From positions 124,001 to 188,000 of the forward strand of contig NZ_MWWT01000009.1 in NCBI RefSeq assembly GCF_002259705.1: a DNA stretch of 64,000 bases, written 5' to 3'. This DNA is from Alloscardovia macacae. GTDB lineage: Bacteria > Actinomycetota > Actinomycetes > Actinomycetales > Bifidobacteriaceae. How positions within the stretch are numbered: the stretch's first letter is position 1; each line of letters starts with the position of its first letter. Below, one piece after another: positions 1 through 64,000 of the stretch. The notes below the pieces were generated by a model that saw only the letters and a list, made by a program, of their open reading frames with translations, was not told where the DNA came from and searched no databases. Position numbers and translations under genes: made by a program.

Positions 1-1
1 G

Positions 2-427
2 CAGACGCGTATCGACTCCTTTGCTGCATACTGCGCATCGGAGGGGGTGACCGTACAGAATATCCCGTGTAACATTACTGAAGACGGCCGCTACCCTATT
101 AGCGATGTGGCTTCCCGCATCCTCAGTATGCCTGAACTGCCTACGGCCATCGCGTGCCAGGAAGACGGCATAGCCATTCCGCTCAAGTTCCAGCTCGAGC
201 GCAGCGGTCTGCACATTCCGCGCGATATCTCGCTGATCGGCTTCGACGACAGCTTCTATGCCTCGGATTTGGGTCTGACCACCATTCGTCAGAATCCTAT
301 AGAGCTCGCTCGTAAGGCGGCACAGATGACGCTGGAGCTCATCGACGGTAAGACACTGGATACTCCGCTGTGCGTGGAGAAGGCTGAGCTCGTCGTGCGC
401 TCCACCACGACGCGTGCGCACGCGTAA
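2..427 (+). CDS. LacI-family transcriptional regulator, C-terminal part (5' end outside window)
   Basis: The open frame runs in from the window edge, so only about 141 C-terminal residues are visible. They match the end of the LacI/GalR effector-binding (periplasmic-binding-protein-like) domain: a segment like 'AIACQEDGIAIPLKFQLERSG', then the hallmark ISLIGFDDS motif and the TTIRQNP segment that precedes the final helices. The DNA-binding helix-turn-helix lies upstream of the window. A GTG at 47 exists but is inside the domain and is not the start. The gene converges on the sugar-binding lipoprotein gene. Control of that gene is plausible because a LacI-type operator lies in front of it (2237-2250), but this is inference. 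Confidence 0.85.
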   Translation, partial: QTRIDSFAAYCASEGVTVQNIPCNITEDGRYPISDVASRILSMPELPTAIACQEDGIAIPLKFQLERSGLHIPRDISLIGFDDSFYASDLGLTTIRQNPIELARKAAQMTLELIDGKTLDTPLCVEKAELVVRSTTTRAHA

Positions 428-442
428 GTTCGTTTTTTCGTA

Positions 443-475
443 AGGGCTGCTGGCACCGTTCAGCAGCCCTTTTTC
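443..475 (+). terminator. Rho-independent terminator of the LacI gene
   Basis: Perfect 10-bp stem AGGGCTGCTG / CAGCAGCCCT with an 8-nt loop, followed directly by TTTTT, 15 nt after the LacI stop codon. Confidence 0.85.
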
Positions 476-598
476 TGTCAATTTTTCCTCAACATTCCGC
501 CATCGTTACCATGAACGGCGTCCCCGCGGTGACGGGGTTATGTGAGGGCGCACATGGATTCGTACACACACATCTAAGAAACAGGGAGCAGATCAGTC

Positions 599-668
599 GA
601 CTTTTTTGCAAGTTATTCCATTCTGATCGTTGCTGGACGTAAAAAGTGGAATAACTCGCATAATAGTC
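599..668. repeat. 70-nt palindromic element (22-nt arms)
   Basis: Left arm 599-620 starts GACTTTTTTGC and right arm 647-668 is its reverse complement at 19 of 22 positions, around a 26-nt centre. The arm start ACTTTTTTGC is shared with the palindromes near 62.3 kb and, with one T fewer, near 27.2, 28.6 and 47.4 kb. It lies in the 386-nt gap between two convergent genes. The T-run is inside the stem, so this is not a standard terminator. The rest of the gap holds terminators for both flanking genes and no convincing gene. Confidence 0.6.
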
Positions 669-730
669 GGCAAACAGCGAGAAGCGAGAAGCGCTGATAA
701 GTACCGCAGACCCACACGTCACAAACACGC

Positions 731-766
731 AAGCGGCCCGCCCCCGAAACCAGGAGCGAGCCGCCT
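731..766 (-). terminator. Terminator-like hairpin after the sugar-binding protein gene
   Basis: GCGGCCCGC (733-741) pairs with GCGAGCCGC (756-764), one mismatch, and on the minus strand is followed by a T/G-rich tail (TTGCGTGTTTG). It lies about 50 nt past the stop of the minus-strand gene. Confidence 0.5.
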
Positions 767-813
767 CATATCTTCAGTTATATATCTGAGTCGAAGAAAC
801 TACGTACGAGACT

Positions 814-2145
814 TTAGTGTGCAGCGTTTGCGTATTCCTCAGCCCAGCCATCCACGAAGGCCTTCTTCACGTTAGCCCAGTCACCGGTACCCTGTGCGTA
901 CTCGAGGAGAGCCTGACCCAGGTTATTCTTCCAGTTCTCCGAAGGCATCATAGTGAAGTTCCAGGATACTGGGGTCTTACCCGACTGGGAGTCTTCTACA
1001 GCTGCCTGAACCAGTGGGTTCTCAGACTTGACATCAGCGAAGTTCTTAAATGGTACCGTGAAGCCCATATCCTTGGAGAGGGACTCGATGCCCTGCTTCG
1101 AGCTGGTGACCCACTTGAGGAAGTCTTCGGTAGCCTTCTGATCCTTCTCGGAAGCCTTTGCATTAATGCACCAGTAGTTCTCCGAACCGGTAGCCAGGCC
1201 CTGCTTTTCTTCACCGTTTGCACCGATGTAGATAGGCAGCATGCCTACAGATTCTGGCTTCATGCCTGCCTTCTGCAGGTCAGACCATGCCCAGGTACCG
1301 TTCTGGTAGAAGACAGCCTTACCCAGAGCGAACTCAGAGTTTGCATCGTCACCAGTCTTAGCACTCAGCTGAGTCTTCGGCGTGGTGGAGTCGTTAATGT
1401 ACAGGTCGAAGATCTTCTTATAGTTATCCAGGTACTTACCCTCTACCTTTGCAGGCTGCTCGGTAACCTTACCATCCTTGAATTCGTAGTACAGTGGCAG
1501 GTTCGCCAGGTGGGTCTTAAAGCGCCAGTCCGAGCTGGAATCGAAGCCAGCTGACGTGAAGGCGCCTTCCACACCGAGGTCTGCCTTATGCGCCTGAATG
1601 CCATCTGCCACAGCCTTCAGCTTATCGAAGCTGTTAATCTCATCCACAGACTTTACAGCTGCATCCGAGAGTGCGAAGTACTTCGCGAGGATGTCCTTGT
1701 TATAGATGAGGCCGTACGTCTCCGTCACATATGGCACGCCCACGACCTTATCGCCATCCTTGAGCGCCATATCCTTATCGTTCAGCTGCTCGTAGATGTA
1801 CGACTTCGACAGGTCTGCCGTGTAGTTCTTCCAGCTCTGGTAGCCCACTGGTCCGTTTATCTGGAACAGCGTCGGCGCGTCAGTCTTCGCTATCTCGGAC
1901 TTCAGCGTGGTTTCGTAGGAGCCCGATGCAGCGTTCTGCACCTTTACCTCGACGCCCGTTTCCTTCGTATAGGCCTTCGCGAGCGCCTGCCACTGGTCAG
2001 CGTTTTCCGGCTTAAAGTTCAGGAAGTAGACCTTACCCTTACCGTTATCGCTGGAGCTGGAGTTCGAGCATGCTGCGAATGCGCCGAAAGACATGGCGAG
2101 CACTGCTGTAGCTGCTACTGTGGACTTCACTACTCGATTCATCAT
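814..2145 (-). CDS. ABC transporter sugar-binding lipoprotein (extracellular solute-binding protein family 1)
   Basis: The product has 443 residues. The N-terminus is a lipoprotein signal: basic MMNRVVK, a hydrophobic stretch and the lipobox FAAC at about residue 25, so the mature protein should be lipid-anchored outside the membrane. The body (FLNFKPENADQWQALAKAY..., GVPYVTETYGLIYNK, FYQNGTWAWSDL) is typical of carbohydrate ABC binding proteins of the MalE/MsmE type. Start: AGAGAGG lies 4-5 nt before two adjacent ATGs. No permease or ATPase gene follows; the next gene downstream is convergent LacI, so it is an orphan receptor here that must share permeases encoded elsewhere. A LacI-type palindrome lies about 90 nt upstream. 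The sugar cannot be named; a raffinose- or sucrose-type oligosaccharide is only a guess. Confidence 0.9.
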   Translation of the reverse strand: MMNRVVKSTVAATAVLAMSFGAFAACSNSSSSDNGKGKVYFLNFKPENADQWQALAKAYTKETGVEVKVQNAASGSYETTLKSEIAKTDAPTLFQINGPVGYQSWKNYTADLSKSYIYEQLNDKDMALKDGDKVVGVPYVTETYGLIYNKDILAKYFALSDAAVKSVDEINSFDKLKAVADGIQAHKADLGVEGAFTSAGFDSSSDWRFKTHLANLPLYYEFKDGKVTEQPAKVEGKYLDNYKKIFDLYINDSTTPKTQLSAKTGDDANSEFALGKAVFYQNGTWAWSDLQKAGMKPESVGMLPIYIGANGEEKQGLATGSENYWCINAKASEKDQKATEDFLKWVTSSKQGIESLSKDMGFTVPFKNFADVKSENPLVQAAVEDSQSGKTPVSWNFTMMPSENWKNNLGQALLEYAQGTGDWANVKKAFVDGWAEEYANAAH

Positions 2146-2236
2146 CGAACCTCTCTTTCTATCATTCAGACGTCATCTGCTGCGAACGACGCCCTGAGTT
2201 AGGTTTAGTTTTATTATGCACCTTTCTGCAGTTTTT

Positions 2237-2250
2237 TGCAAACGTTCGCA
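2237..2250. promoter_or_regulatory. LacI-type operator upstream of the sugar-binding protein gene
   Basis: TGCAAACGTTCGCA is a palindrome around a central ACGT with one non-matching pair, the form expected for LacI/GalR operators (central CG). It lies about 92 nt before the start of the minus-strand lipoprotein gene. Which regulator binds is not shown; the partial LacI protein at the window start is the nearest candidate. Confidence 0.6.
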
Positions 2251-2339
2251 CCTCGCTTTATACCATTTTCGGCTTAAAATAAGGGGATGCGTCCGCGTGT
2301 CGCGCCGCGTTCGCATCCCCATAATGCACTCGTTTGCTT

Positions 2340-3353
2340 TTAGAGTATGCCCAATCCTTCCATCAGCACCACGGCCACCACGGTGATGCCGGCCCAGCAC
2401 ACAGCGCCAAGCACCAGTGGCTTACCACCCGTCTTCACGAGCTGGATCACGTTACTATTCAGCCCCACTGCAGCCATGGCCATGATGACGAAAAACTTCG
2501 ACAGTTCTTTCAGCGGTACGAAGACGGCCGGCGATACACCGAAAGATAGGAGTAGAGATGTGAGAATTGACCCCAGGATAAACCATGCGAGAAACTTCGG
2601 AAACGCGCGCTTCACGCTGAACGTCCCAGCATCGCGGCGCAGAAAAGCCAGCGCGAGCGTGATGGGGATGATGGCCAGCGTACGTGTGAGCTTCACCGTT
2701 ACAGCCGTATCCAGCGTGGCCGAACCCAGATGCCACATGGTATCCCACGTGGACGCCGCTGCTGTCACGGACGACGTATCATTCACCGCAGTACCCGCAA
2801 AAATGCCGAATACCTCGCCGCTCGTGGTACTCATGCCCAGCGCATGTCCGAGAAGCGGGAAAAGCAGCGCTGCCAGAACATTAAAGAGGAAAATGACCGA
2901 AATGGACTGTGCCACCTCGTCATCGCTCGCCTTAATCACAGGAGCTGTAGCCGCGATGGCCGAGCCACCGCAAATAGACGAGCCGACGCCGATGAGAGTC
3001 GCGGTATTCGAGGCCATGTGCAGAACGCGGGACATGACCCACGCGAGAATAAGCGCAGTGGAAATGGTTACCACGATGATGGGCAGAGACATCCAGCCGG
3101 TGCGCGCGACGACGCCGAGGTCCAGCCCGAAACCGAGAAGCACTACCGCAGTCTGCAGCACATACTTCGAAGTGAAGCTGATGCCCGCCTGCGCGCGCCC
3201 CTTATGCGTCCATGCAAGCGTGATGACCATGCCAAGGATGATAGCTACAATGGGCCCGCCGATGAGCGGAAGCTGACGGCCGAGAAACCATGCGACGACG
3301 GCTATGCCCGCACTGATGGCGAGGCCAGGGAGGAGTTCTTCTACTTTTCTCAT
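2340..3353 (-). CDS. YeiH/UPF0324-family putative sulfate exporter (membrane protein)
   Basis: A 337-residue, very hydrophobic protein with roughly ten membrane segments. It matches the Cons_hypoth698 (YeiH/YadS) family in length and hallmark motifs: [12 protein letters not shown] near the N-terminus, the glycine-rich [20 protein letters not shown], the [11 protein letters not shown] motif, and a C-terminal [16 protein letters not shown] segment. The family is commonly annotated as a putative sulfate exporter, but the substrate is poorly established. It is a stand-alone gene, about 24 nt downstream of xer, so the two could be cotranscribed. Confidence 0.85.
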
Positions 3354-3377
3354 AGAGTTTATGGTAGTAGCGTGGTC

Positions 3378-4337
3378 CTACTTCGCGCGCGGGTGCGACA
3401 GCAGGTAGCTTTCCATGAGAGCCTGCGGGGTCACATGTGTGTAGATCTGCGTGGTGGTCACGGATGCATGGCCGAGAAGCTCCTGCACCGCGCGCACGTC
3501 TGCCCCACCCTGGATGAGGTGCGTAGCACAGGAATGACGCAGCGTATGTGGATGAATACTCTTGCGAATGCCAGCAGCTTCAGCATAGGTACGCACTATC
3601 TCCCAAACGCTCTGCCGAGAAAGGCGCCGGCCGCGTTTATTCAGAAAAATGGCGTGCGTCTCTGGGGGCGCGGTCTTTGCGTTTGCCTTCGCTTGAAGCG
3701 CGGGACGAGCATGCTCGAGGTAGATGCGCAGGGCATCACACGCGTACGAGCCGAGCGGAACGAGGCGCTGCTTATCGCCTTTACCGATGAGTCGTGCCAC
3801 ACGCTCGTCGAAATCTATGTCCGCGAGGTTCGCCCCCACTATCTCAGAGACACGACCAGCGGAGGCATACATAAACTCGAGGAGCGCTCTGTCTCTGAGC
3901 CGTATAGGGTCAGCTGTGGCCTGCTCTTCTGGAGTGTCCGTATGCGTGGCATGGATGAGGGCGAAAACCTCCTCGATGGTGAGAGCTTCGGGAAGCTGTG
4001 ACGCTGCTTTCGGTGGTGTGATGGGTGCGGAAGGGTCGTGTGAGGTACGTCCTTCTGCGAGGAGGAACTTATGAAATTCATGAATGGAGGCTATGCGTCG
4101 CGCTATGCTGCGCGCACTCTGCCCCTGCAGGCCGAGGTCAGTAACGTAGAGCTCGATGTCTGAGGTGGTGATCTCTTTCGGCTCGTGGATGCCACGCTCC
4201 GTCAGCCAGCGCGTGTAGGTACGGATATCTGCCGCATAGGCACGCGACGTCGCGTCGGAGAGTCCTCGTTCCACGGATATGTGGACGAGAAACTGGTCGA
4301 GATACCTGCTATATGCGGTCTGTTCTGTGTGCGGCAT
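3378..4337 (-). CDS. xerD: Tyrosine site-specific recombinase XerC/XerD
   Basis: 319 residues, normal for XerC/XerD. The N-terminal SAM-like core-binding domain (about 1-105) is followed by the catalytic domain. Visible catalytic residues are Arg in AGRVSEIVG, Lys in IGKGDKQR, the HTLRHS box (His and Arg), His in LLGHASVTTTQ, and the nucleophilic Tyr in IYTHV. The enzyme resolves chromosome dimers at dif together with its partner and FtsK. It lies just after rplT, apart from it by a hairpin. XerD is the usual call for this position in bifidobacteria; XerC cannot be excluded from sequence alone. Confidence 0.88.
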   Translation of the reverse strand: MPHTEQTAYSRYLDQFLVHISVERGLSDATSRAYAADIRTYTRWLTERGIHEPKEITTSDIELYVTDLGLQGQSARSIARRIASIHEFHKFLLAEGRTSHDPSAPITPPKAASQLPEALTIEEVFALIHATHTDTPEEQATADPIRLRDRALLEFMYASAGRVSEIVGANLADIDFDERVARLIGKGDKQRLVPLGSYACDALRIYLEHARPALQAKANAKTAPPETHAIFLNKRGRRLSRQSVWEIVRTYAEAAGIRKSIHPHTLRHSCATHLIQGGADVRAVQELLGHASVTTTQIYTHVTPQALMESYLLSHPRAK

Positions 4338-4367
4338 ACGTTATAGGATAGCACGCATTATGCGAAA

Positions 4368-4408
4368 GACCCCTGTGCTATCCTCGCTGGGAGGAGTGCA
4401 CAGGGGTC
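4368..4408 (-). terminator. Hairpin at the end of the infC-rpmI-rplT operon
   Basis: Perfect 11-bp stem GACCCCTGTGC / GCACAGGGGTC with a 19-nt loop, about 40 nt past the rplT stop. The T-run after it is short (TTT), so termination may be partial with read-through into xer. Confidence 0.6.
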
Positions 4409-4449
4409 GTATCGTTTAAGCTTACAGGTTAAGCCAAGTAATGTCTTAC

Positions 4450-4833
4450 TTAAGCCTCAACTGGAGCGTTTACGTCAGCTGGAAGTGCTGCCTTAGCCTG
4501 CTCGACAATAGCCTTGAAGGTATCTGCATCGCTTACAGCGAGCTCTGCCAGAGCGCGGCGATCGAGTTCGATGCCTGCCAGGCGAAGACCCTGAATGAAG
4601 CGGTTATAGGTGATGCCTTCTGCGCGTACAGCCACGTTAATACGGGTGATCCACAGCTTGCGGAAGTCGCCCTTACGTGCCTTACGGTCGCGGAAATTGT
4701 AATTAAAGGAGTGAAGGAGCTGTTCCTTCGCCTTACGATACAGGCGAGAACGCTGACCGCGGTAACCGCTAGCGCGTTCGAGAACAACACGACGCTTCTT
4801 ATGAGCATTAACTGCGCGCTTTACACGTGCCAT
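4450..4833 (-). CDS. rplT: 50S ribosomal protein L20
   Basis: 127 residues; the N-terminus [15 protein letters not shown] and the [19 protein letters not shown] segment are diagnostic of L20. L20 binds 23S rRNA early in assembly and in several bacteria represses its own operon by binding the leader or intergenic RNA. It is third in infC-rpmI-rplT, 39 nt after rpmI. The C-terminus is a little longer than in E. coli L20 ([18 protein letters not shown]), as is common in actinobacteria. Confidence 0.97.
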
Positions 4834-4872
4834 AGTAGATCCTCTACTTTCTAATTAAATCCAAACGCACGC

Positions 4873-5067
4873 TTACTTAGCGAGCATATCCTTCAGCTTC
4901 TTGCTCTGTGCTGGTGCCAGCACCTGGTCTGCCTTCAGAGCGCGACGCTTACGTGCGCTCTTGTGCTCCAGGTTATGACGCATAGAGGAACCAGCCTGCA
5001 TGAGCTTTCCGGAACCAGTTACGCGGATTCGCTTAGATGCAGCGGAGTTACTTTTCATCTTAGGCAT
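4873..5067 (-). CDS. rpmI: 50S ribosomal protein L35
   Basis: 64 residues, very basic, beginning [20 protein letters not shown], which is the L35 signature. The start codon overlaps the end of infC by 8 nt, so translation of the two is probably coupled. It is the middle gene of the conserved infC-rpmI-rplT operon. Confidence 0.96.
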
Positions 5068-5767
5068 TACTGCCCTCCTTGCTTGTCGTCTTCTGGGAAG
5101 AAGTCTTGTTCGCAGTTGCGCCTGCTACCTTGCTTTCCGCTTCGGCTACTGCTGTAGCCTGGGCTTCACGCTTAGCATTCAGGCGAGCGGCTTGACGTGC
5201 TTGACGCTCTGCACGAGACTCGGCACCGCGACGGCGCTGCTCAGACTGGGTCTGAACTTTCTTACCCTTTGGTGCGAGCACCATGATGATGTTACGGCCA
5301 TCCTGGCGTGGACGCGACTCGATGGAGCCGAACTCCTCGACTTCTTCAGCCAGACGCTGAAGAAGCTCGACGCCTCCCACAGGACGAGACTGCTCACGTC
5401 CGCGCAGCATGATGGTGACCTTTACCTTGTCTCCACCATTCAAGAAGCGAGTGACGTGACCCTTCTTTACCTCAAAATCATGGTCGTCTATCTTAAGGCG
5501 GAAGCGAATCTCCTTCACCTCGGCAGTGCTCTGGTTACGGCGAGCTTCGCGGGCCTTAATCTTTTCGTTATACTTGTACTTACCATAGTCGATGAGCTTA
5601 GCCACCGGCGGCTTAGCGTTCGGCGCCACTTCCACCAAATCCAAATTCGCTTCGCGAGCGAGGTTCAGAGCGACGGACGTAGCGACCACGCCCACCTGTT
5701 CGCCCTTAGGGCCGATCAAGCGCAGCTGCGGCGTACGAATCTCATCGTTAATACGTGGTTCTGTAAT
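5060..5767 (-). CDS. infC: Translation initiation factor IF-3, with apparent AUU start codon
   Basis: 235 residues if begun at ATT (5765-5767). The conserved IF-3 start region [23 protein letters not shown] lies upstream of the first conventional start codon (TTG at 5719), which would cut off the family's N-terminus. Between the in-frame TAG upstream and this region there is no ATG, GTG or TTG. ATGGAG lies 5 nt before the ATT (2 nt before an ATC), so ATT fits best. Both IF-3 domains are present ([41 protein letters not shown]), then an Ala/Lys/Glu-rich tail. In E. coli the AUU start lets IF-3 limit its own synthesis; the same is likely here. Confidence 0.93.
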
Positions 5768-5960
5768 GATGTCTCCATTCGTAAAACTATGCGTGGGTAC
5801 ATCCCAGAGACCCCTGTCTCCCTATGTACATGCGGCATGAAGGTGCACGGCATTTCTGCTTTCGCCTCCATACACTTAGGTGCACGTACCTATGGTGACC
5901 TAAGTCTGAACCCGAAGTCATACAAAACTTCCAGGTGGGAAATTCCACTTTCTTGATTTC
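5768..5960 (-). promoter_or_regulatory. Structured 5' leader of the infC operon
   Basis: About 190 nt upstream of infC with several hairpins and no reading frame that looks coded. A perfect 8-bp stem ACTTAGGT / ACCTAAGT lies at 5874-5905 and a perfect GAGAC / GTCTC stem at 5807-5820, near the infC ribosome-binding site. Leaders of infC-rpmI-rplT operons are known sites of autoregulation or attenuation; the exact class cannot be set by eye. Confidence 0.5.
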
Positions 5961-6209
5961 TCAAGCCTTACTTATGGTATCACAAGGGGTGACTTAGTGG
6001 GAGTGGATGTAGGGATGTGCGCGTGTTTGCGTGTTCATCGCACATCTAAGCGATTGTGCGCTCTTGCAAAAAGGATTAAAATGCCCCTCATCGCGAACGG
6101 CGGGGGGTGCGATTCTTACCGCGCGAGCGGCAGGGCATTGCACGCGTGTGCAACGTACACGTGAAGGCATTTCATTCGTACGGACTGCCTTCACTCTTTG
6201 AAAAGCAAG

Positions 6210-6386
6210 ATGAACATGGTTCGCATTACTTTTACATCTTTCAACCCTCGCGAGGGGCAATGGTTTAATGCTACCACATTTATGACGCGAGCGGAAGCAA
6301 TTGCATACATGGGCACCGTTACGAGGCGTTGCCGTCGTTCGGGCGATTGGTGTTTCTTGCGTGATATTCGCGAAGTGAAGCGGTAA
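6210..6386 (+). CDS. Possible small hypothetical protein (58 aa)
   Basis: The frame would encode MNMVRITFTSFNPREGQW... ending RDIREVKR. It has a balanced, protein-like composition with three Trp, many Arg and no long repeats. The start is uncertain (ATG 6210, ATG 6216 or TTG 6198) and the ribosome-binding site is weak (GAAAAGCAAG). Codons are more A/T-ending than in neighbours. It is the only candidate gene in the roughly 640 nt between the infC leader and the gluD end. I do not recognise a family. Confidence 0.35.
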   Translation: MNMVRITFTSFNPREGQWFNATTFMTRAEAIAYMGTVTRRCRRSGDWCFLRDIREVKR

Positions 6387-6505
6387 CGTGTAGGGGGTGA
6401 TGTGCCTTTTGTTTTGTTGGTTTTTCGGGACGACACATCATAATACATTGTGGCAAAACCGCGGCGCCTGCACGAAGCATAACTCGAAAACCAGCCACTA
6501 TACGC

Positions 6506-6543
6506 AGAAGCCCCCTCCGCAATCTTGTGCAGAGGGGACTTCT
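6506..6543. terminator. Hairpin at the end of the glu transporter operon
   Basis: AGAAGcCCCCTC pairs with GAGGGGaCTTCT, a long stem with one internal mismatch and a 14-nt loop. It lies 59 nt past the gluD stop and could also serve a plus-strand transcript. Neither side has a good T-run. Confidence 0.5.
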
Positions 6544-6601
6544 GTATTCAATCTTCAATTTGGGCGTATTGGGGGGCGTATCCTCTACGCCAGTACTACG
6601 G

Positions 6602-7717
6602 CTACTTCTTCTTTTCCTTCCTCTGTGGAAGGCGCAGGTGTTCCATGTTTTTCTTGATTTCCTGCGTGATTTCTTGCGCGTAGTCGTGTGGATGTTCGAG
6701 GTTTTCCTGCTCTACATAGTGGTTATGCAGCCAGTGCTCGTTATGCGCATTCGAGCCGTGGTAGTGGTCTGGGTAGACCGGCTCTGCACCGCCGAATGGA
6801 CGTGGAGTCTTCGCAGCCTTAATCTGGTTACGGTTCGTCGCATCCATCACAGCGATAGGTGGCACCACTTCTTCTTCCACAGGACCAGATGTGCGGTTCG
6901 CCATCCAGGCTGGCATAGCTTCTGCGATACGCGAGACTATCCAGCAGATGACGAAGTACACCACCGCGGACACGGCCAGCGTCTGCAGAATGTTAAAGTA
7001 CATGGATCCGAGTCTCCTGGACTCCTGGAGCAGGTCGGTATACAGGATGATGGATCCCAGTGCGGTATCCTTCAAAGCGACCACGAGCTGGGTCACGGTC
7101 GCTGGAAGCATCGCGAAAATTGCCTGAGGAACCTCGACCTGCATGAGCGACTCCGTGCGGGTCAAGCCTAAAGCGAGGGACGCCTCACGCTGACCGCCCG
7201 GCAGATTACCCACGCCAGAACGCACGAGCTCCGCGATAACCGAGCCATTGTACAAAATCAAAGCGAGGACGACGGCGAAGTAGGACGCCTGACGAATGCC
7301 CACAGCCGCGAACCAGCGCCAGAAGAAGACCATCATAATGAGCACCGGAACCGCGCGACAGAACTCGATGATGATAGCCGCCACGAACCGAATGTACGGA
7401 TTCGGCAGCAAACGCAGCACGCCGAAGACGAGTCCGAAGACCAGCGAGCCGACGATGCCGGCAGCCGCAGCCCCTAAAGTAAGCCCCAAACCAGGCAGGT
7501 AGAAGTCCGTCCAGGCTTCCGTATCCAGAGCAGGCTTCCACAGGTCCCAGGACAGCTGGTTCTCGCCCTGCGGAGGATTCGCCAAACGAGCCAGAATCAC
7601 CACAGCGAGCGCGATGAGTACTGCTCCCGCTATCCAGTTCATAATGCGGATAAGGCGCTTACCCTTCGGGCCTGGCTCATCGAAGAGAAGCTTCGTAGTA
7701 GAATCATTCGAGTTCAT
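6602..7717 (-). CDS. gluD: Amino-acid (glutamate-type) ABC transporter permease, GluD-like
   Basis: 371 residues. It belongs to the HisM/GlnP permease family: an N-terminal membrane segment, then the permease core with the ABC-coupling EAA loop (GGQREASLALGLTRTESLMQVEVPQ). It is about 100 residues longer than a minimal permease. The extra C-terminus after the last membrane segment is hydrophilic and contains a His-rich stretch (YPDHYHGSNAHNEHWLHNHY) ending in a Lys-rich tail. It is last of the four-gene operon and its ATG overlaps the gluC stop by 4 nt. Corynebacterial GluABCD takes up glutamate; the substrate here is by homology only. Confidence 0.88.
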   Translation of the reverse strand: MNSNDSTTKLLFDEPGPKGKRLIRIMNWIAGAVLIALAVVILARLANPPQGENQLSWDLWKPALDTEAWTDFYLPGLGLTLGAAAAGIVGSLVFGLVFGVLRLLPNPYIRFVAAIIIEFCRAVPVLIMMVFFWRWFAAVGIRQASYFAVVLALILYNGSVIAELVRSGVGNLPGGQREASLALGLTRTESLMQVEVPQAIFAMLPATVTQLVVALKDTALGSIILYTDLLQESRRLGSMYFNILQTLAVSAVVYFVICWIVSRIAEAMPAWMANRTSGPVEEEVVPPIAVMDATNRNQIKAAKTPRPFGGAEPVYPDHYHGSNAHNEHWLHNHYVEQENLEHPHDYAQEITQEIKKNMEHLRLPQRKEKKK

Positions 7718-8415
7718 CGACGCACCGCCAGTCTGTTCGAGAGATATGTGGTCAGAAGACCGATAGGAATAATGAGAATGAGGTAGCCCACCGCGAAGAT
7801 GAGGAAGATACCGATGATGTGCTCCGAATGGAACTCGATCATCGTGCTCATGAGGCTCGAGGTCTCCGTGGCTACGGATGCAGCCGCCGCTACCGTCGAG
7901 TTCTTCAGCAGAGCGATGAGCGTGTTACCCAGTGGAGCCACGGCACCGCGGATGGCCTGCGGCAGGATGATCTGCGTGGCAGACTGCATGAAGCTTAAGC
8001 CCAGTGCGCGCGAGGCCTCGGCCTGACCCACAGGAATGGTGTTTATACCACTTCGAAGCGACTCGCACACGAAGGCAGCTGTGTAGACGCCCAGACCCGT
8101 GACGGCCAGCCAGAAGAAGTTTATGGTGAAAGTGTCCGAGAAGCTGATCTTCAGCTGTCCGAACACGCCGAGCACCATGAACACCATGATGATGGTCAGC
8201 GGCATGTTCTTAAAGAACTCGCAGTATCCGGCTGCGAATCCGCGCAGCGAGGAGATAGGGCTGATGCGCATGATGATGAGCACGATGCCGAGCACCGTGG
8301 CGATGACGGCTGACCAGAAGGTCAGGCGGATATTCACCCAGAATGCACCGAGAATGTCATACTCGGTGAACAGTGAGAAGAACTCCGAAAGGTTCGTAGA
8401 CGAGAATCCAGTCAT
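7714..8415 (-). CDS. gluC: Amino-acid (glutamate-type) ABC transporter permease, GluC-like
   Basis: 233 residues, the usual size for a polar amino-acid ABC permease. Membrane segments are visible (FWSAVIATVLGIVLIIMRI; PLTIIMVFMVLGVFG) and the EAA coupling loop reads GQAEASRALGLSFMQSATQI. It lies 3 nt after the binding-protein gene and its stop overlaps the start of gluD by 4 nt, so the two permeases are probably made in equal amounts as a heterodimer. Confidence 0.9.
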   Translation of the reverse strand: MTGFSSTNLSEFFSLFTEYDILGAFWVNIRLTFWSAVIATVLGIVLIIMRISPISSLRGFAAGYCEFFKNMPLTIIMVFMVLGVFGQLKISFSDTFTINFFWLAVTGLGVYTAAFVCESLRSGINTIPVGQAEASRALGLSFMQSATQIILPQAIRGAVAPLGNTLIALLKNSTVAAAASVATETSSLMSTMIEFHSEHIIGIFLIFAVGYLILIIPIGLLTTYLSNRLAVRR

Positions 8416-8418
8416 GGC

Positions 8419-9252
8419 TTAGTTCCCCTCCCCTTCGTTCGCGGTCGGCGGGTTATACGCTGGGTCTGGCGTGAAGCCGGTTCCCTGCGTGTTTTCCTCG
8501 ATGGCCTGCTCCCAGTCTCCCGTGGAGATCATCTTATTAATGGCCGCGTTTATCTTTTTCGCGAGGTCGTGGTCTCCCTTATGGATGCCCACACCGTAGT
8601 ATTCCTGGGTAAATGGCTTACCCACGAGCTTGAGGCGTCCGCGCGAGTTCGACGCGAGTCCCGCGAGGATGATGTTATCCGTGGTCACCGCGTCTACGAT
8701 GCCGGAGAAGAGAGCAGTGGCGCATTCCGCGTAGCTCGGCTGCTCCATGAGCTGGACCTGGTTCGAGTATTTTTCTTTAATGACCACGGCCGAGGTGGAG
8801 CCCGTCACCGAGCACAGGCGCTTTCCGTTCAAGTCTTCCGGCCCCTGGATGGTCGTGTTATCCGCACGCACGAGCAGGTCCTGACCGGCTACGAGGTACG
8901 GGCCCGCGAAGTCTACCGTCTTCTTACGGTCGTCCGTGATGGAGTAGGATGCGAGGATCATGTCCACGTCCCTGTTTTGAAGCATAGCTTCGCGCTGCTT
9001 CGATGGCGCTTCCTTCCACACGATTTCGTAATCTTTGTATCCGAGCTGGTTCGCGATGTAGCGCGCCACGGATACGTCGAAGCCGGTGTACGTGCCGCCC
9101 TTCTTAAAGCCCACGCCTGGCTGGTCGAACTTGATACCGATAGTAATCTTATGGTCGCTGCTGTCCGCACTGCTCGACCCGCACGCTGCCAGTGACAGGA
9201 CACTGACTGCGGCGAGCACGGCGGCTGCAGTTTTCGCTAAAAGTTTCGTCAT
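8419..9252 (-). CDS. gluB: Glutamate-type ABC transporter substrate-binding lipoprotein, GluB-like
   Basis: 277 residues from the chosen ATG. The N-terminus is a lipoprotein signal (MTKLLAKTAAAVLAAVSVLS, then LAAC lipobox), followed by a family-3 binding protein: ITIGIKFDQPGVGFKKG, YTGFDVSVARYIANQLG, VDMILASYSITDDRKKTVDF. An in-frame TTG at 9291 has a better ribosome-binding site (AGAGGAGCGAGAA) but would put 13 charged residues before the signal peptide, so I prefer 9252. It is the second gene of the gluABCD order and the extracellular receptor of the system. Confidence 0.9.
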   Translation of the reverse strand: MTKLLAKTAAAVLAAVSVLSLAACGSSSADSSDHKITIGIKFDQPGVGFKKGGTYTGFDVSVARYIANQLGYKDYEIVWKEAPSKQREAMLQNRDVDMILASYSITDDRKKTVDFAGPYLVAGQDLLVRADNTTIQGPEDLNGKRLCSVTGSTSAVVIKEKYSNQVQLMEQPSYAECATALFSGIVDAVTTDNIILAGLASNSRGRLKLVGKPFTQEYYGVGIHKGDHDLAKKINAAINKMISTGDWEQAIEENTQGTGFTPDPAYNPPTANEGEGN

Positions 9253-9327
9253 GTCGTTTCTTCTGTCTCGTTCCTCTGGTTTTACTGCCAATTCTCGCTC
9301 CTCTTTCAGAGCGTCTCCTCTGCTCTG

Positions 9328-10128
9328 TTAATGCTTGAGGATCTTCGACAGGAAGTCCTTCGCGCGGTCAGTCTGCGGATTCTCGAAGAACTGCTCCGGA
9401 GAGCCCGCTTCGAGGATCTTACCGTCCGCCATGAAGACGATGTTATCTGCCACCTGACGTGCGAAGCCCATCTCGTGGGTCACGCAAATCATGGTCATGC
9501 CTTCGTGTGCGAGCTGTGTCATGGTGTCCAGTACTTCGTTCACCATCTCTGGGTCGAGAGCCGAGGTCGGCTCGTCGAAAAGCATCACCTTCGGATGCAT
9601 GGCGAGTGCGCGCGCTATGGCCACGCGCTGCTGCTGGCCACCAGAGAGCTGGGATGGCATCTTCTGCGCCTGGGAATCCACACCCACACGCGCCAGAAGC
9701 TCCATAGCCTCATCCTCTGCGTCGCGCTTCGACATGTGACGTACACGCATCGGCGCAAGGGTTACGTTCTGGAGGATAGTTTTATTCGCGAACAGGTTAA
9801 ACTGCTGGAACACCATGCCCACTTCTGCGCGCAGGTTCGCCAGGTCGCGACCTTCTGCAGGGAGCACTTCACCATCGATGCGAATGACGCCAGAGTCGAT
9901 GGTCTCGAGGCGGTTAATGGTGCGGCACATGGTGGACTTACCCGAGCCCGATGGTCCGAGAACCACCATCACCTGGCCCTTTCCCACCTTCAGGTTTATA
10001 TTCTTCAGCACGTGAAGGTCTCCATAGTGCTTTTCCACGTGGCTCAGCTCCACGAGTGGGTTTTCTATGTTATCTCCCACGTGAACACTGCGGTGTATAT
10101 GCACACTATTAAGGATTTCTGTAGCCAT
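9328..10128 (-). CDS. gluA: Amino-acid ABC transporter ATP-binding protein, GluA-like
   Basis: 266 residues from the ATG preceded by AAGGAGGAGAGC, an almost perfect ribosome-binding site (a longer frame to 10170 is not needed). ABC motifs in order: Walker [11 protein letters not shown]-loop VFQQFNLF, signature LSGGQQQR, Walker B VMLFDEP, switch His in VTHEMGFA. It powers uptake through GluC/GluD. First gene of the operon, 75 nt before gluB, with a palindromic repeat about 115 nt upstream. Confidence 0.93.
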
Positions 10129-10244
10129 GCTCTCCTCCTTCAGTCTGTATCTCATCTCTATTCGTGTCATTCCATTCTACAGACAGGGGGTTATGAAGAC
10201 ATAAAAGCTATGTAACATCTATGTTAAACGGCTGAAAAAAAGAC

Positions 10245-10385
10245 ACCTCGCGAGTTTTTTGCATTCCGTGCCGTGGAAGGTACGAGCCCGAAAATGCAGT
10301 CCAGTACCGCCGCGGCACCTCACAAAACAAGGCCGCGGAGGCCTCACAGACCGCCGCGGCACGATATGCAAAAAACTCGCGAGGT
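10245..10385. repeat. 141-nt palindromic element with 32-nt terminal arms
   Basis: The left arm (10245-10276) and right arm (10354-10385) are reverse complements at 29 of 32 positions, with the outer 20 nt perfect (ACCTCGCGAGTTTTTTGCAT). Inside are two direct copies of ACCGCCGCGGCAC and the short palindrome GGCCGCGGAGGCC. The arm closely matches the arms of the 270-nt element near 62.3 kb (CCTCGCGASTTTTTTGCAT, then CGTGCC). It occupies the gap between msrAB and gluA, both on the minus strand, so it will be transcribed or will separate the two units. Confidence 0.75.
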
Positions 10386-10413
10386 AAATTTTTAGAGGAT
10401 TACTCCCCCCCCT

Positions 10414-11382
10414 CTACTCCCCCTCCAGCACGAGAGGAATCAGCTCAGCATACCCCTGCTCCTCCATCTGTTCGAGCGGCACGAAGTCCAGGGAGGCGGA
10501 GTTCATGCAGTAGCGCAGGCCTCCCATCTGCTTCGGACCATCCGTAAAGACGTGGCCGAGGTGAATGCCACTGTCCTTCGCCCGTACTTCTATGCGAGGA
10601 CGCCCGAAGAGTGAGTAGTCCTCTACTTCCACGAGGTCATCATTATGGATAGGCTTGCTGAAGGACGGCCAGCCGCAGCCGGAGTCGAACTTCGTCGTGG
10701 AGACGAACAGCGGCTTCCTGCTGACGATGTCCACATAAATCCCCGGCTCGAACGTCGCATCATATTCGTTCGCGAAAGGCCGCTCGGTATCGGCATTCTG
10801 CGTCACCTGGTAGCTGAGGTTACTGAGCTCCCAGATGCGCTCTATGTACTTCTGGCGCTGTGGCACGCGCAGCATGGCCTGCACGGAGATGTGGCAGTAT
10901 CCCGTAGGATTTTTGATGAGATAATCCTGATGGTACTCCTCTGCTGGGTAGAAGTTCTCGAGAGAGACCACTTCCACAGCACTGTCCTTCTGCTCGCGGC
11001 GCTCGAGCTGTGCGAGCGCGGTCGTGAAGGTCTCACGCTGTGCTTCCACGTCATCCGCATCCACCCCCGGTCCACCGAGGTAGAGCCCCGTGCGGTACTG
11101 ACGTCCCACGTCATGCCCCTGACGGTCCACGCTCCACGGATCGATGACGTCGAGGAAAAGCAGCGTCAGCACGCGCAAGGACACGCGCGATGGGTCATAC
11201 TCCACTCGCACGGCTTCCACAGCATCCGTCGCTCCCGTGCATACCTGCTCATAGCTCGGGTTCTCCACGCGCGAGTTCGCATATCCTACGGTCGTTTTTA
11301 CGACACCGTCTACCTTATGAAAGTACTCTTCCATACCCCAGAAGCATCCACCTGCCACATAGACCACGTTCGTCTCTGCCAT
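10414..11382 (-). CDS. msrAB: Bifunctional peptide methionine sulfoxide reductase MsrA/MsrB
   Basis: 322 residues. The N-terminal MsrA domain (about 1-165) has the catalytic motif GGCFWGMEEYF and the downstream EEYHQDYL motif; it reduces Met-S-sulfoxide. The C-terminal MsrB domain (about 180-320) has DSGCGWPSF, the HLGHVF motif and the catalytic RYCMNSASLDF; it reduces Met-R-sulfoxide. The CxxC pairs that bind zinc in many MsrB proteins are absent, so this is a zinc-less type. Start: ATG at 11382 follows AAAGGAG; the GTG six bases upstream is inside that spacer. Repairs oxidised protein methionines, probably in the cytoplasm since no signal peptide is visible. Confidence 0.95.
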   Translation of the reverse strand: MAETNVVYVAGGCFWGMEEYFHKVDGVVKTTVGYANSRVENPSYEQVCTGATDAVEAVRVEYDPSRVSLRVLTLLFLDVIDPWSVDRQGHDVGRQYRTGLYLGGPGVDADDVEAQRETFTTALAQLERREQKDSAVEVVSLENFYPAEEYHQDYLIKNPTGYCHISVQAMLRVPQRQKYIERIWELSNLSYQVTQNADTERPFANEYDATFEPGIYVDIVSRKPLFVSTTKFDSGCGWPSFSKPIHNDDLVEVEDYSLFGRPRIEVRAKDSGIHLGHVFTDGPKQMGGLRYCMNSASLDFVPLEQMEEQGYAELIPLVLEGE

Positions 11383-11477
11383 GCCCACTCCTTTATGTCC
11401 AGTTCATGTTCAGTTCATGCTTGATTCATGCTCGCGCCCCACCAGCTCGAGCTATAGGTGAAAGTATAGTAGTACCC

Positions 11478-12284
11478 ATGAGTAAAAGCACGAATGATTC
11501 GGACGGTTTACTATTAGCTAAATACCGCCGCGCCATCATCTTCGGCGCAGGCGAGTATTACGAGGAGATGCCTTTCGTTCCTCCCCAAGCCTACGTCATC
11601 GCTGCAGATGGCGGATACGACCACGTGATGTCGCTCGGGATAGAGCCGCACGCGCTCGTGGGAGATATGGATTCCATTCAGGAGCGTGACGAACTGGACC
11701 TCGCTCCCCACGTCATCGCGCTTCCATCCGAGAAGGATGACTCGGATATGCTGGCAGCCGTGAAGCACGCGTGGGCGCTGGGTATGCGCGAGTTTGAGTT
11801 TTATGGAGTCTTCGGTGGGCGTATGGACCATAGCATCGCGAATCTGCAGACGGCGGCGAAGATAGCTACTGCTGGTGGCGTGGCGTTTCTGCATGGCGAC
11901 CATGTGATTACTACCGTGATTCAGGATGCGACGATGACTTTTCCGGCTGGCTACGTAGCCGCCGGGCGTCCGCTGTCTGTTTTTGCTCACTCTTCCGTCT
12001 GCGCGCACGTGAGCATTACGGGCTTGAAGTACTGCGTGGACGATGTAGAGTTTTCGAACCTCGAGCCGATGGGCTTGAGTAACGAATTTCTGCCCGATAC
12101 GCCTGCTGAGATATCCGTAGACGGCGGCGCACTGCTCGTCATCTACCCGAGTGAGGCGCCTACCCCGCGTGTGGAGAGCCGCGTTCCGCCTGTGGACAGC
12201 GCAGATTTTGGTCAATTGACCCAAAAGAAGTCAGCCTATCTCCAGCCTAACGCGGGCGCTAAACGAGGACGGCACGTCGCTTAA
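11478..12284 (+). CDS. thiN: Thiamine pyrophosphokinase
   Basis: 268 residues from the ATG at 11478. Family motifs are present in order: IIFGAGE, AADGGYDHVMSLGIEPHALV leading to the GDMDS metal/ATP motif, SEKDDSDMLAAV (KDxTDxxxA class), and FGGRMDHSIANL. The enzyme transfers pyrophosphate from ATP to thiamine to make thiamine diphosphate, needed by the xylulose-5-phosphate phosphoketolase that bifidobacteria rely on. The last roughly 50 residues are polar and not part of the catalytic fold. Ribosome-binding site is poor (AGTAGTACCC). Divergent from msrAB. Confidence 0.9.
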   Translation: MSKSTNDSDGLLLAKYRRAIIFGAGEYYEEMPFVPPQAYVIAADGGYDHVMSLGIEPHALVGDMDSIQERDELDLAPHVIALPSEKDDSDMLAAVKHAWALGMREFEFYGVFGGRMDHSIANLQTAAKIATAGGVAFLHGDHVITTVIQDATMTFPAGYVAAGRPLSVFAHSSVCAHVSITGLKYCVDDVEFSNLEPMGLSNEFLPDTPAEISVDGGALLVIYPSEAPTPRVESRVPPVDSADFGQLTQKKSAYLQPNAGAKRGRHVA

Positions 12285-12406
12285 GGCGAAATGACCCGCC
12301 CGCTCGTCGTGTCGGTACAGGCAGAGCATTAAAATGGGAGCGTAGGCATTTAGCCGAGCTCGTAACTCTACACGGGGTTACGGCACACTAAATAAGGAAG
12401 TATTAC

Positions 12407-13462
12407 ATGACAGTAAAGATTGGTATTAACGGTTTCGGCCGTATCGGTCGTCTCGCATTCCGTCGCATTCTCGAGCTGCAGAATCGTGGCGGCGCAGCTG
12501 GTGACATCGACGTTGCTGCTATTAATGATCTGACCACCCCATCCATGCTGGCTTACTTGCTCAAGTATGACAGCAGCCAGGGCCCATTCAAGCATGACGA
12601 TGGCACTGCATATGAGATTTCCGCTACGGACACCGCACTCGTGGTAGACGGCAAGGAATATCCAGTGTACGCAGAGCGCGACGCTAAGGATATCCCATGG
12701 GTAGCAAACGATGGCGTGGAATACGTCCTCGAGTGCACCGGCTTCTACACCTCTGCTGAGAAGTCCCAGGCTCACCTGGATGCAGGCGCGAAGAAGGTTC
12801 TCATCTCCGCTCCAGCTAAGGATGACACCACTCCTACCGTCGTCTATGGTGTAAACCACGAGATTCTCACCCCAGCAGACGCTATCGTGTCCGCAGGTTC
12901 CTGCACCACGAACTCCATGGCTGCTATGGTGAAGCTCCTCGACGAGAAGTGGGGCATCGAAGTAGGCTTCATGACCACCATCCACGCATACACCGGCACT
13001 CAGATGATTCTGGACGGCCCACGTAACAAGTCTGGCCGTAATAACCGTGCAGCAGCTGTGAACACCATTCCTCACAGCACTGGTGCAGCTAAGGCTATCG
13101 GTAAGGTCGTTCCTTCCGTAGACGGTAAGCTCCAGGGCCACGCTCAGCGCGTTCAGGTTCCAGATGGATCCATCACCGAGCTGACCACTCAGCTTCGCGA
13201 GAAGGTCACCGCTGATGAGATTAACGCAGCGTTTAAGGAAGCTTTCGAAGGCTGCGAGTACTACGGTTATAACGGTGACGGCATCGTCTCCTCGGATATC
13301 ATCGGCGACACCCACGGTGGTGTCTTCGACCCTACCCAGACCGTAGTGAACACCGCTGGTGACAAGCAGCTCGTACAGACCGTAGCATTCTACGATAACG
13401 AGTATGGCTTCACCTGCAACATGATTCGTACCCTCCTCTACTTCGCTGAGATTAACGAGTAG
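12407..13462 (+). CDS. gap: Glyceraldehyde-3-phosphate dehydrogenase
   Basis: 351 residues, starting [17 protein letters not shown] (NAD-binding fold). The catalytic loop is [13 protein letters not shown] with the active-site Cys, followed by the expected His region ([14 protein letters not shown]) and the C-terminal [11 protein letters not shown]. It oxidises glyceraldehyde-3-phosphate with NAD and phosphate in the lower half of glycolysis. Ribosome-binding site AAGGAAG six nt before ATG. The codons are strongly biased to C-ending ones, as expected for a highly expressed gene. Monocistronic, with a strong terminator. Confidence 0.97.
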
Positions 13463-13480
13463 TTCCGAGCTCTAAGAATC

Positions 13481-13534
13481 ATACGAACGCGGGGTGTAGG
13501 GCAGATTTTCTGCTTTACACCCCGCTTTCGTATA
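13481..13534 (+). terminator. Terminator after gap
   Basis: Perfect stem GCGGGGTGTA / TACACCCCGC, extended by ATACGAA / TTCGTAT around small bulges, with a TTTC tail; about 20 nt after the gap stop. Confidence 0.8.
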
Positions 13535-13613
13535 CTCGTATGCCATACCCGACGTGTATAGTGGGTGACAGTACTTTTCTGAGATCCGAGAGAAGACGAG
13601 AGGTGAGACGTAT

Positions 13614-14696
13614 ATGGTGACGATGAAAGAGATTTCTGCTCAAGCAGGAGTGTCCGTCTCCACAGTCTCTCTCGTTCTGAATAACCGTGATAAAGGCCGC
13701 ATAAAGCCACGTGTAGCTGCCCAGATTCGTCAGGTCGCCAGAGACCTCGGGTACCGCCCTAATCTCATGGCCAGGAGCCTCAAAACGAGCCACACTCACA
13801 TCCTCGGATTCCTCAGTAAAGAAGTGGCTACCACGCCATACGCTGGACCTATCATTTTAGGCGCTCAGGATGCGGCTAGCCAGTATGGGTATGTGATTAT
13901 GACTGTCTCAGCAGACGACCCTCGTTCCTCAGAAGAAACCGAGATATCTGCACTCGAACGCTACGGCGTGGATGGCTTCTTCCTCGCGGAAATGTCAAAC
14001 AGAAAAGCGCAGGTTCCGTCGTCACTCCAGAACTACCCTACCGTGCTTGTCAATGCTACGGATGGACATCCCGCATCCAGTACTACACCGAACCAGATTC
14101 ATCATACTGGCATAGCTCCAGATGAGCGCCTCATAGGATACGATGCGACGATGCGGCTCATCCACGCAGGATGCACACGCATAGCCTATGTAGGATGTAG
14201 CGAACCGATGCTCGCCGAAGGATTACGCCTCGAGGGATATAAAGAGGCACTTCGAGAAGCTGGCTTGCCTTTCGATTCTTCTCTCGTTACAGCAGTTTTG
14301 AATAATGGTCCTGCTCTGCACAGTGTGCGAGAACTCATAGAGACACAGCATCCTGATGGCATTTTCTGCTTTAATGATGCCCGCGCGTGGTATGTATATG
14401 ACACTGCCGCTCGACTCGGCCTGACCATCGGAAAAGACATCAGTGTGGTCGGCGTGGATAACCATCGCATCTTCGCTGAGACTCTCGAACCTCAGCTTTC
14501 TACCGTAGAACTTCCCCACTACGAAATGGGATACTGGGCGGCATGTAAGCTCATCAGCATGATAGAGCCAGAACGGGAGCTGGACTTCTCCACAAGCCCA
14601 CGTCCGCTACGCGCTACTCTCCCACCACTCGACAGCGAGGGAGACGTTCTTATCCACTGCTCACTCGTGGATAAGAACTCTGTCATAACGCAGTAG
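13614..14696 (+). CDS. LacI-family transcriptional regulator
   Basis: 360 residues. The N-terminal helix-turn-helix is typical (VTMKEISAQAGVSVSTVSLV then LNNR), with hinge helix RPNLMARSLKT, then the ligand domain (HILGFLSKEVATTPYAG; GVDGFFLAEMS; ISVVGVDNHRIF). Ribosome-binding site GAGAGGTGAG is 6-9 nt before ATG. The gene stands alone between gap and nrdR, with no sugar gene beside it, so its targets are elsewhere. The palindromic LacI-like site before the nucleoside hydrolase operon (22030-22047) is one candidate target; that is inference. Confidence 0.92.
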   Translation: MVTMKEISAQAGVSVSTVSLVLNNRDKGRIKPRVAAQIRQVARDLGYRPNLMARSLKTSHTHILGFLSKEVATTPYAGPIILGAQDAASQYGYVIMTVSADDPRSSEETEISALERYGVDGFFLAEMSNRKAQVPSSLQNYPTVLVNATDGHPASSTTPNQIHHTGIAPDERLIGYDATMRLIHAGCTRIAYVGCSEPMLAEGLRLEGYKEALREAGLPFDSSLVTAVLNNGPALHSVRELIETQHPDGIFCFNDARAWYVYDTAARLGLTIGKDISVVGVDNHRIFAETLEPQLSTVELPHYEMGYWAACKLISMIEPERELDFSTSPRPLRATLPPLDSEGDVLIHCSLVDKNSVITQ

Positions 14697-14728
14697 TGTA
14701 TCGTTTAACTACTTCATACTACTCGATG

Positions 14729-15184
14729 CTACTCGTGGAGACGCGCAGCATGAAGCTGATCTATGGCCTTCGAATAGTCTTCGAGGGAATTAAAGTGCTG
14801 ATACACGGATGCAAAGCGCATGTACGCTACTTCATCCAGCAAGCGTAGTGGTTCGAGGATAGCAAGCCCTACTTCTTCAGCCTTCACTTCTGCTACGCCA
14901 CGCGAACGGAGGTCCCGCTCTACATGAATGCCGAGCTGCTTGAGCAGTTCTTCTTCGATAGGACGTCCCTTACATGCCTTTCGCACTCCCGATACGACCT
15001 TTTCCCGGTTAAAAGGCTCAGAGCTTCCATCGCGCTTAACGACCATGAGAACCATGGACTCCTGTGTCGTAAAGCGCTTCGAGCACACGACACATTCGCG
15101 ACGGCGGCGGATAGAGTATCCATCCTCGCTCACGCGAGTATCGACGACTTTCGTATCTTCACTTTGACAAAAAGGACAATGCAT
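14729..15184 (-). CDS. nrdR: Transcriptional repressor NrdR
   Basis: 151 residues. N-terminal zinc ribbon with two CxxC pairs (MHCPFCQSEDTKVVDTR; RECVVCSKRFTTQE), then an ATP-cone domain (MVLMVVKRDGSSEPFNREKV). NrdR senses nucleotides and represses ribonucleotide reductase genes. It lies 20 nt after the LysM gene, in the order lexA / LysM protein / nrdR also seen in mycobacteria (Rv2720, Rv2719c, Rv2718c), so it is probably read from the SOS-controlled promoter as well. Confidence 0.95.
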   Translation of the reverse strand: MHCPFCQSEDTKVVDTRVSEDGYSIRRRRECVVCSKRFTTQESMVLMVVKRDGSSEPFNREKVVSGVRKACKGRPIEEELLKQLGIHVERDLRSRGVAEVKAEEVGLAILEPLRLLDEVAYMRFASVYQHFNSLEDYSKAIDQLHAARLHE

Positions 15185-15204
15185 ACCCCTAACCCTAGCA
15201 GATA

Positions 15205-15594
15205 CTAGGCTTGTGGCACAAGCAGAGTCTGTCCTACGACAAGCTGATCACTACTGAGATGATTAATCCGTTTTATACGCTTCATAGTCGCATATATATC
15301 AGCTCCTTCTGGAGTAACCTGCTGCGCATAAGACCACAGAGTTTCCTGCGGCTGTACTGTGTACCGCACGAGTTCGTCCTCACCATTATCCGCTGCAGCC
15401 TGTGGAAGCATGAACGCCACAGCACATACCAGCACCACTACAGCGAGCCCGAGGACAGTAAAGACTCCGCGTCCACTCATCAGGAAGTTTTCGAATACCC
15501 CGGTACCCATATCATCCACGTCAGCAGTATCCGCATCTACATACAGGGAGCCTGCATACGTGGCATCATTACCGGCATCCATCATCGATCTCAT
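15205..15594 (-). CDS. LysM-domain membrane protein, probable SOS-induced division inhibitor
   Basis: 129 residues from the ATG preceded by GAGGAGAGTGCT. A short acidic N-terminus leads into one membrane segment (GVFTVLGLAVVVLVCAVAFM), then a LysM peptidoglycan-binding domain (VRYTVQPQETLWSYAQQ ... RINHLSSDQLVVGQTLLVP). A longer frame to 15657 would put its start codon inside an SOS box, so it is unlikely. Position next to lexA, with three SOS boxes in front, matches the LysM division inhibitors of other Gram-positives (Rv2719c in M. tuberculosis, YneA in Bacillus). Role by context, not by close sequence identity. Confidence 0.85.
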   Translation of the reverse strand: MRSMMDAGNDATYAGSLYVDADTADVDDMGTGVFENFLMSGRGVFTVLGLAVVVLVCAVAFMLPQAAADNGEDELVRYTVQPQETLWSYAQQVTPEGADIYATMKRIKRINHLSSDQLVVGQTLLVPQA

Positions 15595-15649
15595 AGCACT
15601 CTCCTCACTTCCCATCTCGGTTTTCTCATTCCTTTGACGTACAAAAAAG

Positions 15650-15701
15650 TCGAACATATGTTCTATCGAACGTATGTTCTAAGTATCGCACATCTGTTCG
15701 A
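15650..15701. promoter_or_regulatory. Three tandem SOS boxes (LexA sites)
   Basis: TCGAACatatGTTCTA (15650-15665), TCGAACgtatGTTCTA (15666-15681) and TCGCACatctGTTCGA (15686-15701) each match the Gram-positive/actinobacterial SOS consensus TCGAACN4GTTCGA at 11 of 12 fixed positions. The first two abut and the third is 4 nt on. They sit just upstream of the LysM gene. Confidence 0.88.
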
Positions 15702-15739
15702 CCTTGTCACCTAGCGTGTCGCCATCCGAGGACACGCAT

Positions 15740-15755
15740 TCGAACATCTGTTTGC
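15740..15755. promoter_or_regulatory. SOS box in front of lexA
   Basis: TCGAACatctGTTTGC matches the SOS consensus at 10 of 12 fixed positions and lies 50 nt before the lexA start, as expected for LexA self-repression. Confidence 0.75.
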
Positions 15756-15804
15756 TTTCAGCAAAGAAACACGCTAGACTAGAGACATCTATGGAAGGAC
15801 TGTC

Positions 15805-16641
15805 ATGACTACCACCCCGCTTAACTCTTTTGCTTCAGAAGACGAAGCACAAAAAGCTAAGGCCCTGGGCCTGACGTCAGCACGCCAGTATCAGGTATAT
15901 GAGGCTATCCGCAAACACGTGGACGAGCACGGCTTTGCGCCTACGTTACGCGAAATAGGTGCCCTCGTAGGCCTGCGAAGCTCCTCGTCTGTCAAGCATC
16001 AGGTTCAGTCTCTCGTCACGCACGAACTCATCCGTGTGAACCCCCGAAAAGGTCGCGCTATAGAGCTTTTACCAGCGAAGTCACAGACAGGACAGACAAA
16101 AAAGGAAGGTCAACCAGACCAAGCCCACACAGACCAGTACTCTCACTCAGAAACTGCTGAAGAACGGCAGACAGCGAAGATATACGCATTCCCCCAAACT
16201 CATCCAGAAGGCCAGCAGATTCCTCAGTATCTTCAGCCTGAAGAGGTGAGCGAATCCATCGCGCTTTCTCACGATATTCCACTCGTAGGTCGCATCGCAG
16301 CTGGCATACCTATCACTGCAGAACAGCATGTGGATGACGTCATGCGTCTGCCACAGCGCCTCACTGGTGAAGGTACACTGTTTATGCTGGAAGTTCATGG
16401 AGACTCTATGACGGATGCAGCTATCTGTGATGGAGACTTCGTCGTCGTGCGCGAGCAGTCCACTGCTACGAATGGGGATATCGTCGCAGCCCTTCTCGAC
16501 GATGAAGCCACAGTAAAGACCTTCCAGCAGGATAAGAATGGCCATGTGTGGCTTATGCCGCATAATCCGGCTTACTCCCCTATAGATGGCACCCATGCCA
16601 GAATTATGGGAAAGGTCGTCACAGTCCTGCGTAAGCTGTAG
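15805..16641 (+). CDS. lexA: SOS repressor LexA
   Basis: 278 residues. The winged-helix DNA-binding domain (about 15-95) contains PTLREIGALVGLRSSSSVKH. The C-terminal peptidase domain has the Ala-Gly self-cleavage site in GRIAAGIP, catalytic Ser in HGDSMTDAAICDGD and catalytic Lys in DEATVKTF. Between them is a polar, Gln/Lys/Glu-rich linker of about 60 residues (roughly 92-150) that makes the protein longer than the usual 200-240. RecA-stimulated cleavage relieves repression after DNA damage. Ribosome-binding site AAGGAC 4 nt before ATG. Confidence 0.95.
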   Translation: MTTTPLNSFASEDEAQKAKALGLTSARQYQVYEAIRKHVDEHGFAPTLREIGALVGLRSSSSVKHQVQSLVTHELIRVNPRKGRAIELLPAKSQTGQTKKEGQPDQAHTDQYSHSETAEERQTAKIYAFPQTHPEGQQIPQYLQPEEVSESIALSHDIPLVGRIAAGIPITAEQHVDDVMRLPQRLTGEGTLFMLEVHGDSMTDAAICDGDFVVVREQSTATNGDIVAALLDDEATVKTFQQDKNGHVWLMPHNPAYSPIDGTHARIMGKVVTVLRKL

Positions 16642-16699
16642 ACGCCTCGGCGAGCGAAGACAGACCAGCCCTGACAAAGAATGAATTGACTGTCATACG

Positions 16700-16740
16700 A
16701 AAAGGGGCGTGACATGCATACAGCACGTCACGCCCCTTTT
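16700..16740. terminator. Bidirectional terminator between lexA and ldh
   Basis: Perfect 14-bp stem AAAAGGGGCGTGAC / GTCACGCCCCTTTT with a 13-nt loop. A T-run follows on either strand, serving the convergent lexA and ldh genes. Confidence 0.9.
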
Positions 16741-16761
16741 GCTACGAAAGAATTCTAGAAA

Positions 16762-17739
<978 letters not shown>

Positions 17740-17855
17740 TCATGGATTTTCATGATAGGAATATGTTCCTGAACGAGATTGCACATACTAGTTTACTCAG
17801 ACCGCTCTACGAAAGTGAGGCTCCTCGAGCAGTCTGAAGAAGAATGTGAGAGAAC

Positions 17856-19451
17856 TCACTCACCCTCATCTCCCTCATCTCCAGGTGCTGAGTCCACCTC
17901 CACTCGTGCGGTGAGCAGCGCAGACGCCAGAGCACTGTCTACATCGCACACCACATGCACACCCTCATTCAGGTACTCGAGGCTGAGAATACTTCCCTTC
18001 TCGCGCGCTTGGCTCAGTAGTGCCCCCGCCGCGTAGGAAACCACGGCATCCACACGCACACTCGGCTTCGGCAGCAGGGACTGGACGTGCTCGTTCAGCT
18101 CAGAAAGTCCTTCACCTGAGGCTGCAGAGACAAAGAAGGCGTCCGGCGCGAGCTCTTTGAGACGGCTGAGTGCCACGCTATCGATGCGGTCTATCTTATT
18201 AAATACGATGACGGTGGGCATGCCTGCGAGGGAGTCGATGTCCTCGAGAACGTCATTTACCGCATCGATCTGCGAGAACGGGTCCGGATGCGAGGCGTCC
18301 ACCACGTGCACGATGACGTGAGATTCCGCTACCTCTTCGAGCGTAGACTTAAACGCTTCGACGAGCTGTGTGGGGAGCTTTCGCACGAAGCCCACGGTAT
18401 CCACGTACGTGAAGCTGCGTCCGGCATCCGTTTTCGCCGCGCGGACTGCCGTGTCGAGCGTGGCGAAGAGAGCATTTTCTACCAATTCTTCCGACCCTGT
18501 CAGCCGGTTAATAAGCGACGACTTTCCCGCATTCGTATATCCCACCACGGCTACAGTGGGGATCCCGCTGCGGTGACGAGAACCGCGCTTTACAGCACGT
18601 GACGGAGCCATCTGTTCTATCTGCTTCCTGAGCTTCGCCATACGGGTGCGGATAACGCGACGGTCCATCTCTATCTTCGTTTCGCCTGGACCTCGCGAAC
18701 CTATACCACCCGCCTGGCCGGCAGCCTGTCCACCTGCTTGACGGGACAGGCTTCCACCCCATCCTCGAAGGCGTGGAAGCATATATTCCATCTGTGCCAG
18801 CTCTACCTGAGCCTTACCTTCTCGGCTCGTGGCATGCTGTGCAAAAATGTCGAGGATAACAGCAGTACGGTCTACCACGTGCACTTTCGTCACATCTTCA
18901 AGAGCACGGCGCTGGCTCGGAGGAAGGTCCGCATCCACCACGATGGTATCCGCCTCAGTAGCGGCCACTATTCCTGCCACTTCAGCTGCTTTACCCGAAC
19001 CTATGTAAGTCGCTTTATCTGGCTTCATGCGGTGCTGAAGCACGCCGTCCATGATCTCAGCACCAGCCGTGCGCGCTAATGCGGCGAGCTCGCGCAGAGA
19101 CTCCTCTGCCTGCTGGAGAGTGGTCTCCCGGCTCGACCATACCCCCACGAGGACTACACGCTCGAGGCGCACTTTACGGTATTCCACTTCAGTAATGTCC
19201 TGAAGTTCTCCTAAGCCCTCCACGTGACGAAGCTTATTTCGCCCTTCGCGCTCTTCCCAGGTCTGCTCGCCAGTCAGCCCCTGAACTCCACGCGCTGCTA
19301 CTTCGCCAGCATGATCATCGAGGAGGATGTCCGAACGCTCATCGGTCACATCGAAGCTGTCTCGCTGACGGTTCGTATGCCACGCCGTCGTTCGCGCATG
19401 TGCTGCCTGCCCCTGATGAGAGGAGGATGACTGATGTGTCTGTACTGCCAT
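17856..19451 (-). CDS. hflX: GTPase HflX (ribosome-associated)
   Basis: 531 residues from the ATG preceded by AAAAGGTGAT. The HflX domain shows the glycine-rich MLPRLRGWGGSLSRQAGG and GSRGPGETKIEMDRR motifs, followed by a GTPase domain: G1 VGYTNAGKSSLINRL, G3 VDTVGFVRKLP, G4 FNKID. HflX splits stalled 70S ribosomes under stress. The first roughly 85 residues are a polar extension without family motifs. A longer frame to 19523 exists without a ribosome-binding site. About 130 nt separate it from ldh. Confidence 0.94.
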   Translation of the reverse strand: MAVQTHQSSSSHQGQAAHARTTAWHTNRQRDSFDVTDERSDILLDDHAGEVAARGVQGLTGEQTWEEREGRNKLRHVEGLGELQDITEVEYRKVRLERVVLVGVWSSRETTLQQAEESLRELAALARTAGAEIMDGVLQHRMKPDKATYIGSGKAAEVAGIVAATEADTIVVDADLPPSQRRALEDVTKVHVVDRTAVILDIFAQHATSREGKAQVELAQMEYMLPRLRGWGGSLSRQAGGQAAGQAGGIGSRGPGETKIEMDRRVIRTRMAKLRKQIEQMAPSRAVKRGSRHRSGIPTVAVVGYTNAGKSSLINRLTGSEELVENALFATLDTAVRAAKTDAGRSFTYVDTVGFVRKLPTQLVEAFKSTLEEVAESHVIVHVVDASHPDPFSQIDAVNDVLEDIDSLAGMPTVIVFNKIDRIDSVALSRLKELAPDAFFVSAASGEGLSELNEHVQSLLPKPSVRVDAVVSYAAGALLSQAREKGSILSLEYLNEGVHVVCDVDSALASALLTARVEVDSAPGDEGDEGE

Positions 19452-19496
19452 ATCACCTTTTCTGTATACGAAATAATCTTTCTCTATAGTAACGCA

Positions 19497-19532
19497 TAAG
19501 CGCGCATACCCGTACTCGAGCATGCGCGCTTA
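19497..19532 (-). terminator. Hairpin after the MFS transporter gene
   Basis: Perfect 11-bp stem TAAGCGCGCAT / ATGCGCGCTTA with a 14-nt loop, about 25 nt past the transporter stop and 46 nt before hflX. There is no T-run, so termination is not certain. Confidence 0.5.
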
Positions 19533-19556
19533 CCCGAAGGCGTAAGAAGGAAGTCC

Positions 19557-20912
19557 CTACTCTGCTTCTACCTTCTTATGCGTCGCCAGGTACACGACCA
19601 GACCCACCACGATGACAGCAGCTGCGAAGAAGAACACGTTCGACGCATTCGCAGCCTCACCTGTAGCGCCGATGGCACTAAAACCGCTCAGCGCATTCGA
19701 GCCGAGGAGCGTACCCATAATGGCTATACCGATAGAAGCCGTAGTGTTCATGGCCAGGTCATTCATACCGACACCACGTCCGGACTCATCCTTCGAAAGC
19801 GATCCGAGAACCAGCGAGACCGTCGGCGAGTAGAGCATCCCCGCGCCAGCGTAGACTATGCATCCGACTGCGGTGAGCGCCAGAATTCCAGAATTGACCA
19901 TAAAACCAGCCAGCACGAAACCGCCACCCATGAGGCAGATAGAGGTAAGAAGCGCTGCATGGCGGCCTATCTTACCGATAATCCAGCCGGAACTCGTCCC
20001 AAGCACTGCCGCCACGATGAAGCCCCAGACGATGTAGCGCGACGCGGTGGACGTATCGAGGCTGTACACGTTCGTCGCCACGTAGTTAAACATCGGCGAG
20101 AAGAAGTAGTTCGGGAAGAACAAAAGCAGAACGTAGCCGGTAGCCGTCAGCCACTTCGTATTATGGAAGAACTCTGGAGTGACGAACGGATGCTTCGCCA
20201 CATGAATGTAGTACGCGAAGAAGCCGAAGAGGGCTATGGCCACCACTATCATCCACCATGCCTGATAGCTGAAGAATAGAGCGAGGAATGCAGCGCCCAG
20301 ACCGAAGATGACGAAGCCCCAGCCATCGACCTTTTCGCCCGTACCAGACGCGTTCGGCAGGTTCGCGAGCAAAACTGGCAGAAGCAGGATAGTCACGGTA
20401 GGAATGAGGAAGAGGAATGCCCAGTGAATGGAGCTGAAGAAGCCAGCTGCGAAGACGCCGATGGCTGCCGAAAGCTGATATCCCGCGGTAAACAGGCCGA
20501 AGAAGACGACCTTCAGCGAGTTCTTCAGGTACTTCGTGGCCACCACAAGGAAGGCCGAGCCTGCTACCTGCTCACCAGCAGTTTGCAGGACGCGTGCAGT
20601 GATGACCACCCACAGGTTCGGAGTGAAGAAGTAGCTGGCAGCGAAGCCGAAGACAGATCCGACGAACAGTGTCACGATACCGATGGTCACGAGCTTTTTC
20701 AGAGACACGAAGTCGCCGAGCGAGCCGTAGACGAAGCAGACGATGCCGAGGATTATGCCCGGGATGGCCGTGATGAGCGAGGCCTGACCGGCTGCGCCCA
20801 CATCCTGGCCCACCTGCTGGAAGACGAGGTTAAAACCCTGCAGGCACAGAGTGCCGAGGATGAAGGTGATGAGCAGCGGGATGAGAGCCTTCACGGCCAT
20901 ATCGCTGGTCAT
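19557..20912 (-). CDS. MFS transporter, probably for nucleosides or a related substrate
   Basis: 451 residues with 12-14 membrane segments. The major-facilitator pattern is seen in the first loop (YGSLGDFVSLKK) and in the glycine-rich fifth/sixth segments. It follows the nucleoside hydrolase gene after 52 nt on the same strand, and both lie under one LacI-type operator, so uptake of a nucleoside that the hydrolase then cleaves is a reasonable inference. The protein resembles drug/H+ antiporters of the 14-segment type in length, so export cannot be excluded. Confidence 0.8.
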   Translation of the reverse strand: MTSDMAVKALIPLLITFILGTLCLQGFNLVFQQVGQDVGAAGQASLITAIPGIILGIVCFVYGSLGDFVSLKKLVTIGIVTLFVGSVFGFAASYFFTPNLWVVITARVLQTAGEQVAGSAFLVVATKYLKNSLKVVFFGLFTAGYQLSAAIGVFAAGFFSSIHWAFLFLIPTVTILLLPVLLANLPNASGTGEKVDGWGFVIFGLGAAFLALFFSYQAWWMIVVAIALFGFFAYYIHVAKHPFVTPEFFHNTKWLTATGYVLLLFFPNYFFSPMFNYVATNVYSLDTSTASRYIVWGFIVAAVLGTSSGWIIGKIGRHAALLTSICLMGGGFVLAGFMVNSGILALTAVGCIVYAGAGMLYSPTVSLVLGSLSKDESGRGVGMNDLAMNTTASIGIAIMGTLLGSNALSGFSAIGATGEAANASNVFFFAAAVIVVGLVVYLATHKKVEAE

Positions 20913-20964
20913 CTCACGTGTTACAGAAGATTCATTTTTTTTGCGTCATTATACTTCTCTTCTC

Positions 20965-21930
20965 TTAGTTTGCTTTCGCTACAAGTGCGCCGATGCGGTC
21001 CATCAGCTCGCCGACGAAGCGGTCCACATCCACTGCCACAGCGACCTTCATGGTCTTCGTACGGTCCGTGATGCGCTGTTCGTCTCCGATGGTGCGACCA
21101 CGGGTCGGCCCGTCCACATCCACCTTCATGTTTATGTCCAGAAGGGTCACGAGGCTCGGGTCTACCGCCACTGCCACAGCCAGAGGGTCATGAAGACCGC
21201 AGCCACCCAGATGTGGAGATGTAGTCTCGTAGGCCTTAATGTAGAAGTCCGTCATATCCGCGTAGAACTTCGCAGCCTTCGTGCCGAGTGCACGCCACTT
21301 CGCGGTATCTGCATAGGTGAGCAGCGTCTGCAGGGTGACGTCGAGTCCTACCATGGTCACATTCGCCCCGGAACGGAAGAGATAATCTGCCGCTTCAGGA
21401 TCCTGGGAGATGTTCGCTTCAGTCCACGCGTTCACATTTCCTGGAACGGTGAGTGCTCCACCCATGATGACGATGCTTCCGATGAGATGGGCTATCTGAG
21501 GGTCTTTCTTCAGCGCCGCTGCGATGTTCGTGTCTGGACCAGTCGGTACGTAAATGAGGTCTTCACCATACGTATGCGCTGCTTCGATGATGAAGTCTAC
21601 AGCATCCTGCTGCTCTACCACGCGCGGAGAGTCTGGAATCTCTACATCGCCTATACCATTTTCCCCGTGGATAAATTTCGATATTTCGAGAACTTCGAAG
21701 GACCCTGGCTCGCTCGTGCTCGAATGATCCACCCCGCGAAACACTGGCACTTCTGGGTGGCCGAGGATGTCTGTAATGGCCAGCGAGTTTCGCGTCCCCT
21801 GATCCATGAGAACGTTCCCATATGTGCCCGTGATGCCTATCAGCTCTACCTCTGGGCTGGCGAGCGCATATGCGATGGCCAGTGCATCATCGACGCCGGT
21901 GTCGAGGTCGAGAATCATCTTCTTTGACAT
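20965..21930 (-). CDS. Inosine-uridine preferring nucleoside hydrolase
   Basis: 321 residues from the ATG preceded by GGAGG (a frame extending to 21981 is unlikely). It begins with the calcium-binding Asp cluster DLDTGVDDALAIAYA that defines the IunH family; VIMGGALTVPGNVN and the C-terminal HDPLAVAVAVDP carry the other metal and active-site residues. It hydrolyses the N-glycosidic bond of ribonucleosides to ribose and base. First gene of a two-gene operon with an MFS transporter, with a LacI-type operator 100 nt upstream. Preferred nucleoside unknown. Confidence 0.92.
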   Translation of the reverse strand: MSKKMILDLDTGVDDALAIAYALASPEVELIGITGTYGNVLMDQGTRNSLAITDILGHPEVPVFRGVDHSSTSEPGSFEVLEISKFIHGENGIGDVEIPDSPRVVEQQDAVDFIIEAAHTYGEDLIYVPTGPDTNIAAALKKDPQIAHLIGSIVIMGGALTVPGNVNAWTEANISQDPEAADYLFRSGANVTMVGLDVTLQTLLTYADTAKWRALGTKAAKFYADMTDFYIKAYETTSPHLGGCGLHDPLAVAVAVDPSLVTLLDINMKVDVDGPTRGRTIGDEQRITDRTKTMKVAVAVDVDRFVGELMDRIGALVAKAN

Positions 21931-22029
21931 AACGAAAGCCTCCGTTATTCTCTGTATATCGTTTCGTTTTATTCTGGTCAATTCTCGCTCATCCTGCGCT
22001 TGTTCCCTTTCTTGAGAAACATCCGCCAG

Positions 22030-22047
22030 TGGTTAAGCGTTTAACCA
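22030..22047. promoter_or_regulatory. LacI-type operator upstream of the nucleoside hydrolase operon
   Basis: TGGTTAAGCGTTTAACCA is an 18-bp palindrome with one non-matching pair around a central CG, the classic LacI-family operator layout. It lies 100 nt before the nucleoside hydrolase start, in the divergent gap with the methyltransferase gene. It suggests control by a LacI-type (for example RbsR-like) regulator. Confidence 0.65.
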
Positions 22048-22167
22048 GACTGTCGTGACCAGTGTAGCACACAGCACGACCGAATGACATCGTGTGCGTT
22101 TCGCACTTTTTCGCTCAGCGCCCACGACTGCATGACTCATCCGCGTCGCCGAGTAAAATACCATGAT

Positions 22168-22797
22168 ATGACTCAAGCAAATGAACAGTACTTTAGCGCT
22201 CACCCGACTACGAAAGATGTGCGCTCCACTCTCGACGTGACCATACGAGGGCGAAACTATACAGTAGAGGTATCGAACAGTGTGTTTTCGAACAGCCGCC
22301 TCGACCTCGGCACAAAGGTACTGCTCGACCGCGCCCCAGCTCCTGAAGGCACGAATCTGCTCGACATAGGCTGTGGCTGGGGACCTATCACTCTCGGACT
22401 CGCCGCGGATGCTCCGCAGGATGCGACCGTGTGGGGTGTAGATGTCAATGAGCGAGCAGTAGAATTGACCACAAAAAATGCTCAAACAGCCGGTCTCACG
22501 CACGTCTCGGCAGGCACGAGCGAAAGCCTGGCGGATGCATGGAAGGGCGTCACGTTCGACACCATCTGGTCGAACCCTCCTATCCGCATCGGTAAAGAGG
22601 CCTTACACGCGCTACTACTCGAATACCTCCCACGCCTCACTCCCGAGACGGGACGCGCATATCTGGTCGTACAGAAGCATCTCGGCGCAGACCCACTCAT
22701 CGCCTGGCTGAACGACCAGCTCGGAGACCAGGGGCTGAGCGCGACGAAGTACGCGTCCGCGAAGGGATACCGCATTATCGAGGTCACACGACACTAA
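22168..22797 (+). CDS. Class I SAM-dependent methyltransferase, RsmC-like
   Basis: 209 residues from the ATG at 22168. After an N-terminal segment found in the actinobacterial RsmC-like group (EQYFSAHPTTKDVRSTLDV), the SAM-binding motif LLDIGCGWGPITLGLA is followed by VWGVDVNERAVELT and the catalytic-type SNPPIRIGKEA. SNPP motifs are typical of N2-guanine or N6-adenine RNA methyltransferases, so a 16S/23S rRNA target is likely. It is only 8 nt before hrpA, so the two are probably cotranscribed. Confidence 0.88.
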   Translation: MTQANEQYFSAHPTTKDVRSTLDVTIRGRNYTVEVSNSVFSNSRLDLGTKVLLDRAPAPEGTNLLDIGCGWGPITLGLAADAPQDATVWGVDVNERAVELTTKNAQTAGLTHVSAGTSESLADAWKGVTFDTIWSNPPIRIGKEALHALLLEYLPRLTPETGRAYLVVQKHLGADPLIAWLNDQLGDQGLSATKYASAKGYRIIEVTRH

Positions 22798-22805
22798 CAG
22801 GATTC

Positions 22806-25800
22806 ATGACAGAACAGAAAAAACTTCACTTCACCTATCCGGACGCGCTACCTGTCAGTCGCAGTCGCACCGAAATTATGGACGCCATCCGCAGCTCGCA
22901 GGTGGTCATCGTCTCCGGACAAACCGGCTCAGGTAAAACCACACAGATTCCGAAAATGCTGCTGGACATGGGTCGCGGCACGCATGGAAAGCGCATCATC
23001 GTCACGCAGCCTCGGCGCATAGCCGCGCGTAGCGTAGCCGAACGTATAGCCGAGGAAACACGCACGAAACTCGGCGACCAGGTAGGTTACCGTGTGCGCT
23101 TTACCGACGAAAGCTCCGCGCACACACGTCTGGTCATCGCTACAGACGGCATTCTGCTCGCGCAGATTCAGCGTGACCCCCTGCTGAGCGCTTACGACAC
23201 CATCATGATCGACGAGGCGCACGAGCGCAGCCTGAACATCGACTTTCTGCTCGGCTACCTCACCACCGTCCTCGTGCGCCGGCGCGACCTCAAGCTCATC
23301 ATCACCTCGGCGACCATAGACTCGCAGAAGTTCCAGGAACATTTTTCTTCCGTGGTGGGCGCCGACGTGCCCGTCATCGAGGTGAGCGGACGCACCTTCC
23401 CTGTGCAGGTCATCTATGAGCCTGTCGGTTCTGCCCCTGCTCTCGTGCGGAACCTGAGCGAGTTTCGGTTCGCAGGGGCGGGCGCGGGCGACTCAGGCGC
23501 GGACGCCTCAGGCGCGGACGCCTCAGGCGCGGACGCGGACGCGGGCGACTCGGATATCGCAGACTCCTCGGACTCCGCCTTCGACGACGACATGGCCGTC
23601 TCCACAGCCGTAGCCCGCGCCTGCGCGCAGCTCGTCGTGCACTCCTCGCACGACCGCTCGGCTGCCGGTGTTTCAGCCGGTGTTTCAGCCGGAAGCGCCG
23701 CCGGACACTCAGCCGGCCGAGGCGTCAGCTCTGCCCGCGACATCCTCGTTTTCGCGGCCGGCGAGCGCGACATCCGCGAGTACGAGACGGCTATCCGCCG
23801 CGCTTTCGGGCCGCGCGCTGCAGCCGATGCTCCGCGGCACCGCTCTGACGCCATCGAGATAATCCCCCTCTACGCACGCCTGAGCGCGAAGGACCAGCAT
23901 AAAGTCTTCGAAGACCATGCGCATCAGCGCATTATCATCGCCACGAATGTGGCCGAAACATCGCTGACGGTTCCGGGCATTCGCTATGTGGTAGACCCTG
24001 GCTTTGCGCGCATCTCGCGCTACTCGAAGACCGCGAAGGTGCAGCGCCTTCCTATCGAGCCTATCTCTCAGGCGAGCGCGAACCAGCGTTCTGGCCGCTG
24101 CGGGCGCATAGCCGACGGCATAGCCATACGCCTGTATTCCTCGGAAGACTTTGAGTCTCGCGATGTTTTTACCGACCCAGAGATAGTGCGTACCTCGCTC
24201 GGTTCCGTCGTTCTCCAGATGCTGTCTGTGGGCGTGGCGCGCACTGCTCGTGATGTGACGAATTTCGGCTTTATCGATCCGCCGGATATGCGCGCGGTCA
24301 GCGACGGCTTTAATGAACTGTTCGAGCTGAAGGCCATCCGGCGCGGCTCTGGGCGCGGATGCGGTCGCTCTCGTGGGCAGAACGCTCAGACTGAGACCTC
24401 AAAATCCGACGTCACGCTCACGAAAATAGGCCGTCAGCTCGCCCGCCTTCCGCTCGACGTGCGCCTCGCACGCATGATCGTGGAGGCGAGCAGCACCACG
24501 CCGAATACGCTCGCGAATGTGCTCGCCGTAGTCGCCTTCCTCAGTCTGCAGGACCCGCGCGAGCGTCCGGAGGATCAGCGCGAGGAGGCCGACCGCGTGC
24601 ATAAGCGTTTCGTGTCTGCTGACTCGGACTTCCTGACCGCGCTGAACCTGTGGACGTACTTTTTCGAACGTTCTGAGAAGCTGTCGAGCTCGCAGTTCAG
24701 GAAGCTGTGCCAGGCGGAGTTCGTGAATTTCCTGCGTATGCGCCAATGGCGAGACCTCTACCAGCAGCTCAGCACGATGTGCACGGACATGGGCTGGCAG
24801 GTGGGCGCGGTGACGCCTCTGAAGCGTCCGTCTGCTGAGATCCTCGCTCTGCCGTCCGCGCAGCAGGCCGCGGGCGCGCTCGCCTGCGCGTGGGACGGCG
24901 AGTCTATCCACCGGTCCATGCTGGCTGGGCTGCTGTCTTCCCTCGGCATGCAGGTTATCCGCGAGCCGCACGCTTCCCAATTTTCCGGTCTCAAGGGCGC
25001 TGCGCGCGCTCGAGCTATGAAGCGGGCCGCTAAAATGGCGAAAAATGAGTACCAGGGTGCCCGCGGCACCCATTTCGCTCTGTTCCCGGGCTCTGCCGTG
25101 GCATCCACGACCCCTGCCTGGGTCATGACGAGTGAACTCGTCGAGACCTCACGCCTCTGGGCGCGCACGAGTGCGGCCATCCAGCCAGAATGGGCATATG
25201 ATCTGGCACGTGACCTGACGAAAACCTCCTACGGCCCTGCACACTGGTCTGGCTCTTCGGGAAGTGCAGTGGCTGAGGCGACTATCCACCTCTATGGCCT
25301 GCCTATCATCACAGGGAAAAAGGTCCAGTGGGGGCGCATTAATCCTGCTGAGGCGCGTGAGCTCCTCATCCGTCAGGGACTCATAGAAGGAGACATCACT
25401 CGCCACTTTAGCTATGATGACTTCGTGGAGAAGAACCGCCAGGTTCTCGAAGATGCTGGTGAGGAAATCCACCGCACTCGTCAGGTCGCGGATGTGGTGA
25501 GCGACGAAGACCTGTATGACTTCTACGACTCTGTCCTGCCTGCTACGGTGACCTCCGTAGCAGAGCTGGCGAAGTGGTGGAAGGGTGTGCATGATGCGAA
25601 TCCTGAGCTGCTGGACTTCGACGAGTCGAAGGTGGAGCGTCTGGCTGAGTCTGGCAGTACGGATCTGAGTGACTATCCCGATACGTGGCATGTGCGCGGT
25701 ACAGATGGCACTGCTTTCGCCCTGCATCTGAGCTATGTGTATGACACGCATGCAGAGGATGATGGCGTCACTGTACACATCCCTCTGTCTGCACTACTGC

Positions 25801-27065
25801 GCGTGAAGCCAGAAGACTTTACGTGGAATGTGCCAGGTATTCTCGATGATCTCATCATCCAGACCATTAAGTCCCTACCGAAAGCTCTTCGTGTCCAATT
25901 CGTCCCCGCGCCAGACACAGCTGCACGCATCCGCAGGTGGCTGGACGAGCGCTACCCTGCTCTTCCGGGATCTCGTGAAGCTCTGGATGTTTCGGATATA
26001 CCGGACTTTACGCATGCCTTCACGCAGGCAGCCATCAGCGTGACGAATGCCCAGCTGCACCCGGAAGACTTCGGTGCTGCCCAGCTCGAGCGTTTGCCAG
26101 GATTTGTACGACTGAACTTCGCCGTAGAATCTGACCCCGTGTGCGGTCCTCGCGGGCGGATACGACGCGCAGCGCAAAAATTGGCCACAGGAAAAGACCT
26201 CAGCGCGCTTCAGCAGCAGTTCAGCGAACGCGCGCAAGCCTCCGCGCACGCGAGCATCTCGCGCCAAGCGGTCAAAGCACGCAAAGCGGGGCACGAAGTC
26301 CAGCGCGCCGACCTGCTCCATAACGCGGGCGCCACGGATCAGCTGCGCCGCGACATGCTATGGTCGAGCGCTCTGGATACCCTGCGCCTGCCGGCAGACC
26401 GCATCCGCTCGCGCTGGCTCGGCCAGGAGGCGCTCGTCCTGGCCACCGCGCCGTACGCGAACGTGGAGGCGACCATAGAGGACATGCAGCGTGCGGCCGT
26501 GCGCCGGCTCATGCCGACCGTGGACGCCATCACCACGGACGCCGAACTCGCCGAAGCCATCTCCGGTATGGTGAACGTCTTCGAGGACACCGTGTACCAG
26601 GTGGCGCATGACGTCATCGGCATTCTGCGCGCGTATGCGAACGTGCAGACCGTGGTGAGCGGAAAGGCTGACCTGCCGCTGCTGTCCGTCCTGCAGTCCG
26701 TGCGTACGCACAGCGCCGCGCTCATGGAACCTGGGTTTATCGGGTCCACGCCTGCCGACTATCTGCCACGTATTAAGCGTTACCTTCAAGCCGACGTGCT
26801 GCGCGTGGAGAAAGCGAAGACGAACCGCGACCGCGACGTGCAATGGGCCTGGGAAGCGGATGAAGCCTCTGCTGTGGTGGCGCGTGTGTCTGCGCGGGTG
26901 GCTGCCGGACCAGGCGCGGGGCCGGCGCATGAGGCTGCTGTGGTGGCGGCCGAGCAGGTGCGCTGGATGTACGAAGAATTCCTCGTGTCCTTGTGGGCGC
27001 AGGAGTATGGGACGGCGTATCCGGTTAGCCTGAAGCGGCTGCGGAAGGCGGCTGGGGCGGCGTAG
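22806..27065 (+). CDS. hrpA: ATP-dependent RNA helicase HrpA (DEAH family)
   Basis: 1419 residues. Helicase motifs: Walker A GQTGSGKTTQ at about 38-47, QPRRIAA, DEAH in MIDEAHERSLN, SAT in ITSATIDS, TNVAETSLT, and motif VI QRSGRCGR. The rest carries the HA2/OB-like and the long C-terminal DUF3418 region characteristic of HrpA. An acidic, Ala/Ser/Gly-rich insertion (about residues 220-320) interrupts the helicase core between motifs III and IV and contains three 15-bp tandem DNA repeats (23490-23534). HrpA has been linked to mRNA processing and collided-ribosome rescue. G+C rises sharply within the insertion and near the 3' end. Confidence 0.95.
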   Translation: MTEQKKLHFTYPDALPVSRSRTEIMDAIRSSQVVIVSGQTGSGKTTQIPKMLLDMGRGTHGKRIIVTQPRRIAARSVAERIAEETRTKLGDQVGYRVRFTDESSAHTRLVIATDGILLAQIQRDPLLSAYDTIMIDEAHERSLNIDFLLGYLTTVLVRRRDLKLIITSATIDSQKFQEHFSSVVGADVPVIEVSGRTFPVQVIYEPVGSAPALVRNLSEFRFAGAGAGDSGADASGADASGADADAGDSDIADSSDSAFDDDMAVSTAVARACAQLVVHSSHDRSAAGVSAGVSAGSAAGHSAGRGVSSARDILVFAAGERDIREYETAIRRAFGPRAAADAPRHRSDAIEIIPLYARLSAKDQHKVFEDHAHQRIIIATNVAETSLTVPGIRYVVDPGFARISRYSKTAKVQRLPIEPISQASANQRSGRCGRIADGIAIRLYSSEDFESRDVFTDPEIVRTSLGSVVLQMLSVGVARTARDVTNFGFIDPPDMRAVSDGFNELFELKAIRRGSGRGCGRSRGQNAQTETSKSDVTLTKIGRQLARLPLDVRLARMIVEASSTTPNTLANVLAVVAFLSLQDPRERPEDQREEADRVHKRFVSADSDFLTALNLWTYFFERSEKLSSSQFRKLCQAEFVNFLRMRQWRDLYQQLSTMCTDMGWQVGAVTPLKRPSAEILALPSAQQAAGALACAWDGESIHRSMLAGLLSSLGMQVIREPHASQFSGLKGAARARAMKRAAKMAKNEYQGARGTHFALFPGSAVASTTPAWVMTSELVETSRLWARTSAAIQPEWAYDLARDLTKTSYGPAHWSGSSGSAVAEATIHLYGLPIITGKKVQWGRINPAEARELLIRQGLIEGDITRHFSYDDFVEKNRQVLEDAGEEIHRTRQVADVVSDEDLYDFYDSVLPATVTSVAELAKWWKGVHDANPELLDFDESKVERLAESGSTDLSDYPDTWHVRGTDGTAFALHLSYVYDTHAEDDGVTVHIPLSALLRVKPEDFTWNVPGILDDLIIQTIKSLPKALRVQFVPAPDTAARIRRWLDERYPALPGSREALDVSDIPDFTHAFTQAAISVTNAQLHPEDFGAAQLERLPGFVRLNFAVESDPVCGPRGRIRRAAQKLATGKDLSALQQQFSERAQASAHASISRQAVKARKAGHEVQRADLLHNAGATDQLRRDMLWSSALDTLRLPADRIRSRWLGQEALVLATAPYANVEATIEDMQRAAVRRLMPTVDAITTDAELAEAISGMVNVFEDTVYQVAHDVIGILRAYANVQTVVSGKADLPLLSVLQSVRTHSAALMEPGFIGSTPADYLPRIKRYLQADVLRVEKAKTNRDRDVQWAWEADEASAVVARVSARVAAGPGAGPAHEAAVVAAEQVRWMYEEFLVSLWAQEYGTAYPVSLKRLRKAAGAA
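23490..23534 (+). repeat. Three tandem 15-bp repeats inside hrpA
   Basis: Unit GCCTCAGGCGCGGAC occurs three times in frame (the first with one change), adding repeated Gly-Ala-Asp-Ala-Ser blocks to the HrpA insertion. It probably varies in copy number by slippage. Confidence 0.8.
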
Positions 27066-27167
27066 GGCTGGCCTTCTGGGCGGGGCTGGACGGGGCTGGA
27101 CGGGGTCGCTAAAATATAACCCCCATGGATAAATCCAGGTCTCAAACGTCAACGGTATTTTACCTAC

Positions 27168-27229
27168 TTTTTGCTAATCGGCGCATTTTTTGAGGTTGGT
27201 ACCTTGAAAAATGCGCCGATTAGCAAAAA
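27168..27229. repeat. 62-nt palindrome, left flank of the 27-28 kb gene
   Basis: A perfect 23-bp inverted repeat: TTTTTGCTAATCGGCGCATT plus TTT at 27168-27190, complemented at 27207-27229, around a 16-nt loop holding GAGGTTGGTACCTTG. The complete unit is the reverse complement of the unit at 28552-28613, loop included. It begins 19 nt past the stop of the gene it flanks. Confidence 0.9.
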
Positions 27230-27248
27230 TTAGCCGACTCACATCGGC

Positions 27249-28436
27249 TTACTCAAACTTCAGCCTATGTTTTTGAGGATACTCTATCAACCATTTTCTT
27301 CTCTCGTCTTGTTCCTGACTACTAACCATTGGTATACCACATCTGTGCAGCTTAAGAATCATCGATTCACCATTCTTCTCATATGCTTCCCTAAACTGAA
27401 ACCGTAGAACTGTCATACCCAAAAGTGTGAGTGCTCCTTCACGATCATGCTGTCGTAAAAGTACATCTAGCCCATCCTGAGCACCACTATCCACGAGCAT
27501 TCGTGCATCTGTATATTTGTCTCTCCCATCCATCTCTGCAGCCACACACCTCGTTCTTCCATCAGAACCTGGTACTTTCCACATAAAGTCTACGCGGACA
27601 GTCTTTGTATTTTGTAGTGTGGGATTATTATCACGCTGAGAAGAGTAAAAAGGATTCCTTACTGATACTTGTAACTCCGGTATTTCAAATCCAGCCTTAA
27701 TCATCCGCGCACGAGCAAATGATTCTCCACCATTATCTGAATCTGTGCGAATGAATCCGAGAACATATCTCACATAATCTATTCCTCTGCATCGAGCTCG
27801 CTTCGTCAGAAACTCGTCTATCTGTTCTCGGGTAATGTGATACAAACGTGCTAACGTGTCACAGACCGCTAAAGCAAATTCGAACTCTATCTGGCGTACC
27901 ACGTCAAGCATAGTTTGTAATGGACTCGTCACAAGGAATCCACACACTATTCCTGCTACATCGCTGATACGCTTATACAGCCAGTACATATAAGACGAAT
28001 CATAGGTTAATAACTTCTCGGCGGATACAGGATTCAGTGTCGCGCGCTTATAGAGATCTTTACGACAATCTTTAACGTAATGGCGTACATAAACATTCAT
28101 CTTGCCATTTCTCGTGGATGTATGTTCATCCGTCGCAAAGTGAACATGTCGATGAAACCGTGGCCATAAGATAGCACCAAGAATAGCTGCAGCTGACACT
28201 CCAGAAAGTATCTCGTTCGGATGAGTCACTGCTGCAGCACGAATTTTCTCGACTATCTGTCTATCCTTCGGGAGCGCAGTCCATGCCTCTGCAGTAATGA
28301 ACCACCCCAACATAGGTTCACAAAGTAACCCTTTACGTACTTTTCTACGAGCACAAGCCCGTTCCTGCTTATCATCAAGCCGGGTAAGCTCGACGTAGTT
28401 CTTATATTCACGTGTCATATCATCAGTTTGTATCAC
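27249..28436 (-). CDS. AbiEi-like protein with C-terminal PD-(D/E)xK/DUF559-type nuclease-like region
   Basis: 395 residues from a GTG (an ATG 18 nt in is an equal candidate). The N-terminal part (MLGWFITAEAWTALP ... PNEILSGVSAAAILG) resembles the winged-helix AbiEi antitoxin-like region of actinobacterial two-domain proteins. The C-terminal part contains VRVDFMWK, then AAEMDGRDKYTDARM, the D...ExDGxxKY pattern of DUF559/very-short-patch-repair-like nuclease folds, and then TLLGMTVLRFQFRE. Such proteins are common orphans in bifidobacterial genomes and are sometimes mislabelled as CTP synthase, which this is not. G+C is clearly lower than in hrpA and glnA, suggesting transfer. No partner toxin gene is next to it. 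Function unproven. Confidence 0.7.
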   Translation of the reverse strand: MIQTDDMTREYKNYVELTRLDDKQERACARRKVRKGLLCEPMLGWFITAEAWTALPKDRQIVEKIRAAAVTHPNEILSGVSAAAILGAILWPRFHRHVHFATDEHTSTRNGKMNVYVRHYVKDCRKDLYKRATLNPVSAEKLLTYDSSYMYWLYKRISDVAGIVCGFLVTSPLQTMLDVVRQIEFEFALAVCDTLARLYHITREQIDEFLTKRARCRGIDYVRYVLGFIRTDSDNGGESFARARMIKAGFEIPELQVSVRNPFYSSQRDNNPTLQNTKTVRVDFMWKVPGSDGRTRCVAAEMDGRDKYTDARMLVDSGAQDGLDVLLRQHDREGALTLLGMTVLRFQFREAYEKNGESMILKLHRCGIPMVSSQEQDERRKWLIEYPQKHRLKFE

Positions 28437-28478
28437 ACATTCTTCTCTTGTCTACTCTGAGAAGTAATTGTTATCAGA

Positions 28479-28497
28479 TGTGGAAAACTTATCCACA
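28479..28497. promoter_or_regulatory. Inverted pair of DnaA-box-like 9-mers
   Basis: TTATCCACA (28489-28497) is a perfect match to the classical DnaA box; TGTGGAAAA (28479-28487) is an inverted copy with one change. They lie just upstream of the AbiEi-like gene, in the A/T-rich DNA between it and its right palindrome. A single site of this kind may be chance. Confidence 0.35.
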
Positions 28498-28551
28498 TTT
28501 TCTTCGTTTATGGCAAGTTATTCACCATTGTTTTCCCTCACCATATTTTAC

Positions 28552-28613
28552 TTTTTGCTAATCGGCGCATTTTTCAAGGTACCAACCTCAAAAAATGCGC
28601 CGATTAGCAAAAA
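28552..28613. repeat. 62-nt palindrome, right flank of the 27-28 kb gene
   Basis: Same 23-bp perfect arms as the unit at 27168-27229 (left arm 28552-28574, right arm 28591-28613). The loop reads CAAGGTACCAACCTC, the exact reverse complement of the other loop, so the two units are inverted copies. The remaining roughly 100 nt to glnA show nothing else. Confidence 0.9.
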
Positions 28614-28715
28614 GTAGTCTAAATCAGACAGAAGCGACTTCGGCAAGTACTCGGCAGCCCCCGGAGCAAAGCCCGTCCCAGCCGCGCACACCAGCACCAC
28701 ACCCCCACCCGCACA

Positions 28716-30062
28716 CTACAGCCGTGGCAGATACTTCTCCAGCTCGTACGGCGTCACCTGCATGCGATACTCTTCCCACTCCTTATGCTTATTACGCAAG
28801 AAGTATTCGAAGACATGCTCGCCCAGGACAGAAGCCACGAAATCAGACTTTTCCATGACCTTCAGCGCCCTGTCCAGCGAATCTGGCAGCGGCTGTATGC
28901 CCATGGCGAGGCGCTCCATATCCGTCAGCTCCCAGACGTCATCGCTCGTCGGCTCTCCCAGCTCCATGCCCTGCTTGATGCCGTCGAGGCCAGCAGCCAG
29001 AAGCACAGAATATGCGAGGTATGGGTTCGCCACAGGATCGAGGCCGCGGAATTCCATACGGGCAGAGTTTCCCTTACCTGGCTTATACTGCGGGATACGC
29101 AGAAGAGCAGAACGGTTATTATGTCCCCAGCAGATGAAGCTCGGAGCCTCTGCCCCACCCCACAGGCGCTTGTACGAGTTCACGTACTGATTCGTCACGG
29201 CAGTGATTTCGGCAGCATGGTACAGCAAACCTGCTGCGAACTGACGAGCAGTCTGGCTCATGTTAAATTCCTGCCCAGCCTCATAGAAGGCATTCGCATC
29301 GCCCTCGAAAAGACTCAGGTGCGTGTGCATGCCAGATCCTGGCTGGTCCACGAGTGGCTTCGGCATGAAGCTCGCATGGATGCCGCGTTCGAGAGATATC
29401 TCCTTCACCACAGTGCGGAAGGTCATAATGTTATCCGCTATGGCCAGCGCATCGGCGTAGCGCAGGTCTATCTCGTTCTGGCCAGGTCCAGCCTCATGAT
29501 GCGAGTACTCCACGGAGATGCCCATCTGCTCGAGCATATTCACCGTAGCGCGACGGAAGTCCATACCTGAGCTACGTGGGACGTGGTCGAAGTATCCGCC
29601 CGCGTCGATAGGTACTGGAGGCTTCGAATAATCGTCCTGCTGCTCGAAGAGATAGAATTCTATCTCCGGATGCACGTAGAAGGTGAAGCCCATCTCCTTA
29701 GCCTGTGTCAGCGTGCGCTTGAGCACGTAGCGTGGGTCGCCGAGCGATGGCTGTCCTTCTGGGGTCAGCACGTCGCAGAACATGCGCGCGGTGCCTTGTG
29801 GGCCGCCACGCCACGGCAGAATCTGGAATGTGGTCGGGTCTGGACGTACTATCATGTCATCTTCCGAGACACGCGTGAGGCCCTCGATGGCCGAGCCGTC
29901 GAAGCCGATGCCCTCCTCGAATGCGTCTTCCAGCTCGGCTGGAGCTATAGCCACGGATTTGAGCTGGCCGAGTACGTCAGTAAACCAGAGACGGATGAAG
30001 CGTATGTCGCGCTCTTCTACCGTACGTAATGCGAATTCTTGCTGCTTGTTCATACGTGTCAT
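28716..30062 (-). CDS. glnA: Glutamine synthetase, type I (GSI)
   Basis: 448 residues. N-terminal beta-grasp (RFIRLWFTDVLGQLKSVAI), the FDGSAIEG loop, catalytic domain motifs HHEAGPGQNEIDLRYADA, KPLVDQPGSGMHTHLSLF and the ATP-binding HNNRSALLRIP; ends in a short helix. The length and the lack of the GSI-beta adenylylation insertion fit the GSI-alpha subtype. It makes glutamine from glutamate and ammonia. Last gene of the his operon, 26 nt after priA; glutamine is the nitrogen donor for HisH, which makes the linkage sensible. Start could be three codons later (MNKQQ). Confidence 0.95.
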   Translation of the reverse strand: MTRMNKQQEFALRTVEERDIRFIRLWFTDVLGQLKSVAIAPAELEDAFEEGIGFDGSAIEGLTRVSEDDMIVRPDPTTFQILPWRGGPQGTARMFCDVLTPEGQPSLGDPRYVLKRTLTQAKEMGFTFYVHPEIEFYLFEQQDDYSKPPVPIDAGGYFDHVPRSSGMDFRRATVNMLEQMGISVEYSHHEAGPGQNEIDLRYADALAIADNIMTFRTVVKEISLERGIHASFMPKPLVDQPGSGMHTHLSLFEGDANAFYEAGQEFNMSQTARQFAAGLLYHAAEITAVTNQYVNSYKRLWGGAEAPSFICWGHNNRSALLRIPQYKPGKGNSARMEFRGLDPVANPYLAYSVLLAAGLDGIKQGMELGEPTSDDVWELTDMERLAMGIQPLPDSLDRALKVMEKSDFVASVLGEHVFEYFLRNKHKEWEEYRMQVTPYELEKYLPRL

Positions 30063-30088
30063 TTTCTCAGGTAATTGTTACGCGTTTG

Positions 30089-30808
30089 TTATATATCCAA
30101 TTCTCGCGCATCCTGAAGCGTGAACGCTCCCGAATACAGAGACTTTCCGAGGATGGCAGCATCCACACCACCCTCGAGCGTAGCCAGCGCCCGCAGGTCG
30201 TCGAGGCTCGAAATGCCGCCCGAAGCCGTCACCGATGCGCTCGTATGTGCTGTCACCTCGCGCAGAAGCTCCACATTCGGTCCACCCATCATGCCATCCC
30301 GGTTCACATCCGTGACCACATAACGCGAGCAGCCAGCAGCGTCGAGCTTCTCTATCATCGAGAAGAGGTCTCCCCCCTCACTCGTCCAGCCGCGACCCGC
30401 TAGCGTCATTCCCCGCACATCCAGACCCACAGCCACACGCTCACCATAGCGGCGGATGACCTCAGCAGTCCAGTCTGGTTTTTCGAGAGCAGCCGTACCG
30501 ATGTTCACGCGCGCAGCGCCAGCCTCAAGAGCTGACTCCAGCGACTCGTCATCACGAATGCCACCCGAGAGCTCGATATGCACCACAGAGCCGAGCTTAT
30601 CCACTATCTCCTGCACCTGCGCGTGATTCGTTCCCGTCCCGAAGGCCGCATCGAGGTCCACCACATGCAGCCATGTGGCTCCTTCATCCACCCAGCGCTG
30701 TGCGGCTTCGAACGGCGTGCCATAATCTGTCTCCGAGCCCGAGGCCCCCTGGCGTAAACGCACAGCACGTCCCGATCGCACATCCACTGCTGGTAAAAGT
30801 GTAAGCAT
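30089..30808 (-). CDS. priA: Phosphoribosyl isomerase A (HisA/PriA)
   Basis: 239 residues, a (beta/alpha)8 barrel beginning [20 protein letters not shown] with catalytic Asp in AVDV and the second Asp in [11 protein letters not shown]; phosphate-binding GGI and GGISSLDDL loops. The [11 protein letters not shown] stretch is typical of actinobacterial PriA, which does both the HisA step (ProFAR isomerisation) and the TrpF step of tryptophan synthesis. Whether this copy retains TrpF activity depends on whether the genome has a separate trpF, which is not visible here. Follows hisH by 18 nt. Confidence 0.93.
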
Positions 30809-30826
30809 AGCGTCGCTCCTTCTTCG

Positions 30827-31480
30827 TTAGGAAAAACTTCGTATCCAGTTACGCAGAAGTCCCGCCCCCGCCTCTCCAGACTTTTCCGGGTGGAACTGCG
30901 TAGCCATGAGTGGCCCCTTTTCCACTGCAGCCACGAAAGTATCTGCACCGTAGCTTCCATAGGTGACGCGTGGCTCATACGCACGAGAGAATACGCCCTC
31001 ATGCTCCGCAGGCTCGTTCAGCTCATGCGCAGCATAAGAATGCACGTAATAGAACCGTTCGTCCTCCAGCCCCGAAAACAGAACAGAATCCTGCGCGACC
31101 TCCACGGTATTCCACCCCATATGCGGCACGACGGGAGCAGAAAGCATCCCCACGTGCCCTCCGAAAAGACCGAGGCCGTCGCAGTGAATCCCCCGCTCAG
31201 AGCCAGAATTGAACATAATCTGCTCGCCTACACACACGCCGAGGACAGGGCGGTCCGAGCGCACGCGTTCATAAATGATATCCGCACCACCCGCGCTCAC
31301 GAGGCCGTCCATGCACGCGGCGAAGGCACCGACGCCCGGCACGACGAGACCGTCCGCGTTCAGCGCGGCCGAGCGGTCTCGCGTCAGCTCCACACGAGCG
31401 TCTGGCGCGACGTTTTCGAGAGCGCGGACCATGGAGCGGACATTTCCGAAACCGTAATCGAAGACGACGAGTGACGTCAT
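30827..31480 (-). CDS. hisH: Imidazole glycerol phosphate synthase, glutamine amidotransferase subunit HisH
   Basis: 217 residues. Class I glutaminase triad: Cys in GVCVGEQIMF, His and Glu in ATQFHPEKSG. Start VVFDYGFGNVRSM matches HisH. It releases ammonia from glutamine for HisF (not in this window) to form imidazole glycerol phosphate. The motif here is GVCVGEQIM rather than the more usual GICLGMQ, still with the Cys. Its ATG overlaps the stop of the upstream hypothetical by 4 nt. Confidence 0.94.
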   Translation of the reverse strand: MTSLVVFDYGFGNVRSMVRALENVAPDARVELTRDRSAALNADGLVVPGVGAFAACMDGLVSAGGADIIYERVRSDRPVLGVCVGEQIMFNSGSERGIHCDGLGLFGGHVGMLSAPVVPHMGWNTVEVAQDSVLFSGLEDERFYYVHSYAAHELNEPAEHEGVFSRAYEPRVTYGSYGADTFVAAVEKGPLMATQFHPEKSGEAGAGLLRNWIRSFS

Positions 31481-32259
31481 ACGGCCTCCCCGTCCGAGTC
31501 GTCCGAGCTGTCGAAGCCGTCATCCGCGAACGGATTCCTGTTCGCGCGCATCATCCCGGCGAGGTAGCTCATAGCAGCCTCCACAGTCTCGAACGAGCTC
31601 GCCTCTACGACGTCATACCCTGCTTGAGACAGCTCGCCAAGCGCGGTGAAGCCTATCATGAGGTCTTCGACCACATCGTCCATGTTCACGAAGATGAGCG
31701 GCGGCGTGAGCTGCTCCACCTCTGCGCCATTTTCCCAGCGTGTCAGGCTCACCTTATCAGCGCGGTTCACGCTCAGCAGGAACGGCACGTCGGTCATCAT
31801 CTCAGACAGCGCGCGCACGGCATCTTCCGGCCCCTGTCCGTCGAGGTCGTGGAGTACGCCCACGCAGCCCGTGCGGATGAAGAAGACGCTCATCTCCACG
31901 TCTGCCATGCGTGCGAGCGCGGCGAGAATCTGCGGCTGAGCGAAGGGCGCGAGGATGAGTGCCACTTTCGCTTTCTGTCCGAGGATTCCGGCGAGTTCGT
32001 CGTCGAAATGCGGGTCGAGCGAGAGATCCGAGAAGCCGTCCGCACTCGCACTGTCTGCGCTGTCCGCGTCCGACGCGACCGACGCAGCGCCCGGATCGGT
32101 CAGATTATCATCCAGTGCACTCAGCGAGTCTTCGAAATCGCTCGAGAACTGCTTTTCGAGGTCGGCGAAGGCGGCATTCACCTGCGCGTCGCTCAGCGCA
32201 TCCGCACCGTGAGCACGTGAATCCGCACCGTCTGCATTTTTTCTCTCATCGTCTGCCAC
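31477..32259 (-). CDS. Conserved hypothetical protein within the his operon
   Basis: 260 residues from a GTG whose G is shared with the hisB stop (TAGTG), and its own stop overlaps hisH by 4 nt, so translation is tightly coupled on both sides. The first 90 residues are very acidic (Asp/Ser/Ala rich); residues about 95-240 look globular (KVALILAPFAQPQILAALAR; VEMSVFFIRTGCVGVLHDLD); the tail is again acidic. No signal peptide or membrane segment. I do not recognise a domain. As far as I recall, a hypothetical gene also sits between hisB and hisH in Bifidobacterium, which suggests a bifidobacterial accessory gene. Confidence 0.85.
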   Translation of the reverse strand: MADDERKNADGADSRAHGADALSDAQVNAAFADLEKQFSSDFEDSLSALDDNLTDPGAASVASDADSADSASADGFSDLSLDPHFDDELAGILGQKAKVALILAPFAQPQILAALARMADVEMSVFFIRTGCVGVLHDLDGQGPEDAVRALSEMMTDVPFLLSVNRADKVSLTRWENGAEVEQLTPPLIFVNMDDVVEDLMIGFTALGELSQAGYDVVEASSFETVEAAMSYLAGMMRANRNPFADDGFDSSDDSDGEAV

Positions 32260-32858
32260 TACAGCGACCCCTTCGTACTAGGAATTCCGTCTACGCGCGG
32301 GTCGAGGCTCACCGCTTCACGTAGCGCTCGGGCCAGAGCCTTAAACTCTGCCTCCGCTATGTGATGCGGATCACGCCCGGCCAGGACGCGCATGTGCAGG
32401 CAGATGCCTGCGTGATACGCTATCGATTCTAGCGCGTGACGCACGAGTGAGCCAGTGAAGTGTCCGCCTATCATCGCGTATTCGAATCCGTCCGGCTCTC
32501 CGCTGCACACCGCGTATGGTCGGCCCGAGATGTCGATGACGCACTGGGCGAGCGCTTCGTCCAGCGGCACGAGGCAGTCTGCGAAGCGCACGATGCCGCG
32601 TTTGTCGCCGAGAGCCTGCTTCAGCGCTTCGCCGAAGACTATGGCTATGTCCTCCACCGTGTGGTGGGCGTCGATGTGCGTGTCTCCGTTCGCGCGGATG
32701 GTCAGGTCGATGAGGGAATGCTTGCCCAGCGCCGTCATCATGTGGTCGTAGAACGGCACGCTCGTGTGGATGTCCGTTTTTCCCGTACCGTCGAGGTTCA
32801 GCGTCAGCTCGATGCTTGATTCGCTCGTCGTGCGTGTGATGGTGGCGGTTCGTGCCAT
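32259..32858 (-). CDS. hisB: Imidazoleglycerol-phosphate dehydratase
   Basis: 199 residues, the monofunctional (IGPD-only) form. Metal-binding motifs [15 protein letters not shown] and [16 protein letters not shown] are both present, as is the PFYDHM motif ([16 protein letters not shown]). It dehydrates imidazole glycerol phosphate to imidazole acetol phosphate. It lies 5 nt after hisC, and its stop overlaps the next gene. Confidence 0.97.
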
Positions 32859-32863
32859 ATTTT

Positions 32864-33994
32864 TTACTCCAATTCTTCCACTACTGCGCTCAGCGCATTC
32901 CGAAAGACCGTCATCTCTTCATCCGTCCCCATGCACACGCGCAGGTATCCTTCTGGTCCCACTTCGCGGATGAGTACACCCCGAGCGAGCATACCTTCGA
33001 AGACAGCATGACAGTCGGCGAACCGTCCGAACAGGAGGAAATTCGAGTCGCTCGCGGCGACCTCGAGCCCCTGAGAGCGAAGCCAGGAGGCGGTCTCTTC
33101 TCGAGTAGCACGCAAGTGTGCGACCTGGGAGAGTTGACCTTCGGTATGCTCGAGAGCAGCCAGAGCAGCCGCCTGCGTCAGAGCGCTCAGGTGGTACGGC
33201 ATGCGCACGATGCGCAGCGCGTCGATAACCGCGCGGCTGGACGCCACGTAGCCCACGCGCGCACCCGCGAAAGCAAAGGCCTTCGAGAGCGTGCGGCTGA
33301 CGGCCACGAGCGGATAGCGCGCGATGAGCGTGTGCGCAGACGGCGTGCCCTCCGCGCGAAACTCCGCATATGCCTCATCCACCACGAGAACCGGATGCGC
33401 ACCCGGCGCTCCCTCGACGGGAAGCTCAGCGCACGCAGCGGCGATGCGTTCGATGTCCTGAACGCTGATAGGAGTTCCGGTCGGATTATTCGGGCTCGTC
33501 AGCAGGACTATGGACGGCTTCACGCGCGCGATGGCGTCGATCCCCGCCTGAACATCCACAGTAAAGTCCGAGCGGCGCGGCACAGTCTGCCACGCGGTAA
33601 AGGTGTCGCGCGCATACTCCGGATACATGGAATACGTCGGCGCAAAGCTCAGAGCCGTGCGGCCCGGACCGCCGAACGCCTGGAAGATCTGCAGCATAAT
33701 CTCATTCGAGCCATTCGCAGCCCAGAGATTCTCCACGGCCAGCTGCACGCCCGTCTCGCGCTTCAGATACGTGGCGAGCGCCTCGCGCAGCGCGGTATGC
33801 TCGCGGTCCGGATACCGGTTCAGCGTGGGCGCTATCTCGGCTATGCGAGCCGTGATGGTCTCCACGACCTCAGGGCTCGGCGCATACGGATTCTCGTTCA
33901 CATTCAGGCATACGGGCACGTCGAGCTGAGGTGCGCCGTACGGTTCTTCGCCGAGGAGGTCGCTGCGCAGCGGGATACCAGTCATATCAGTCAT
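32864..33994 (-). CDS. hisC: Histidinol-phosphate aminotransferase
   Basis: 376 residues, fold-type I aminotransferase. N-terminal [13 protein letters not shown], substrate Asn in [18 protein letters not shown], and the PLP-binding Lys in [17 protein letters not shown]. It converts imidazole acetol phosphate to histidinol phosphate. Starts within the hisD stop (4-nt overlap). Confidence 0.96.
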
Positions 33995-35388
33995 AGGCCA
34001 GCCTTCGTCTCCTGGTCTGCCAGGGTCGCTTTATCATACGTGTCATCCACGAAGCGCGTGAGCACGCACTCGCCGTGTGCTGGGAGATCCTCGCTAACCG
34101 CGAAATCATTCACCTTCCGCGCTAGAGCTTTCAGACCCACCTCGTCATACTCGATGACTTCCACGGCCTTCATAAACGTGTGCACGCCGAGGCCCGACTG
34201 GAAGCGCGCTGTACCGCCCGTCGGCAGCACGTGGTTCGAGCCGGACATGTAGTCGCCCAGTGGCACTGGCGAGTACGGTCCGCGGAAGATAGCGCCGGCG
34301 TTCCGGATACGCTTCACCACCTCGTCCGCGTCCGCCGTGTGAATCTCGAGATGCTCGGCGGCGTACGCGTTCGCCACGTCTATGGACATGTCGAGACTGT
34401 CCGTGAGAACGATGGCGGACTGTGTGCCCGTGAGTGCGGCTGTCATGCGCGGGGCGTTCTTCGTGCGCGGCACGCGTTCTGCCAATTCTTCCTCTACCTT
34501 CTTCGCCACCTCGGCGTCGTCGGTGATGAGCACCGCTCCCGCGAGCTCGTCATGCTCGGCCTGCCCCATGAGATCCACGGCCAGCCATGCTGGCTTCGCC
34601 GTCGAGTCCGCGATAATGCCTATCTCCGACGGACCCGCCTCAGCATCGATACCGCAAATGCCAGAAATCATGTGCTTCGCAGTAGCCACGAAGATGTTCC
34701 CCGGGCCGGTAATCATGTCCACTGGCTCGCACAGGACGTCCCCATCCTGTGGCTCGGTGCCTTTCGCTCCATACGCGAACATGCCGATGGCCTGAGCTCC
34801 ACCCACAGCGTAGACTTCGTCCACACCGAGAATGGCACAGGTGGCCAGGATGGTGGCGTTCGGCAGGCCATCTGGATTCTGTGGTGAAGGCGGCGTGGCG
34901 ATGGCCAGGGACTCGACACCTGCAGCCTGTGCTGGAGCGGCATTCATAATAACGGACGTAGGATACACTGCCTTACCACCAGGCACATAGAGGCCCACAC
35001 GCTCCACTGGGATCCAGCGCTGGGAGACGCGAGCGCCCTCGGCCAGCGGCGTGGAAAAGTCCTTCGGCACCTGAGACTGGCAAACGGCGCGAATGCGGCG
35101 CACCGACTCTTCGATGGCGGCACGCACTTCTGGCTTCAAAGTCTCCAGAGCATTCTGGATAGCGTCCTTCGGCACGCGCAGGTGGTGTGGGCGCACATGG
35201 TCAAACTTTTCTGCATACTCGCGCAAGGCATCTGCGCCTCGCGTTTTCACAGCGTCGAGGATAGGGGCTACGAGCTCCTCCGCCTGGCTCACACCCATCT
35301 GAGCGCGAGGGACAGCGGCCAGAAGCTCAGCGCGGGTTAGAGTCTTTCCGCGCAAATCTATAGTTCGTATAATTTTTTCTTCTGCCAT
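33991..35388 (-). CDS. hisD: Histidinol dehydrogenase
   Basis: 465 residues, with the diagnostic motifs GLYVPGGKAVYPTSVIMNA, GGAQAIGMFAYG, ITGPGNIFVATAK, AGPSEIGIIAD and HVLPTGGTARFQSGLGV. Zinc enzyme that oxidises histidinol to histidine in two NAD-dependent steps, the last step of the pathway. First gene of the operon hisD-hisC-hisB-orf-hisH-priA-glnA; hisG, hisF, hisI and hisE are not in the window. No attenuator leader with a His-codon run was seen upstream. Confidence 0.97.
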   Translation of the reverse strand: MAEEKIIRTIDLRGKTLTRAELLAAVPRAQMGVSQAEELVAPILDAVKTRGADALREYAEKFDHVRPHHLRVPKDAIQNALETLKPEVRAAIEESVRRIRAVCQSQVPKDFSTPLAEGARVSQRWIPVERVGLYVPGGKAVYPTSVIMNAAPAQAAGVESLAIATPPSPQNPDGLPNATILATCAILGVDEVYAVGGAQAIGMFAYGAKGTEPQDGDVLCEPVDMITGPGNIFVATAKHMISGICGIDAEAGPSEIGIIADSTAKPAWLAVDLMGQAEHDELAGAVLITDDAEVAKKVEEELAERVPRTKNAPRMTAALTGTQSAIVLTDSLDMSIDVANAYAAEHLEIHTADADEVVKRIRNAGAIFRGPYSPVPLGDYMSGSNHVLPTGGTARFQSGLGVHTFMKAVEVIEYDEVGLKALARKVNDFAVSEDLPAHGECVLTRFVDDTYDKATLADQETKAGL

Positions 35389-35468
35389 AACTCGAGTCTA
35401 ATCATATCTGTGACTAAAATCACGCGAGAGGCGTGCATGTCCCACGTTCTGAGACATGGAGAAGACGA

Positions 35469-35498
35469 AGGGGGCCACGTCACGTGGACGTGCCCCCT
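35469..35498 (-). terminator. Terminator after dnaE
   Basis: GGGGGCCACGT (35470-35480) pairs with ACGTGCCCCC (35488-35497) with one bulge, about 22 nt past the dnaE stop; the minus-strand tail is T-rich (CCTTCGTCTTCT). Separates dnaE from hisD. Confidence 0.75.
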
Positions 35499-35519
35499 GA
35501 GTGCACAGAAGAATTCGCC

Positions 35520-38500
35520 TCAGGCGATGCAGTGCGGACCAAACATAGCCTTAATGTCCCCGTACAGCGACGCGTCCTTTTTCACGCGGAAGTTATCTCC
35601 GAACGTCACCACGAACGCCGAACCATCCTGCTGCACGACGGCGAGCTTCACCTCGCTGTATCCCGGATGATTATGCAGAATCGCGCTCAGCTCTTCCATG
35701 CGCGCGCCCTGGCAGACGGACTGCGGAAGCTTGAGCATGAGGACGGAATTATCCACGTCCTCGATGTGCGGCACTTCCATCTCCGCAGCTCGGATGGATA
35801 CCGATTCATCACGCGCTTCAGCGAAACCACGCACGCGCACTATGGTATCCACGTTCAGCTCCTGCGCATGGGCTTCATACGCTTTACCGAAGAAGAGGCA
35901 CTGAACCGATGCTTCCATGTCCTCCACCGTAATGATGGCCCACGGGTTCCCCTTCTTTGATATCTTACGCTCCACGCTCGTAATCAAGCCCGCTATGGTA
36001 ACCATAGTGCGCGGCTCGAAAGTATGCGCGTTATTCAGAAGCTGTGCGATGGATGTGTCACGCAGTCCTGCGAGTACACTTTCCATACCGGAGAGCGGAT
36101 GGTCGGACACGTACAGGCCGAGCATCTCGCGCTCGAAGTTCAGCTTCGTAGACTTATCCCACTCTTCGATGTCTGGCACGCGGATCTCCACGCCGGCATC
36201 TGGACCAAAGAGGCCGCCTGAGTCGGTGGCGCCGCCACCCAAAGCACCATCGTCCTCATTATCTCCGAAGTCTGCGAAGAGATCGAACTGTCCTTCTGCT
36301 TCCTTTCGCTTTATAGGAGCAGCGATGTCTATGGCCGCCTCATGAATGGTGACGAGAGCGCGGCGGTTTCCATCCGTGTTATCGAAGGCACCACCCTTAA
36401 TGAGGGACTCCACCATACGCTTATTCAGCACAGACAGCGGCACACGGTTCACGAAGTCGAGGAAGCTGACGAACTTACCCTTCTTCCCCTCGCGTTCCTT
36501 AATGATCTCGGTAACACGGTCTGCTCCCACATTACGGATAGCAGCCAGGCCGAAACGCACCACATCCCCCACTGCGGAGAACTGCAGCTGGGACTCATTA
36601 ATGTCTGGTGGCAGCACCTGGATACCCATGCGGCGCGCCTCGCCGAGGTAAAGAGCCGTCTTATTCTTATCATTCTTCGCATTTTCCAGCAGAGCTGCCA
36701 TGAACTCTGTAGGATAATGCGTCTTTAAGTACGCCGTCCAGTACGAAATAAGCCCGTATGCTGCCGAGTGCGCTTTATTAAAAGCGTATCCGGCGAATGG
36801 CACGAAGATGTCCCAGACCGCCTGAGCTGCTTCACGCGAGTACCCATGCTCTGCCATGCCTTCGAAGAATGGCACCTGTTCCTTCGCCAGCACTTCTGGC
36901 TTCTTCTTACCCATAGCGCGGCGCAGCACGTCTGCGCGGCCCAGCGAATATCCTGCGAGGATTCGTGCAGCAGACTGCACCTGCTCCTGGTAGACGATCA
37001 GTCCGTACGTCTCATCCAGGACCTCCGCCAGAGGCTCCGCCACTTCCGGATGGATAGGTACTATCTGCTGGAGGCCATTCTTACGCTTCGCATAATTATT
37101 ATGCGAGTCCACATCCATAGGACCCGGACGGTACAGGGCGATGAGAGCCGAGATGTCGTTAAAGTTATCCGGCTTCAGGGATTTGAGCAGGTTACGCATG
37201 CCATCCGAATCCAGCTGGAAGACGCCCAGGGTATCGCCACGCGAGAGCAGCTGGTAGGTCTCTTTATCATCGATAGGCACGTCCTGAATGTTAAATCCAG
37301 GCTTCCCATTCTGCTCGATGTTTGTGATGGTATCGCGGATAACCGTCAGGTTCGACAGGCCCAGGAAGTCCATCTTCACCAGTCCGAGAGTCTCACAGGT
37401 GTGATACTCGAAGGTGGTGGTCACGGTACCATCCGTGCGCTTGAGCAGCGGGGACGTATCGGTGATAGGATTCGACGCCATGATAGTGGCACACGCGTGC
37501 ACACCCGTCTGGCGGATAAGCCCTTCGATACCCATGGCCTGCTGCGTAATCTTCTGCACATCCTGGTTATCGTTATACAGGTTTCTAAACTCGACGGCCT
37601 CATCATAGCGCTTCGCATCTTTATTAAAGATGTCATGAACGGTGATATCCTTACCGCCCACTGCTGGCGGCAGGGCTTTCGTCATCATCTCGCCCATGGA
37701 GAAATCATAGTCCATGATGCGCGCCGAGTCTTTCAGAGCCTGCTTCGTCTTAATGGTACCGTAGGTGACGCACTGGGCCACTTTATCATGGCCATATTTA
37801 TTCGCCACATAGTCCAGGACGCGCATACGGCCTTCTGGGTCGAAGTCCACGTCGATATCCGGGAGAGACACACGCTCCGGGTTCAGGAAGCGCTCGAAGA
37901 TGAGGCCGTGCTTCAGTGGGTCGAGTTCCGTGATGCCCATAGCGTACGCCACCATGGATCCTGCAGCCGAGCCTCGGCCAGGTCCCACCATGATGCCGTG
38001 CTCTTTCGCCCAGTTAATGTAATCTGCCACCACGAGGAAGTATCCGCAGAACTGCATCTGGCAGATGACGCCGCACTCATAGTCCGCCTGGCGCGCTACT
38101 TCTTCTGGCACGCTACCGTTATAGCGACGCAGCAGACCGTCCTGCACGTGCTTGAGGAACAGCGACGTCTCATCCCAGCCCTCTGGGCAGTCAAACTCCG
38201 GCATGAACGCGCCGTCCTGATGGTCGTCGAAGATGACATTACAGCGCTCGGCTATCTCCACCGTGTTCCGGCATGCTTCAGGGAACTCAGAGAAAAGGTC
38301 ATACATCTGCTGGGCGGACTTAATGTAGTATCCCGAACCGTCAAACTTAAAGCGGTCTGCATCCGTCAGACGTGCGCCCGAGTTAATGCACAGCAGAGCG
38401 TCCTGTGCTGCGGCGTCTTCTTCTTTCGCATAGTGACTGTCATTCGTGACGACGAGAGGCGCGTTCAGCTTTTTCGCGATGTCGAGCAGCTCGCGACGCA

Positions 38501-39119
38501 CGCGCGTCTCGATGCTCAGACCGTGATCCATGAGCTCCACGTAGAAGTTTTCTTTACCGAAGATATCCTGGAACTCGCCTGCTGCACGCAGAGCTTCGTC
38601 ATACTGTCCGAGGCGAAGGCGCGTCTGCACTTCTCCCGACGGGCATCCGCTCGTGGCGATGACGCCTTTCGCATAGCGGTTCAGCACTTCGCGGTCCATG
38701 CGCGGCGACTTACCCATGAGACCTTCGAGGTTCGCCACGGAGGAGGCTTTCAGCAGGTTCGTCAGCCCCTCATCCGTTTCGGCGAGCATGGTCATGTGCG
38801 TGTACGAGCCGTTCGCGGAGACGTCATCGCGCTTCTGATCTTCCGACGTGCGCCAGTGCACGCGTGAGGTATCGAAACGCGACGTTCCTGGTGTCAAGTA
38901 CGCTTCGATGCCGATGATAGGCTTAATTCCAGCACCGACTGCTGTGGACCACAGCTCGTAGGCGCCGTGCATGTTCCCATGATCCGTGATGCCCACGGCC
39001 ACCTGCCCCTGCTCTTTAACGGCGCTGACGAGCTTGTCTATAGGCGCCGCGCCGTCGAGCATGGAGTAATGCGTGTGCACGTGGAGGTGGACGAAGTCCG
39101 AAGGTTTTACATCAGCCAT
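35520..39119 (-). CDS. dnaE: DNA polymerase III alpha subunit DnaE
   Basis: 1199 residues from MADVKPSDF, after which the PHP domain starts at once (FVHLHVHTHYSMLDG), as in other DnaE proteins. The frame is open for another 73 codons upstream without a good start signal; those codons are Arg/Ala-rich and not conserved in kind. Polymerase motifs: GPGRGSAAGSMVAYA, catalytic PDIDVDFDPEGR, and GVFQLDSDGM. The C-terminus has the helix-hairpin-helix and OB (MVTIAGLITSVERKISKKG) domains. It is the replicative polymerase. The gene follows rluD by 77 nt. Confidence 0.95.
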   Translation of the reverse strand: MADVKPSDFVHLHVHTHYSMLDGAAPIDKLVSAVKEQGQVAVGITDHGNMHGAYELWSTAVGAGIKPIIGIEAYLTPGTSRFDTSRVHWRTSEDQKRDDVSANGSYTHMTMLAETDEGLTNLLKASSVANLEGLMGKSPRMDREVLNRYAKGVIATSGCPSGEVQTRLRLGQYDEALRAAGEFQDIFGKENFYVELMDHGLSIETRVRRELLDIAKKLNAPLVVTNDSHYAKEEDAAAQDALLCINSGARLTDADRFKFDGSGYYIKSAQQMYDLFSEFPEACRNTVEIAERCNVIFDDHQDGAFMPEFDCPEGWDETSLFLKHVQDGLLRRYNGSVPEEVARQADYECGVICQMQFCGYFLVVADYINWAKEHGIMVGPGRGSAAGSMVAYAMGITELDPLKHGLIFERFLNPERVSLPDIDVDFDPEGRMRVLDYVANKYGHDKVAQCVTYGTIKTKQALKDSARIMDYDFSMGEMMTKALPPAVGGKDITVHDIFNKDAKRYDEAVEFRNLYNDNQDVQKITQQAMGIEGLIRQTGVHACATIMASNPITDTSPLLKRTDGTVTTTFEYHTCETLGLVKMDFLGLSNLTVIRDTITNIEQNGKPGFNIQDVPIDDKETYQLLSRGDTLGVFQLDSDGMRNLLKSLKPDNFNDISALIALYRPGPMDVDSHNNYAKRKNGLQQIVPIHPEVAEPLAEVLDETYGLIVYQEQVQSAARILAGYSLGRADVLRRAMGKKKPEVLAKEQVPFFEGMAEHGYSREAAQAVWDIFVPFAGYAFNKAHSAAYGLISYWTAYLKTHYPTEFMAALLENAKNDKNKTALYLGEARRMGIQVLPPDINESQLQFSAVGDVVRFGLAAIRNVGADRVTEIIKEREGKKGKFVSFLDFVNRVPLSVLNKRMVESLIKGGAFDNTDGNRRALVTIHEAAIDIAAPIKRKEAEGQFDLFADFGDNEDDGALGGGATDSGGLFGPDAGVEIRVPDIEEWDKSTKLNFEREMLGLYVSDHPLSGMESVLAGLRDTSIAQLLNNAHTFEPRTMVTIAGLITSVERKISKKGNPWAIITVEDMEASVQCLFFGKAYEAHAQELNVDTIVRVRGFAEARDESVSIRAAEMEVPHIEDVDNSVLMLKLPQSVCQGARMEELSAILHNHPGYSEVKLAVVQQDGSAFVVTFGDNFRVKKDASLYGDIKAMFGPHCIA

Positions 39120-39196
39120 GCATTCTAGAGTAGTGTCCGCCCACGATGTTTGCGCGAAGAAGAGGCGCCGTCCAGCGTTCGCCGGCGTGGCGCGTT

Positions 39197-40132
39197 TTAC
39201 TGCTCGTTCGCGCGCTGCTCGGCTCGCCCACGCAGCACGTCGAGCGCGTGCAGAAGGTCCGCTGGGATGCTGGATTCGACCACCGTCCACACGTGCGTGC
39301 GCGGATGCTTGAATTCCAATTTTTTCGCATGCAGCCACTGCCTCTCCACGCCGGTAGCCTCAGCAAGGCGAGGATTCGCCCCATACATGGAGTCGCCCAG
39401 CAGAGGGTGCCCCAGAGAAGAGAAATGCACACGAATCTGGTGTGTGCGTCCTGTCTCGAGATTCACACTCACATACGTGGCTTCGGAGAAACGTTCGAGC
39501 ACATCCCAGTGCGTCACAGCAGGCTTACCCGCTGGGGTGACTGTGAAGCGGAAGTCCGAGACACGGTCGCGGCCGATGGGTGCTTCGATGGTGGCACGGT
39601 CCTGAGTGAGATTCCCCTGAACCACAGCATGGTAGGTCTTCACCACTTCATGCTCAGAGAACTGTCGGCGCATCTCTTTATAGGCGAGTTCAGACTTACA
39701 CACGAGCATGAGACCACTGGTACCCACGTCGAGACGACTCACTATACCCTGGCGTCCTGCAGCACCATAATCCGTAATGTGCACGCCACGCCCCAGCAAA
39801 GACCCGAGGACTGTAGGGCCAGTCCACCCAGCAGATGCGTGTGCTGCCATGCCCACAGGCTTATCCACTACGACCACATCCTCGTCTTCATAAAGGATGG
39901 GCATGGTGGTGTCGATAGGTTCTGGCTCAGGAGCCTCTTCGACGATGTCGAGTTCGATCATGTCGTGTGCAGCTATCTTCGCCGACTTATCACTCGTACG
40001 TCCTACGAGTTTCGCCTGCCCCGAATCAATGAGCACAGCTGCAGCAGAGCGCGAGACACCCATCATCTTTGCGATGACTACGTCGAAGCGCTTGCCGAGA
40101 AGAGCATCAGGAGCAGGAAGTATGCGTGGCAT
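39197..40132 (-). CDS. rluD: RluD-family 23S rRNA pseudouridine synthase
   Basis: 311 residues. N-terminal S4 RNA-binding domain (LLGKRFDVVIAKMMGVSRSAAAVLID), then the RluA/RluD catalytic domain with the active Asp in VSRLDVGTSGLMLV and the downstream GRTHQIRVHFSSLGHPLLGD. It makes pseudouridines in helix 69 of 23S rRNA. Its ATG overlaps the lspA stop by one base; the lspA-rluD pair is conserved in many Gram-positives. Confidence 0.94.
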   Translation of the reverse strand: MPRILPAPDALLGKRFDVVIAKMMGVSRSAAAVLIDSGQAKLVGRTSDKSAKIAAHDMIELDIVEEAPEPEPIDTTMPILYEDEDVVVVDKPVGMAAHASAGWTGPTVLGSLLGRGVHITDYGAAGRQGIVSRLDVGTSGLMLVCKSELAYKEMRRQFSEHEVVKTYHAVVQGNLTQDRATIEAPIGRDRVSDFRFTVTPAGKPAVTHWDVLERFSEATYVSVNLETGRTHQIRVHFSSLGHPLLGDSMYGANPRLAEATGVERQWLHAKKLEFKHPRTHVWTVVESSIPADLLHALDVLRGRAEQRANEQ

Positions 40133-40707
40133 TAGTCACGTGCCTCCCCGGCAGATGTGGTGGAGGAAGAATTGGCAGAATCAAAGAGCAGGGAGTCCAT
40201 GCGCGCTATGCCAGTCTTCACACCCAGCAGCATGCAGCCGATAATGCTCACAGCCGCAAAGCCGAGGATAATGTCCGCCACATTCCCCACGAACGGGCCG
40301 TAATTTATGAAGTCTACCACGCGACCGTTCAGGAAGCCCTGCGCATACAGAACGCGGTCGATGAGATTCCCCACCGCACCCGAGACCGTCAGTCCCAGCG
40401 CGAGCGCCCACCACACGCTCGTGGTACGAAGTGCAAAAAACCCGATGGCACACGCAGCAGCAAGCGCGAACAGCGAGATAATCCACGTGACGGACGAGCC
40501 GAAACCAAGCGACGCACCCGGATTATGCAGAAGCATGAGGCTGATGCGCAGTGGCCCCAGGCTCAGGACTGGAATATCCTGGCCGGCGCTGAGATGAGCC
40601 AGAGCCCAGCTCTTCGTCCACTGATCGAGAACGAGTCCCACTATGACTGTAGAACAAAAGACGGCCACAGGGACATGTGACCGTCTTTCTGAAGTGCAGA
40701 CCACCAC
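40132..40707 (-). CDS. lspA: Lipoprotein signal peptidase (signal peptidase II)
   Basis: 191 residues with four membrane segments. Catalytic Asp residues lie in GAVGNLIDRV and VVDFINYGPFVGNVADI; the NPGASLGF motif is also present. It removes signal peptides of lipoproteins such as the two binding proteins in this window. The GTG start lies in the divIVA stop (TAGTG), so translation is coupled. The C-terminal tail is polar and Ser-rich. Confidence 0.95.
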   Translation of the reverse strand: MVVCTSERRSHVPVAVFCSTVIVGLVLDQWTKSWALAHLSAGQDIPVLSLGPLRISLMLLHNPGASLGFGSSVTWIISLFALAAACAIGFFALRTTSVWWALALGLTVSGAVGNLIDRVLYAQGFLNGRVVDFINYGPFVGNVADIILGFAAVSIIGCMLLGVKTGIARMDSLLFDSANSSSTTSAGEARD

Positions 40708-42026
40708 TACTTGGTACCCTGCTCGTTCTTCTTCTCGGTAGGATAATTATCCGAGGTGCTGATCTGTGCAGACAGACCGCTGAGGAAGTCCGTAAGACGA
40801 GAACGGTAGTCCGCTTCGAACTGCTTGAGGCTCTCGATGTTTCCTTCGATGACCTTCGAGTCTGCGTACAGCTTATCCTTCACCTGGCGAGAGTAGTTAT
40901 CTGCATCATCATGCGTCTTCGCCGAGTAGTCTTCAGCTGCCTTCTTCACCTGGGTCTCGTATGCGTCTGCATCCGAGCGAACCTTTGCGGAGTACTCATC
41001 GGCTTCGTTACGGGTGACAGACGAGTAGTTATCCGCATCATTACGAGTACGAGCAGAATATGCATCTGCACCTGTGCGCGTGGTCTTATCGTACGCGTTT
41101 GCTTCAGCCACGAGACGGTCACGAGTCTCTTCACCTTCGGCGATGAGTTCAGCGTTCTGCGCCTTACCCTTATCCACGTACTGATCGTGCAGCTGCATAG
41201 CAAGGGCGAGCATAGCGGTAGCACGCTCTGGCTCGGAGTTTGCGTCGATACCTGCGGAGGAGATCTTCTGCAGGCTACCGGTCTCTGAGCTAGGCTCAAG
41301 GGAGGATACCTGCTTACGCAGGCTCTCTTCACGGTCGCGAGAATCCTTCAGGTCCTGCGTGAGCTTCTCTATCTGTGCACGCAGCGAGGTGACCTGCTCA
41401 TCCTTTTCAGATGCAGTGGTGTTCGACGCTTCGAGCTGAGCCTGAGTCTGCTGAAGAACCTCCGTGGCTTCCTTCAGCTGAGAGTTCGCCTTATTCAGCT
41501 CAGCGCGCAGCTGCTCGCCACTATTAATATATTCATCACGTTCGCGCTTTACAGCTTCGAGCTGGTCTCCCAGAGCCTTCGCAGAGTCTCCACCTTCTGC
41601 CGCCTGAGCGGTGAGCTGGTCTATCTGCTCGTTCAGCTGATCCACCTGAGTCTTCAGCTGGGTATTCTGCGCGGTAAGAGTCTCTACCTGCTCGCGTGCG
41701 GCAGACACAGCCTTCTCCTGCTCAGCCTCATGGGCAGCGGCTTCTTCGCCCGCCTGAGAAGCCCGGCTCGCCTGAGATTCAGCCTGCTGAATCAGCTCGC
41801 GTAGCTTAGTATTTTCTTCAGTCAGTTCCGCTATCTTGTTATTCAGTGGAGCTACATCCGTACCGAGAGAGGCCGTAGCACTCGTCACTGCCTGAGAACC
41901 GAGGTTCTCCACCGTTACGACGACTTCATCGAGGAAGTCATCCACAGCATCGATGTCATAACCTTCCTTAAACCGCACGGTAGGGAAAGTGTGCTTCTGA
42001 ATATCTTGTGGTGTTAAAAGGGCCAT
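40707..42026 (-). CDS. divIVA: DivIVA/Wag31 polar growth and division protein
   Basis: 439 residues from MALLTPQD, preceded by GAGGTGA. The N-terminal lipid-binding DivIVA motif (LTPQDIQKHTFP ... GYDIDAVDDFLDEV) is followed by a long Gln/Glu/Ala-rich coiled coil (about 75-290). Near the C-terminus five or six imperfect repeats of about 11 residues (NDADNYSSVTR, NEADEYSAKVR, SDADAYETQVK) precede the tail. DivIVA marks negatively curved membrane and directs polar cell-wall synthesis. It lies in the ftsZ-sepF-yggT-divIVA-lspA division cluster. Confidence 0.95.
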   Translation of the reverse strand: MALLTPQDIQKHTFPTVRFKEGYDIDAVDDFLDEVVVTVENLGSQAVTSATASLGTDVAPLNNKIAELTEENTKLRELIQQAESQASRASQAGEEAAAHEAEQEKAVSAAREQVETLTAQNTQLKTQVDQLNEQIDQLTAQAAEGGDSAKALGDQLEAVKRERDEYINSGEQLRAELNKANSQLKEATEVLQQTQAQLEASNTTASEKDEQVTSLRAQIEKLTQDLKDSRDREESLRKQVSSLEPSSETGSLQKISSAGIDANSEPERATAMLALAMQLHDQYVDKGKAQNAELIAEGEETRDRLVAEANAYDKTTRTGADAYSARTRNDADNYSSVTRNEADEYSAKVRSDADAYETQVKKAAEDYSAKTHDDADNYSRQVKDKLYADSKVIEGNIESLKQFEADYRSRLTDFLSGLSAQISTSDNYPTEKKNEQGTK

Positions 42027-42184
42027 CGAGCTCTTCACCTCACTTTTGACTCCATCGAGCCACTCGTTTACGATTTCTTTACTATTTTAACACGTTAGCT
42101 GTAACGTATGACGTGACACGCGTTCTGCTCGTTCACTTTTCTGGTTCATGAGTACGTTTTATATGCACTCTTTAACTCAGTGCT

Positions 42185-42484
42185 TTACAGAATGATTCTG
42201 AGGAGCCCTAAGACGAACCATAAAACGAGGAAGCTCACATCGAAGGATACAGGTCCGAAGGGGATGGGCCGAATGTAGCGTCTCAGGAAGTTCAGAGGTG
42301 GGTCAGTGACCACATACACAGCATTCACCAGAGTATAGACCACTCCGCGCGGCTGCCAGCGAGACAGCACTGCCACCCAGTCGAGGATAAGACGGATGAA
42401 CAGGATGGCCATATATGCCTCGATGAGCCAGTGAAGGACGAGGAAGATAAGCGTGAGCGCCGTCAGGGATGTGAATGCTACCAT
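42185..42484 (-). CDS. YggT-family membrane protein
   Basis: 99 residues with two membrane blocks and the YggT hallmark PLNFLRRYIRP between them. YggT proteins lie next to sepF and divIVA in Gram-positive division clusters; the molecular role is unknown. It follows sepF by 38 nt. Confidence 0.93.
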   Translation of the reverse strand: MVAFTSLTALTLIFLVLHWLIEAYMAILFIRLILDWVAVLSRWQPRGVVYTLVNAVYVVTDPPLNFLRRYIRPIPFGPVSFDVSFLVLWFVLGLLRIIL

Positions 42485-42522
42485 AATGTTACTATCGTGA
42501 ACCTCTCCTATGGAACCGCTAC

Positions 42523-43056
42523 CTACTCGAACAGCCCAGCAGTGCCACTCTTATCCGTCTGCTCCGGACGAATGGACACCGCTGCAGGGCTCAGGAGCCA
42601 CACACGCGGGGTAACGCGCTCCACCGATCCGCGTACGCCGAAGACCACCCCCGTAGCGAAGTCCACGATGCGCTGCGCATCCTTATCCGCTACTCCCGTG
42701 AGGTTCAGAACCACTGGGGTACCGTCACGTAGCGCACGACCCACACCCTCCACCTCGTTATAGCTGCGTGGGTGGATGGTGGTAATGCGGTTCATCACAG
42801 ACTTCGGGAAAGCAGTGGACGTCGAGCCGTTCGCAGACACGCCAGCCCCTGCTCCCCCGCCTGAAGTGGCGAGTGGAGCAGAGCCACCGCGGCCTGTAGC
42901 CACGATGCGCTGCGCTTGAGCGCTGAGCGTATCATCGCGGTCGAAGTCCGTCTCACGCTGGTCTTCCGTCTCTTCGAGGGTGACGTTATCATCATCCAAA
43001 TCTTCCGGATCTGCCAGTCCAAAGAAGCTTAAGCCTCTGTTAAATACTCCTGCCAT
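42523..43056 (-). CDS. sepF: Cell division protein SepF
   Basis: 177 residues. The N-terminal amphipathic membrane-binding helix (MAGVFNRGLSFFGL) is followed by an acidic linker and the SepF core (TIHPRSYNEVEGVGRALRDG, VVLNLTGVADKDAQRIVDFA, VFGVRGSVERV). In actinobacteria, which lack FtsA, SepF is the membrane tether of FtsZ. It lies 67 nt after ftsZ. The C-terminal tail is short. Confidence 0.95.
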   Translation of the reverse strand: MAGVFNRGLSFFGLADPEDLDDDNVTLEETEDQRETDFDRDDTLSAQAQRIVATGRGGSAPLATSGGGAGAGVSANGSTSTAFPKSVMNRITTIHPRSYNEVEGVGRALRDGTPVVLNLTGVADKDAQRIVDFATGVVFGVRGSVERVTPRVWLLSPAAVSIRPEQTDKSGTAGLFE

Positions 43057-43123
43057 TCCTCGTTCTCCTTCTGCTTGGCTACTGCCCTGCTCGCTAGTCC
43101 TGCTGCCCTATCTCTTCTTCGTC

Positions 43124-44428
43124 TTAGCGCAAGAACTCAGGAATCTGCATCATGTCGTCGAAAGAGTAGCCTTCGTCGTCATCATCCTCCGCAGGAGCCT
43201 GTGGAGCTACCTGTGGAAGTGCTGCGGATACTGGCTGGGCCGCTGGAGCCGCTACTGGAGCTGCCTGAGTCTGCTGAGACTGAGAAGCATCTGGCTGGGC
43301 GGCCTGCACTGGCTGCGCAGACTGAACTGGCTGGCTGAGCTGTGCAGCAGGAGCAGCCTGCACAACAGCCGGAGCCTGGTCCATCTGTGCCTGAACGGCC
43401 TGCGCGGCTGACTGTACCGCTACGCTCGTGAGGAGCTCGTTCGTCTGCTGACCTGCTTCCTCACTATCTTCATTAAAACCGAAACCTGTAGCGATAACCG
43501 TAATGGCCATCTCGTCCCCGAGGGTATCATCAAGCGCAGAGCCCCAGATGATGTTCGCATCTGGGTGCGCTATCTTATGGATGAGATCCATAGCTGTGCT
43601 CATCTCAAACAAGCCCATGTCCTGAGCGCCGAAGAAGGTAACGAGGATACCGTTCGCACCATCTATCTCACCGTCCAGCATAGGAGAGCTCATAGCCAGC
43701 TCCATCGCCTGCACTGCGCGGTCCTGCCCACGGCTACGTCCCATACCGAAGATAGCAGTGCCCGAGTCCTTCAGAACGGAGGTGACATCCGCGAAGTCTA
43801 CGTTAATGTATGCATTCGCGTCGAGAATCTCCGTAATACCCTTCACACCAGCCAGAAGTGCCTGGTCTGCGTTATGGAAGGCATCGATCATAGAGATAGT
43901 GCGGTCCGAGATGTCGAGCAAGCGGTCGTTCGAGATGACGATGAGTGCATCGACTTCACCGCGCAGCTTTTCTATACCCTGCTCTGCAGAAGCACTACGA
44001 CGTCGCCCTTCGAAGGAGAATGGACGAGACACGACAGCTACAGTGAGAGCACCCTGTTCGCGTGCAGCACGCGCCACGATAGGGCTGGCACCCGTACCTG
44101 TACCACCGCCCTCACCAGCAGTGATGAAGACGAGGTCAGAGCCCTTCAGAGCCTGCTCGATGTCCGACTGGTGGTCCTGCGCAGCCTTCGCACCACGCTC
44201 AGGATCTGCACCAGCACCGAGACCACGACTCGTGTCATCCGCAAGAGATATCTTCACATCTGCTTCGCTGCGCGCGAGGTCTTTATCATCCGTATTAATG
44301 GCCACGAACTCCACGTTCGTCAGCCCATCACCTATCATACGGTTTACAGCATTTCCACCTGCACCGCCTACACCTACGACCTTAATAACGGTGCTGCTGT
44401 TCAGTGTATGCTCCTGATTCTCGCTCAT
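43124..44428 (-). CDS. ftsZ: Cell division protein FtsZ
   Basis: 434 residues from the ATG preceded by TAGGAGCACG. GTPase signature GEGGGTGTGASPIVA, N-terminal VVGVGGAGGNAVNRM, T7 loop NVDFADV. After about residue 315 comes an Ala/Gln/Pro/Val-rich linker (PVQSAQPVQAAQP) and then the conserved C-terminal peptide DDMMQIPEFLR, the docking site for SepF. Forms the division ring. Confidence 0.97.
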   Translation of the reverse strand: MSENQEHTLNSSTVIKVVGVGGAGGNAVNRMIGDGLTNVEFVAINTDDKDLARSEADVKISLADDTSRGLGAGADPERGAKAAQDHQSDIEQALKGSDLVFITAGEGGGTGTGASPIVARAAREQGALTVAVVSRPFSFEGRRRSASAEQGIEKLRGEVDALIVISNDRLLDISDRTISMIDAFHNADQALLAGVKGITEILDANAYINVDFADVTSVLKDSGTAIFGMGRSRGQDRAVQAMELAMSSPMLDGEIDGANGILVTFFGAQDMGLFEMSTAMDLIHKIAHPDANIIWGSALDDTLGDEMAITVIATGFGFNEDSEEAGQQTNELLTSVAVQSAAQAVQAQMDQAPAVVQAAPAAQLSQPVQSAQPVQAAQPDASQSQQTQAAPVAAPAAQPVSAALPQVAPQAPAEDDDDEGYSFDDMMQIPEFLR

Positions 44429-44527
44429 CGTGCTCCTATCCATAAACGTCTACACACCACTGTAATACATTTCCTGCCCAAGTCTGGCGCGTGTAAGTAA
44501 AATTCTTCAGAAATTCTGAGAGGAATC

Positions 44528-45694
44528 TTAATACGACGCATCCATAGGGTCATCCGCGAACATATCTTCACGCTCCTCATGGGTCATGGCTCGCGAATCC
44601 AGCCACCCGTAAGGCAGATGTACTTTCTTTGCGAAGCGCACGCGCCCACGCGGCTTATCTGCTATGGCCATAGGGAACTCTACCTCGCGGTCAAACTTCG
44701 CCACCTCAGCCTCGACATCCGCCACGCTTTCACACTTCATGAAGGCTGCACGCGTTCCTCCGCCCACCGGGAAACCTTTCAGATACCACGCGACGTGCTT
44801 TCTGAGGTCATGCACTGCCATCATCTCATCACCTTCATAGAATGCTGTCAGCAGCTGTGCGTGCCGCACGATAATGTCCCCCACCTGACCGAGCGTAGGG
44901 TTTATGCGCTCGCTGCTTCCCGCGAAAGCGTTCGCGATGTCGCCGAAGAGCCACGGGCGCCCCTGGCAGCCGCGCCCTATGGCCACGCCCGCGCATCCGG
45001 TTTCGCGTACCATCTCGACGGCGTCTTCCGCTGTCCAGATGTCCCCGTTTCCTATGACTGGGATGTCCAATTCTTCCACCAGCGCACCGATCTTCTCCCA
45101 TTCGGAATGCCCACCGTAATACTGCGCTGTGGTGCGTGCGTGGAGCGTGACTGCCTTGCAGCCTTCCTCCTGCGCGATCATGGCTGCATCGTGGAAGGTG
45201 GTATGGTCATCATCGATACCCACACGAATCTTCGCCGTTACCGGAATGCCTGCTGGAGATGCTACAGAGACGACCTTGTGAAGAACGTCACGGAACAGGT
45301 CATTCTTCCATGGCAGCGCAGAACCGCCACCTTTACGCGTGACTTTCGGAACCGGGCAGCCGAAATTGAGATCGATATGATCAGCCATGTTCTCATCGAC
45401 GACGATGCGGGCGGCCTGCTCGACGATGGAAGGATTCACCCCATACAGCTGCAGAGAGCGGTACTTCTCAGACGGGTCGAACTGGCACAAGCGCAAAGCC
45501 TTAGGATTACGCGCCACGAGAGCACGCGCCGTAATCATCTCAGCCACGTACAAGCCGTCCGGGCCGAACTCGCGGCACAGCATGCGGAACGGCCAGTTCG
45601 TCACGCCGGCCATAGGCGAAAGCACGACAGGTGTCTGAACGGTATGGTTCCCGAGGTCTAAAGGAGAAAGCTGAACGGAAGATGTCATACGCAT
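44528..45694 (-). CDS. dusB: tRNA-dihydrouridine synthase (DusB-type)
   Basis: 388 residues, FMN-binding barrel with VVLSPMAGVTNWPFRMLCRE at the start, the DLNFGCPVPKVTRKGGGSAL catalytic loop carrying Cys, VTAKIRVG, and VIGNGDIWTAEDA phosphate-binding turn. It reduces uridines in the tRNA D-loop. Start is either of two ATGs at 45694 and 45688; no strong ribosome-binding site. The C-terminal 60 residues form the usual helical tRNA-binding domain. Confidence 0.93.
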   Translation of the reverse strand: MRMTSSVQLSPLDLGNHTVQTPVVLSPMAGVTNWPFRMLCREFGPDGLYVAEMITARALVARNPKALRLCQFDPSEKYRSLQLYGVNPSIVEQAARIVVDENMADHIDLNFGCPVPKVTRKGGGSALPWKNDLFRDVLHKVVSVASPAGIPVTAKIRVGIDDDHTTFHDAAMIAQEEGCKAVTLHARTTAQYYGGHSEWEKIGALVEELDIPVIGNGDIWTAEDAVEMVRETGCAGVAIGRGCQGRPWLFGDIANAFAGSSERINPTLGQVGDIIVRHAQLLTAFYEGDEMMAVHDLRKHVAWYLKGFPVGGGTRAAFMKCESVADVEAEVAKFDREVEFPMAIADKPRGRVRFAKKVHLPYGWLDSRAMTHEEREDMFADDPMDASY

Positions 45695-45713
45695 TAGTGT
45701 AACGTACCCACAG

Positions 45714-45754
45714 AAAAAACGCCCCGCTTCGGCCCGAAGGCGAAACGGAGCGTT
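45714..45754 (-). terminator. Terminator after glyS
   Basis: On the minus strand AACGCTCCGTTTCG pairs, with wobbles, with CGAAGCGGGGCGTT and is followed by TTTTTTC, about 25 nt past the glyS stop. A strong rho-independent terminator. Confidence 0.85.
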
Positions 45755-45780
45755 CTCGTACTGTCTCAGCTGACGCAGAC

Positions 45781-47196
45781 TTATGCTTCAGCAGGACCAG
45801 CTGGGTAGCGCTTCATGGAGTTCCCAACGCGAGCAGCCACGTATTCAGCGACCTTATCCAGAGCCACGCGCTCCTGCTGCATGGTATCGCGCTCACGGAT
45901 GGTCACCGCGTGATCGTCGATGGTGTCGAAGTCCACCGTGATGCACAGAGGCGTACCGATCTCATCTTCACGACGGTAGCGGCGGCCGATAGCGCCAGCC
46001 TCGTCGTAGTCGATGTTCCAGTCATGCATACGCAGTTCAGCAGCCAGATCCTGAGCGATGCCCTGGAGCTCAGGCTTCTTCGAGAGCGGCAGAACAGCAG
46101 CCTTCACTGGAGCCAGACGAGGATCCAAGCGCAGAACGGTACGCGTGTCCACGCCACCCTTCGTATTCGGAGCCTCATCCACGTCATAGGCGTCCACGAG
46201 GAATGCCATGAGCGAGCGGGTCAGACCTGCAGCTGGCTCGATGACGTATGGAATGTACTTCTCACCGCTGGCCTGGTCGAAGTAGCTCAGGTCCTTACCC
46301 GAGTGCTTCGCATGAGCGGACAGGTCATAATCCGTGCGGTTTGCGATGCCTTCGAGCTCACCCCAGTCAGAACCCTGGAAGCCGAACTTATACTCGATGT
46401 CCACCGTGCGCTTCGAATAATGCGAGAGCTTCTCCTTCGGATGCTCGAACAGGCGCAGGTTTGCCTCGTCGATGCCGAGATCCGTGTACCACGCCTTACG
46501 CGCATCGATCCAGTACTGATGCCAAGCTTCGTCCTCACCAGGCTTGACGAAGAACTCCATCTCCATCTGTTCGAACTCGCGCGTACGGAAGATGAAGTTA
46601 CCTGGAGTAATCTCGTTACGGAAGCTCTTACCGATGTTCGCTATGCCAAATGGTGGCTTCTGACGCGTGGAAGACTGCACCTGAGAGAAGTCCACGAAAA
46701 TGCCCTGAGCAGTCTCTGGGCGCAGGTAGTGCAGCGAGTTCTCATCTGCCACTGGGCCCAGATGCGTCTGAAGCATCATGTTAAAGTCACGAGGCTCAGT
46801 CCACTTACCCTTCGTACCGCACTCTGGGCATGGAATCTCGGCCTGGGATTCTGGAAGACGGCCATGCTTTGCCTCGAAGTGCTCTTCGAGGTGGTCGGCG
46901 CGGAAGCGCTTATGGCAGTTCAGGCACTCGGTGAGTGGGTCGTTAAAGACGTTCACGTGGCCGGATGCCACCCACACCTCACGCGGAAGGATGACAGAGG
47001 TATCCACGCCCACCACGTTCGCACGGGTGGTGACCATGAAACGCCACCACTGTTCCTTAATGTTCTCCTTCAGGGCCACGCCCAGAGGGCCGTAGTCCCA
47101 TGCGGAACGGGTTCCACCGTAGATTTCACCTGCTGGGAAGACGAAACCGCGGCGCTTCGCGAGAGAGACGACAGCATCGAGCTTAGATTCAGCCAC
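45781..47196 (-). CDS. glyS: Glycyl-tRNA synthetase (alpha2 type)
   Basis: 471 residues, the single-chain dimeric form used by actinobacteria. Class II motifs are visible: [20 protein letters not shown] with motif-2-like [21 protein letters not shown], and motif 3 [15 protein letters not shown] zinc-binding insert has CLNCHKRF and CPECGTKG. The C-terminal anticodon-binding domain follows. Upstream is a G-rich stretch and two palindromes. No T-box leader was seen. Confidence 0.96.
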
Positions 47197-47277
47197 TTTA
47201 GCTCCTTTAATAATGCGTACTCATACGGCTTATGAGCACTTTTCTTCACTGGATACTTTACTTTGGGAAGAGGACGT

Positions 47278-47312
47278 GGGGTTCTAGGGGTGGGGTGGGT
47301 GCGGGGGTGGGG
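47278..47312 (+). other. G-rich tract with G-quadruplex potential
   Basis: Six runs of three to five G separated by one to six bases in 35 nt, some 80 nt upstream of the glyS start, on the strand that is the template for glyS. Sequence pattern only. Confidence 0.5.
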
Positions 47313-47382
47313 TGTGTGGTGAGGCTGGCTTGACGGAGGCCTGAGATGCAAAAAATGTTTCGAGCATTTACTCGAGTACTCT

Positions 47383-47448
47383 ACTTTTTGCTTATCGGCG
47401 CATTTTATGAGGATGGTAGCTAGAAAAATGCGCCGTTTAGCAAAAAGT
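47383..47448. repeat. Diverged third copy of the 62-nt palindrome family
   Basis: ACTTTTTGCTTATCGGCGCA at 47383-47402 pairs, two mismatches, with a right arm ending GCAAAAAGT at 47448. It matches the palindromes at 27168 and 28552 in nearly all arm positions but has a different loop (TGAGGATGGTAGCTAG). It lies in the 420-nt gap between uppS and glyS, which holds no gene. A further TTTTTTGCAT half-motif lies at 47347-47356 on the minus strand. Confidence 0.8.
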
Positions 47449-47496
47449 ACGCAGCATAATCACGGACACGGTCACTCGCCCAGACCCATTTTTACG

Positions 47497-47563
47497 AGTA
47501 ATCGGTATTTTTACCACTTTGAGTCCCCGAAGAGCTCTAAAAATGGTAAAAATACCGATTACT
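47497..47563. repeat. Palindrome with perfect 20-bp arms
   Basis: AGTAATCGGTATTTTTACCA (47497-47516) is perfectly complemented at 47544-47563 around a 27-nt loop. The sequence differs from the other palindromes except for an outer ATTTTTTGCA at 47567-47576. It lies about 50 nt past the uppS stop and could act as a terminator with the following T-run on the plus strand only. Confidence 0.75.
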
Positions 47564-47616
47564 GAAATTTTTTGCAGAATGGACTGCCTTCCCCGAAGGC
47601 CACAACCTCTACATCA

Positions 47617-48435
47617 CTACTTCGCCGCCCCCTTCGCCCCCTTCGCGCCCTTCACGCCACCAAAGCGCCTGTCACGCCCCACAAACCGCTCTATGGACCT
47701 CCACAGAACCTCGCGCGAGCAGTCTGGGAAAAGCTCGGGCACGAAGTCCAGCTCCGCATACGCCGCCTGCCACGGCAGGAAGTTACTCGTGCGCTGCTCT
47801 CCCGAGGTACGAATGACGAGGTCACAGTCCGGTACGTCTGGCAGATAGAGATGGTCGGCCAGCATCTTTTCCGTGACCTTATTTCCCTTAATCTTTCCTT
47901 CCGCCACCTCGCGCGCTATGGCAGCTGCGGCATCCGCTATCTCCGCTCGTCCACCATAATTAATGCAAAAAATGACGTCGATGACGGTATTATGCTTCGT
48001 CTTTTCCTGTGCCACTTCCAGCTCATCGATGACGGACTTCCACAGCTTCGGCCGACGCCCACTCCAGCGCACACGCACTCCCCACTCGTTCATCTGCTCC
48101 ACGCGGCGGTGGATGATGTCACGCGAAAAGCCCATGAGGAAGTGCACCTCCTGCGGCGAGCGCTTCCAGTTCTCCGTGGAGAAGGTGTATAGGCTCAGAT
48201 AGCGCACACCCGCTTCGATGGCGCCGGCGATGATATCGAAGACCACTGGCTCGGCTGCCTGATGTCCGTTCGTGCGGATGAGTCCGCGCTCCTGGGCCCA
48301 GCGCCCGTTTCCGTCCATGATAACGCCCACGTGGCGCGGCACAGCGCCTTTCGGGAAGGCTGGGATGATGTCCGGCTGGCTGAACGGTGCTGCTGGGATA
48401 TCCAGCGACGTGTAATCTACTGTGTCGAAACTCAT
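47617..48435 (-). CDS. uppS: Isoprenyl transferase (undecaprenyl diphosphate synthase family)
   Basis: 272 residues from the ATG that overlaps the recO stop by 4 nt. Family motifs: VIMDGNGRWAQERGLIRTNG with the catalytic Asp, YLSLYTFSTENWKRS, INYGGRAEI, and DLVIRTSGEQRTSNFLPWQ near the C-terminus. It builds the C55 (or shorter) lipid carrier for cell-wall synthesis. About 35 extra N-terminal residues precede the family core. Product chain length cannot be read from sequence. The tail is an Ala/Lys/Gly repeat (GAKGAKGAAK). Confidence 0.94.
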   Translation of the reverse strand: MSFDTVDYTSLDIPAAPFSQPDIIPAFPKGAVPRHVGVIMDGNGRWAQERGLIRTNGHQAAEPVVFDIIAGAIEAGVRYLSLYTFSTENWKRSPQEVHFLMGFSRDIIHRRVEQMNEWGVRVRWSGRRPKLWKSVIDELEVAQEKTKHNTVIDVIFCINYGGRAEIADAAAAIAREVAEGKIKGNKVTEKMLADHLYLPDVPDCDLVIRTSGEQRTSNFLPWQAAYAELDFVPELFPDCSREVLWRSIERFVGRDRRFGGVKGAKGAKGAAK

Positions 48436-49187
48436 AGGACGGATTTTACCAAGTTCAGCGAACGAACCGGCCGTTCGATGTAATACTGTAACCATTCCTC
48501 GACAATTCCCTCGACATCTGGTTCGAGTCCCTTCCACGTCGGGGACCTGTCGAGCAGGTCCCACCGACCTTTCAGCAGTGCGTACAGCTGCACGCGCGAC
48601 TCATGCGTGATGGGACGCGCGTCGAGGAGCTTATCTGTGTCGCACATCATACCGCCGCCCTGAACGGAAAAATTGGATAACTCGGTCTGCCTACCGCACG
48701 TTACGCACGCGTCGAGGCGCGGCGACCACCCGCCCAGCGCGAGCATCCGAAGCAGAAACGAGCTTTCCACGACGTTCGGCGCATGCTCGCCGCGGCTGAG
48801 CGAGCCGAGCGCCGCGACGAGGAGCGTATAGTACGCGCTGATGTCGCTCGTGACGATGTCATGCGCCGATTCGAGCAATTTATCCACAGCTTCGGCCATC
48901 ACATGCGCGCAGACATACGCGTCATAGTCGGCGATGATGTCCGCACCAAACGCCTGCAGCGACTCGCATTGATTCACGTGCTGCAGCTCGCCGCGGCCTG
49001 TATGGATAAGGAAGGAGCAGCGCGAAAACGGCTCGAGCCGACCGCCGAAGCGCGACTTCGTACGCCGCACGCCCTTCGCCACAGCGCGAATCTTCCCATG
49101 GTCGCGGGTCAGTATGGTGATGATCCTATCCGCCTCACCCAGCTTTACTGTGCGTAGAACTACGCCTTCATCTGTATACGTAGGCAT
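48432..49187 (-). CDS. recO: DNA repair protein RecO
   Basis: 251 residues. N-terminal OB fold (YTDEGVVLRTVKLGEADRII ... HGKIRAVAKGVRRTKSRFGG), helical domain, and part of the zinc motif (DACVTCGRQ; a later Cys in GGGMMCD). RecO loads RecA on SSB-coated single-stranded DNA with RecR. Its start overlaps the stop of the upstream hydrolase gene, and its stop overlaps uppS; recO-uppS is a conserved actinobacterial pair. Confidence 0.94.
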   Translation of the reverse strand: MPTYTDEGVVLRTVKLGEADRIITILTRDHGKIRAVAKGVRRTKSRFGGRLEPFSRCSFLIHTGRGELQHVNQCESLQAFGADIIADYDAYVCAHVMAEAVDKLLESAHDIVTSDISAYYTLLVAALGSLSRGEHAPNVVESSFLLRMLALGGWSPRLDACVTCGRQTELSNFSVQGGGMMCDTDKLLDARPITHESRVQLYALLKGRWDLLDRSPTWKGLEPDVEGIVEEWLQYYIERPVRSLNLVKSVL

Positions 49188-51289
49188 TAGTAGATAAACA
49201 GCCCCCAGTAGGCGAAAACGAGCAGGACGGAGAACATCATCTCTATGGCTACGTTAAAGAATACGATACCGAAACGCTCACTGGCGAGTAGCGGGGGCAT
49301 TTTCTTTCTCTGGGCTAAAGTGCGCGTCTCGCCTACCGCGTGAGCACGCGCCAGCCGCACAGACAGCGATTCGAACGCTGCCGCAGCCATGAGCGCCCAC
49401 GTCAGCACGACGAGAATGCACACGACCTGAATGGCATACCAGCTCCAGTATGTCACGCCCGGCTCTGGTGGAGCCGCACCCCAGATAAGGTTCACCACAC
49501 GCCAGATGAGCTGGCCTACACCAGCGACGAAGATGAGAAGAGCCAGGAGAGTAACGAATACGAGCCGTAGAAGCGTGCGCTGGTAACGCCCCTGGAAGCC
49601 GAACACGTGGCGTACAGGCTCACCAGTCTTCTTCGCCAGCCGGCGCAGGTACAGTTTGCGACCTAGCGCATACAGGCCGAGGATAAGTGTGACCAGAATC
49701 CACAGGAGCATAAACGCATGCAAAAGCACGAAGTAGATGGTCAGTGCTCGATGAGATTGGAGGAACTGTGGAACAGCTATGGGCTGCTGCACGTCCGCTC
49801 CAGAGATCTTCGAGGACGTCTGCACGAGTGCGCCCGAAGCATACTCGTCGCGCGTCACACCTACCGCCCAGTCCACGAAGTCGTACTCATAGTGGTCCAC
49901 GTACAGTGTCTTCGCCTGCGTCTGGTCCCCCAAACGCAGCACATGGTTCCCTATGGGGTACGTGCGCACGGTTACATCCCAGTTTCCCACGCTATGGGCG
50001 AGCTCGAGGATGCGCTGCGCTCCAGAGACCTGTGCGGTGAGCACATCTTTCGCGCCATAGGCGACGAGAATGGGAACGTTATACCCCTGAGGAATCTGGG
50101 ATTCGAAGTCTATGTTCGTAATGCCGAACATGCCGAGGTCGAGGCTGAATATCCTCTGTACAAAGTTCTGGTAGCCTTGGTTTGCTCCCACGATGGCGAA
50201 GATTTGCGCCACGGAGAATGCCAGTGAGTGCCGCGGACTAAAGACCATAGGACTCATCATCACTTGGAAGGCTATGCGCTTATCCTCGCGCACCATGTAC
50301 GGGGATATCCACGTGCCTTCCGACGTAGTGAAAATGCCCACCTTTTCGTCATTCACATAGCTGAGATCGCGCAGATACTGCACGCCTTTAAGATAGGCTT
50401 TCGCCGAGGACGGGTAGTCGCGAGTGGCATCCCACGTCTTCCAGCGTGGCTTATCCATGACGAGAGTAGCGAATCCAGCACTGGCGAGGTCTGCGGCCAC
50501 GTCGTTAAAGGAATCGTCCGCATTACCTGTGCCCGCTCCGTGCACGAAGATGGCGGCAGGCATGCCGCTGTGTGGCTGGGATGCGGAGGTCGAGGATGAG
50601 GATGTCGAGGATGAAGATGTCGGGGACGCAGAGCCCGAGGATGCGGATGCCTGAGATGAAAGTTCCCGCGAGCCCGAGATAGACTCAGAGCCTACGCTCG
50701 TACCCTTCTCCCCCACGTTTTCCGGATTCTCAGGTATACGAAGGATAACGTTATCCTTCTGCACTTCTCCCGTTCCATCCTGCACGATATCTATGGTGTC
50801 GTGGATTTCTTTCACTGCGTAAGTTCCGCGCCGTGGAAGGCTCTGCTGTGCAGACTGTGCGGACTGCGCAGACTGTTCGGACACCTGAGAAGACTGTGCC
50901 GACTGCGAAGACTGCGAAGTCTGCGCGCCTCGCCCCTCCTGTGCAGACGCATCAGAAGAGGACTGAGCAGCATCACGCATTCCGAAAGTAACGGACGTAT
51001 CACTTCCCGTGCTGCTGATGATCTGATCTCGCGGACCATTCGTCCAGTCGATGCTCGTAGCGCGCGAGACTCCCATAAACAGCCCCATAAGCACAGCGAA
51101 AACGACGGCCACGACCACCACACGCTTAAGCGGACGCCATGAGCCGTCGTCATAATCCTCAGTATGCACGCTGTACCATGTGCGAATAGCGAGGATTTTC
51201 TGCTGGAACCTGTGTACAGACTTCCGCTCAGACTTTCCCTGAGACTTACTCGTCTGAGGCTTACTCGTCTGAGGCTTACTCGTCGTCAT
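49187..51289 (-). CDS. Membrane-anchored alpha/beta hydrolase
   Basis: 700 residues. One membrane segment near residues 50-75, then an extracytoplasmic low-complexity Ser/Gln/Ala region (about 100-240), an alpha/beta hydrolase domain (AAIFVHGAGTGNADDSFND ... VGIFTTSEGTWISPYMV, nucleophile Ser in the unusual TTSEG; later VAYGAKDVL Asp and IGNHVLR His), and four membrane segments at the C-terminus. Substrate unknown; a cell-envelope ester or peptide is a guess. Starts inside the end of the DivIVA-motif gene (14-nt overlap) and is coupled to recO. The first residues hold a repeated SKPQT encoded by a 15-nt tandem repeat. Confidence 0.8.
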   Translation of the reverse strand: MTTSKPQTSKPQTSKSQGKSERKSVHRFQQKILAIRTWYSVHTEDYDDGSWRPLKRVVVVAVVFAVLMGLFMGVSRATSIDWTNGPRDQIISSTGSDTSVTFGMRDAAQSSSDASAQEGRGAQTSQSSQSAQSSQVSEQSAQSAQSAQQSLPRRGTYAVKEIHDTIDIVQDGTGEVQKDNVILRIPENPENVGEKGTSVGSESISGSRELSSQASASSGSASPTSSSSTSSSSTSASQPHSGMPAAIFVHGAGTGNADDSFNDVAADLASAGFATLVMDKPRWKTWDATRDYPSSAKAYLKGVQYLRDLSYVNDEKVGIFTTSEGTWISPYMVREDKRIAFQVMMSPMVFSPRHSLAFSVAQIFAIVGANQGYQNFVQRIFSLDLGMFGITNIDFESQIPQGYNVPILVAYGAKDVLTAQVSGAQRILELAHSVGNWDVTVRTYPIGNHVLRLGDQTQAKTLYVDHYEYDFVDWAVGVTRDEYASGALVQTSSKISGADVQQPIAVPQFLQSHRALTIYFVLLHAFMLLWILVTLILGLYALGRKLYLRRLAKKTGEPVRHVFGFQGRYQRTLLRLVFVTLLALLIFVAGVGQLIWRVVNLIWGAAPPEPGVTYWSWYAIQVVCILVVLTWALMAAAAFESLSVRLARAHAVGETRTLAQRKKMPPLLASERFGIVFFNVAIEMMFSVLLVFAYWGLFIY

Positions 51290-52349
51290 CGCCCAGCTTC
51301 GGCAGATGGAACTGAACAGAACGAATAGAGCCCGTGTCCATAAGACCCGAGTAGTTTACGCTCGTACGCTCAGAGCCCACCGAACCGCGCTCTGGCTTAT
51401 GTTCCGGCGCGAAGCTCTGCGGAACGCTATCCGTGGCCGTGTCTACCTCCGGCAAAGTAGACTGCTCGCGCGAGGTAGAGGATTCTGTTTCGACCTGAAC
51501 CCCAGATGCAGGTTCGACCACAGGGAAGCTCGTGCTGAAGATGTGCTCCTCGTCCTGGCTGACCGTGCTGAATTCGCTGCTGTGCTGCGCACTGCGCGTC
51601 ATACGCGCGGATGCAGACTCATCCAGGCTTTCGAAGATAGACGGGATGTTCGCTTGGCTGTACGCCTGCTCGAACGGGTCGTTTACCGGGATAAGTAGTG
51701 GCGCTACCTGCGGCTCTGCGCTCGCTTCTGCAGCGTTCTTCGCCATGCGTTCGCTTGCTTCCATACGTGTGAGCACTTCGACCACGCGGTTGAGGAATGC
51801 GTCCACCTGTGCTTCGTCGTAGCCATGATGTCCCTTCCTCTGCGTGAAGGTGAGCGCCTCGACGCCGTGCGAGGTGTACTCCCCCGCTTGAGGCGCGTCG
51901 CCTTCGGACACGCTGAGGACGCCGAGACCGAGCTGCGCGTTCACATACCGTACGATGTCGCCCACGAAGGCGTCCACCTGCTTGATGTCATAGGCTGGCA
52001 TGAAACGGCGTGCACGCTCGAAGGTCTTACGCTCGTCACGCTTAGCGCGTGGCACGAGCGTAAGCGCGAGCTGCTCAGTCTGCGCGACCCACGCCTGCTC
52101 GCCTTCGTGCGTCGTGGTCCATACGGCCAATTTATCCACGACTGCGTCCTCGAGTCTGCGCAGAGCCGCATCCACTGCCTTCGTGTCATACCCGTTCTTT
52201 TCGAGGTCGAAGCTCGTGTTCTGGATATCCAGCTGTGTCACATTCGGCTCTACTTCTTCATACAGATGCTTCGTAGATGCGAAGAACTCATCCACCTGGC
52301 TTACGCTATAGCCCCACTTGTTCTTTTCTACGCGGGCGAGATCTGCCAT
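51276..52349 (-). CDS. DivIVA-motif (DivIVA domain-containing) protein
   Basis: 357 residues. Four DivIVA-type hydrophobic-Tyr-x5-6-VDxFL motifs are visible: WGYSVSQVDEFF, NGYDTKAVDAAL, PAYDIKQVDAFV and HGYDEAQVDAFL, spread over residues 12-185. The remainder is Ser/Glu-rich and probably disordered. It lacks the long coiled coil of the true DivIVA encoded at 40.7 kb, so it is a second, distinct member. First gene of a unit with the membrane hydrolase, recO and uppS; a link to envelope growth is inferred. Confidence 0.85.
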   Translation of the reverse strand: MADLARVEKNKWGYSVSQVDEFFASTKHLYEEVEPNVTQLDIQNTSFDLEKNGYDTKAVDAALRRLEDAVVDKLAVWTTTHEGEQAWVAQTEQLALTLVPRAKRDERKTFERARRFMPAYDIKQVDAFVGDIVRYVNAQLGLGVLSVSEGDAPQAGEYTSHGVEALTFTQRKGHHGYDEAQVDAFLNRVVEVLTRMEASERMAKNAAEASAEPQVAPLLIPVNDPFEQAYSQANIPSIFESLDESASARMTRSAQHSSEFSTVSQDEEHIFSTSFPVVEPASGVQVETESSTSREQSTLPEVDTATDSVPQSFAPEHKPERGSVGSERTSVNYSGLMDTGSIRSVQFHLPKLGDDDE

Positions 52350-52472
52350 ACCATGCTCCTTGATATATTCCTGTCTCTAAGAATACATCACCGTGTGCCG
52401 TTTTCCTTCACTCACATTCGACACGCCGAGGCTTGCACAGGGGAGCGCACCTCTGCTATCTTTTACCAAGTC

Positions 52473-52546
52473 GGGCGATTAGCTCAGTTGGCTAGAGCGC
52501 CACGTTTACACCGTGGATGTCAGGGGTTCGAGTCCCTTATCGCCCA
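52473..52546 (+). tRNA. tRNA-Val (anticodon UAC)
   Basis: A complete 74-nt cloverleaf: acceptor GGGCGAT / ATCGCCC, D arm TAGCTCAGTTGGCTAGAGC, anticodon stem CCACG / CGTGG with loop TTTACAC (anticodon TAC), T arm AGGGG TTCGAGT CCCTT. The CCA end is not encoded (A then CCG). An insertion element begins 3 nt after the tRNA. Confidence 0.96.
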
Positions 52547-52549
52547 CCG
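52535..52549 (+). repeat. Left 15-bp target duplication of the insertion element
   Basis: CCTTATCGCCCACCG, the 3' end of tRNA-Val plus three bases. The identical 15 bp recur at 53910-53924, directly outside the other end of the element. Confidence 0.85.
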
Positions 52550-52557
52550 TGTGATGT

Positions 52558-52605
52558 CTCAGGGGATGTGTCCTATGGATAGCCCCTGAGATTTCTTGTT
52601 TTTGG
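52558..52605. terminator. Terminator-like hairpin inside the left end of the IS
   Basis: Perfect 8-bp stem CTCAGGGG / CCCCTGAG with a 17-nt loop and the T-rich tail ATTTCTTGTTTTT on the plus strand. It may stop transcription coming out of tRNA-Val before it enters the element. Confidence 0.65.
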
Positions 52606-52639
52606 TGTGTGTTTCAGCGGATGTGTCCGCTTTTTGGGG

Positions 52640-53821
52640 TTATTTCGGGTTTTTCGCGTGGTAGTTTTTGTTCACATCGAGTGTGAATTCGCCCAATATT
52701 TCTCCTGTTTGGGTCTTAACCACGGTAGCGTGGTTTTCGTTGACGAGGATGGCTACACTCGTGTGGGCGTGTGCTCGTCCTACTCCTAGATGACGTAGTT
52801 CTGATTGCCAACGTAAAGTGACTTTACCGAATGTATCGACTTTATCCACGCGAACACGCCAGAGGCTACCATTCATACTGATCTGGGGTTCTGCTTTCGG
52901 TGTGGCTGTATACACGTTATAAGGAATCTGGTTATCCAGGCTTTGGTGCGGGCGCCGATAGTTATAATATGCGACGAAATCAGCGAGCATGTGGTTGAGT
53001 TGCTCGAGAGTTTGTGCTGGTGGTTGGGCTGTGAGCCATTTCTTGAGTGTGTGGTGGTAGCGTTCTACTTTTCCTTGTGTTCCTAGATGGTACGGGCGCC
53101 CGTGTTTAGCTGTGATATGGAGTTTATCTAAAAGCTGTTCAAAACCGTTAGGCTGCATGTTATACCGGTTACCGCGTGCCAAACGTGTAGTATAAACCAG
53201 GCCGTTATCCGTGAGAATACTTTGAGGAAGTCCCCACCGGCGGCTGGCTGTCAGGAACGTATGAGTAATAACCTCTACAGTGGTGACCTCGAAAGCTTGC
53301 GCGAGCAGAATGAAACGTGAATGGTCATCAATCCACGTGGTAATTTCGATATCGGTGGTATCTGCTAGCTGCCAGTGTGTAAAATCAGACTGCCATGTCT
53401 CGTTAGGATAATCAGCTCTAAACCGGATAAAACTCGTGCGAGGACGTTTCTGAGGCTGGGCTTCGACTCGGTCAGCACGTTTCAAAATACGCCAAATCGT
53501 ACTCACTGACGGTATAGTCTGGCCAGGAGATTGCTGGCTGAGATACGCGTGAATAGAACGCGCTCCACTATCCCACCCCTGAGCGTTTAACTGGTCATGA
53601 AGTTCAATGACCCGTAAAACCATAGTCTCGGGAGTCTGGTTAGGATGTGACCGGGTCGCGTGAGAGCGTGGGTGAAGACCCTCTTCTCCTTCGGCTTTAT
53701 ACCAAGCATGGATCCGACGAATCTGGCGGGTAGAACAATCAAATTTATACGCGGCTTGCTGCACACTCATGTTCGTATGCTCAAGAGCAAACACAATCGC
53801 ACGATTCCGTGAAAAAGACAT
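52640..53821 (-). CDS. IS481-family transposase
   Basis: 393 residues. N-terminal helix-turn-helix (MSVQQAAYKFDCSTRQIRRI), then the rve/DDE integrase core with Asp in WQSDFTHW, Asp in ILTDNG, and Glu in GKVERYHHTLKKW, followed by YNYRRPHQSL, a hallmark of IS481/IS3-type transposases. The frame is full length with no interruption, so the enzyme is probably functional. Confidence 0.95.
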   Translation of the reverse strand: MSFSRNRAIVFALEHTNMSVQQAAYKFDCSTRQIRRIHAWYKAEGEEGLHPRSHATRSHPNQTPETMVLRVIELHDQLNAQGWDSGARSIHAYLSQQSPGQTIPSVSTIWRILKRADRVEAQPQKRPRTSFIRFRADYPNETWQSDFTHWQLADTTDIEITTWIDDHSRFILLAQAFEVTTVEVITHTFLTASRRWGLPQSILTDNGLVYTTRLARGNRYNMQPNGFEQLLDKLHITAKHGRPYHLGTQGKVERYHHTLKKWLTAQPPAQTLEQLNHMLADFVAYYNYRRPHQSLDNQIPYNVYTATPKAEPQISMNGSLWRVRVDKVDTFGKVTLRWQSELRHLGVGRAHAHTSVAILVNENHATVVKTQTGEILGEFTLDVNKNYHAKNPK

Positions 53822-53909
53822 AATCCATCATACCCACACAGCCACGAACCCCCATCACAGCCACACAAAAACGAACCCGAAAAGCGGACACATCAGCTGA
53901 AACACCACA

Positions 53910-53924
53910 CCTTATCGCCCACCG
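53910..53924 (+). repeat. Right 15-bp target duplication of the insertion element
   Basis: CCTTATCGCCCACCG, an exact copy of the tRNA-Val 3' end, abutting the right end of the IS. The tRNA terminator follows it. Confidence 0.85.
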
Positions 53925-53928
53925 ATAG

Positions 53929-53958
53929 AAAAAGGAGAGCTTTTCAGCTCTCCTTTTT
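53929..53958. terminator. Terminator, originally of tRNA-Val and shared with the esterase gene
   Basis: Perfect 12-bp stem AAAAAGGAGAGC / GCTCTCCTTTTT with a 6-nt loop and a T-run on both strands. Before the IS landed it would have been a few bases after the tRNA; it is now 1.38 kb away. It also ends the minus-strand esterase gene. Confidence 0.88.
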
Positions 53959-54004
53959 GTTTATCTCTGCTATCTCTGCACGAATGCGTCTATAGCCGGT
54001 ACGG

Positions 54005-55075
54005 CTACCCCAGAACCTTCTGCATAAACGTGTCCATCGCATCCAGTGTCTTCTGCGCGCGCTCATGCGTGGCCAGACCCACCACATAGACGTGACCAAG
54101 ACTTCCCCACTTTTTTGCATCTGCGTCGTCGAGCTCCGCGTACACTCCCTGCGCCTGCAGGCGTTCGTAGAGATCGACGTTCTCGTCGTGGAGGAAGTCA
54201 TCCGAGGCAGTGTTGACAAAAGTGGGCGGAAGACTGACCGCATCTAGAAGCTGCGCGGTGCTCTCGAATCCGGCGAACTTCTCACGCACAGACGCGAAGA
54301 CGTCTGCACTAATACCAGCGAGGATGCCGCGCGTAGCGGTCTCGTCGAAGCAGCTCGCGAGGTCGTAGACGCCGCACACGAGCAGAAGCCCGCGGATATC
54401 GAGCCCGGCCTGAGGAATGCCGGACTGCGCACTGAACGCCGAGCTCGCCTCAAGAACGGCGGAATACAGCGCCATGCAGCCACCCGCAGAATCGCCAGTG
54501 AGGAACAGTCGGTTCACGTCGCCGCCGAAACGCGCGGCATTCTCGCGCGTCCATGAATACGCAGCGGACAGATCAGTCAGGATGTCCGCGAAGGTGAAGC
54601 GCGGGCCGGGACGGTAGCTCGGCAGCACGACGACGTAGCCGCGATGCGCCAGATGCATAGCAAAACTACGGTTCAGTTCGCGCGTGCCGTAAACGAAGCC
54701 GCCCCCGTGGCAGTCGATGACCACCGGATACGTGCGAGCGCCTTCAGCAGCGTCGGCCTTCCGAGCCTCTGTTTCCAGCGCGTCGGCCGGGTAGAAGATG
54801 TCGAGGTAATGGCAGCGATCGCCGTCCTCCACATACGGCACAGCCAGCTCTCCGCGTACATCAGCGGGCAGCTGCCACGCGGATATGCGCGGAAAATCCA
54901 CATGGCACGCCTCTGTACGCATGGCCAGAGCCGCCGCGCGCGCCTTCTCGGACACGCCATCGAGGTCTTCCTCCATCAGAGTCCAGAACTTTCCACCCTC
55001 TTCGGGCGTGGCACACGCGCGCACCTGCGCGACGATGGCGTCCGGGGAGGTGTTATCTGAATATCCAGCTGTCAT
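54005..55075 (-). CDS. Alpha/beta hydrolase, hormone-sensitive-lipase/acetyl-esterase type
   Basis: 356 residues from the ATG preceded by AAGGAG. Oxyanion-hole motif HGGGFVYGTRELN, nucleophile in LTGDSAGGCMALYS, catalytic Asp near ASDDFLHDEN and His in LGHVYVVG. Family IV (HSL) esterases act on short-chain esters. Single gene; the leader contains the ribosome-binding-site-like AGTAGCAAGG repeated in tandem. Substrate unknown; acetylated sugars or xylan side chains would suit a bifidobacterium, but this is a guess. Confidence 0.88.
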   Translation of the reverse strand: MTAGYSDNTSPDAIVAQVRACATPEEGGKFWTLMEEDLDGVSEKARAAALAMRTEACHVDFPRISAWQLPADVRGELAVPYVEDGDRCHYLDIFYPADALETEARKADAAEGARTYPVVIDCHGGGFVYGTRELNRSFAMHLAHRGYVVVLPSYRPGPRFTFADILTDLSAAYSWTRENAARFGGDVNRLFLTGDSAGGCMALYSAVLEASSAFSAQSGIPQAGLDIRGLLLVCGVYDLASCFDETATRGILAGISADVFASVREKFAGFESTAQLLDAVSLPPTFVNTASDDFLHDENVDLYERLQAQGVYAELDDADAKKWGSLGHVYVVGLATHERAQKTLDAMDTFMQKVLG

Positions 55076-55145
55076 AGCCACTCCTTGCTACTCCTTGCTA
55101 CTCTTAGCTACTCCTACATGGTCTGCGAGCCCGCCAGGGACTCAT

Positions 55146-55208
55146 GGCACGACCTGCAAAAAACTCGAGCACACCAGCGCTAGACGGTACTAGACGGGTG
55201 TGCTCGAG
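55146..55208 (-). terminator. Terminator of the DUF3052 gene joined to a palindrome-family half-element
   Basis: On the minus strand a perfect 12-bp stem CTCGAGCACACC / GGTGTGCTCGAG is followed by TTTTTTGCAGGTCGTGCC. The last part is the same module found in both arms of the elements at 10.3 and 62.3 kb; here it forms the T-tract of a normal terminator. The flanking ATGAGTCCCTGGC also recurs near 62.46 kb. Confidence 0.8.
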
Positions 55209-55236
55209 GAAGAATTGACTACAAAAAAACGAGATC

Positions 55237-55656
55237 CTAATGCTCGCGTCCCCGGCCGAACGCACGCAGACGGATACCATTCCAGTCCGGACCCACCGTC
55301 TCCGGCGTGGCAGCATTCATACCAGCCGTCTTCGCGGCATTCTGAAGCGTATTCGGACCGATGGCGCCCTCGCGTCCCGGCTTCGGAGTCAGCACCCAGA
55401 ACGGCGCACCCTCATTCAGCAGGGACATGGCATCCACGATAGTATCGGCGAGTTCATCCTCGTCATCACCGTCGCGCCACCACAGGATAACGCCGTCTAC
55501 GCCGGAATCATACTCTTCATCTACGAGTTCCTCGCCGAGGTAGTCCTCAAGCTCTGCGCGCAGATCCTCATCCACGTCATCATCCCAGAGCCACTCCTGA
55601 ACGACGTCGCCTGGCTGGAAACCGAATTCTAGTGCTTGGTTTTCTGTATTAGACAC
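55237..55656 (-). CDS. DUF3052 family protein
   Basis: 139 residues, acidic, with the family pattern LGFQPGDVVQEWLWDDDVDE-like start (here FGFQPGDVVQEWLWDDD), VDGVILWWRDGDDE and WVLTPKPGREGAI. DUF3052 is an actinobacterial family of unknown role. Single gene with its own strong terminator. Confidence 0.93.
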   Translation of the reverse strand: MSNTENQALEFGFQPGDVVQEWLWDDDVDEDLRAELEDYLGEELVDEEYDSGVDGVILWWRDGDDEDELADTIVDAMSLLNEGAPFWVLTPKPGREGAIGPNTLQNAAKTAGMNAATPETVGPDWNGIRLRAFGRGREH

Positions 55657-55725
55657 ACTCTGAGCATAACAAAACGCGCGGAAAAACGGTAATTCAGCGT
55701 CTCACGGTGTGTTTGTGGAGTTCGG

Positions 55726-56850
55726 TCACTTCACAGCACAGCGCGTCAAACCGCTCGCCTGACCGCTGCCTATAGCCTTCACCGCAGCATACGCATCATC
55801 GATAGTCTTCACGGAATACACCTCCAGCCCCGGTGGAATATGCCCGACCACTTCATCACAGTTCCCTTCAGGAGCTAGGAAGTAGCGTGCGCCATCGCGC
55901 TGAGCGCCGAGCATTTTCAGCTGAATACCACCTATGCGCCCCACAGTTCCATCCTTTTCTATAGTCCCCGTGCCGGCTATCTTCTGTCCGCCTGTCTCAT
56001 CTGCAGGAGTGAGCTTCGCGATAATGCCGAGCGTGTACATCATGCCAGCAGATGGACCACCGATGTCGTCGATGTGCAGCTGAATTTTCGCAGAGCTCAG
56101 TGCACTGATGCTCGACGCACTTTCACCCAAGCCGAGCTCCTGCGCATGATTCTTCACGTACTCCACCGCCACTTTGCTGGCAGTATCCTGCGCGGTGGTC
56201 ATCTCCTCGTCGCCTTCCTTTTTAAAATCCTGAGGCGTGGTGTCCACAGAATATACCACTTCCTGGGGCATCACAGCCATCCGAGGGTCGAACCACGCCC
56301 AGAGAGCTGCCGCCGCTGGAGCAGGATATCCTGGTACTCCCGTAGACGAGACTGTTACGAGGCGCAGCTGGCCCTTCTGCTTATACGTGCGGATACCAGA
56401 GATGGAGATGATGTCGGTCTTTGTGGCGGACTTTGTGGCGGAATCCTTCGCCCTCTCCTTCTCGCTCACGCTCTTGCTCTCCTTCTCGCTCACGCTCTCG
56501 GCACCGCTCGCACTAGCGCTCACTTCCACCGTCCCAAGCACATCCGCGGTAGGTCCAGGCAGCTCGATGACCAGTGCCGTAGGCTGCAGACTCAGCAGAA
56601 GCATAACGACGGCGAGGACGCAGGTGAGGACGAGCCTGCGGTGGCGGCCAGGGGTTCTGCGCGACGAGTTCATAGTAGGCACTGATGCGCGTGGAAAGGC
56701 CGGAGCACTTCCGCCAGCCGTGACGGCGCTTTCACGCGACGAGTCTGCGGCCATTTCTCCACTCGAACGTGAATTTTTCGCGCTTTGCGCCGAATTATTA
56801 TGCATTTGCTTCATATCTCCCATAGTATGGTGCGTACGGAATTTTTTCAC
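55726..56850 (-). CDS. Membrane-anchored Lon-like (S16) protease of the YlbL/PDZ family
   Basis: 374 residues. One membrane segment after a long polar N-terminus (about 70-90), a reduced PDZ-like region, then a Lon-type proteolytic domain with Ser in DDIGGPSAGMMYTLG and Lys in GRIGGIQLKMLGA, the Ser-Lys dyad. A Ser/Lys/Glu repeat (SVSEKESKSVSEKER) interrupts the extracellular part. Actinobacterial homologues sit beside the DUF2342 gene, as here. The start is uncertain: GTG 56850, or an ATG further in (56805) with GGGAGA upstream. Substrates unknown. Confidence 0.87.
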   Translation of the reverse strand: MKKFRTHHTMGDMKQMHNNSAQSAKNSRSSGEMAADSSRESAVTAGGSAPAFPRASVPTMNSSRRTPGRHRRLVLTCVLAVVMLLLSLQPTALVIELPGPTADVLGTVEVSASASGAESVSEKESKSVSEKERAKDSATKSATKTDIISISGIRTYKQKGQLRLVTVSSTGVPGYPAPAAAALWAWFDPRMAVMPQEVVYSVDTTPQDFKKEGDEEMTTAQDTASKVAVEYVKNHAQELGLGESASSISALSSAKIQLHIDDIGGPSAGMMYTLGIIAKLTPADETGGQKIAGTGTIEKDGTVGRIGGIQLKMLGAQRDGARYFLAPEGNCDEVVGHIPPGLEVYSVKTIDDAYAAVKAIGSGQASGLTRCAVK

Positions 56851-56978
56851 GCGGCACCGCCAGCGACACTACCCAGTATGCCGGAAGCTCGTCAGAAGGC
56901 ACTCAAACGGTAGCATACGAGACAGCACGCGTGAACGGCATGAATGACGGCTACAGAAGACTGCAGAGGTGACGCGCT

Positions 56979-58565
56979 ATGAGTGACATGAACAGCACGA
57001 ACGATTTCAGTGAGTTTGACGACTCTTCGATGAGCGAGGACGACCTGCGCGCCTGGATGCTCGAGACGTTCGGACCATTTGAAGGCCAGATGGCGTGGCA
57101 GGAGTTCCAGCAGCTTCCTGAGTACATGCGCGACCAGCTTCTGCGCGAGGGGCGCAAGGGTCTGCCGAATCCGCGCGAGATTCAGTCGCTCATGCAAGCG
57201 TTCACCGAAAGTGGCATGAATTCGCTGAATGATATGAAGAATGCTCTCGATTCCGGACCTATTAACCGCCGTTTGGCGAAGAATATCGCTCAGCAGCGCG
57301 CCCGCGAAGGCGAGAAGATTACGGTCGTTTCGTCTGCTCTTGCGTCACGAGTTCGTTCTGCTGCCTCTGAGACCAATTTATGGCTCGACTCTGCCACGTC
57401 TCTTCTGCCATCACGTCAACCGATGAGCGTATATACGCGAAACGAATGGGTCGAGGCCACGCTGCCTGCCTGGATAGACTTCGCCACTCCTGTCGCCTCC
57501 TCCATGAATACCGCACTCTCCGAGGTATTCGAAGAACGCTTCGGCGCTATGGGCATGGACGGTGAAGTCTCTGGACTCTTCGCAGGACCAGTAAACATCC
57601 CACTTCCCGATGATATGAAAGATCCTTCTAAACTTATGGCAGTCCTGGGGAACACATCCTATGCCATGCAGTTCGGTTCCGCTGCGGGGTCCCTCGCACA
57701 GGAGGTGCGCGGAACCTTCGACCAAGTCATCGCTCTGACAAAGAACGAGAGTGGCGGTATAGTCCCGGAAAATGTGACCGAATATGCAAAAAAGTTAGAT
57801 ATAGACGAAAATGAGGTGCTCAGCTACCTCACTCTCGTGGAGAATGCCCATGCCCGTCTCTTCCATAATGTGCCATGGCTCATGCCACAGTTTAGCGCGC
57901 TTATCTCGAAGTATGCGCGTTCCATCAGCATAGACCTCGATGCCATGGAGCAGCAGCTGCGCGAGGCACAGGCTATGAACCCAGAGTCTATAGCGGGAGC
58001 AGTGAACCTGAAAAACGTGGGTGTGAGTGATACACCTGAGCAGCGCGAAGCTCTGCGCAAGCTAGAAACTCTCCTCGCCCTCGTAGAAGGCTGGGTGGAC
58101 TGCGTCGTGTGGCGTGCAGGAGTAGCCTACCTACCACACATCGACCAGCTGCGTGAGATGCTGCGCCGCGAGCGCGTCACTGGAGGGGCTGCCGCCCGTA
58201 GCTTCGAAACTCTCGTCGGCTTAAGCCTTCACCCACGTAAGCTGCGCGAAGCTAGCGATATGTGGGAGACTCTTACCGTGGCAGAAGGCGAAGATGGCCG
58301 CGACGCCCACTGGCAGCATCCGGACGCTCTTCCTGTACTCGCCGACGATGTGATGCTCGAGCTAAAGAATGACAGTGCGAAGAGCACACAGACCCTCTCC
58401 ACTGCTGACTTTGAAGAGCTGGCAGAGCAAACGGCTGAAGAAGCACCGAAAGCCGACACTACTGAAAGCCCTGCATCTGAGCAGACTTCCACGTCTCGCA
58501 TCGACTGGGATAGCGAGCTCAGCAAGCTTCTGGATGCGGAAGATCCAGAAAAGCCGATGGAGTAG
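56979..58565 (+). CDS. DUF2342 / zincin-like protein with degenerate metal motif
   Basis: 528 residues. It matches the actinobacterial DUF2342 family (putative zinc hydrolase, sometimes called F420-biosynthesis associated) in length, in the internal GPVNIPLPDDMKDPSK-like loop and in the WVDCVVWRAG / RAYLPHIDQLREMLRRERVTGG-like C-terminal region. The family's HExxH-type zinc site appears here as VENAH (residues 287-291), so the first metal ligand is lost. It may be a pseudo-enzyme. Ribosome-binding site GAGGTGACGCGCT. Divergent from the Lon-like protease gene. The tail is acidic and Ser/Thr-rich. Confidence 0.85.
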   Translation: MSDMNSTNDFSEFDDSSMSEDDLRAWMLETFGPFEGQMAWQEFQQLPEYMRDQLLREGRKGLPNPREIQSLMQAFTESGMNSLNDMKNALDSGPINRRLAKNIAQQRAREGEKITVVSSALASRVRSAASETNLWLDSATSLLPSRQPMSVYTRNEWVEATLPAWIDFATPVASSMNTALSEVFEERFGAMGMDGEVSGLFAGPVNIPLPDDMKDPSKLMAVLGNTSYAMQFGSAAGSLAQEVRGTFDQVIALTKNESGGIVPENVTEYAKKLDIDENEVLSYLTLVENAHARLFHNVPWLMPQFSALISKYARSISIDLDAMEQQLREAQAMNPESIAGAVNLKNVGVSDTPEQREALRKLETLLALVEGWVDCVVWRAGVAYLPHIDQLREMLRRERVTGGAAARSFETLVGLSLHPRKLREASDMWETLTVAEGEDGRDAHWQHPDALPVLADDVMLELKNDSAKSTQTLSTADFEELAEQTAEEAPKADTTESPASEQTSTSRIDWDSELSKLLDAEDPEKPME

Positions 58566-58619
58566 AACAGAGGGTACTAAAGATTACTCACGTGTGAGCT
58601 CATCCGGACGTCTGACATG

Positions 58620-60242
58620 CTATGATTTCCCCCTATGAGCCCTGCGCACAGCATTACTCGCCTGGCGCACGAATCTACTGACCGTGCGCTGCACTCCTCG
58701 CCCACCTTCGAATGGATACTGCGCTACACACAGGTAGACTTGCTGAATGCCTCGCGTCACAGCCACGTAGAAGATGCGACGCTCCTCTTCTATGTCCTCA
58801 TCCTCATCTGAGCGCGTCATCATCTGCTCCATGGAAAAGGGTATATTCCCCTCGTGGCAGTCCGGTATAAAGACGAGGGGCCATTCGAGACCTTTTGCAG
58901 CGTGAATGGTGGAGATGGTGATGGCGCCGTCCTGACCAGCTTCCTCAGACGGAGCCCCCACATCCACTCCACCATCGCTGCCAGATACTGCACCCCGTAG
59001 CACTTCATTTTCCCCATCCAGCCGCAGGTTCACTGCCAGTCCAGCCTCGCGGCATGCCCGCGCGAGGTCACGAGCGCGCATGCGGGTGCGTGTGAGGATG
59101 GCCACATCACGTAAAGCAGTACCGCGTGCATGATGCCACAGGATCCGCGAGGCTATGCCGCGCATCTCTTCACCATCGGAAGCGAATTTCGCCAGATGCA
59201 CGCGCGGCCCTGCATCATGCGGACTCGTCAGTGTTATATACGCCGACGATGCCACAGGCGAACCAGCAAGCACAGCATTCGCATATTCTACGATGTTTCC
59301 ACTGGAACGGTAGTCCGTGTTTAGCTGCACGTCATGGCTGACGGGGCCAAACTCTTCAGCGAAGTTCAGCAAGTAGTAGCTCGTGGCCCCCGCATACGAG
59401 TAAATGGTCTGCGCAGGATCCCCCACCACACAGATGTCCCTGTTTTTCCCGAGCCATCGCGTGAGGACGAGATGCTGTAAAGGCGAGACATCCTGGTACT
59501 CGTCGATAGTTATGTGACGCATGAATTGACGGAAATCCTCAGCAAGGTCCTCATAGTTCTCATACAGGTGAGCCAGCAGAAGCAGGCAGTCGTCGAAATC
59601 GATGACGTTATGGCGGCGCTTCTCCGTCTCAAACGCGCGCGCCACGTCCAGCATCTGACGCGGCTCGAGGTCGAGCGGCAGCTCATGACCCAGCGAGCCG
59701 ACGATGCGCTCATAGTCCTCGTATCCCAGCAGGTTCACCTTCATCCAAGACAGCTCCTGCAGAACGTCGCGCACTTCACTGTCCGTGTAGTCACTCAGCT
59801 GCAGCGTGTGTGCCATGGCGGCGTGTGCATGCAGGGCGAGGTCGCGCGGGTCAGCTATCTCAGGAGACTCGAAGTGCGAGAGGATGCGCCACGCGCGTCG
59901 AAGCTGCGAGTACGCGGCCGAGTGAAAGGTGCTCGCATGCACGTCGTGCACACCCATGCGCGCTAGGCGCAGCTTCATCTCCGCAGCCGCTTTATTCGTG
60001 TAGGTGACGGCCAGGGTCGCGTCCGGATTCCACGCGCCGCTCGCGCATGCGTAGGCTATGCGCCGCGTAATGGTACGCGTTTTTCCCGAGCCCGCGCCTG
60101 CTATGATGCGCACGGGACCGCTGAGTACCTGGGCGGCGCATGCCTGGTTCTCGTCGAGGCCGGCGAGGATGCGCTCGGCCTGTTCAGCCGAAGATGCTGA
60201 AGAGGACACAGATGCTGAAGATTCCGGAGTCATACACACCAT
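58620..60242 (-). CDS. UvrD/PcrA-type ATP-dependent DNA helicase
   Basis: 540 residues, shorter than PcrA/UvrD (about 720). Superfamily 1A motifs: Q motif NQACAAQVLSG, Walker A AGAGSGKTRTITRR, Ia VTYTNKAAAEM, DEYQDVSPLQHL, III CVVGDPAQTIYSYAG, V ISTIHAAKGLEWPLVF, VI FYVAVTRGIQQV. The 2B and C-terminal parts are reduced. A 3'-5' repair helicase in all likelihood. Starts back to back with an APH-fold gene, an actinobacterial arrangement. Confidence 0.9.
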   Translation of the reverse strand: MVCMTPESSASVSSSASSAEQAERILAGLDENQACAAQVLSGPVRIIAGAGSGKTRTITRRIAYACASGAWNPDATLAVTYTNKAAAEMKLRLARMGVHDVHASTFHSAAYSQLRRAWRILSHFESPEIADPRDLALHAHAAMAHTLQLSDYTDSEVRDVLQELSWMKVNLLGYEDYERIVGSLGHELPLDLEPRQMLDVARAFETEKRRHNVIDFDDCLLLLAHLYENYEDLAEDFRQFMRHITIDEYQDVSPLQHLVLTRWLGKNRDICVVGDPAQTIYSYAGATSYYLLNFAEEFGPVSHDVQLNTDYRSSGNIVEYANAVLAGSPVASSAYITLTSPHDAGPRVHLAKFASDGEEMRGIASRILWHHARGTALRDVAILTRTRMRARDLARACREAGLAVNLRLDGENEVLRGAVSGSDGGVDVGAPSEEAGQDGAITISTIHAAKGLEWPLVFIPDCHEGNIPFSMEQMMTRSDEDEDIEEERRIFYVAVTRGIQQVYLCVAQYPFEGGRGVQRTVSRFVRQASNAVRRAHRGKS

Positions 60243-60280
60243 GGTACATAACTTATGTCGCTTGTACTATTCTTAAGAGT

Positions 60281-61939
60281 GTGAGTCTACGTTCAGTATT
60301 AGAGATAGCAGCTTTAGCTTCTGCTGCCATGCCTGAGCTCGCGGTCGCGTCTACGCGCGGCTCCGAGCAGTTCATCATGAGTGGCGATAAGAAAGATATT
60401 ACCACCGCAGTGGTGACGAGCATCGAAGGCATGGAGTACGACGTGAGCGTCTCCTCCTCGTCTGAGGGTAAGAGTGTACTGAAGGACCGTGCGAAGGCCG
60501 CGTACGTGCTCACGCAGTCGAAGGCTGGGGTGGGCTTGAGCTTCGCGCTGGAGGACTATACGCTCTACATTCCTGGGGATAGCGCGCAGGATGTGACGGG
60601 AGATAATGCCGTGTACATTACGCCGCACGTGGATGGCGACGCTGTAGCGCTGAAGAACCTCACGTCCGCGCAGTGCACCGCCGCGGGTACGGCCATCGCA
60701 GGCGTGCACCGGCTGCGTCCCGGCTTTTTACGGTCTGCGCGCTACCGTGCGTATTCTGCTGAGGCTATTCAGGGGCAATTATCCCACTGGATGACGAGTC
60801 TGGAATCCGCCGGGCATATTCCTTCTGAAATTATCGATAACTGGCGGAACATCATATCCACAGACGGACTGTGGAACTTTACAGCATGCCCTGTGCACGG
60901 GGGCATAGAGAACGGGGACCTGCTCTTCGTCTCAAACTCTGTGAGCGCTATCCGCCACTGGGAGAACATGCAGATTAACGATCCTGCACGAGACCTCGCA
61001 TGGATATTTAGTCATTTGAACAAATCTCACCGCGACGCATTCATCGCTTCGTACAGCCGTATGATGGGCAGTCGCCTCGATAATATGATTTGGCTGCGTG
61101 CTGGCCTGTGGACGCAAATGGAACAGGTCGGCGAGTACATGCGCGCCCTGAAGAATGCGGACACTGCGAAGATCCTCGCCTTTAAGTCCCAGGTGAACTC
61201 ACTGGCCCACCAGATAGCGAAGAATAATCCACAGCGACCATCCAGCGAGCGTCGCACATCTCTGACCGTGGGAGACCTGCTCGAAAACCCGAGTGCCGTC
61301 CAGGGGAAGGCGGAGACCCGCGCCCGCGGCGGAAACTCCCAGAAGGCTGGACACACGCGCTTCGTGGTGGACTCCGGCCAGCGCACGACCACACTTCAGG
61401 ACGATGCGACTATAGACCGCACCATTCAGACTGCCACAAAGAGTCGTGATGAAGGCTCAGCAAGGAGGAATTGGAACTCTACACCAGTGCAGTCCGAAAG
61501 CTTCACCTTCACCTCTCCATCCGAGGTCACCCCTGTCGCATCCGGCGAGCAGAAAGCCGTCAGCGACGCTGAAGCCGTAGCAGAAAGCCTGAACTCAGCC
61601 ACCATCGCCATGCAGGAACAGTCCGCGGCCGCCGCCGCACGCCACGCAGCCGACGCCCAGACGTACACGTCCTCCGCAGCCTACAGCGCGCAGAAATACG
61701 TCCGCGTAGACTCCATGGGATTCGTTCTAGACGATGTCAGCTCCGTGGAGCACGGCGTCGTGGGCGCCTCTACGGGAACGGACGACGCTACAGACGCAGT
61801 AGATGCGGACGACACGGGCGACGCACACGTCTTAGAGCACAGCTCCTCTCACGACGTGCCAAACACGGACGATGTGGAAACGACAGTCTTCGCTGCGCAA
61901 GAACACGAGGACTCGTCCAGCACACAGCAGGTAGACTAA
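60281..61939 (+). CDS. APH/phosphotransferase-fold protein with degenerate catalytic site
   Basis: 552 residues from a GTG at 60281 (a longer frame upstream overlaps the helicase start region; the ATG at 60329 is also possible). Residues about 20-340 resemble aminoglycoside/macrolide phosphotransferases: ITPHVDGDAV, then CPVHGGIENGDLLF in place of HGDxxxxN, then IRHWENMQINDPARDLAW in place of IDWExxxxGDPxxDLA. The catalytic Asp of HGD is Gly and the metal Asp of the IDWE motif is His, so kinase activity is doubtful. The last 200 residues are Ala/Ser/Asp/Thr-rich and look disordered. Name by fold, not function. Confidence 0.75.
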   Translation: MSLRSVLEIAALASAAMPELAVASTRGSEQFIMSGDKKDITTAVVTSIEGMEYDVSVSSSSEGKSVLKDRAKAAYVLTQSKAGVGLSFALEDYTLYIPGDSAQDVTGDNAVYITPHVDGDAVALKNLTSAQCTAAGTAIAGVHRLRPGFLRSARYRAYSAEAIQGQLSHWMTSLESAGHIPSEIIDNWRNIISTDGLWNFTACPVHGGIENGDLLFVSNSVSAIRHWENMQINDPARDLAWIFSHLNKSHRDAFIASYSRMMGSRLDNMIWLRAGLWTQMEQVGEYMRALKNADTAKILAFKSQVNSLAHQIAKNNPQRPSSERRTSLTVGDLLENPSAVQGKAETRARGGNSQKAGHTRFVVDSGQRTTTLQDDATIDRTIQTATKSRDEGSARRNWNSTPVQSESFTFTSPSEVTPVASGEQKAVSDAEAVAESLNSATIAMQEQSAAAAARHAADAQTYTSSAAYSAQKYVRVDSMGFVLDDVSSVEHGVVGASTGTDDATDAVDADDTGDAHVLEHSSSHDVPNTDDVETTVFAAQEHEDSSSTQQVD

Positions 61940-61983
61940 ACGTTATATCTTTGAAAATCTCTCAATCAGGGAAAGGGGACGGC

Positions 61984-62208
61984 ATGCTCGTCGAAATAGG
62001 CGTACAGAACGTCGGAAAAGCTATTACTCTCGAAACTCAGGACACTGCAGAAGCCGTCAATGCGCGCGTGGACGCCGCGCTGAAGGACGGACAGGCGCTG
62101 CGCCTCACGGATGACAAAGGCCGCACGACCATCGTCCCTGCTGCTTCACTGGCGTACGTCATCGTAGGGTCTGAAGCCTCGCACCCAGTGGGGTTCGGGG
62201 CTCTGTAG
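61984..62208 (+). CDS. DUF3107 family protein
   Basis: 74 residues from the ATG preceded by AAAGGGGACGGC (an in-frame start 33 nt upstream is unlikely). MLVEIGVQNVGKAITLETQ and DDKGRTTIVPAASLAYVIVG match the small actinobacterial DUF3107 family, of unknown role, commonly beside UvrD-like and phosphotransferase genes. 44 nt after the APH-fold gene, probably cotranscribed. Confidence 0.93.
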   Translation: MLVEIGVQNVGKAITLETQDTAEAVNARVDAALKDGQALRLTDDKGRTTIVPAASLAYVIVGSEASHPVGFGAL

Positions 62209-62246
62209 GGCATTTTGTTTTTTGATTTAGGGCGCTGACTCTCGCA

Positions 62247-62516
62247 CCTCGCGACTTTTTTGCATGTCGTGCCATGAGAGGCTGACGCATCCTGACCACG
62301 GATATAAAAAGTGCGACTTTTCTAGACGCTCGTCGAAAAATCTCGGTTTGAAGGCCGAAAAGTCGATGAACGTATGAACGTCTAGAAAAGTCGCAATTTT
62401 CGTATGTCCTATGGCTATGTCTGTGGTGTATCTGTGGTGCATCTGTGGTGCAGCCACTCCGGCTGGCCAGGGACTCGAAGAAGACTCCCGGCACGACATG
62501 CAAAAAAGTCGCGAGG
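62247..62516. repeat. 270-nt nested palindromic element with perfect 27-bp ends
   Basis: Outer arms 62247-62273 and 62490-62516 are exact reverse complements (starting CCTCGCGACTTTTTTGCATG). Nested within is a second perfect 16-bp inverted repeat GCGACTTTTCTAGACG (62313-62328 / 62379-62394) and a third short stem near CGG / CCG. Three copies of the hexamer-like TCTGTGGTGYA lie at 62419-62451. The 27-bp end matches the 10.3 kb element, suggesting one MITE-like family. It fills the whole 348-nt gap between convergent DUF3107 and PHP genes; no gene is seen. Confidence 0.85.
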
Positions 62517-62556
62517 CTTTTAAAAATACCTCCCCATGCTAGCATTTACGCCCCAC

Positions 62557-63513
62557 TTACGGCAGCACGCGGATCCTTCCGCGACGGATTATCTCCTGCA
62601 CCGTCGGCTCATCCGTCGTATTCTCACCGAGCACGTTCGGCTTACCAGCGCCATGCCAGTCCGAGCCGCCAGTCACCAGAAGATCGAAGCGCTGCGCCAA
62701 CCCCAGCAGCCTATCGCGCTGCTCAGGCGGATTATCCCTATGCCACACTTCCAGGCCATCGAGGCCGCACTGACATGCAAAAAACTCGATATCCTCATCC
62801 GTGAGCAGCGAACGATTTCGCGACGGAGCCCCACTGTGCGCGAGGACCACCACTCCTCCTGCATCCTTGAGAGCGCGAACCACGGTAGCTACACGTGGCG
62901 AAAAGACTGGAATATAGTACGGACTTTTCGTAGAAATGATGCCTGCGAACGCGTCCGAGCGCGTCTCGTACACTCCTGCAGCCACGAGCGCATCAGCGAT
63001 GTGCGGACGCCCCACAGTGGTGGCATCCCCCTCATGGACCTGCTCCATAACGGATGCCCACGAAATGGGATAGTCCGCGCTCAGCTTCTCCACCATCGCA
63101 CGCGCGCGCTCAAGCCTGCGCTGACGCATCTCCTCGTACAAGCCCAGCACATGCGCATTCTCACAGTCATAGAGGTAGGCGAGCACGTGGACGCTCACGC
63201 GACCATGATCATGCTGAGCAGTTATTTCCGTGCCGCGGATAAGCGGTACCCCGTAGCGAGCCGAGGCCTCCTTCGCCTCTGACCATCCAGCTATGGTGTC
63301 GTGGTCGCTTATGGCTACGCCTGCGAGCCCCTGCCCGGATGCCATGCGGATGAGATCCGTCGGACTGAATGTGCCGTCCGAAAAGACCGTATGGCAGTGC
63401 AAATCCCAGCCGTGAGAGTTCTGTCCGAGTGAATCACGTAAACCCTTCGTGCTCTGCGTGGCATTTCGCGCACCATCCTGCGCACCATCCTGCGCCATCA
63501 GTGAAACCGTCAT
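62557..63513 (-). CDS. PHP-domain phosphoesterase (RNase AM / nucleoside bisphosphatase type)
   Basis: 318 residues from the ATG at 63513. Metal-binding motifs of the PHP fold: DLHCHTVFSDGTFSPTDLI, GVAISDHDTIAGW, EITAQ with Glu, VLAHSGAP, and C-terminal VTGGSDWHGAGKP. The whole-length similarity is to the YciV/TrpH-like group, which includes 3',5'-nucleoside bisphosphate phosphatase and 5'-3' RNase AM. Convergent with the DUF3107 gene; divergent from the VKOR gene. Confidence 0.92.
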   Translation of the reverse strand: MTVSLMAQDGAQDGARNATQSTKGLRDSLGQNSHGWDLHCHTVFSDGTFSPTDLIRMASGQGLAGVAISDHDTIAGWSEAKEASARYGVPLIRGTEITAQHDHGRVSVHVLAYLYDCENAHVLGLYEEMRQRRLERARAMVEKLSADYPISWASVMEQVHEGDATTVGRPHIADALVAAGVYETRSDAFAGIISTKSPYYIPVFSPRVATVVRALKDAGGVVVLAHSGAPSRNRSLLTDEDIEFFACQCGLDGLEVWHRDNPPEQRDRLLGLAQRFDLLVTGGSDWHGAGKPNVLGENTTDEPTVQEIIRRGRIRVLP

Positions 63514-63552
63514 ACTTCTATCGTAGACTGAGCCATAACGAAAGGGATACAT

Positions 63553-64000
63553 ATGAGCATGACAGATTCTCAGGATACGGAAAAATTAGCCGCCACTCCA
63601 GACGCCACCACCCCAGCCGAGTCAGCCTCCCCCGCTGACATCGCCCCAGCCGAGTCAGACGCTTCAGCAGCCCCAGCCCGAGCGCTCGCGGGATGGCGCC
63701 ACTCGCGCACGTGGACGTACCTCGTCATGCTTCTCGCGTCGGCGAGCGCGCTCATCGTCTCGTTCGCGCTGAGCGCTGAGACGCTGCAGCTCGCGCGCAA
63801 CCCTCAGGGCGCTCTCGCCTGCGATGTAAATGCCGTTATCTCCTGCTCAAACGTGGCGAATTCCTGGCAGTCTGAGTTCATCCATTTCGGTGGCCTGAGC
63901 TTCCCGAACGCGTTCTTCGGCATCGCGGCAGAGTCCGTCTTCGTGACGGTGGCCGTCGTGGGGCTCGCGGGCGTGGTGCTTCCGCGCTGGTTCAGCATCG
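63553..64000 (+). CDS. Vitamin K epoxide reductase family membrane protein (3' end outside window)
   Basis: 149 residues are visible before the window ends, with no stop. An Ala/Ser/Pro/Asp-rich cytoplasmic N-terminus (about 50 residues) leads to a first membrane segment (TYLVMLLASASALIVSFAL), then CDVNAVISCSNVANSWQSEF and FGGLSFPNAFFGIAAE, the loop Cys pair and FPN motif typical of bacterial VKOR proteins. VKOR reoxidises DsbA-like proteins to drive disulfide formation outside the cell. Ribosome-binding site AAAGGGATACAT before ATG. Confidence 0.88.
   Translation, partial: MSMTDSQDTEKLAATPDATTPAESASPADIAPAESDASAAPARALAGWRHSRTWTYLVMLLASASALIVSFALSAETLQLARNPQGALACDVNAVISCSNVANSWQSEFIHFGGLSFPNAFFGIAAESVFVTVAVVGLAGVVLPRWFSI

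Follow-up and report, generated by a model that had tools for sequence, protein, structure and literature searches.

The 270-bp palindrome at 62247–62516 is real and is a composite of two repeat families with offset centres. Its outer part is probably a copy of a REPIN/BIME-like unit, a reading held with moderate confidence jointly with the mechanism proposed below: two inverted putative protein-binding half-sites with a presumed cognate gene 2.2 kb away. Genes of this kind are linked to repeats, and their relatives in several actinobacterial groups mostly carry a private repeat on both sides. The window analysed here is a 64,000-nucleotide stretch, C20:124001–188000 of the 1.89-Mb draft genome of Alloscardovia macacae (G000), with the following features.

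604–663, no strand: family E site pair, GCGAGTTATTCCACTT type
10245–10385, no strand: second family B pair, a 141-bp palindrome flanked by genes of ABC transporter ATPase and msrAB type
27164–27233, no strand: family A site pair, downstream of the gene at 27249–28436
27249–28436, minus strand: paralogue of the presumed cognate gene, 395 aa, with a predicted Vsr-like PD-(D/E)XK domain
28549–28616, no strand: family A site pair, upstream of the gene at 27249–28436; inverted copy of 27164–27233, loop included
47382–47449, no strand: dispersed family A site pair
47497–47563, no strand: family D palindrome, AGTAATCGGTATTTTTACCATTTT
55147–55163, minus strand: single family B half-site TTTTTTGCAGGTCGTGC, right after a terminator-like hairpin
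61951–62208, plus strand: upstream convergent gene, DUF3107
62247–62273, plus strand: left outer arm, family B half-site TTTTTTGCATGTCGTGCC from 62256 with flank CCTCGCGAC
62301–62407, no strand: inner hairpin, family C, AAAAA-TGCGACTTTTCTAGA...TCTAGAAAAGTCGCA-TTTTT type, terminator-like, in the convergent gap
62490–62516, minus strand: right outer arm, inverted family B half-site, 27/27 complementary to the left arm
62557–63552, minus strand: downstream convergent gene, PHP-domain protein

Two repeat families in one convergent gap

The perfect 27-bp termini described in the initial annotation are confirmed, and with extension the outer arms reach 32 nt at 94% complementarity. The inner arms (62307–62328 and 62379–62400) are nearly complementary throughout and contain the perfect 17-mer TGCGACTTTTCTAGACG (62312–62328 and 62379–62395), previously given as a 16-bp repeat. 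Both repeats had been placed around the same centre. The arm coordinates instead put the outer centre at 62381.5 and the inner centre at 62353.5, an offset of 28 bp, and the outer arms and inner hairpin match different genomic places, making them two separate families, B and C. The third small stem reported inside appears in the predicted folds. Folding of the two strands against shuffles gave z-scores of −11.1 and −10.7, with 0/200 shuffles as good. The outer-arm 19-mer has 6 matches in the window at up to 3 mismatches, compared with 0.02 expected, and the window contains 8 long inverted repeats, compared with 0 in each of 3 block shuffles. One sister element had been noted 52 kb away, and this is the family B pair at 10245–10385.

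The palindrome occupies most of the 348-bp gap between the convergent DUF3107 and PHP genes. Among named organisms, the PHP protein has its best relatives in Alloscardovia (Bifidobacteriaceae). As the initial annotation stated, no known gene is present, and three mechanical ORFs overlap it (128 aa and 90 aa on the minus strand, 119 aa on the plus strand at the right end). Rfam at gathering thresholds returned only a tRNA across the whole window, with no structural-RNA match for the palindrome.

A genome search with the element located the inner hairpin at ten other places, nine of them full hairpins. Alignment of ten full family C copies showed a 31-pair stem with 91% of cells paired and 14 invariant pairs; 5 pairs are changed on both sides, a number that shuffles reach in 96/500 trials, while the covariation score is reached in 12/500. 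An A-tract precedes the stem in 9/10 copies and a T-tract follows it in 10/10, and the loops are unrelated among copies. Convergent gaps hold 8 of the 9 classified copies, compared with 48 of 222 adjacent ORF pairs. By its sequence, family C looks like a repeated bidirectional terminator of convergent genes and would act in transcription termination. The nested form at 62247–62516 is most readily explained as a B pair that may have received a C hairpin within or next to it.

The presumed cognate protein family and its flanking repeats

The family B half-site is TTTTTTGCA-NN-TCGTGCC. With up to two mismatches, the whole genome contains 24 near-matches, 18 of them on C20, and 1 match to the reversed pattern. 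Most half-sites are single and several are preceded by CCCCGAAAG or CTCGCGAG; the half-site at 55147–55163 has GAGTCCCTGGC in common with the right flank of the palindrome. The presumed cognate gene (C20:188756–189898, profile match limits, minus strand) lies beside dapF, 2.2 kb from the palindrome, with its nearer (3′) end about 0.75 kb past the window end. It has B half-sites on both sides, at 188715 and 190398, and the 10 kb on either side of its midpoint contain 11 of the 24 near-matches, including one in the gene itself. G000 and A. theropitheci (G003) both carry the gene and its flanking half-sites between dapF and a shared neighbour. In A. omnicolens (G002), dapF and that neighbour almost abut, and in A. 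criceti (G001) a different gene lies between them. The orthologous genes beside dapF in G000 and G003 have TTTTTTGCANGTCG in common in their flanks. G+C is 0.63 for the B gene and 0.44 for the window gene at 27249–28436, with surroundings of 0.55–0.57, so that a foreign composition is not seen consistently among these genes.

Three species carry a gene for a protein of about 390 aa between two site-pair units. A profile of these three proteins detects nine homologues in G000, two in G001, seven in G003 and none in G002 or G004; the latter two genomes contain one and zero strict site pairs, respectively. Profile matches occur in 22 of 59 genomes, including other Bifidobacteriaceae genera and other families of the order. 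By eye, a private repeat lies on both sides of 14/18 Alloscardovia homologues, on one side of 2/18 and on neither side of 2/18. A flank-to-flank score of at least 31 was reached by 13/18 Alloscardovia homologues, bounded by their profile-match limits, and by 11/223 of the other genes on the stretches that carry them (Fisher p 1.6e-11), several of these 11 control genes adjoining the same repeats. Within the window, the pair 27164–27233/28549–28616 has a flank repeat score of 133, compared with a control maximum of 25. Outside the genus, 22 of the 24 non-Alloscardovia loci among the matches listed score at least 31 (L264 and L276 fall below) and 19/24 score at least 37; the corresponding values for control genes, drawn from PHP loci of other genomes, are 19/368 and 3/368. 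The repeat sequence differs from homologue to homologue, and some gene flanks contain long near-identical duplications (L263, L270 and L287). Site and protein similarity are weakly correlated (Mantel rho 0.23, 214/5000 permutations as high), in a test of hand-picked sites for 16/18 homologues that left out the two with no recognised site and included two translations with one stop each, entered as X.

The initial annotation looked to a transposase with matching ends, and no classical enzyme of this type was found: the gene having those ends encodes a predicted Vsr-like PD-(D/E)XK protein. The window protein carries E238, D283 and E301-x-D303-G-x-x-K307-Y, and the E, D and ExDGxxKY residues are retained in 15 of 16 aligned homologues (of 18 in all, two not being aligned), the sixteenth being a shorter profile match. 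The predicted C-terminal domain (residues 233–369) has block pLDDT values of about 53–88 within a model of mean pLDDT 55. Its structural match to the catalytic domain of I-Bth0305I has a Z of 8.0 (rmsd 2.6 over 94 residues), followed by NGO0050 (Z 7.7), Vsr (7.6) and TnsA (6.0), and non-nuclease structures also reach Z 7.2–7.6. Foldseek alone gave no E-value below 0.001, the PDB searched by sequence gave nothing credible, and neither Pfam (13 family members scanned) nor NCBIfam has a family above cut-off. Several PD-(D/E)XK proteins agree among the structural matches and the ExDGxxKY residues are kept; on this predicted fold and these residues, with intermediate Z values and limited model quality, the catalytic domain is therefore predicted to be of the Vsr/homing-endonuclease-like PD-(D/E)XK type. 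Weak profile matches to AbiEi and DUF559 point to a possible winged helix at the N-terminus and a DUF559-like region at the C-terminus; the N-terminal similarity to AbiEi has an E-value of 0.015 in PADLOC and, for AbiEi_4 in one homologue, 0.0047.

Among plasmid records searched with the window protein, the one match was from Collinsella aerofaciens (28.5%). No relative was found among 36 pattern matches of the protein alignment to IMG/VR, and phage records gave no match to an A. criceti intergenic stretch (L088:12400–13300).

Site pairs and arrays across genomes

A. criceti and A. theropitheci have the same core as family B with other inner letters. A strict search for facing pairs, TTTTTGCA...TGCAAAAA at spans of 54–84 bp only, found 16 in G001, 30 in G003, one each in A. 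omnicolens and G000, and none in G004. Outside the genus the same search gave 5 pairs in 3/54 genomes, the control pattern giving 1 across all genomes; elsewhere, some facing pairs occur at single larger spans. In the retrieved stretches of G001 and G003, pairs shorter than 90 bp (T5 to A5) span 71–76 bp in 15/16 and 25/27 cases, and the rest span 84–85 bp. Families A and E have a T4-to-A4 span of 60–61, about 62 on the T5-to-A5 scale. Steps of 32, 62, 73 and 84 bp correspond to 3.05, 5.9, 6.95 and 8.0 turns of 10.5 bp, the 84-bp class comprising few pairs. Family B facing pairs in G000 span 77, 119 and 250 bp and do not keep the 71–76-bp spacing; given its spacing, the B pair of the palindrome may be a broken unit.

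The two arms of a pair are not always more alike than arms of different pairs. Arm complementarity in A. criceti is no higher within pairs than between them (15 of the 16 strict pairs, 1294/5000 permutations as high), and its arms therefore look alike because each is the same half-site. A. theropitheci shows an excess (28 of 30 pairs, 0/5000, uncorrected for region), in a genome where the half-site also differs by region; 84-long pairs were left out of both tests. Seven of ten family A copies in G000 have the same three variable letters on both arms. Because of these matching letters and the excess complementarity, a hairpin or recent copying may matter in family A and G003, and this may weigh against a purely double-stranded reading. 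The single long rod into which the transcript had been expected to fold is a better match for the inner terminator-like hairpin than for the outer arms, for which the A. criceti pairs show no excess complementarity.

All 16 strict pairs in A. criceti lie within 55 kb of that genome's gene. The A. theropitheci units beside genes on contigs C10, C19 and C22 differ in inner letters, and pairs are also present on C3, C15, C18, C26 and C27, which have no homologue. The single A. omnicolens pair (L228:1500–1573), in a recG/rpmB-like gap, is common to A. theropitheci (G003:C26:46713–46785), interior included, and the same gap in G000 holds a different long palindrome. The A. omnicolens segment has 81–84% identity in its two longest blocks, compared with 66–73% at the PHP locus (blocks >200 bp). 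This is only suggestive of a pair that arrived with a transferred segment, as the dnaA region also reaches 81%. Two site pairs lie within long ORFs that stay open (L088:17923–17992 in A. criceti and L085:12332–12405, a VKOR-like gene, in A. theropitheci), and an A. criceti stretch (L089:2150–2848, contig C9) contains four element-like units in tandem with a period of about 183 bp.

Conservation at the DUF3107–PHP locus, which the initial annotation considered contrary to its transposon reading, is partial. In A. theropitheci this gap also contains a site pair, with a TTTTGC-to-GCAAAA span of 71 bp. A. criceti and another Alloscardovia genome have only short terminator-like hairpins there, and the gap in A. 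omnicolens is about 1.5 kb of other sequence with no TTTTTTGCA. No closely related empty site was found for family B.

Further families are present in G000. Family A is spread across six contigs, and its exact pattern had no match in genome_contigs, a set from which G000's own record was possibly left out. Family E often adjoins family A. Families C, D, E and H are palindromes with no assigned partner gene of the nuclease family, and one 330-bp stretch (L010:1258–1588, about 424.8 kb on G000:C1) contains three different long palindromes (H, F and C).

Arrays extend these observations to other genomes. They flank the homologue on both sides in B. rousetti, B. aesculapii and a Collinsella aerofaciens replicon. 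Genome G016 contains 56 near-matches to one homologue's half-site, at many loci, compared with 2 for the control; its congener G028 has 2 compared with 0, and G010 has 0. The G016 arrays comprise up to four half-sites, strand-alternating at 32-bp steps or multiples. One of them is also present in G112, in a gap of 278–280 bp; among the 14 of 30 returned loci that were readable across the gap, the 12 other genomes have 77–120 bp and no array in 11 cases and 289 bp of other sequence in one. In G016 the additional sequence amounts to about 200 bp and exceeds the 128-bp array, leaving its exact ends undefined. The array query matches at least 29 places in the Collinsella record; other plasmid records yield three matches, all weak. 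The 35 kb surrounding the Collinsella gene contain 27 half-sites, compared with 5 for the reversed motif, with strands alternating mostly at 43 and 37–38 bp; six other stretches in the same scan have 6–24, compared with 0 for the reversed motif. The Collinsella ‘plasmid’ NZ_OY725717.1 (L342), 0.9 Mb long, carries smpB and gltB and looks like a piece of chromosome.

Proposed mechanism, alternatives and known systems

In the mechanism that we propose, the protein would recognise its own half-site in double-stranded DNA, and facing pairs would be bound in helical register and bridged on one helix face. Nicking or cutting would cause site pairs to be copied locally into adjacent intergenic DNA, and each paralogue would thereby maintain its own repeat population. 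Binding, cleavage, copying and mobility are steps that we infer; the predicted nuclease fold with its retained residues, the local clustering and dispersal of the repeats, and their presence and absence suggest that the protein spreads or maintains its sites. We favour, again with moderate confidence, a population of REPIN-like repeats that an unrelated nuclease binds and probably spreads. More tentatively, and at somewhat less than even confidence, the data may describe a second independent REPIN-like system in Actinomycetota, in which Vsr-like nucleases, each with its own specificity and unrelated to RAYTs, write and maintain helically phased, strand-alternating arrays on double-stranded DNA around themselves and across the chromosome. 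Two other roles were rejected. For a chromosome-origin role, dnaA is about 30–130 kb from the A. criceti cluster yet on a different contig from family B in G000; for a DNA-uptake-sequence role, we judge the copies too few and too local.

The best-surviving alternative, which we nevertheless consider unlikely, is that the sites are operators. The protein would then be a nucleoid protein or local regulator, bound to strand-alternating arrays that surround its gene and occupy nearby gaps, and would rarely or never use its nuclease fold. Spacings near whole helical turns (32, 62, 73 and 84 bp) would suit such binding. The placement of A. criceti and A. theropitheci pairs is also compatible with it: tandem, convergent and divergent gaps hold 17, 13 and 7 (n = 37), compared with 127, 48 and 47 among 222 adjacent ORF pairs, and 3/40 pairs are inside an ORF or at an edge. 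There is a parallel, with no homology claimed, in EspR of M. tuberculosis, described in PMC3315491 as a nucleoid-associated protein whose sites read TTTGC[TC][GA] and whose own promoter holds an inverted pair; the sites here likewise contain TTTGC and include inverted pairs. Pure operators would not, however, readily account for the catalytic-type residues kept in nearly all aligned homologues, for an array found in two genomes but missing from their relatives, or for the long near-identical flank duplications. To our knowledge, EspR is not a nuclease.

A defence or toxin-antitoxin-like nuclease locus, in which the repeats would mark self or regulate the nuclease and dispersed copies would be host-selected, is improbable. 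The weak N-terminal likeness to AbiEi and the predicted Vsr-like fold point in its direction, but dispersed arrays and paralogue-specific repeats would be unexpected for a defence gene.

It is very improbable that these are classical MITEs moved by an ordinary transposase, in which case the Vsr-like genes would be passengers. The elements do resemble MITEs in being short, intergenic and non-coding with inverted ends, they are dispersed, and one pair (27164–27233/28549–28616) consists of near-identical inverted copies including the loop. Yet half-sites are common to the copies whereas, by eye, the interiors of most site pairs are unrelated, visual inspection of a few copies revealed no recognisable target-site duplication, and no classical transposase was found linked. 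Half-sites also alternate at fixed steps in arrays of other genomes, and gene-specific repeats lie beside diverse homologues across genera. The initial annotation had read the palindrome as a MITE; what stands of this is that the repeat is dispersed and restricted to the species, has sister copies, and probably has a cognate protein. Least credible of all is one long bidirectional terminator of the whole 270 bp, which would fit the convergent gap, the strong folding, the tracts and convergent placement of family C, and the longer stems ending in a T-run on one or both strands around several B-type pairs including 62247–62516, but is at odds with half-sites whose T6 lies outside and A6 inside, opposite to the polarity expected of a U-tract, and with pairs that occur in all gene orientations, twice within ORFs, and also as single half-sites.

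The favoured reading, a nuclease-bound repeat population, works like a REPIN system by architecture, but would not be a member of it, as the protein is not a RAYT. According to the cited sources, GI REPINs are inverted doublets at a fixed distance of 71 bp (PMC3116915) and BIMEs form strand-alternating arrays (PMC2817692). The units described here likewise appear as conserved half-site doublets with a less conserved spacer, at a fixed distance in G001 and G003 but not in family B of G000, and as dispersed copies, singlets and strand-alternating arrays. Here too, linked genes are mostly flanked by a repeat class of their own. The differences are that the fold predicted for the linked protein is Vsr-like PD-(D/E)XK and not that of a Y1 HUH tyrosine transposase, that A. 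criceti arms show no excess complementarity, and that there are several specificities per genome, some families clustering around their gene. The predicted catalytic-domain fold of the window protein resembles those of I-Bth0305I, NGO0050 and Vsr. Homing endonucleases generally cut one target in an allele lacking them, whereas the sites here occur on either side of the gene, in many cases as arrays, and are also dispersed.

The open-licence PMC literature yielded no recognised description of this repeat–nuclease system, nor of DUF559 linked with an inverted repeat; the system looks undescribed and resembles known selfish bacterial repeats. RAYTs have been proposed to spread or maintain REPINs, and REPIN/RAYT is the known example, in the literature examined, of short repeats persisting with a linked gene. 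If the favoured reading is true, the essential features of such systems (gene-specific inverted half-sites and fixed spacing) would be separable from incidental ones (single-stranded transposition), a set of ‘hypothetical’ actinobacterial proteins would gain a likely function, and a DNA-binding protein family would have specificities readable from its own flanks.

Further along the contig of the B gene, G000:C20:197.4–200.4 kb (L082:15461–18405), and also L083, carry CBASS-like genes (SMODS/AGS_C synthetase, SLATT_4 effector and AAA_14 ATPase). These are followed by an Eco57I-type methylase, a T5orf172-ResIII protein and a piece of an rve transposase at the contig end.
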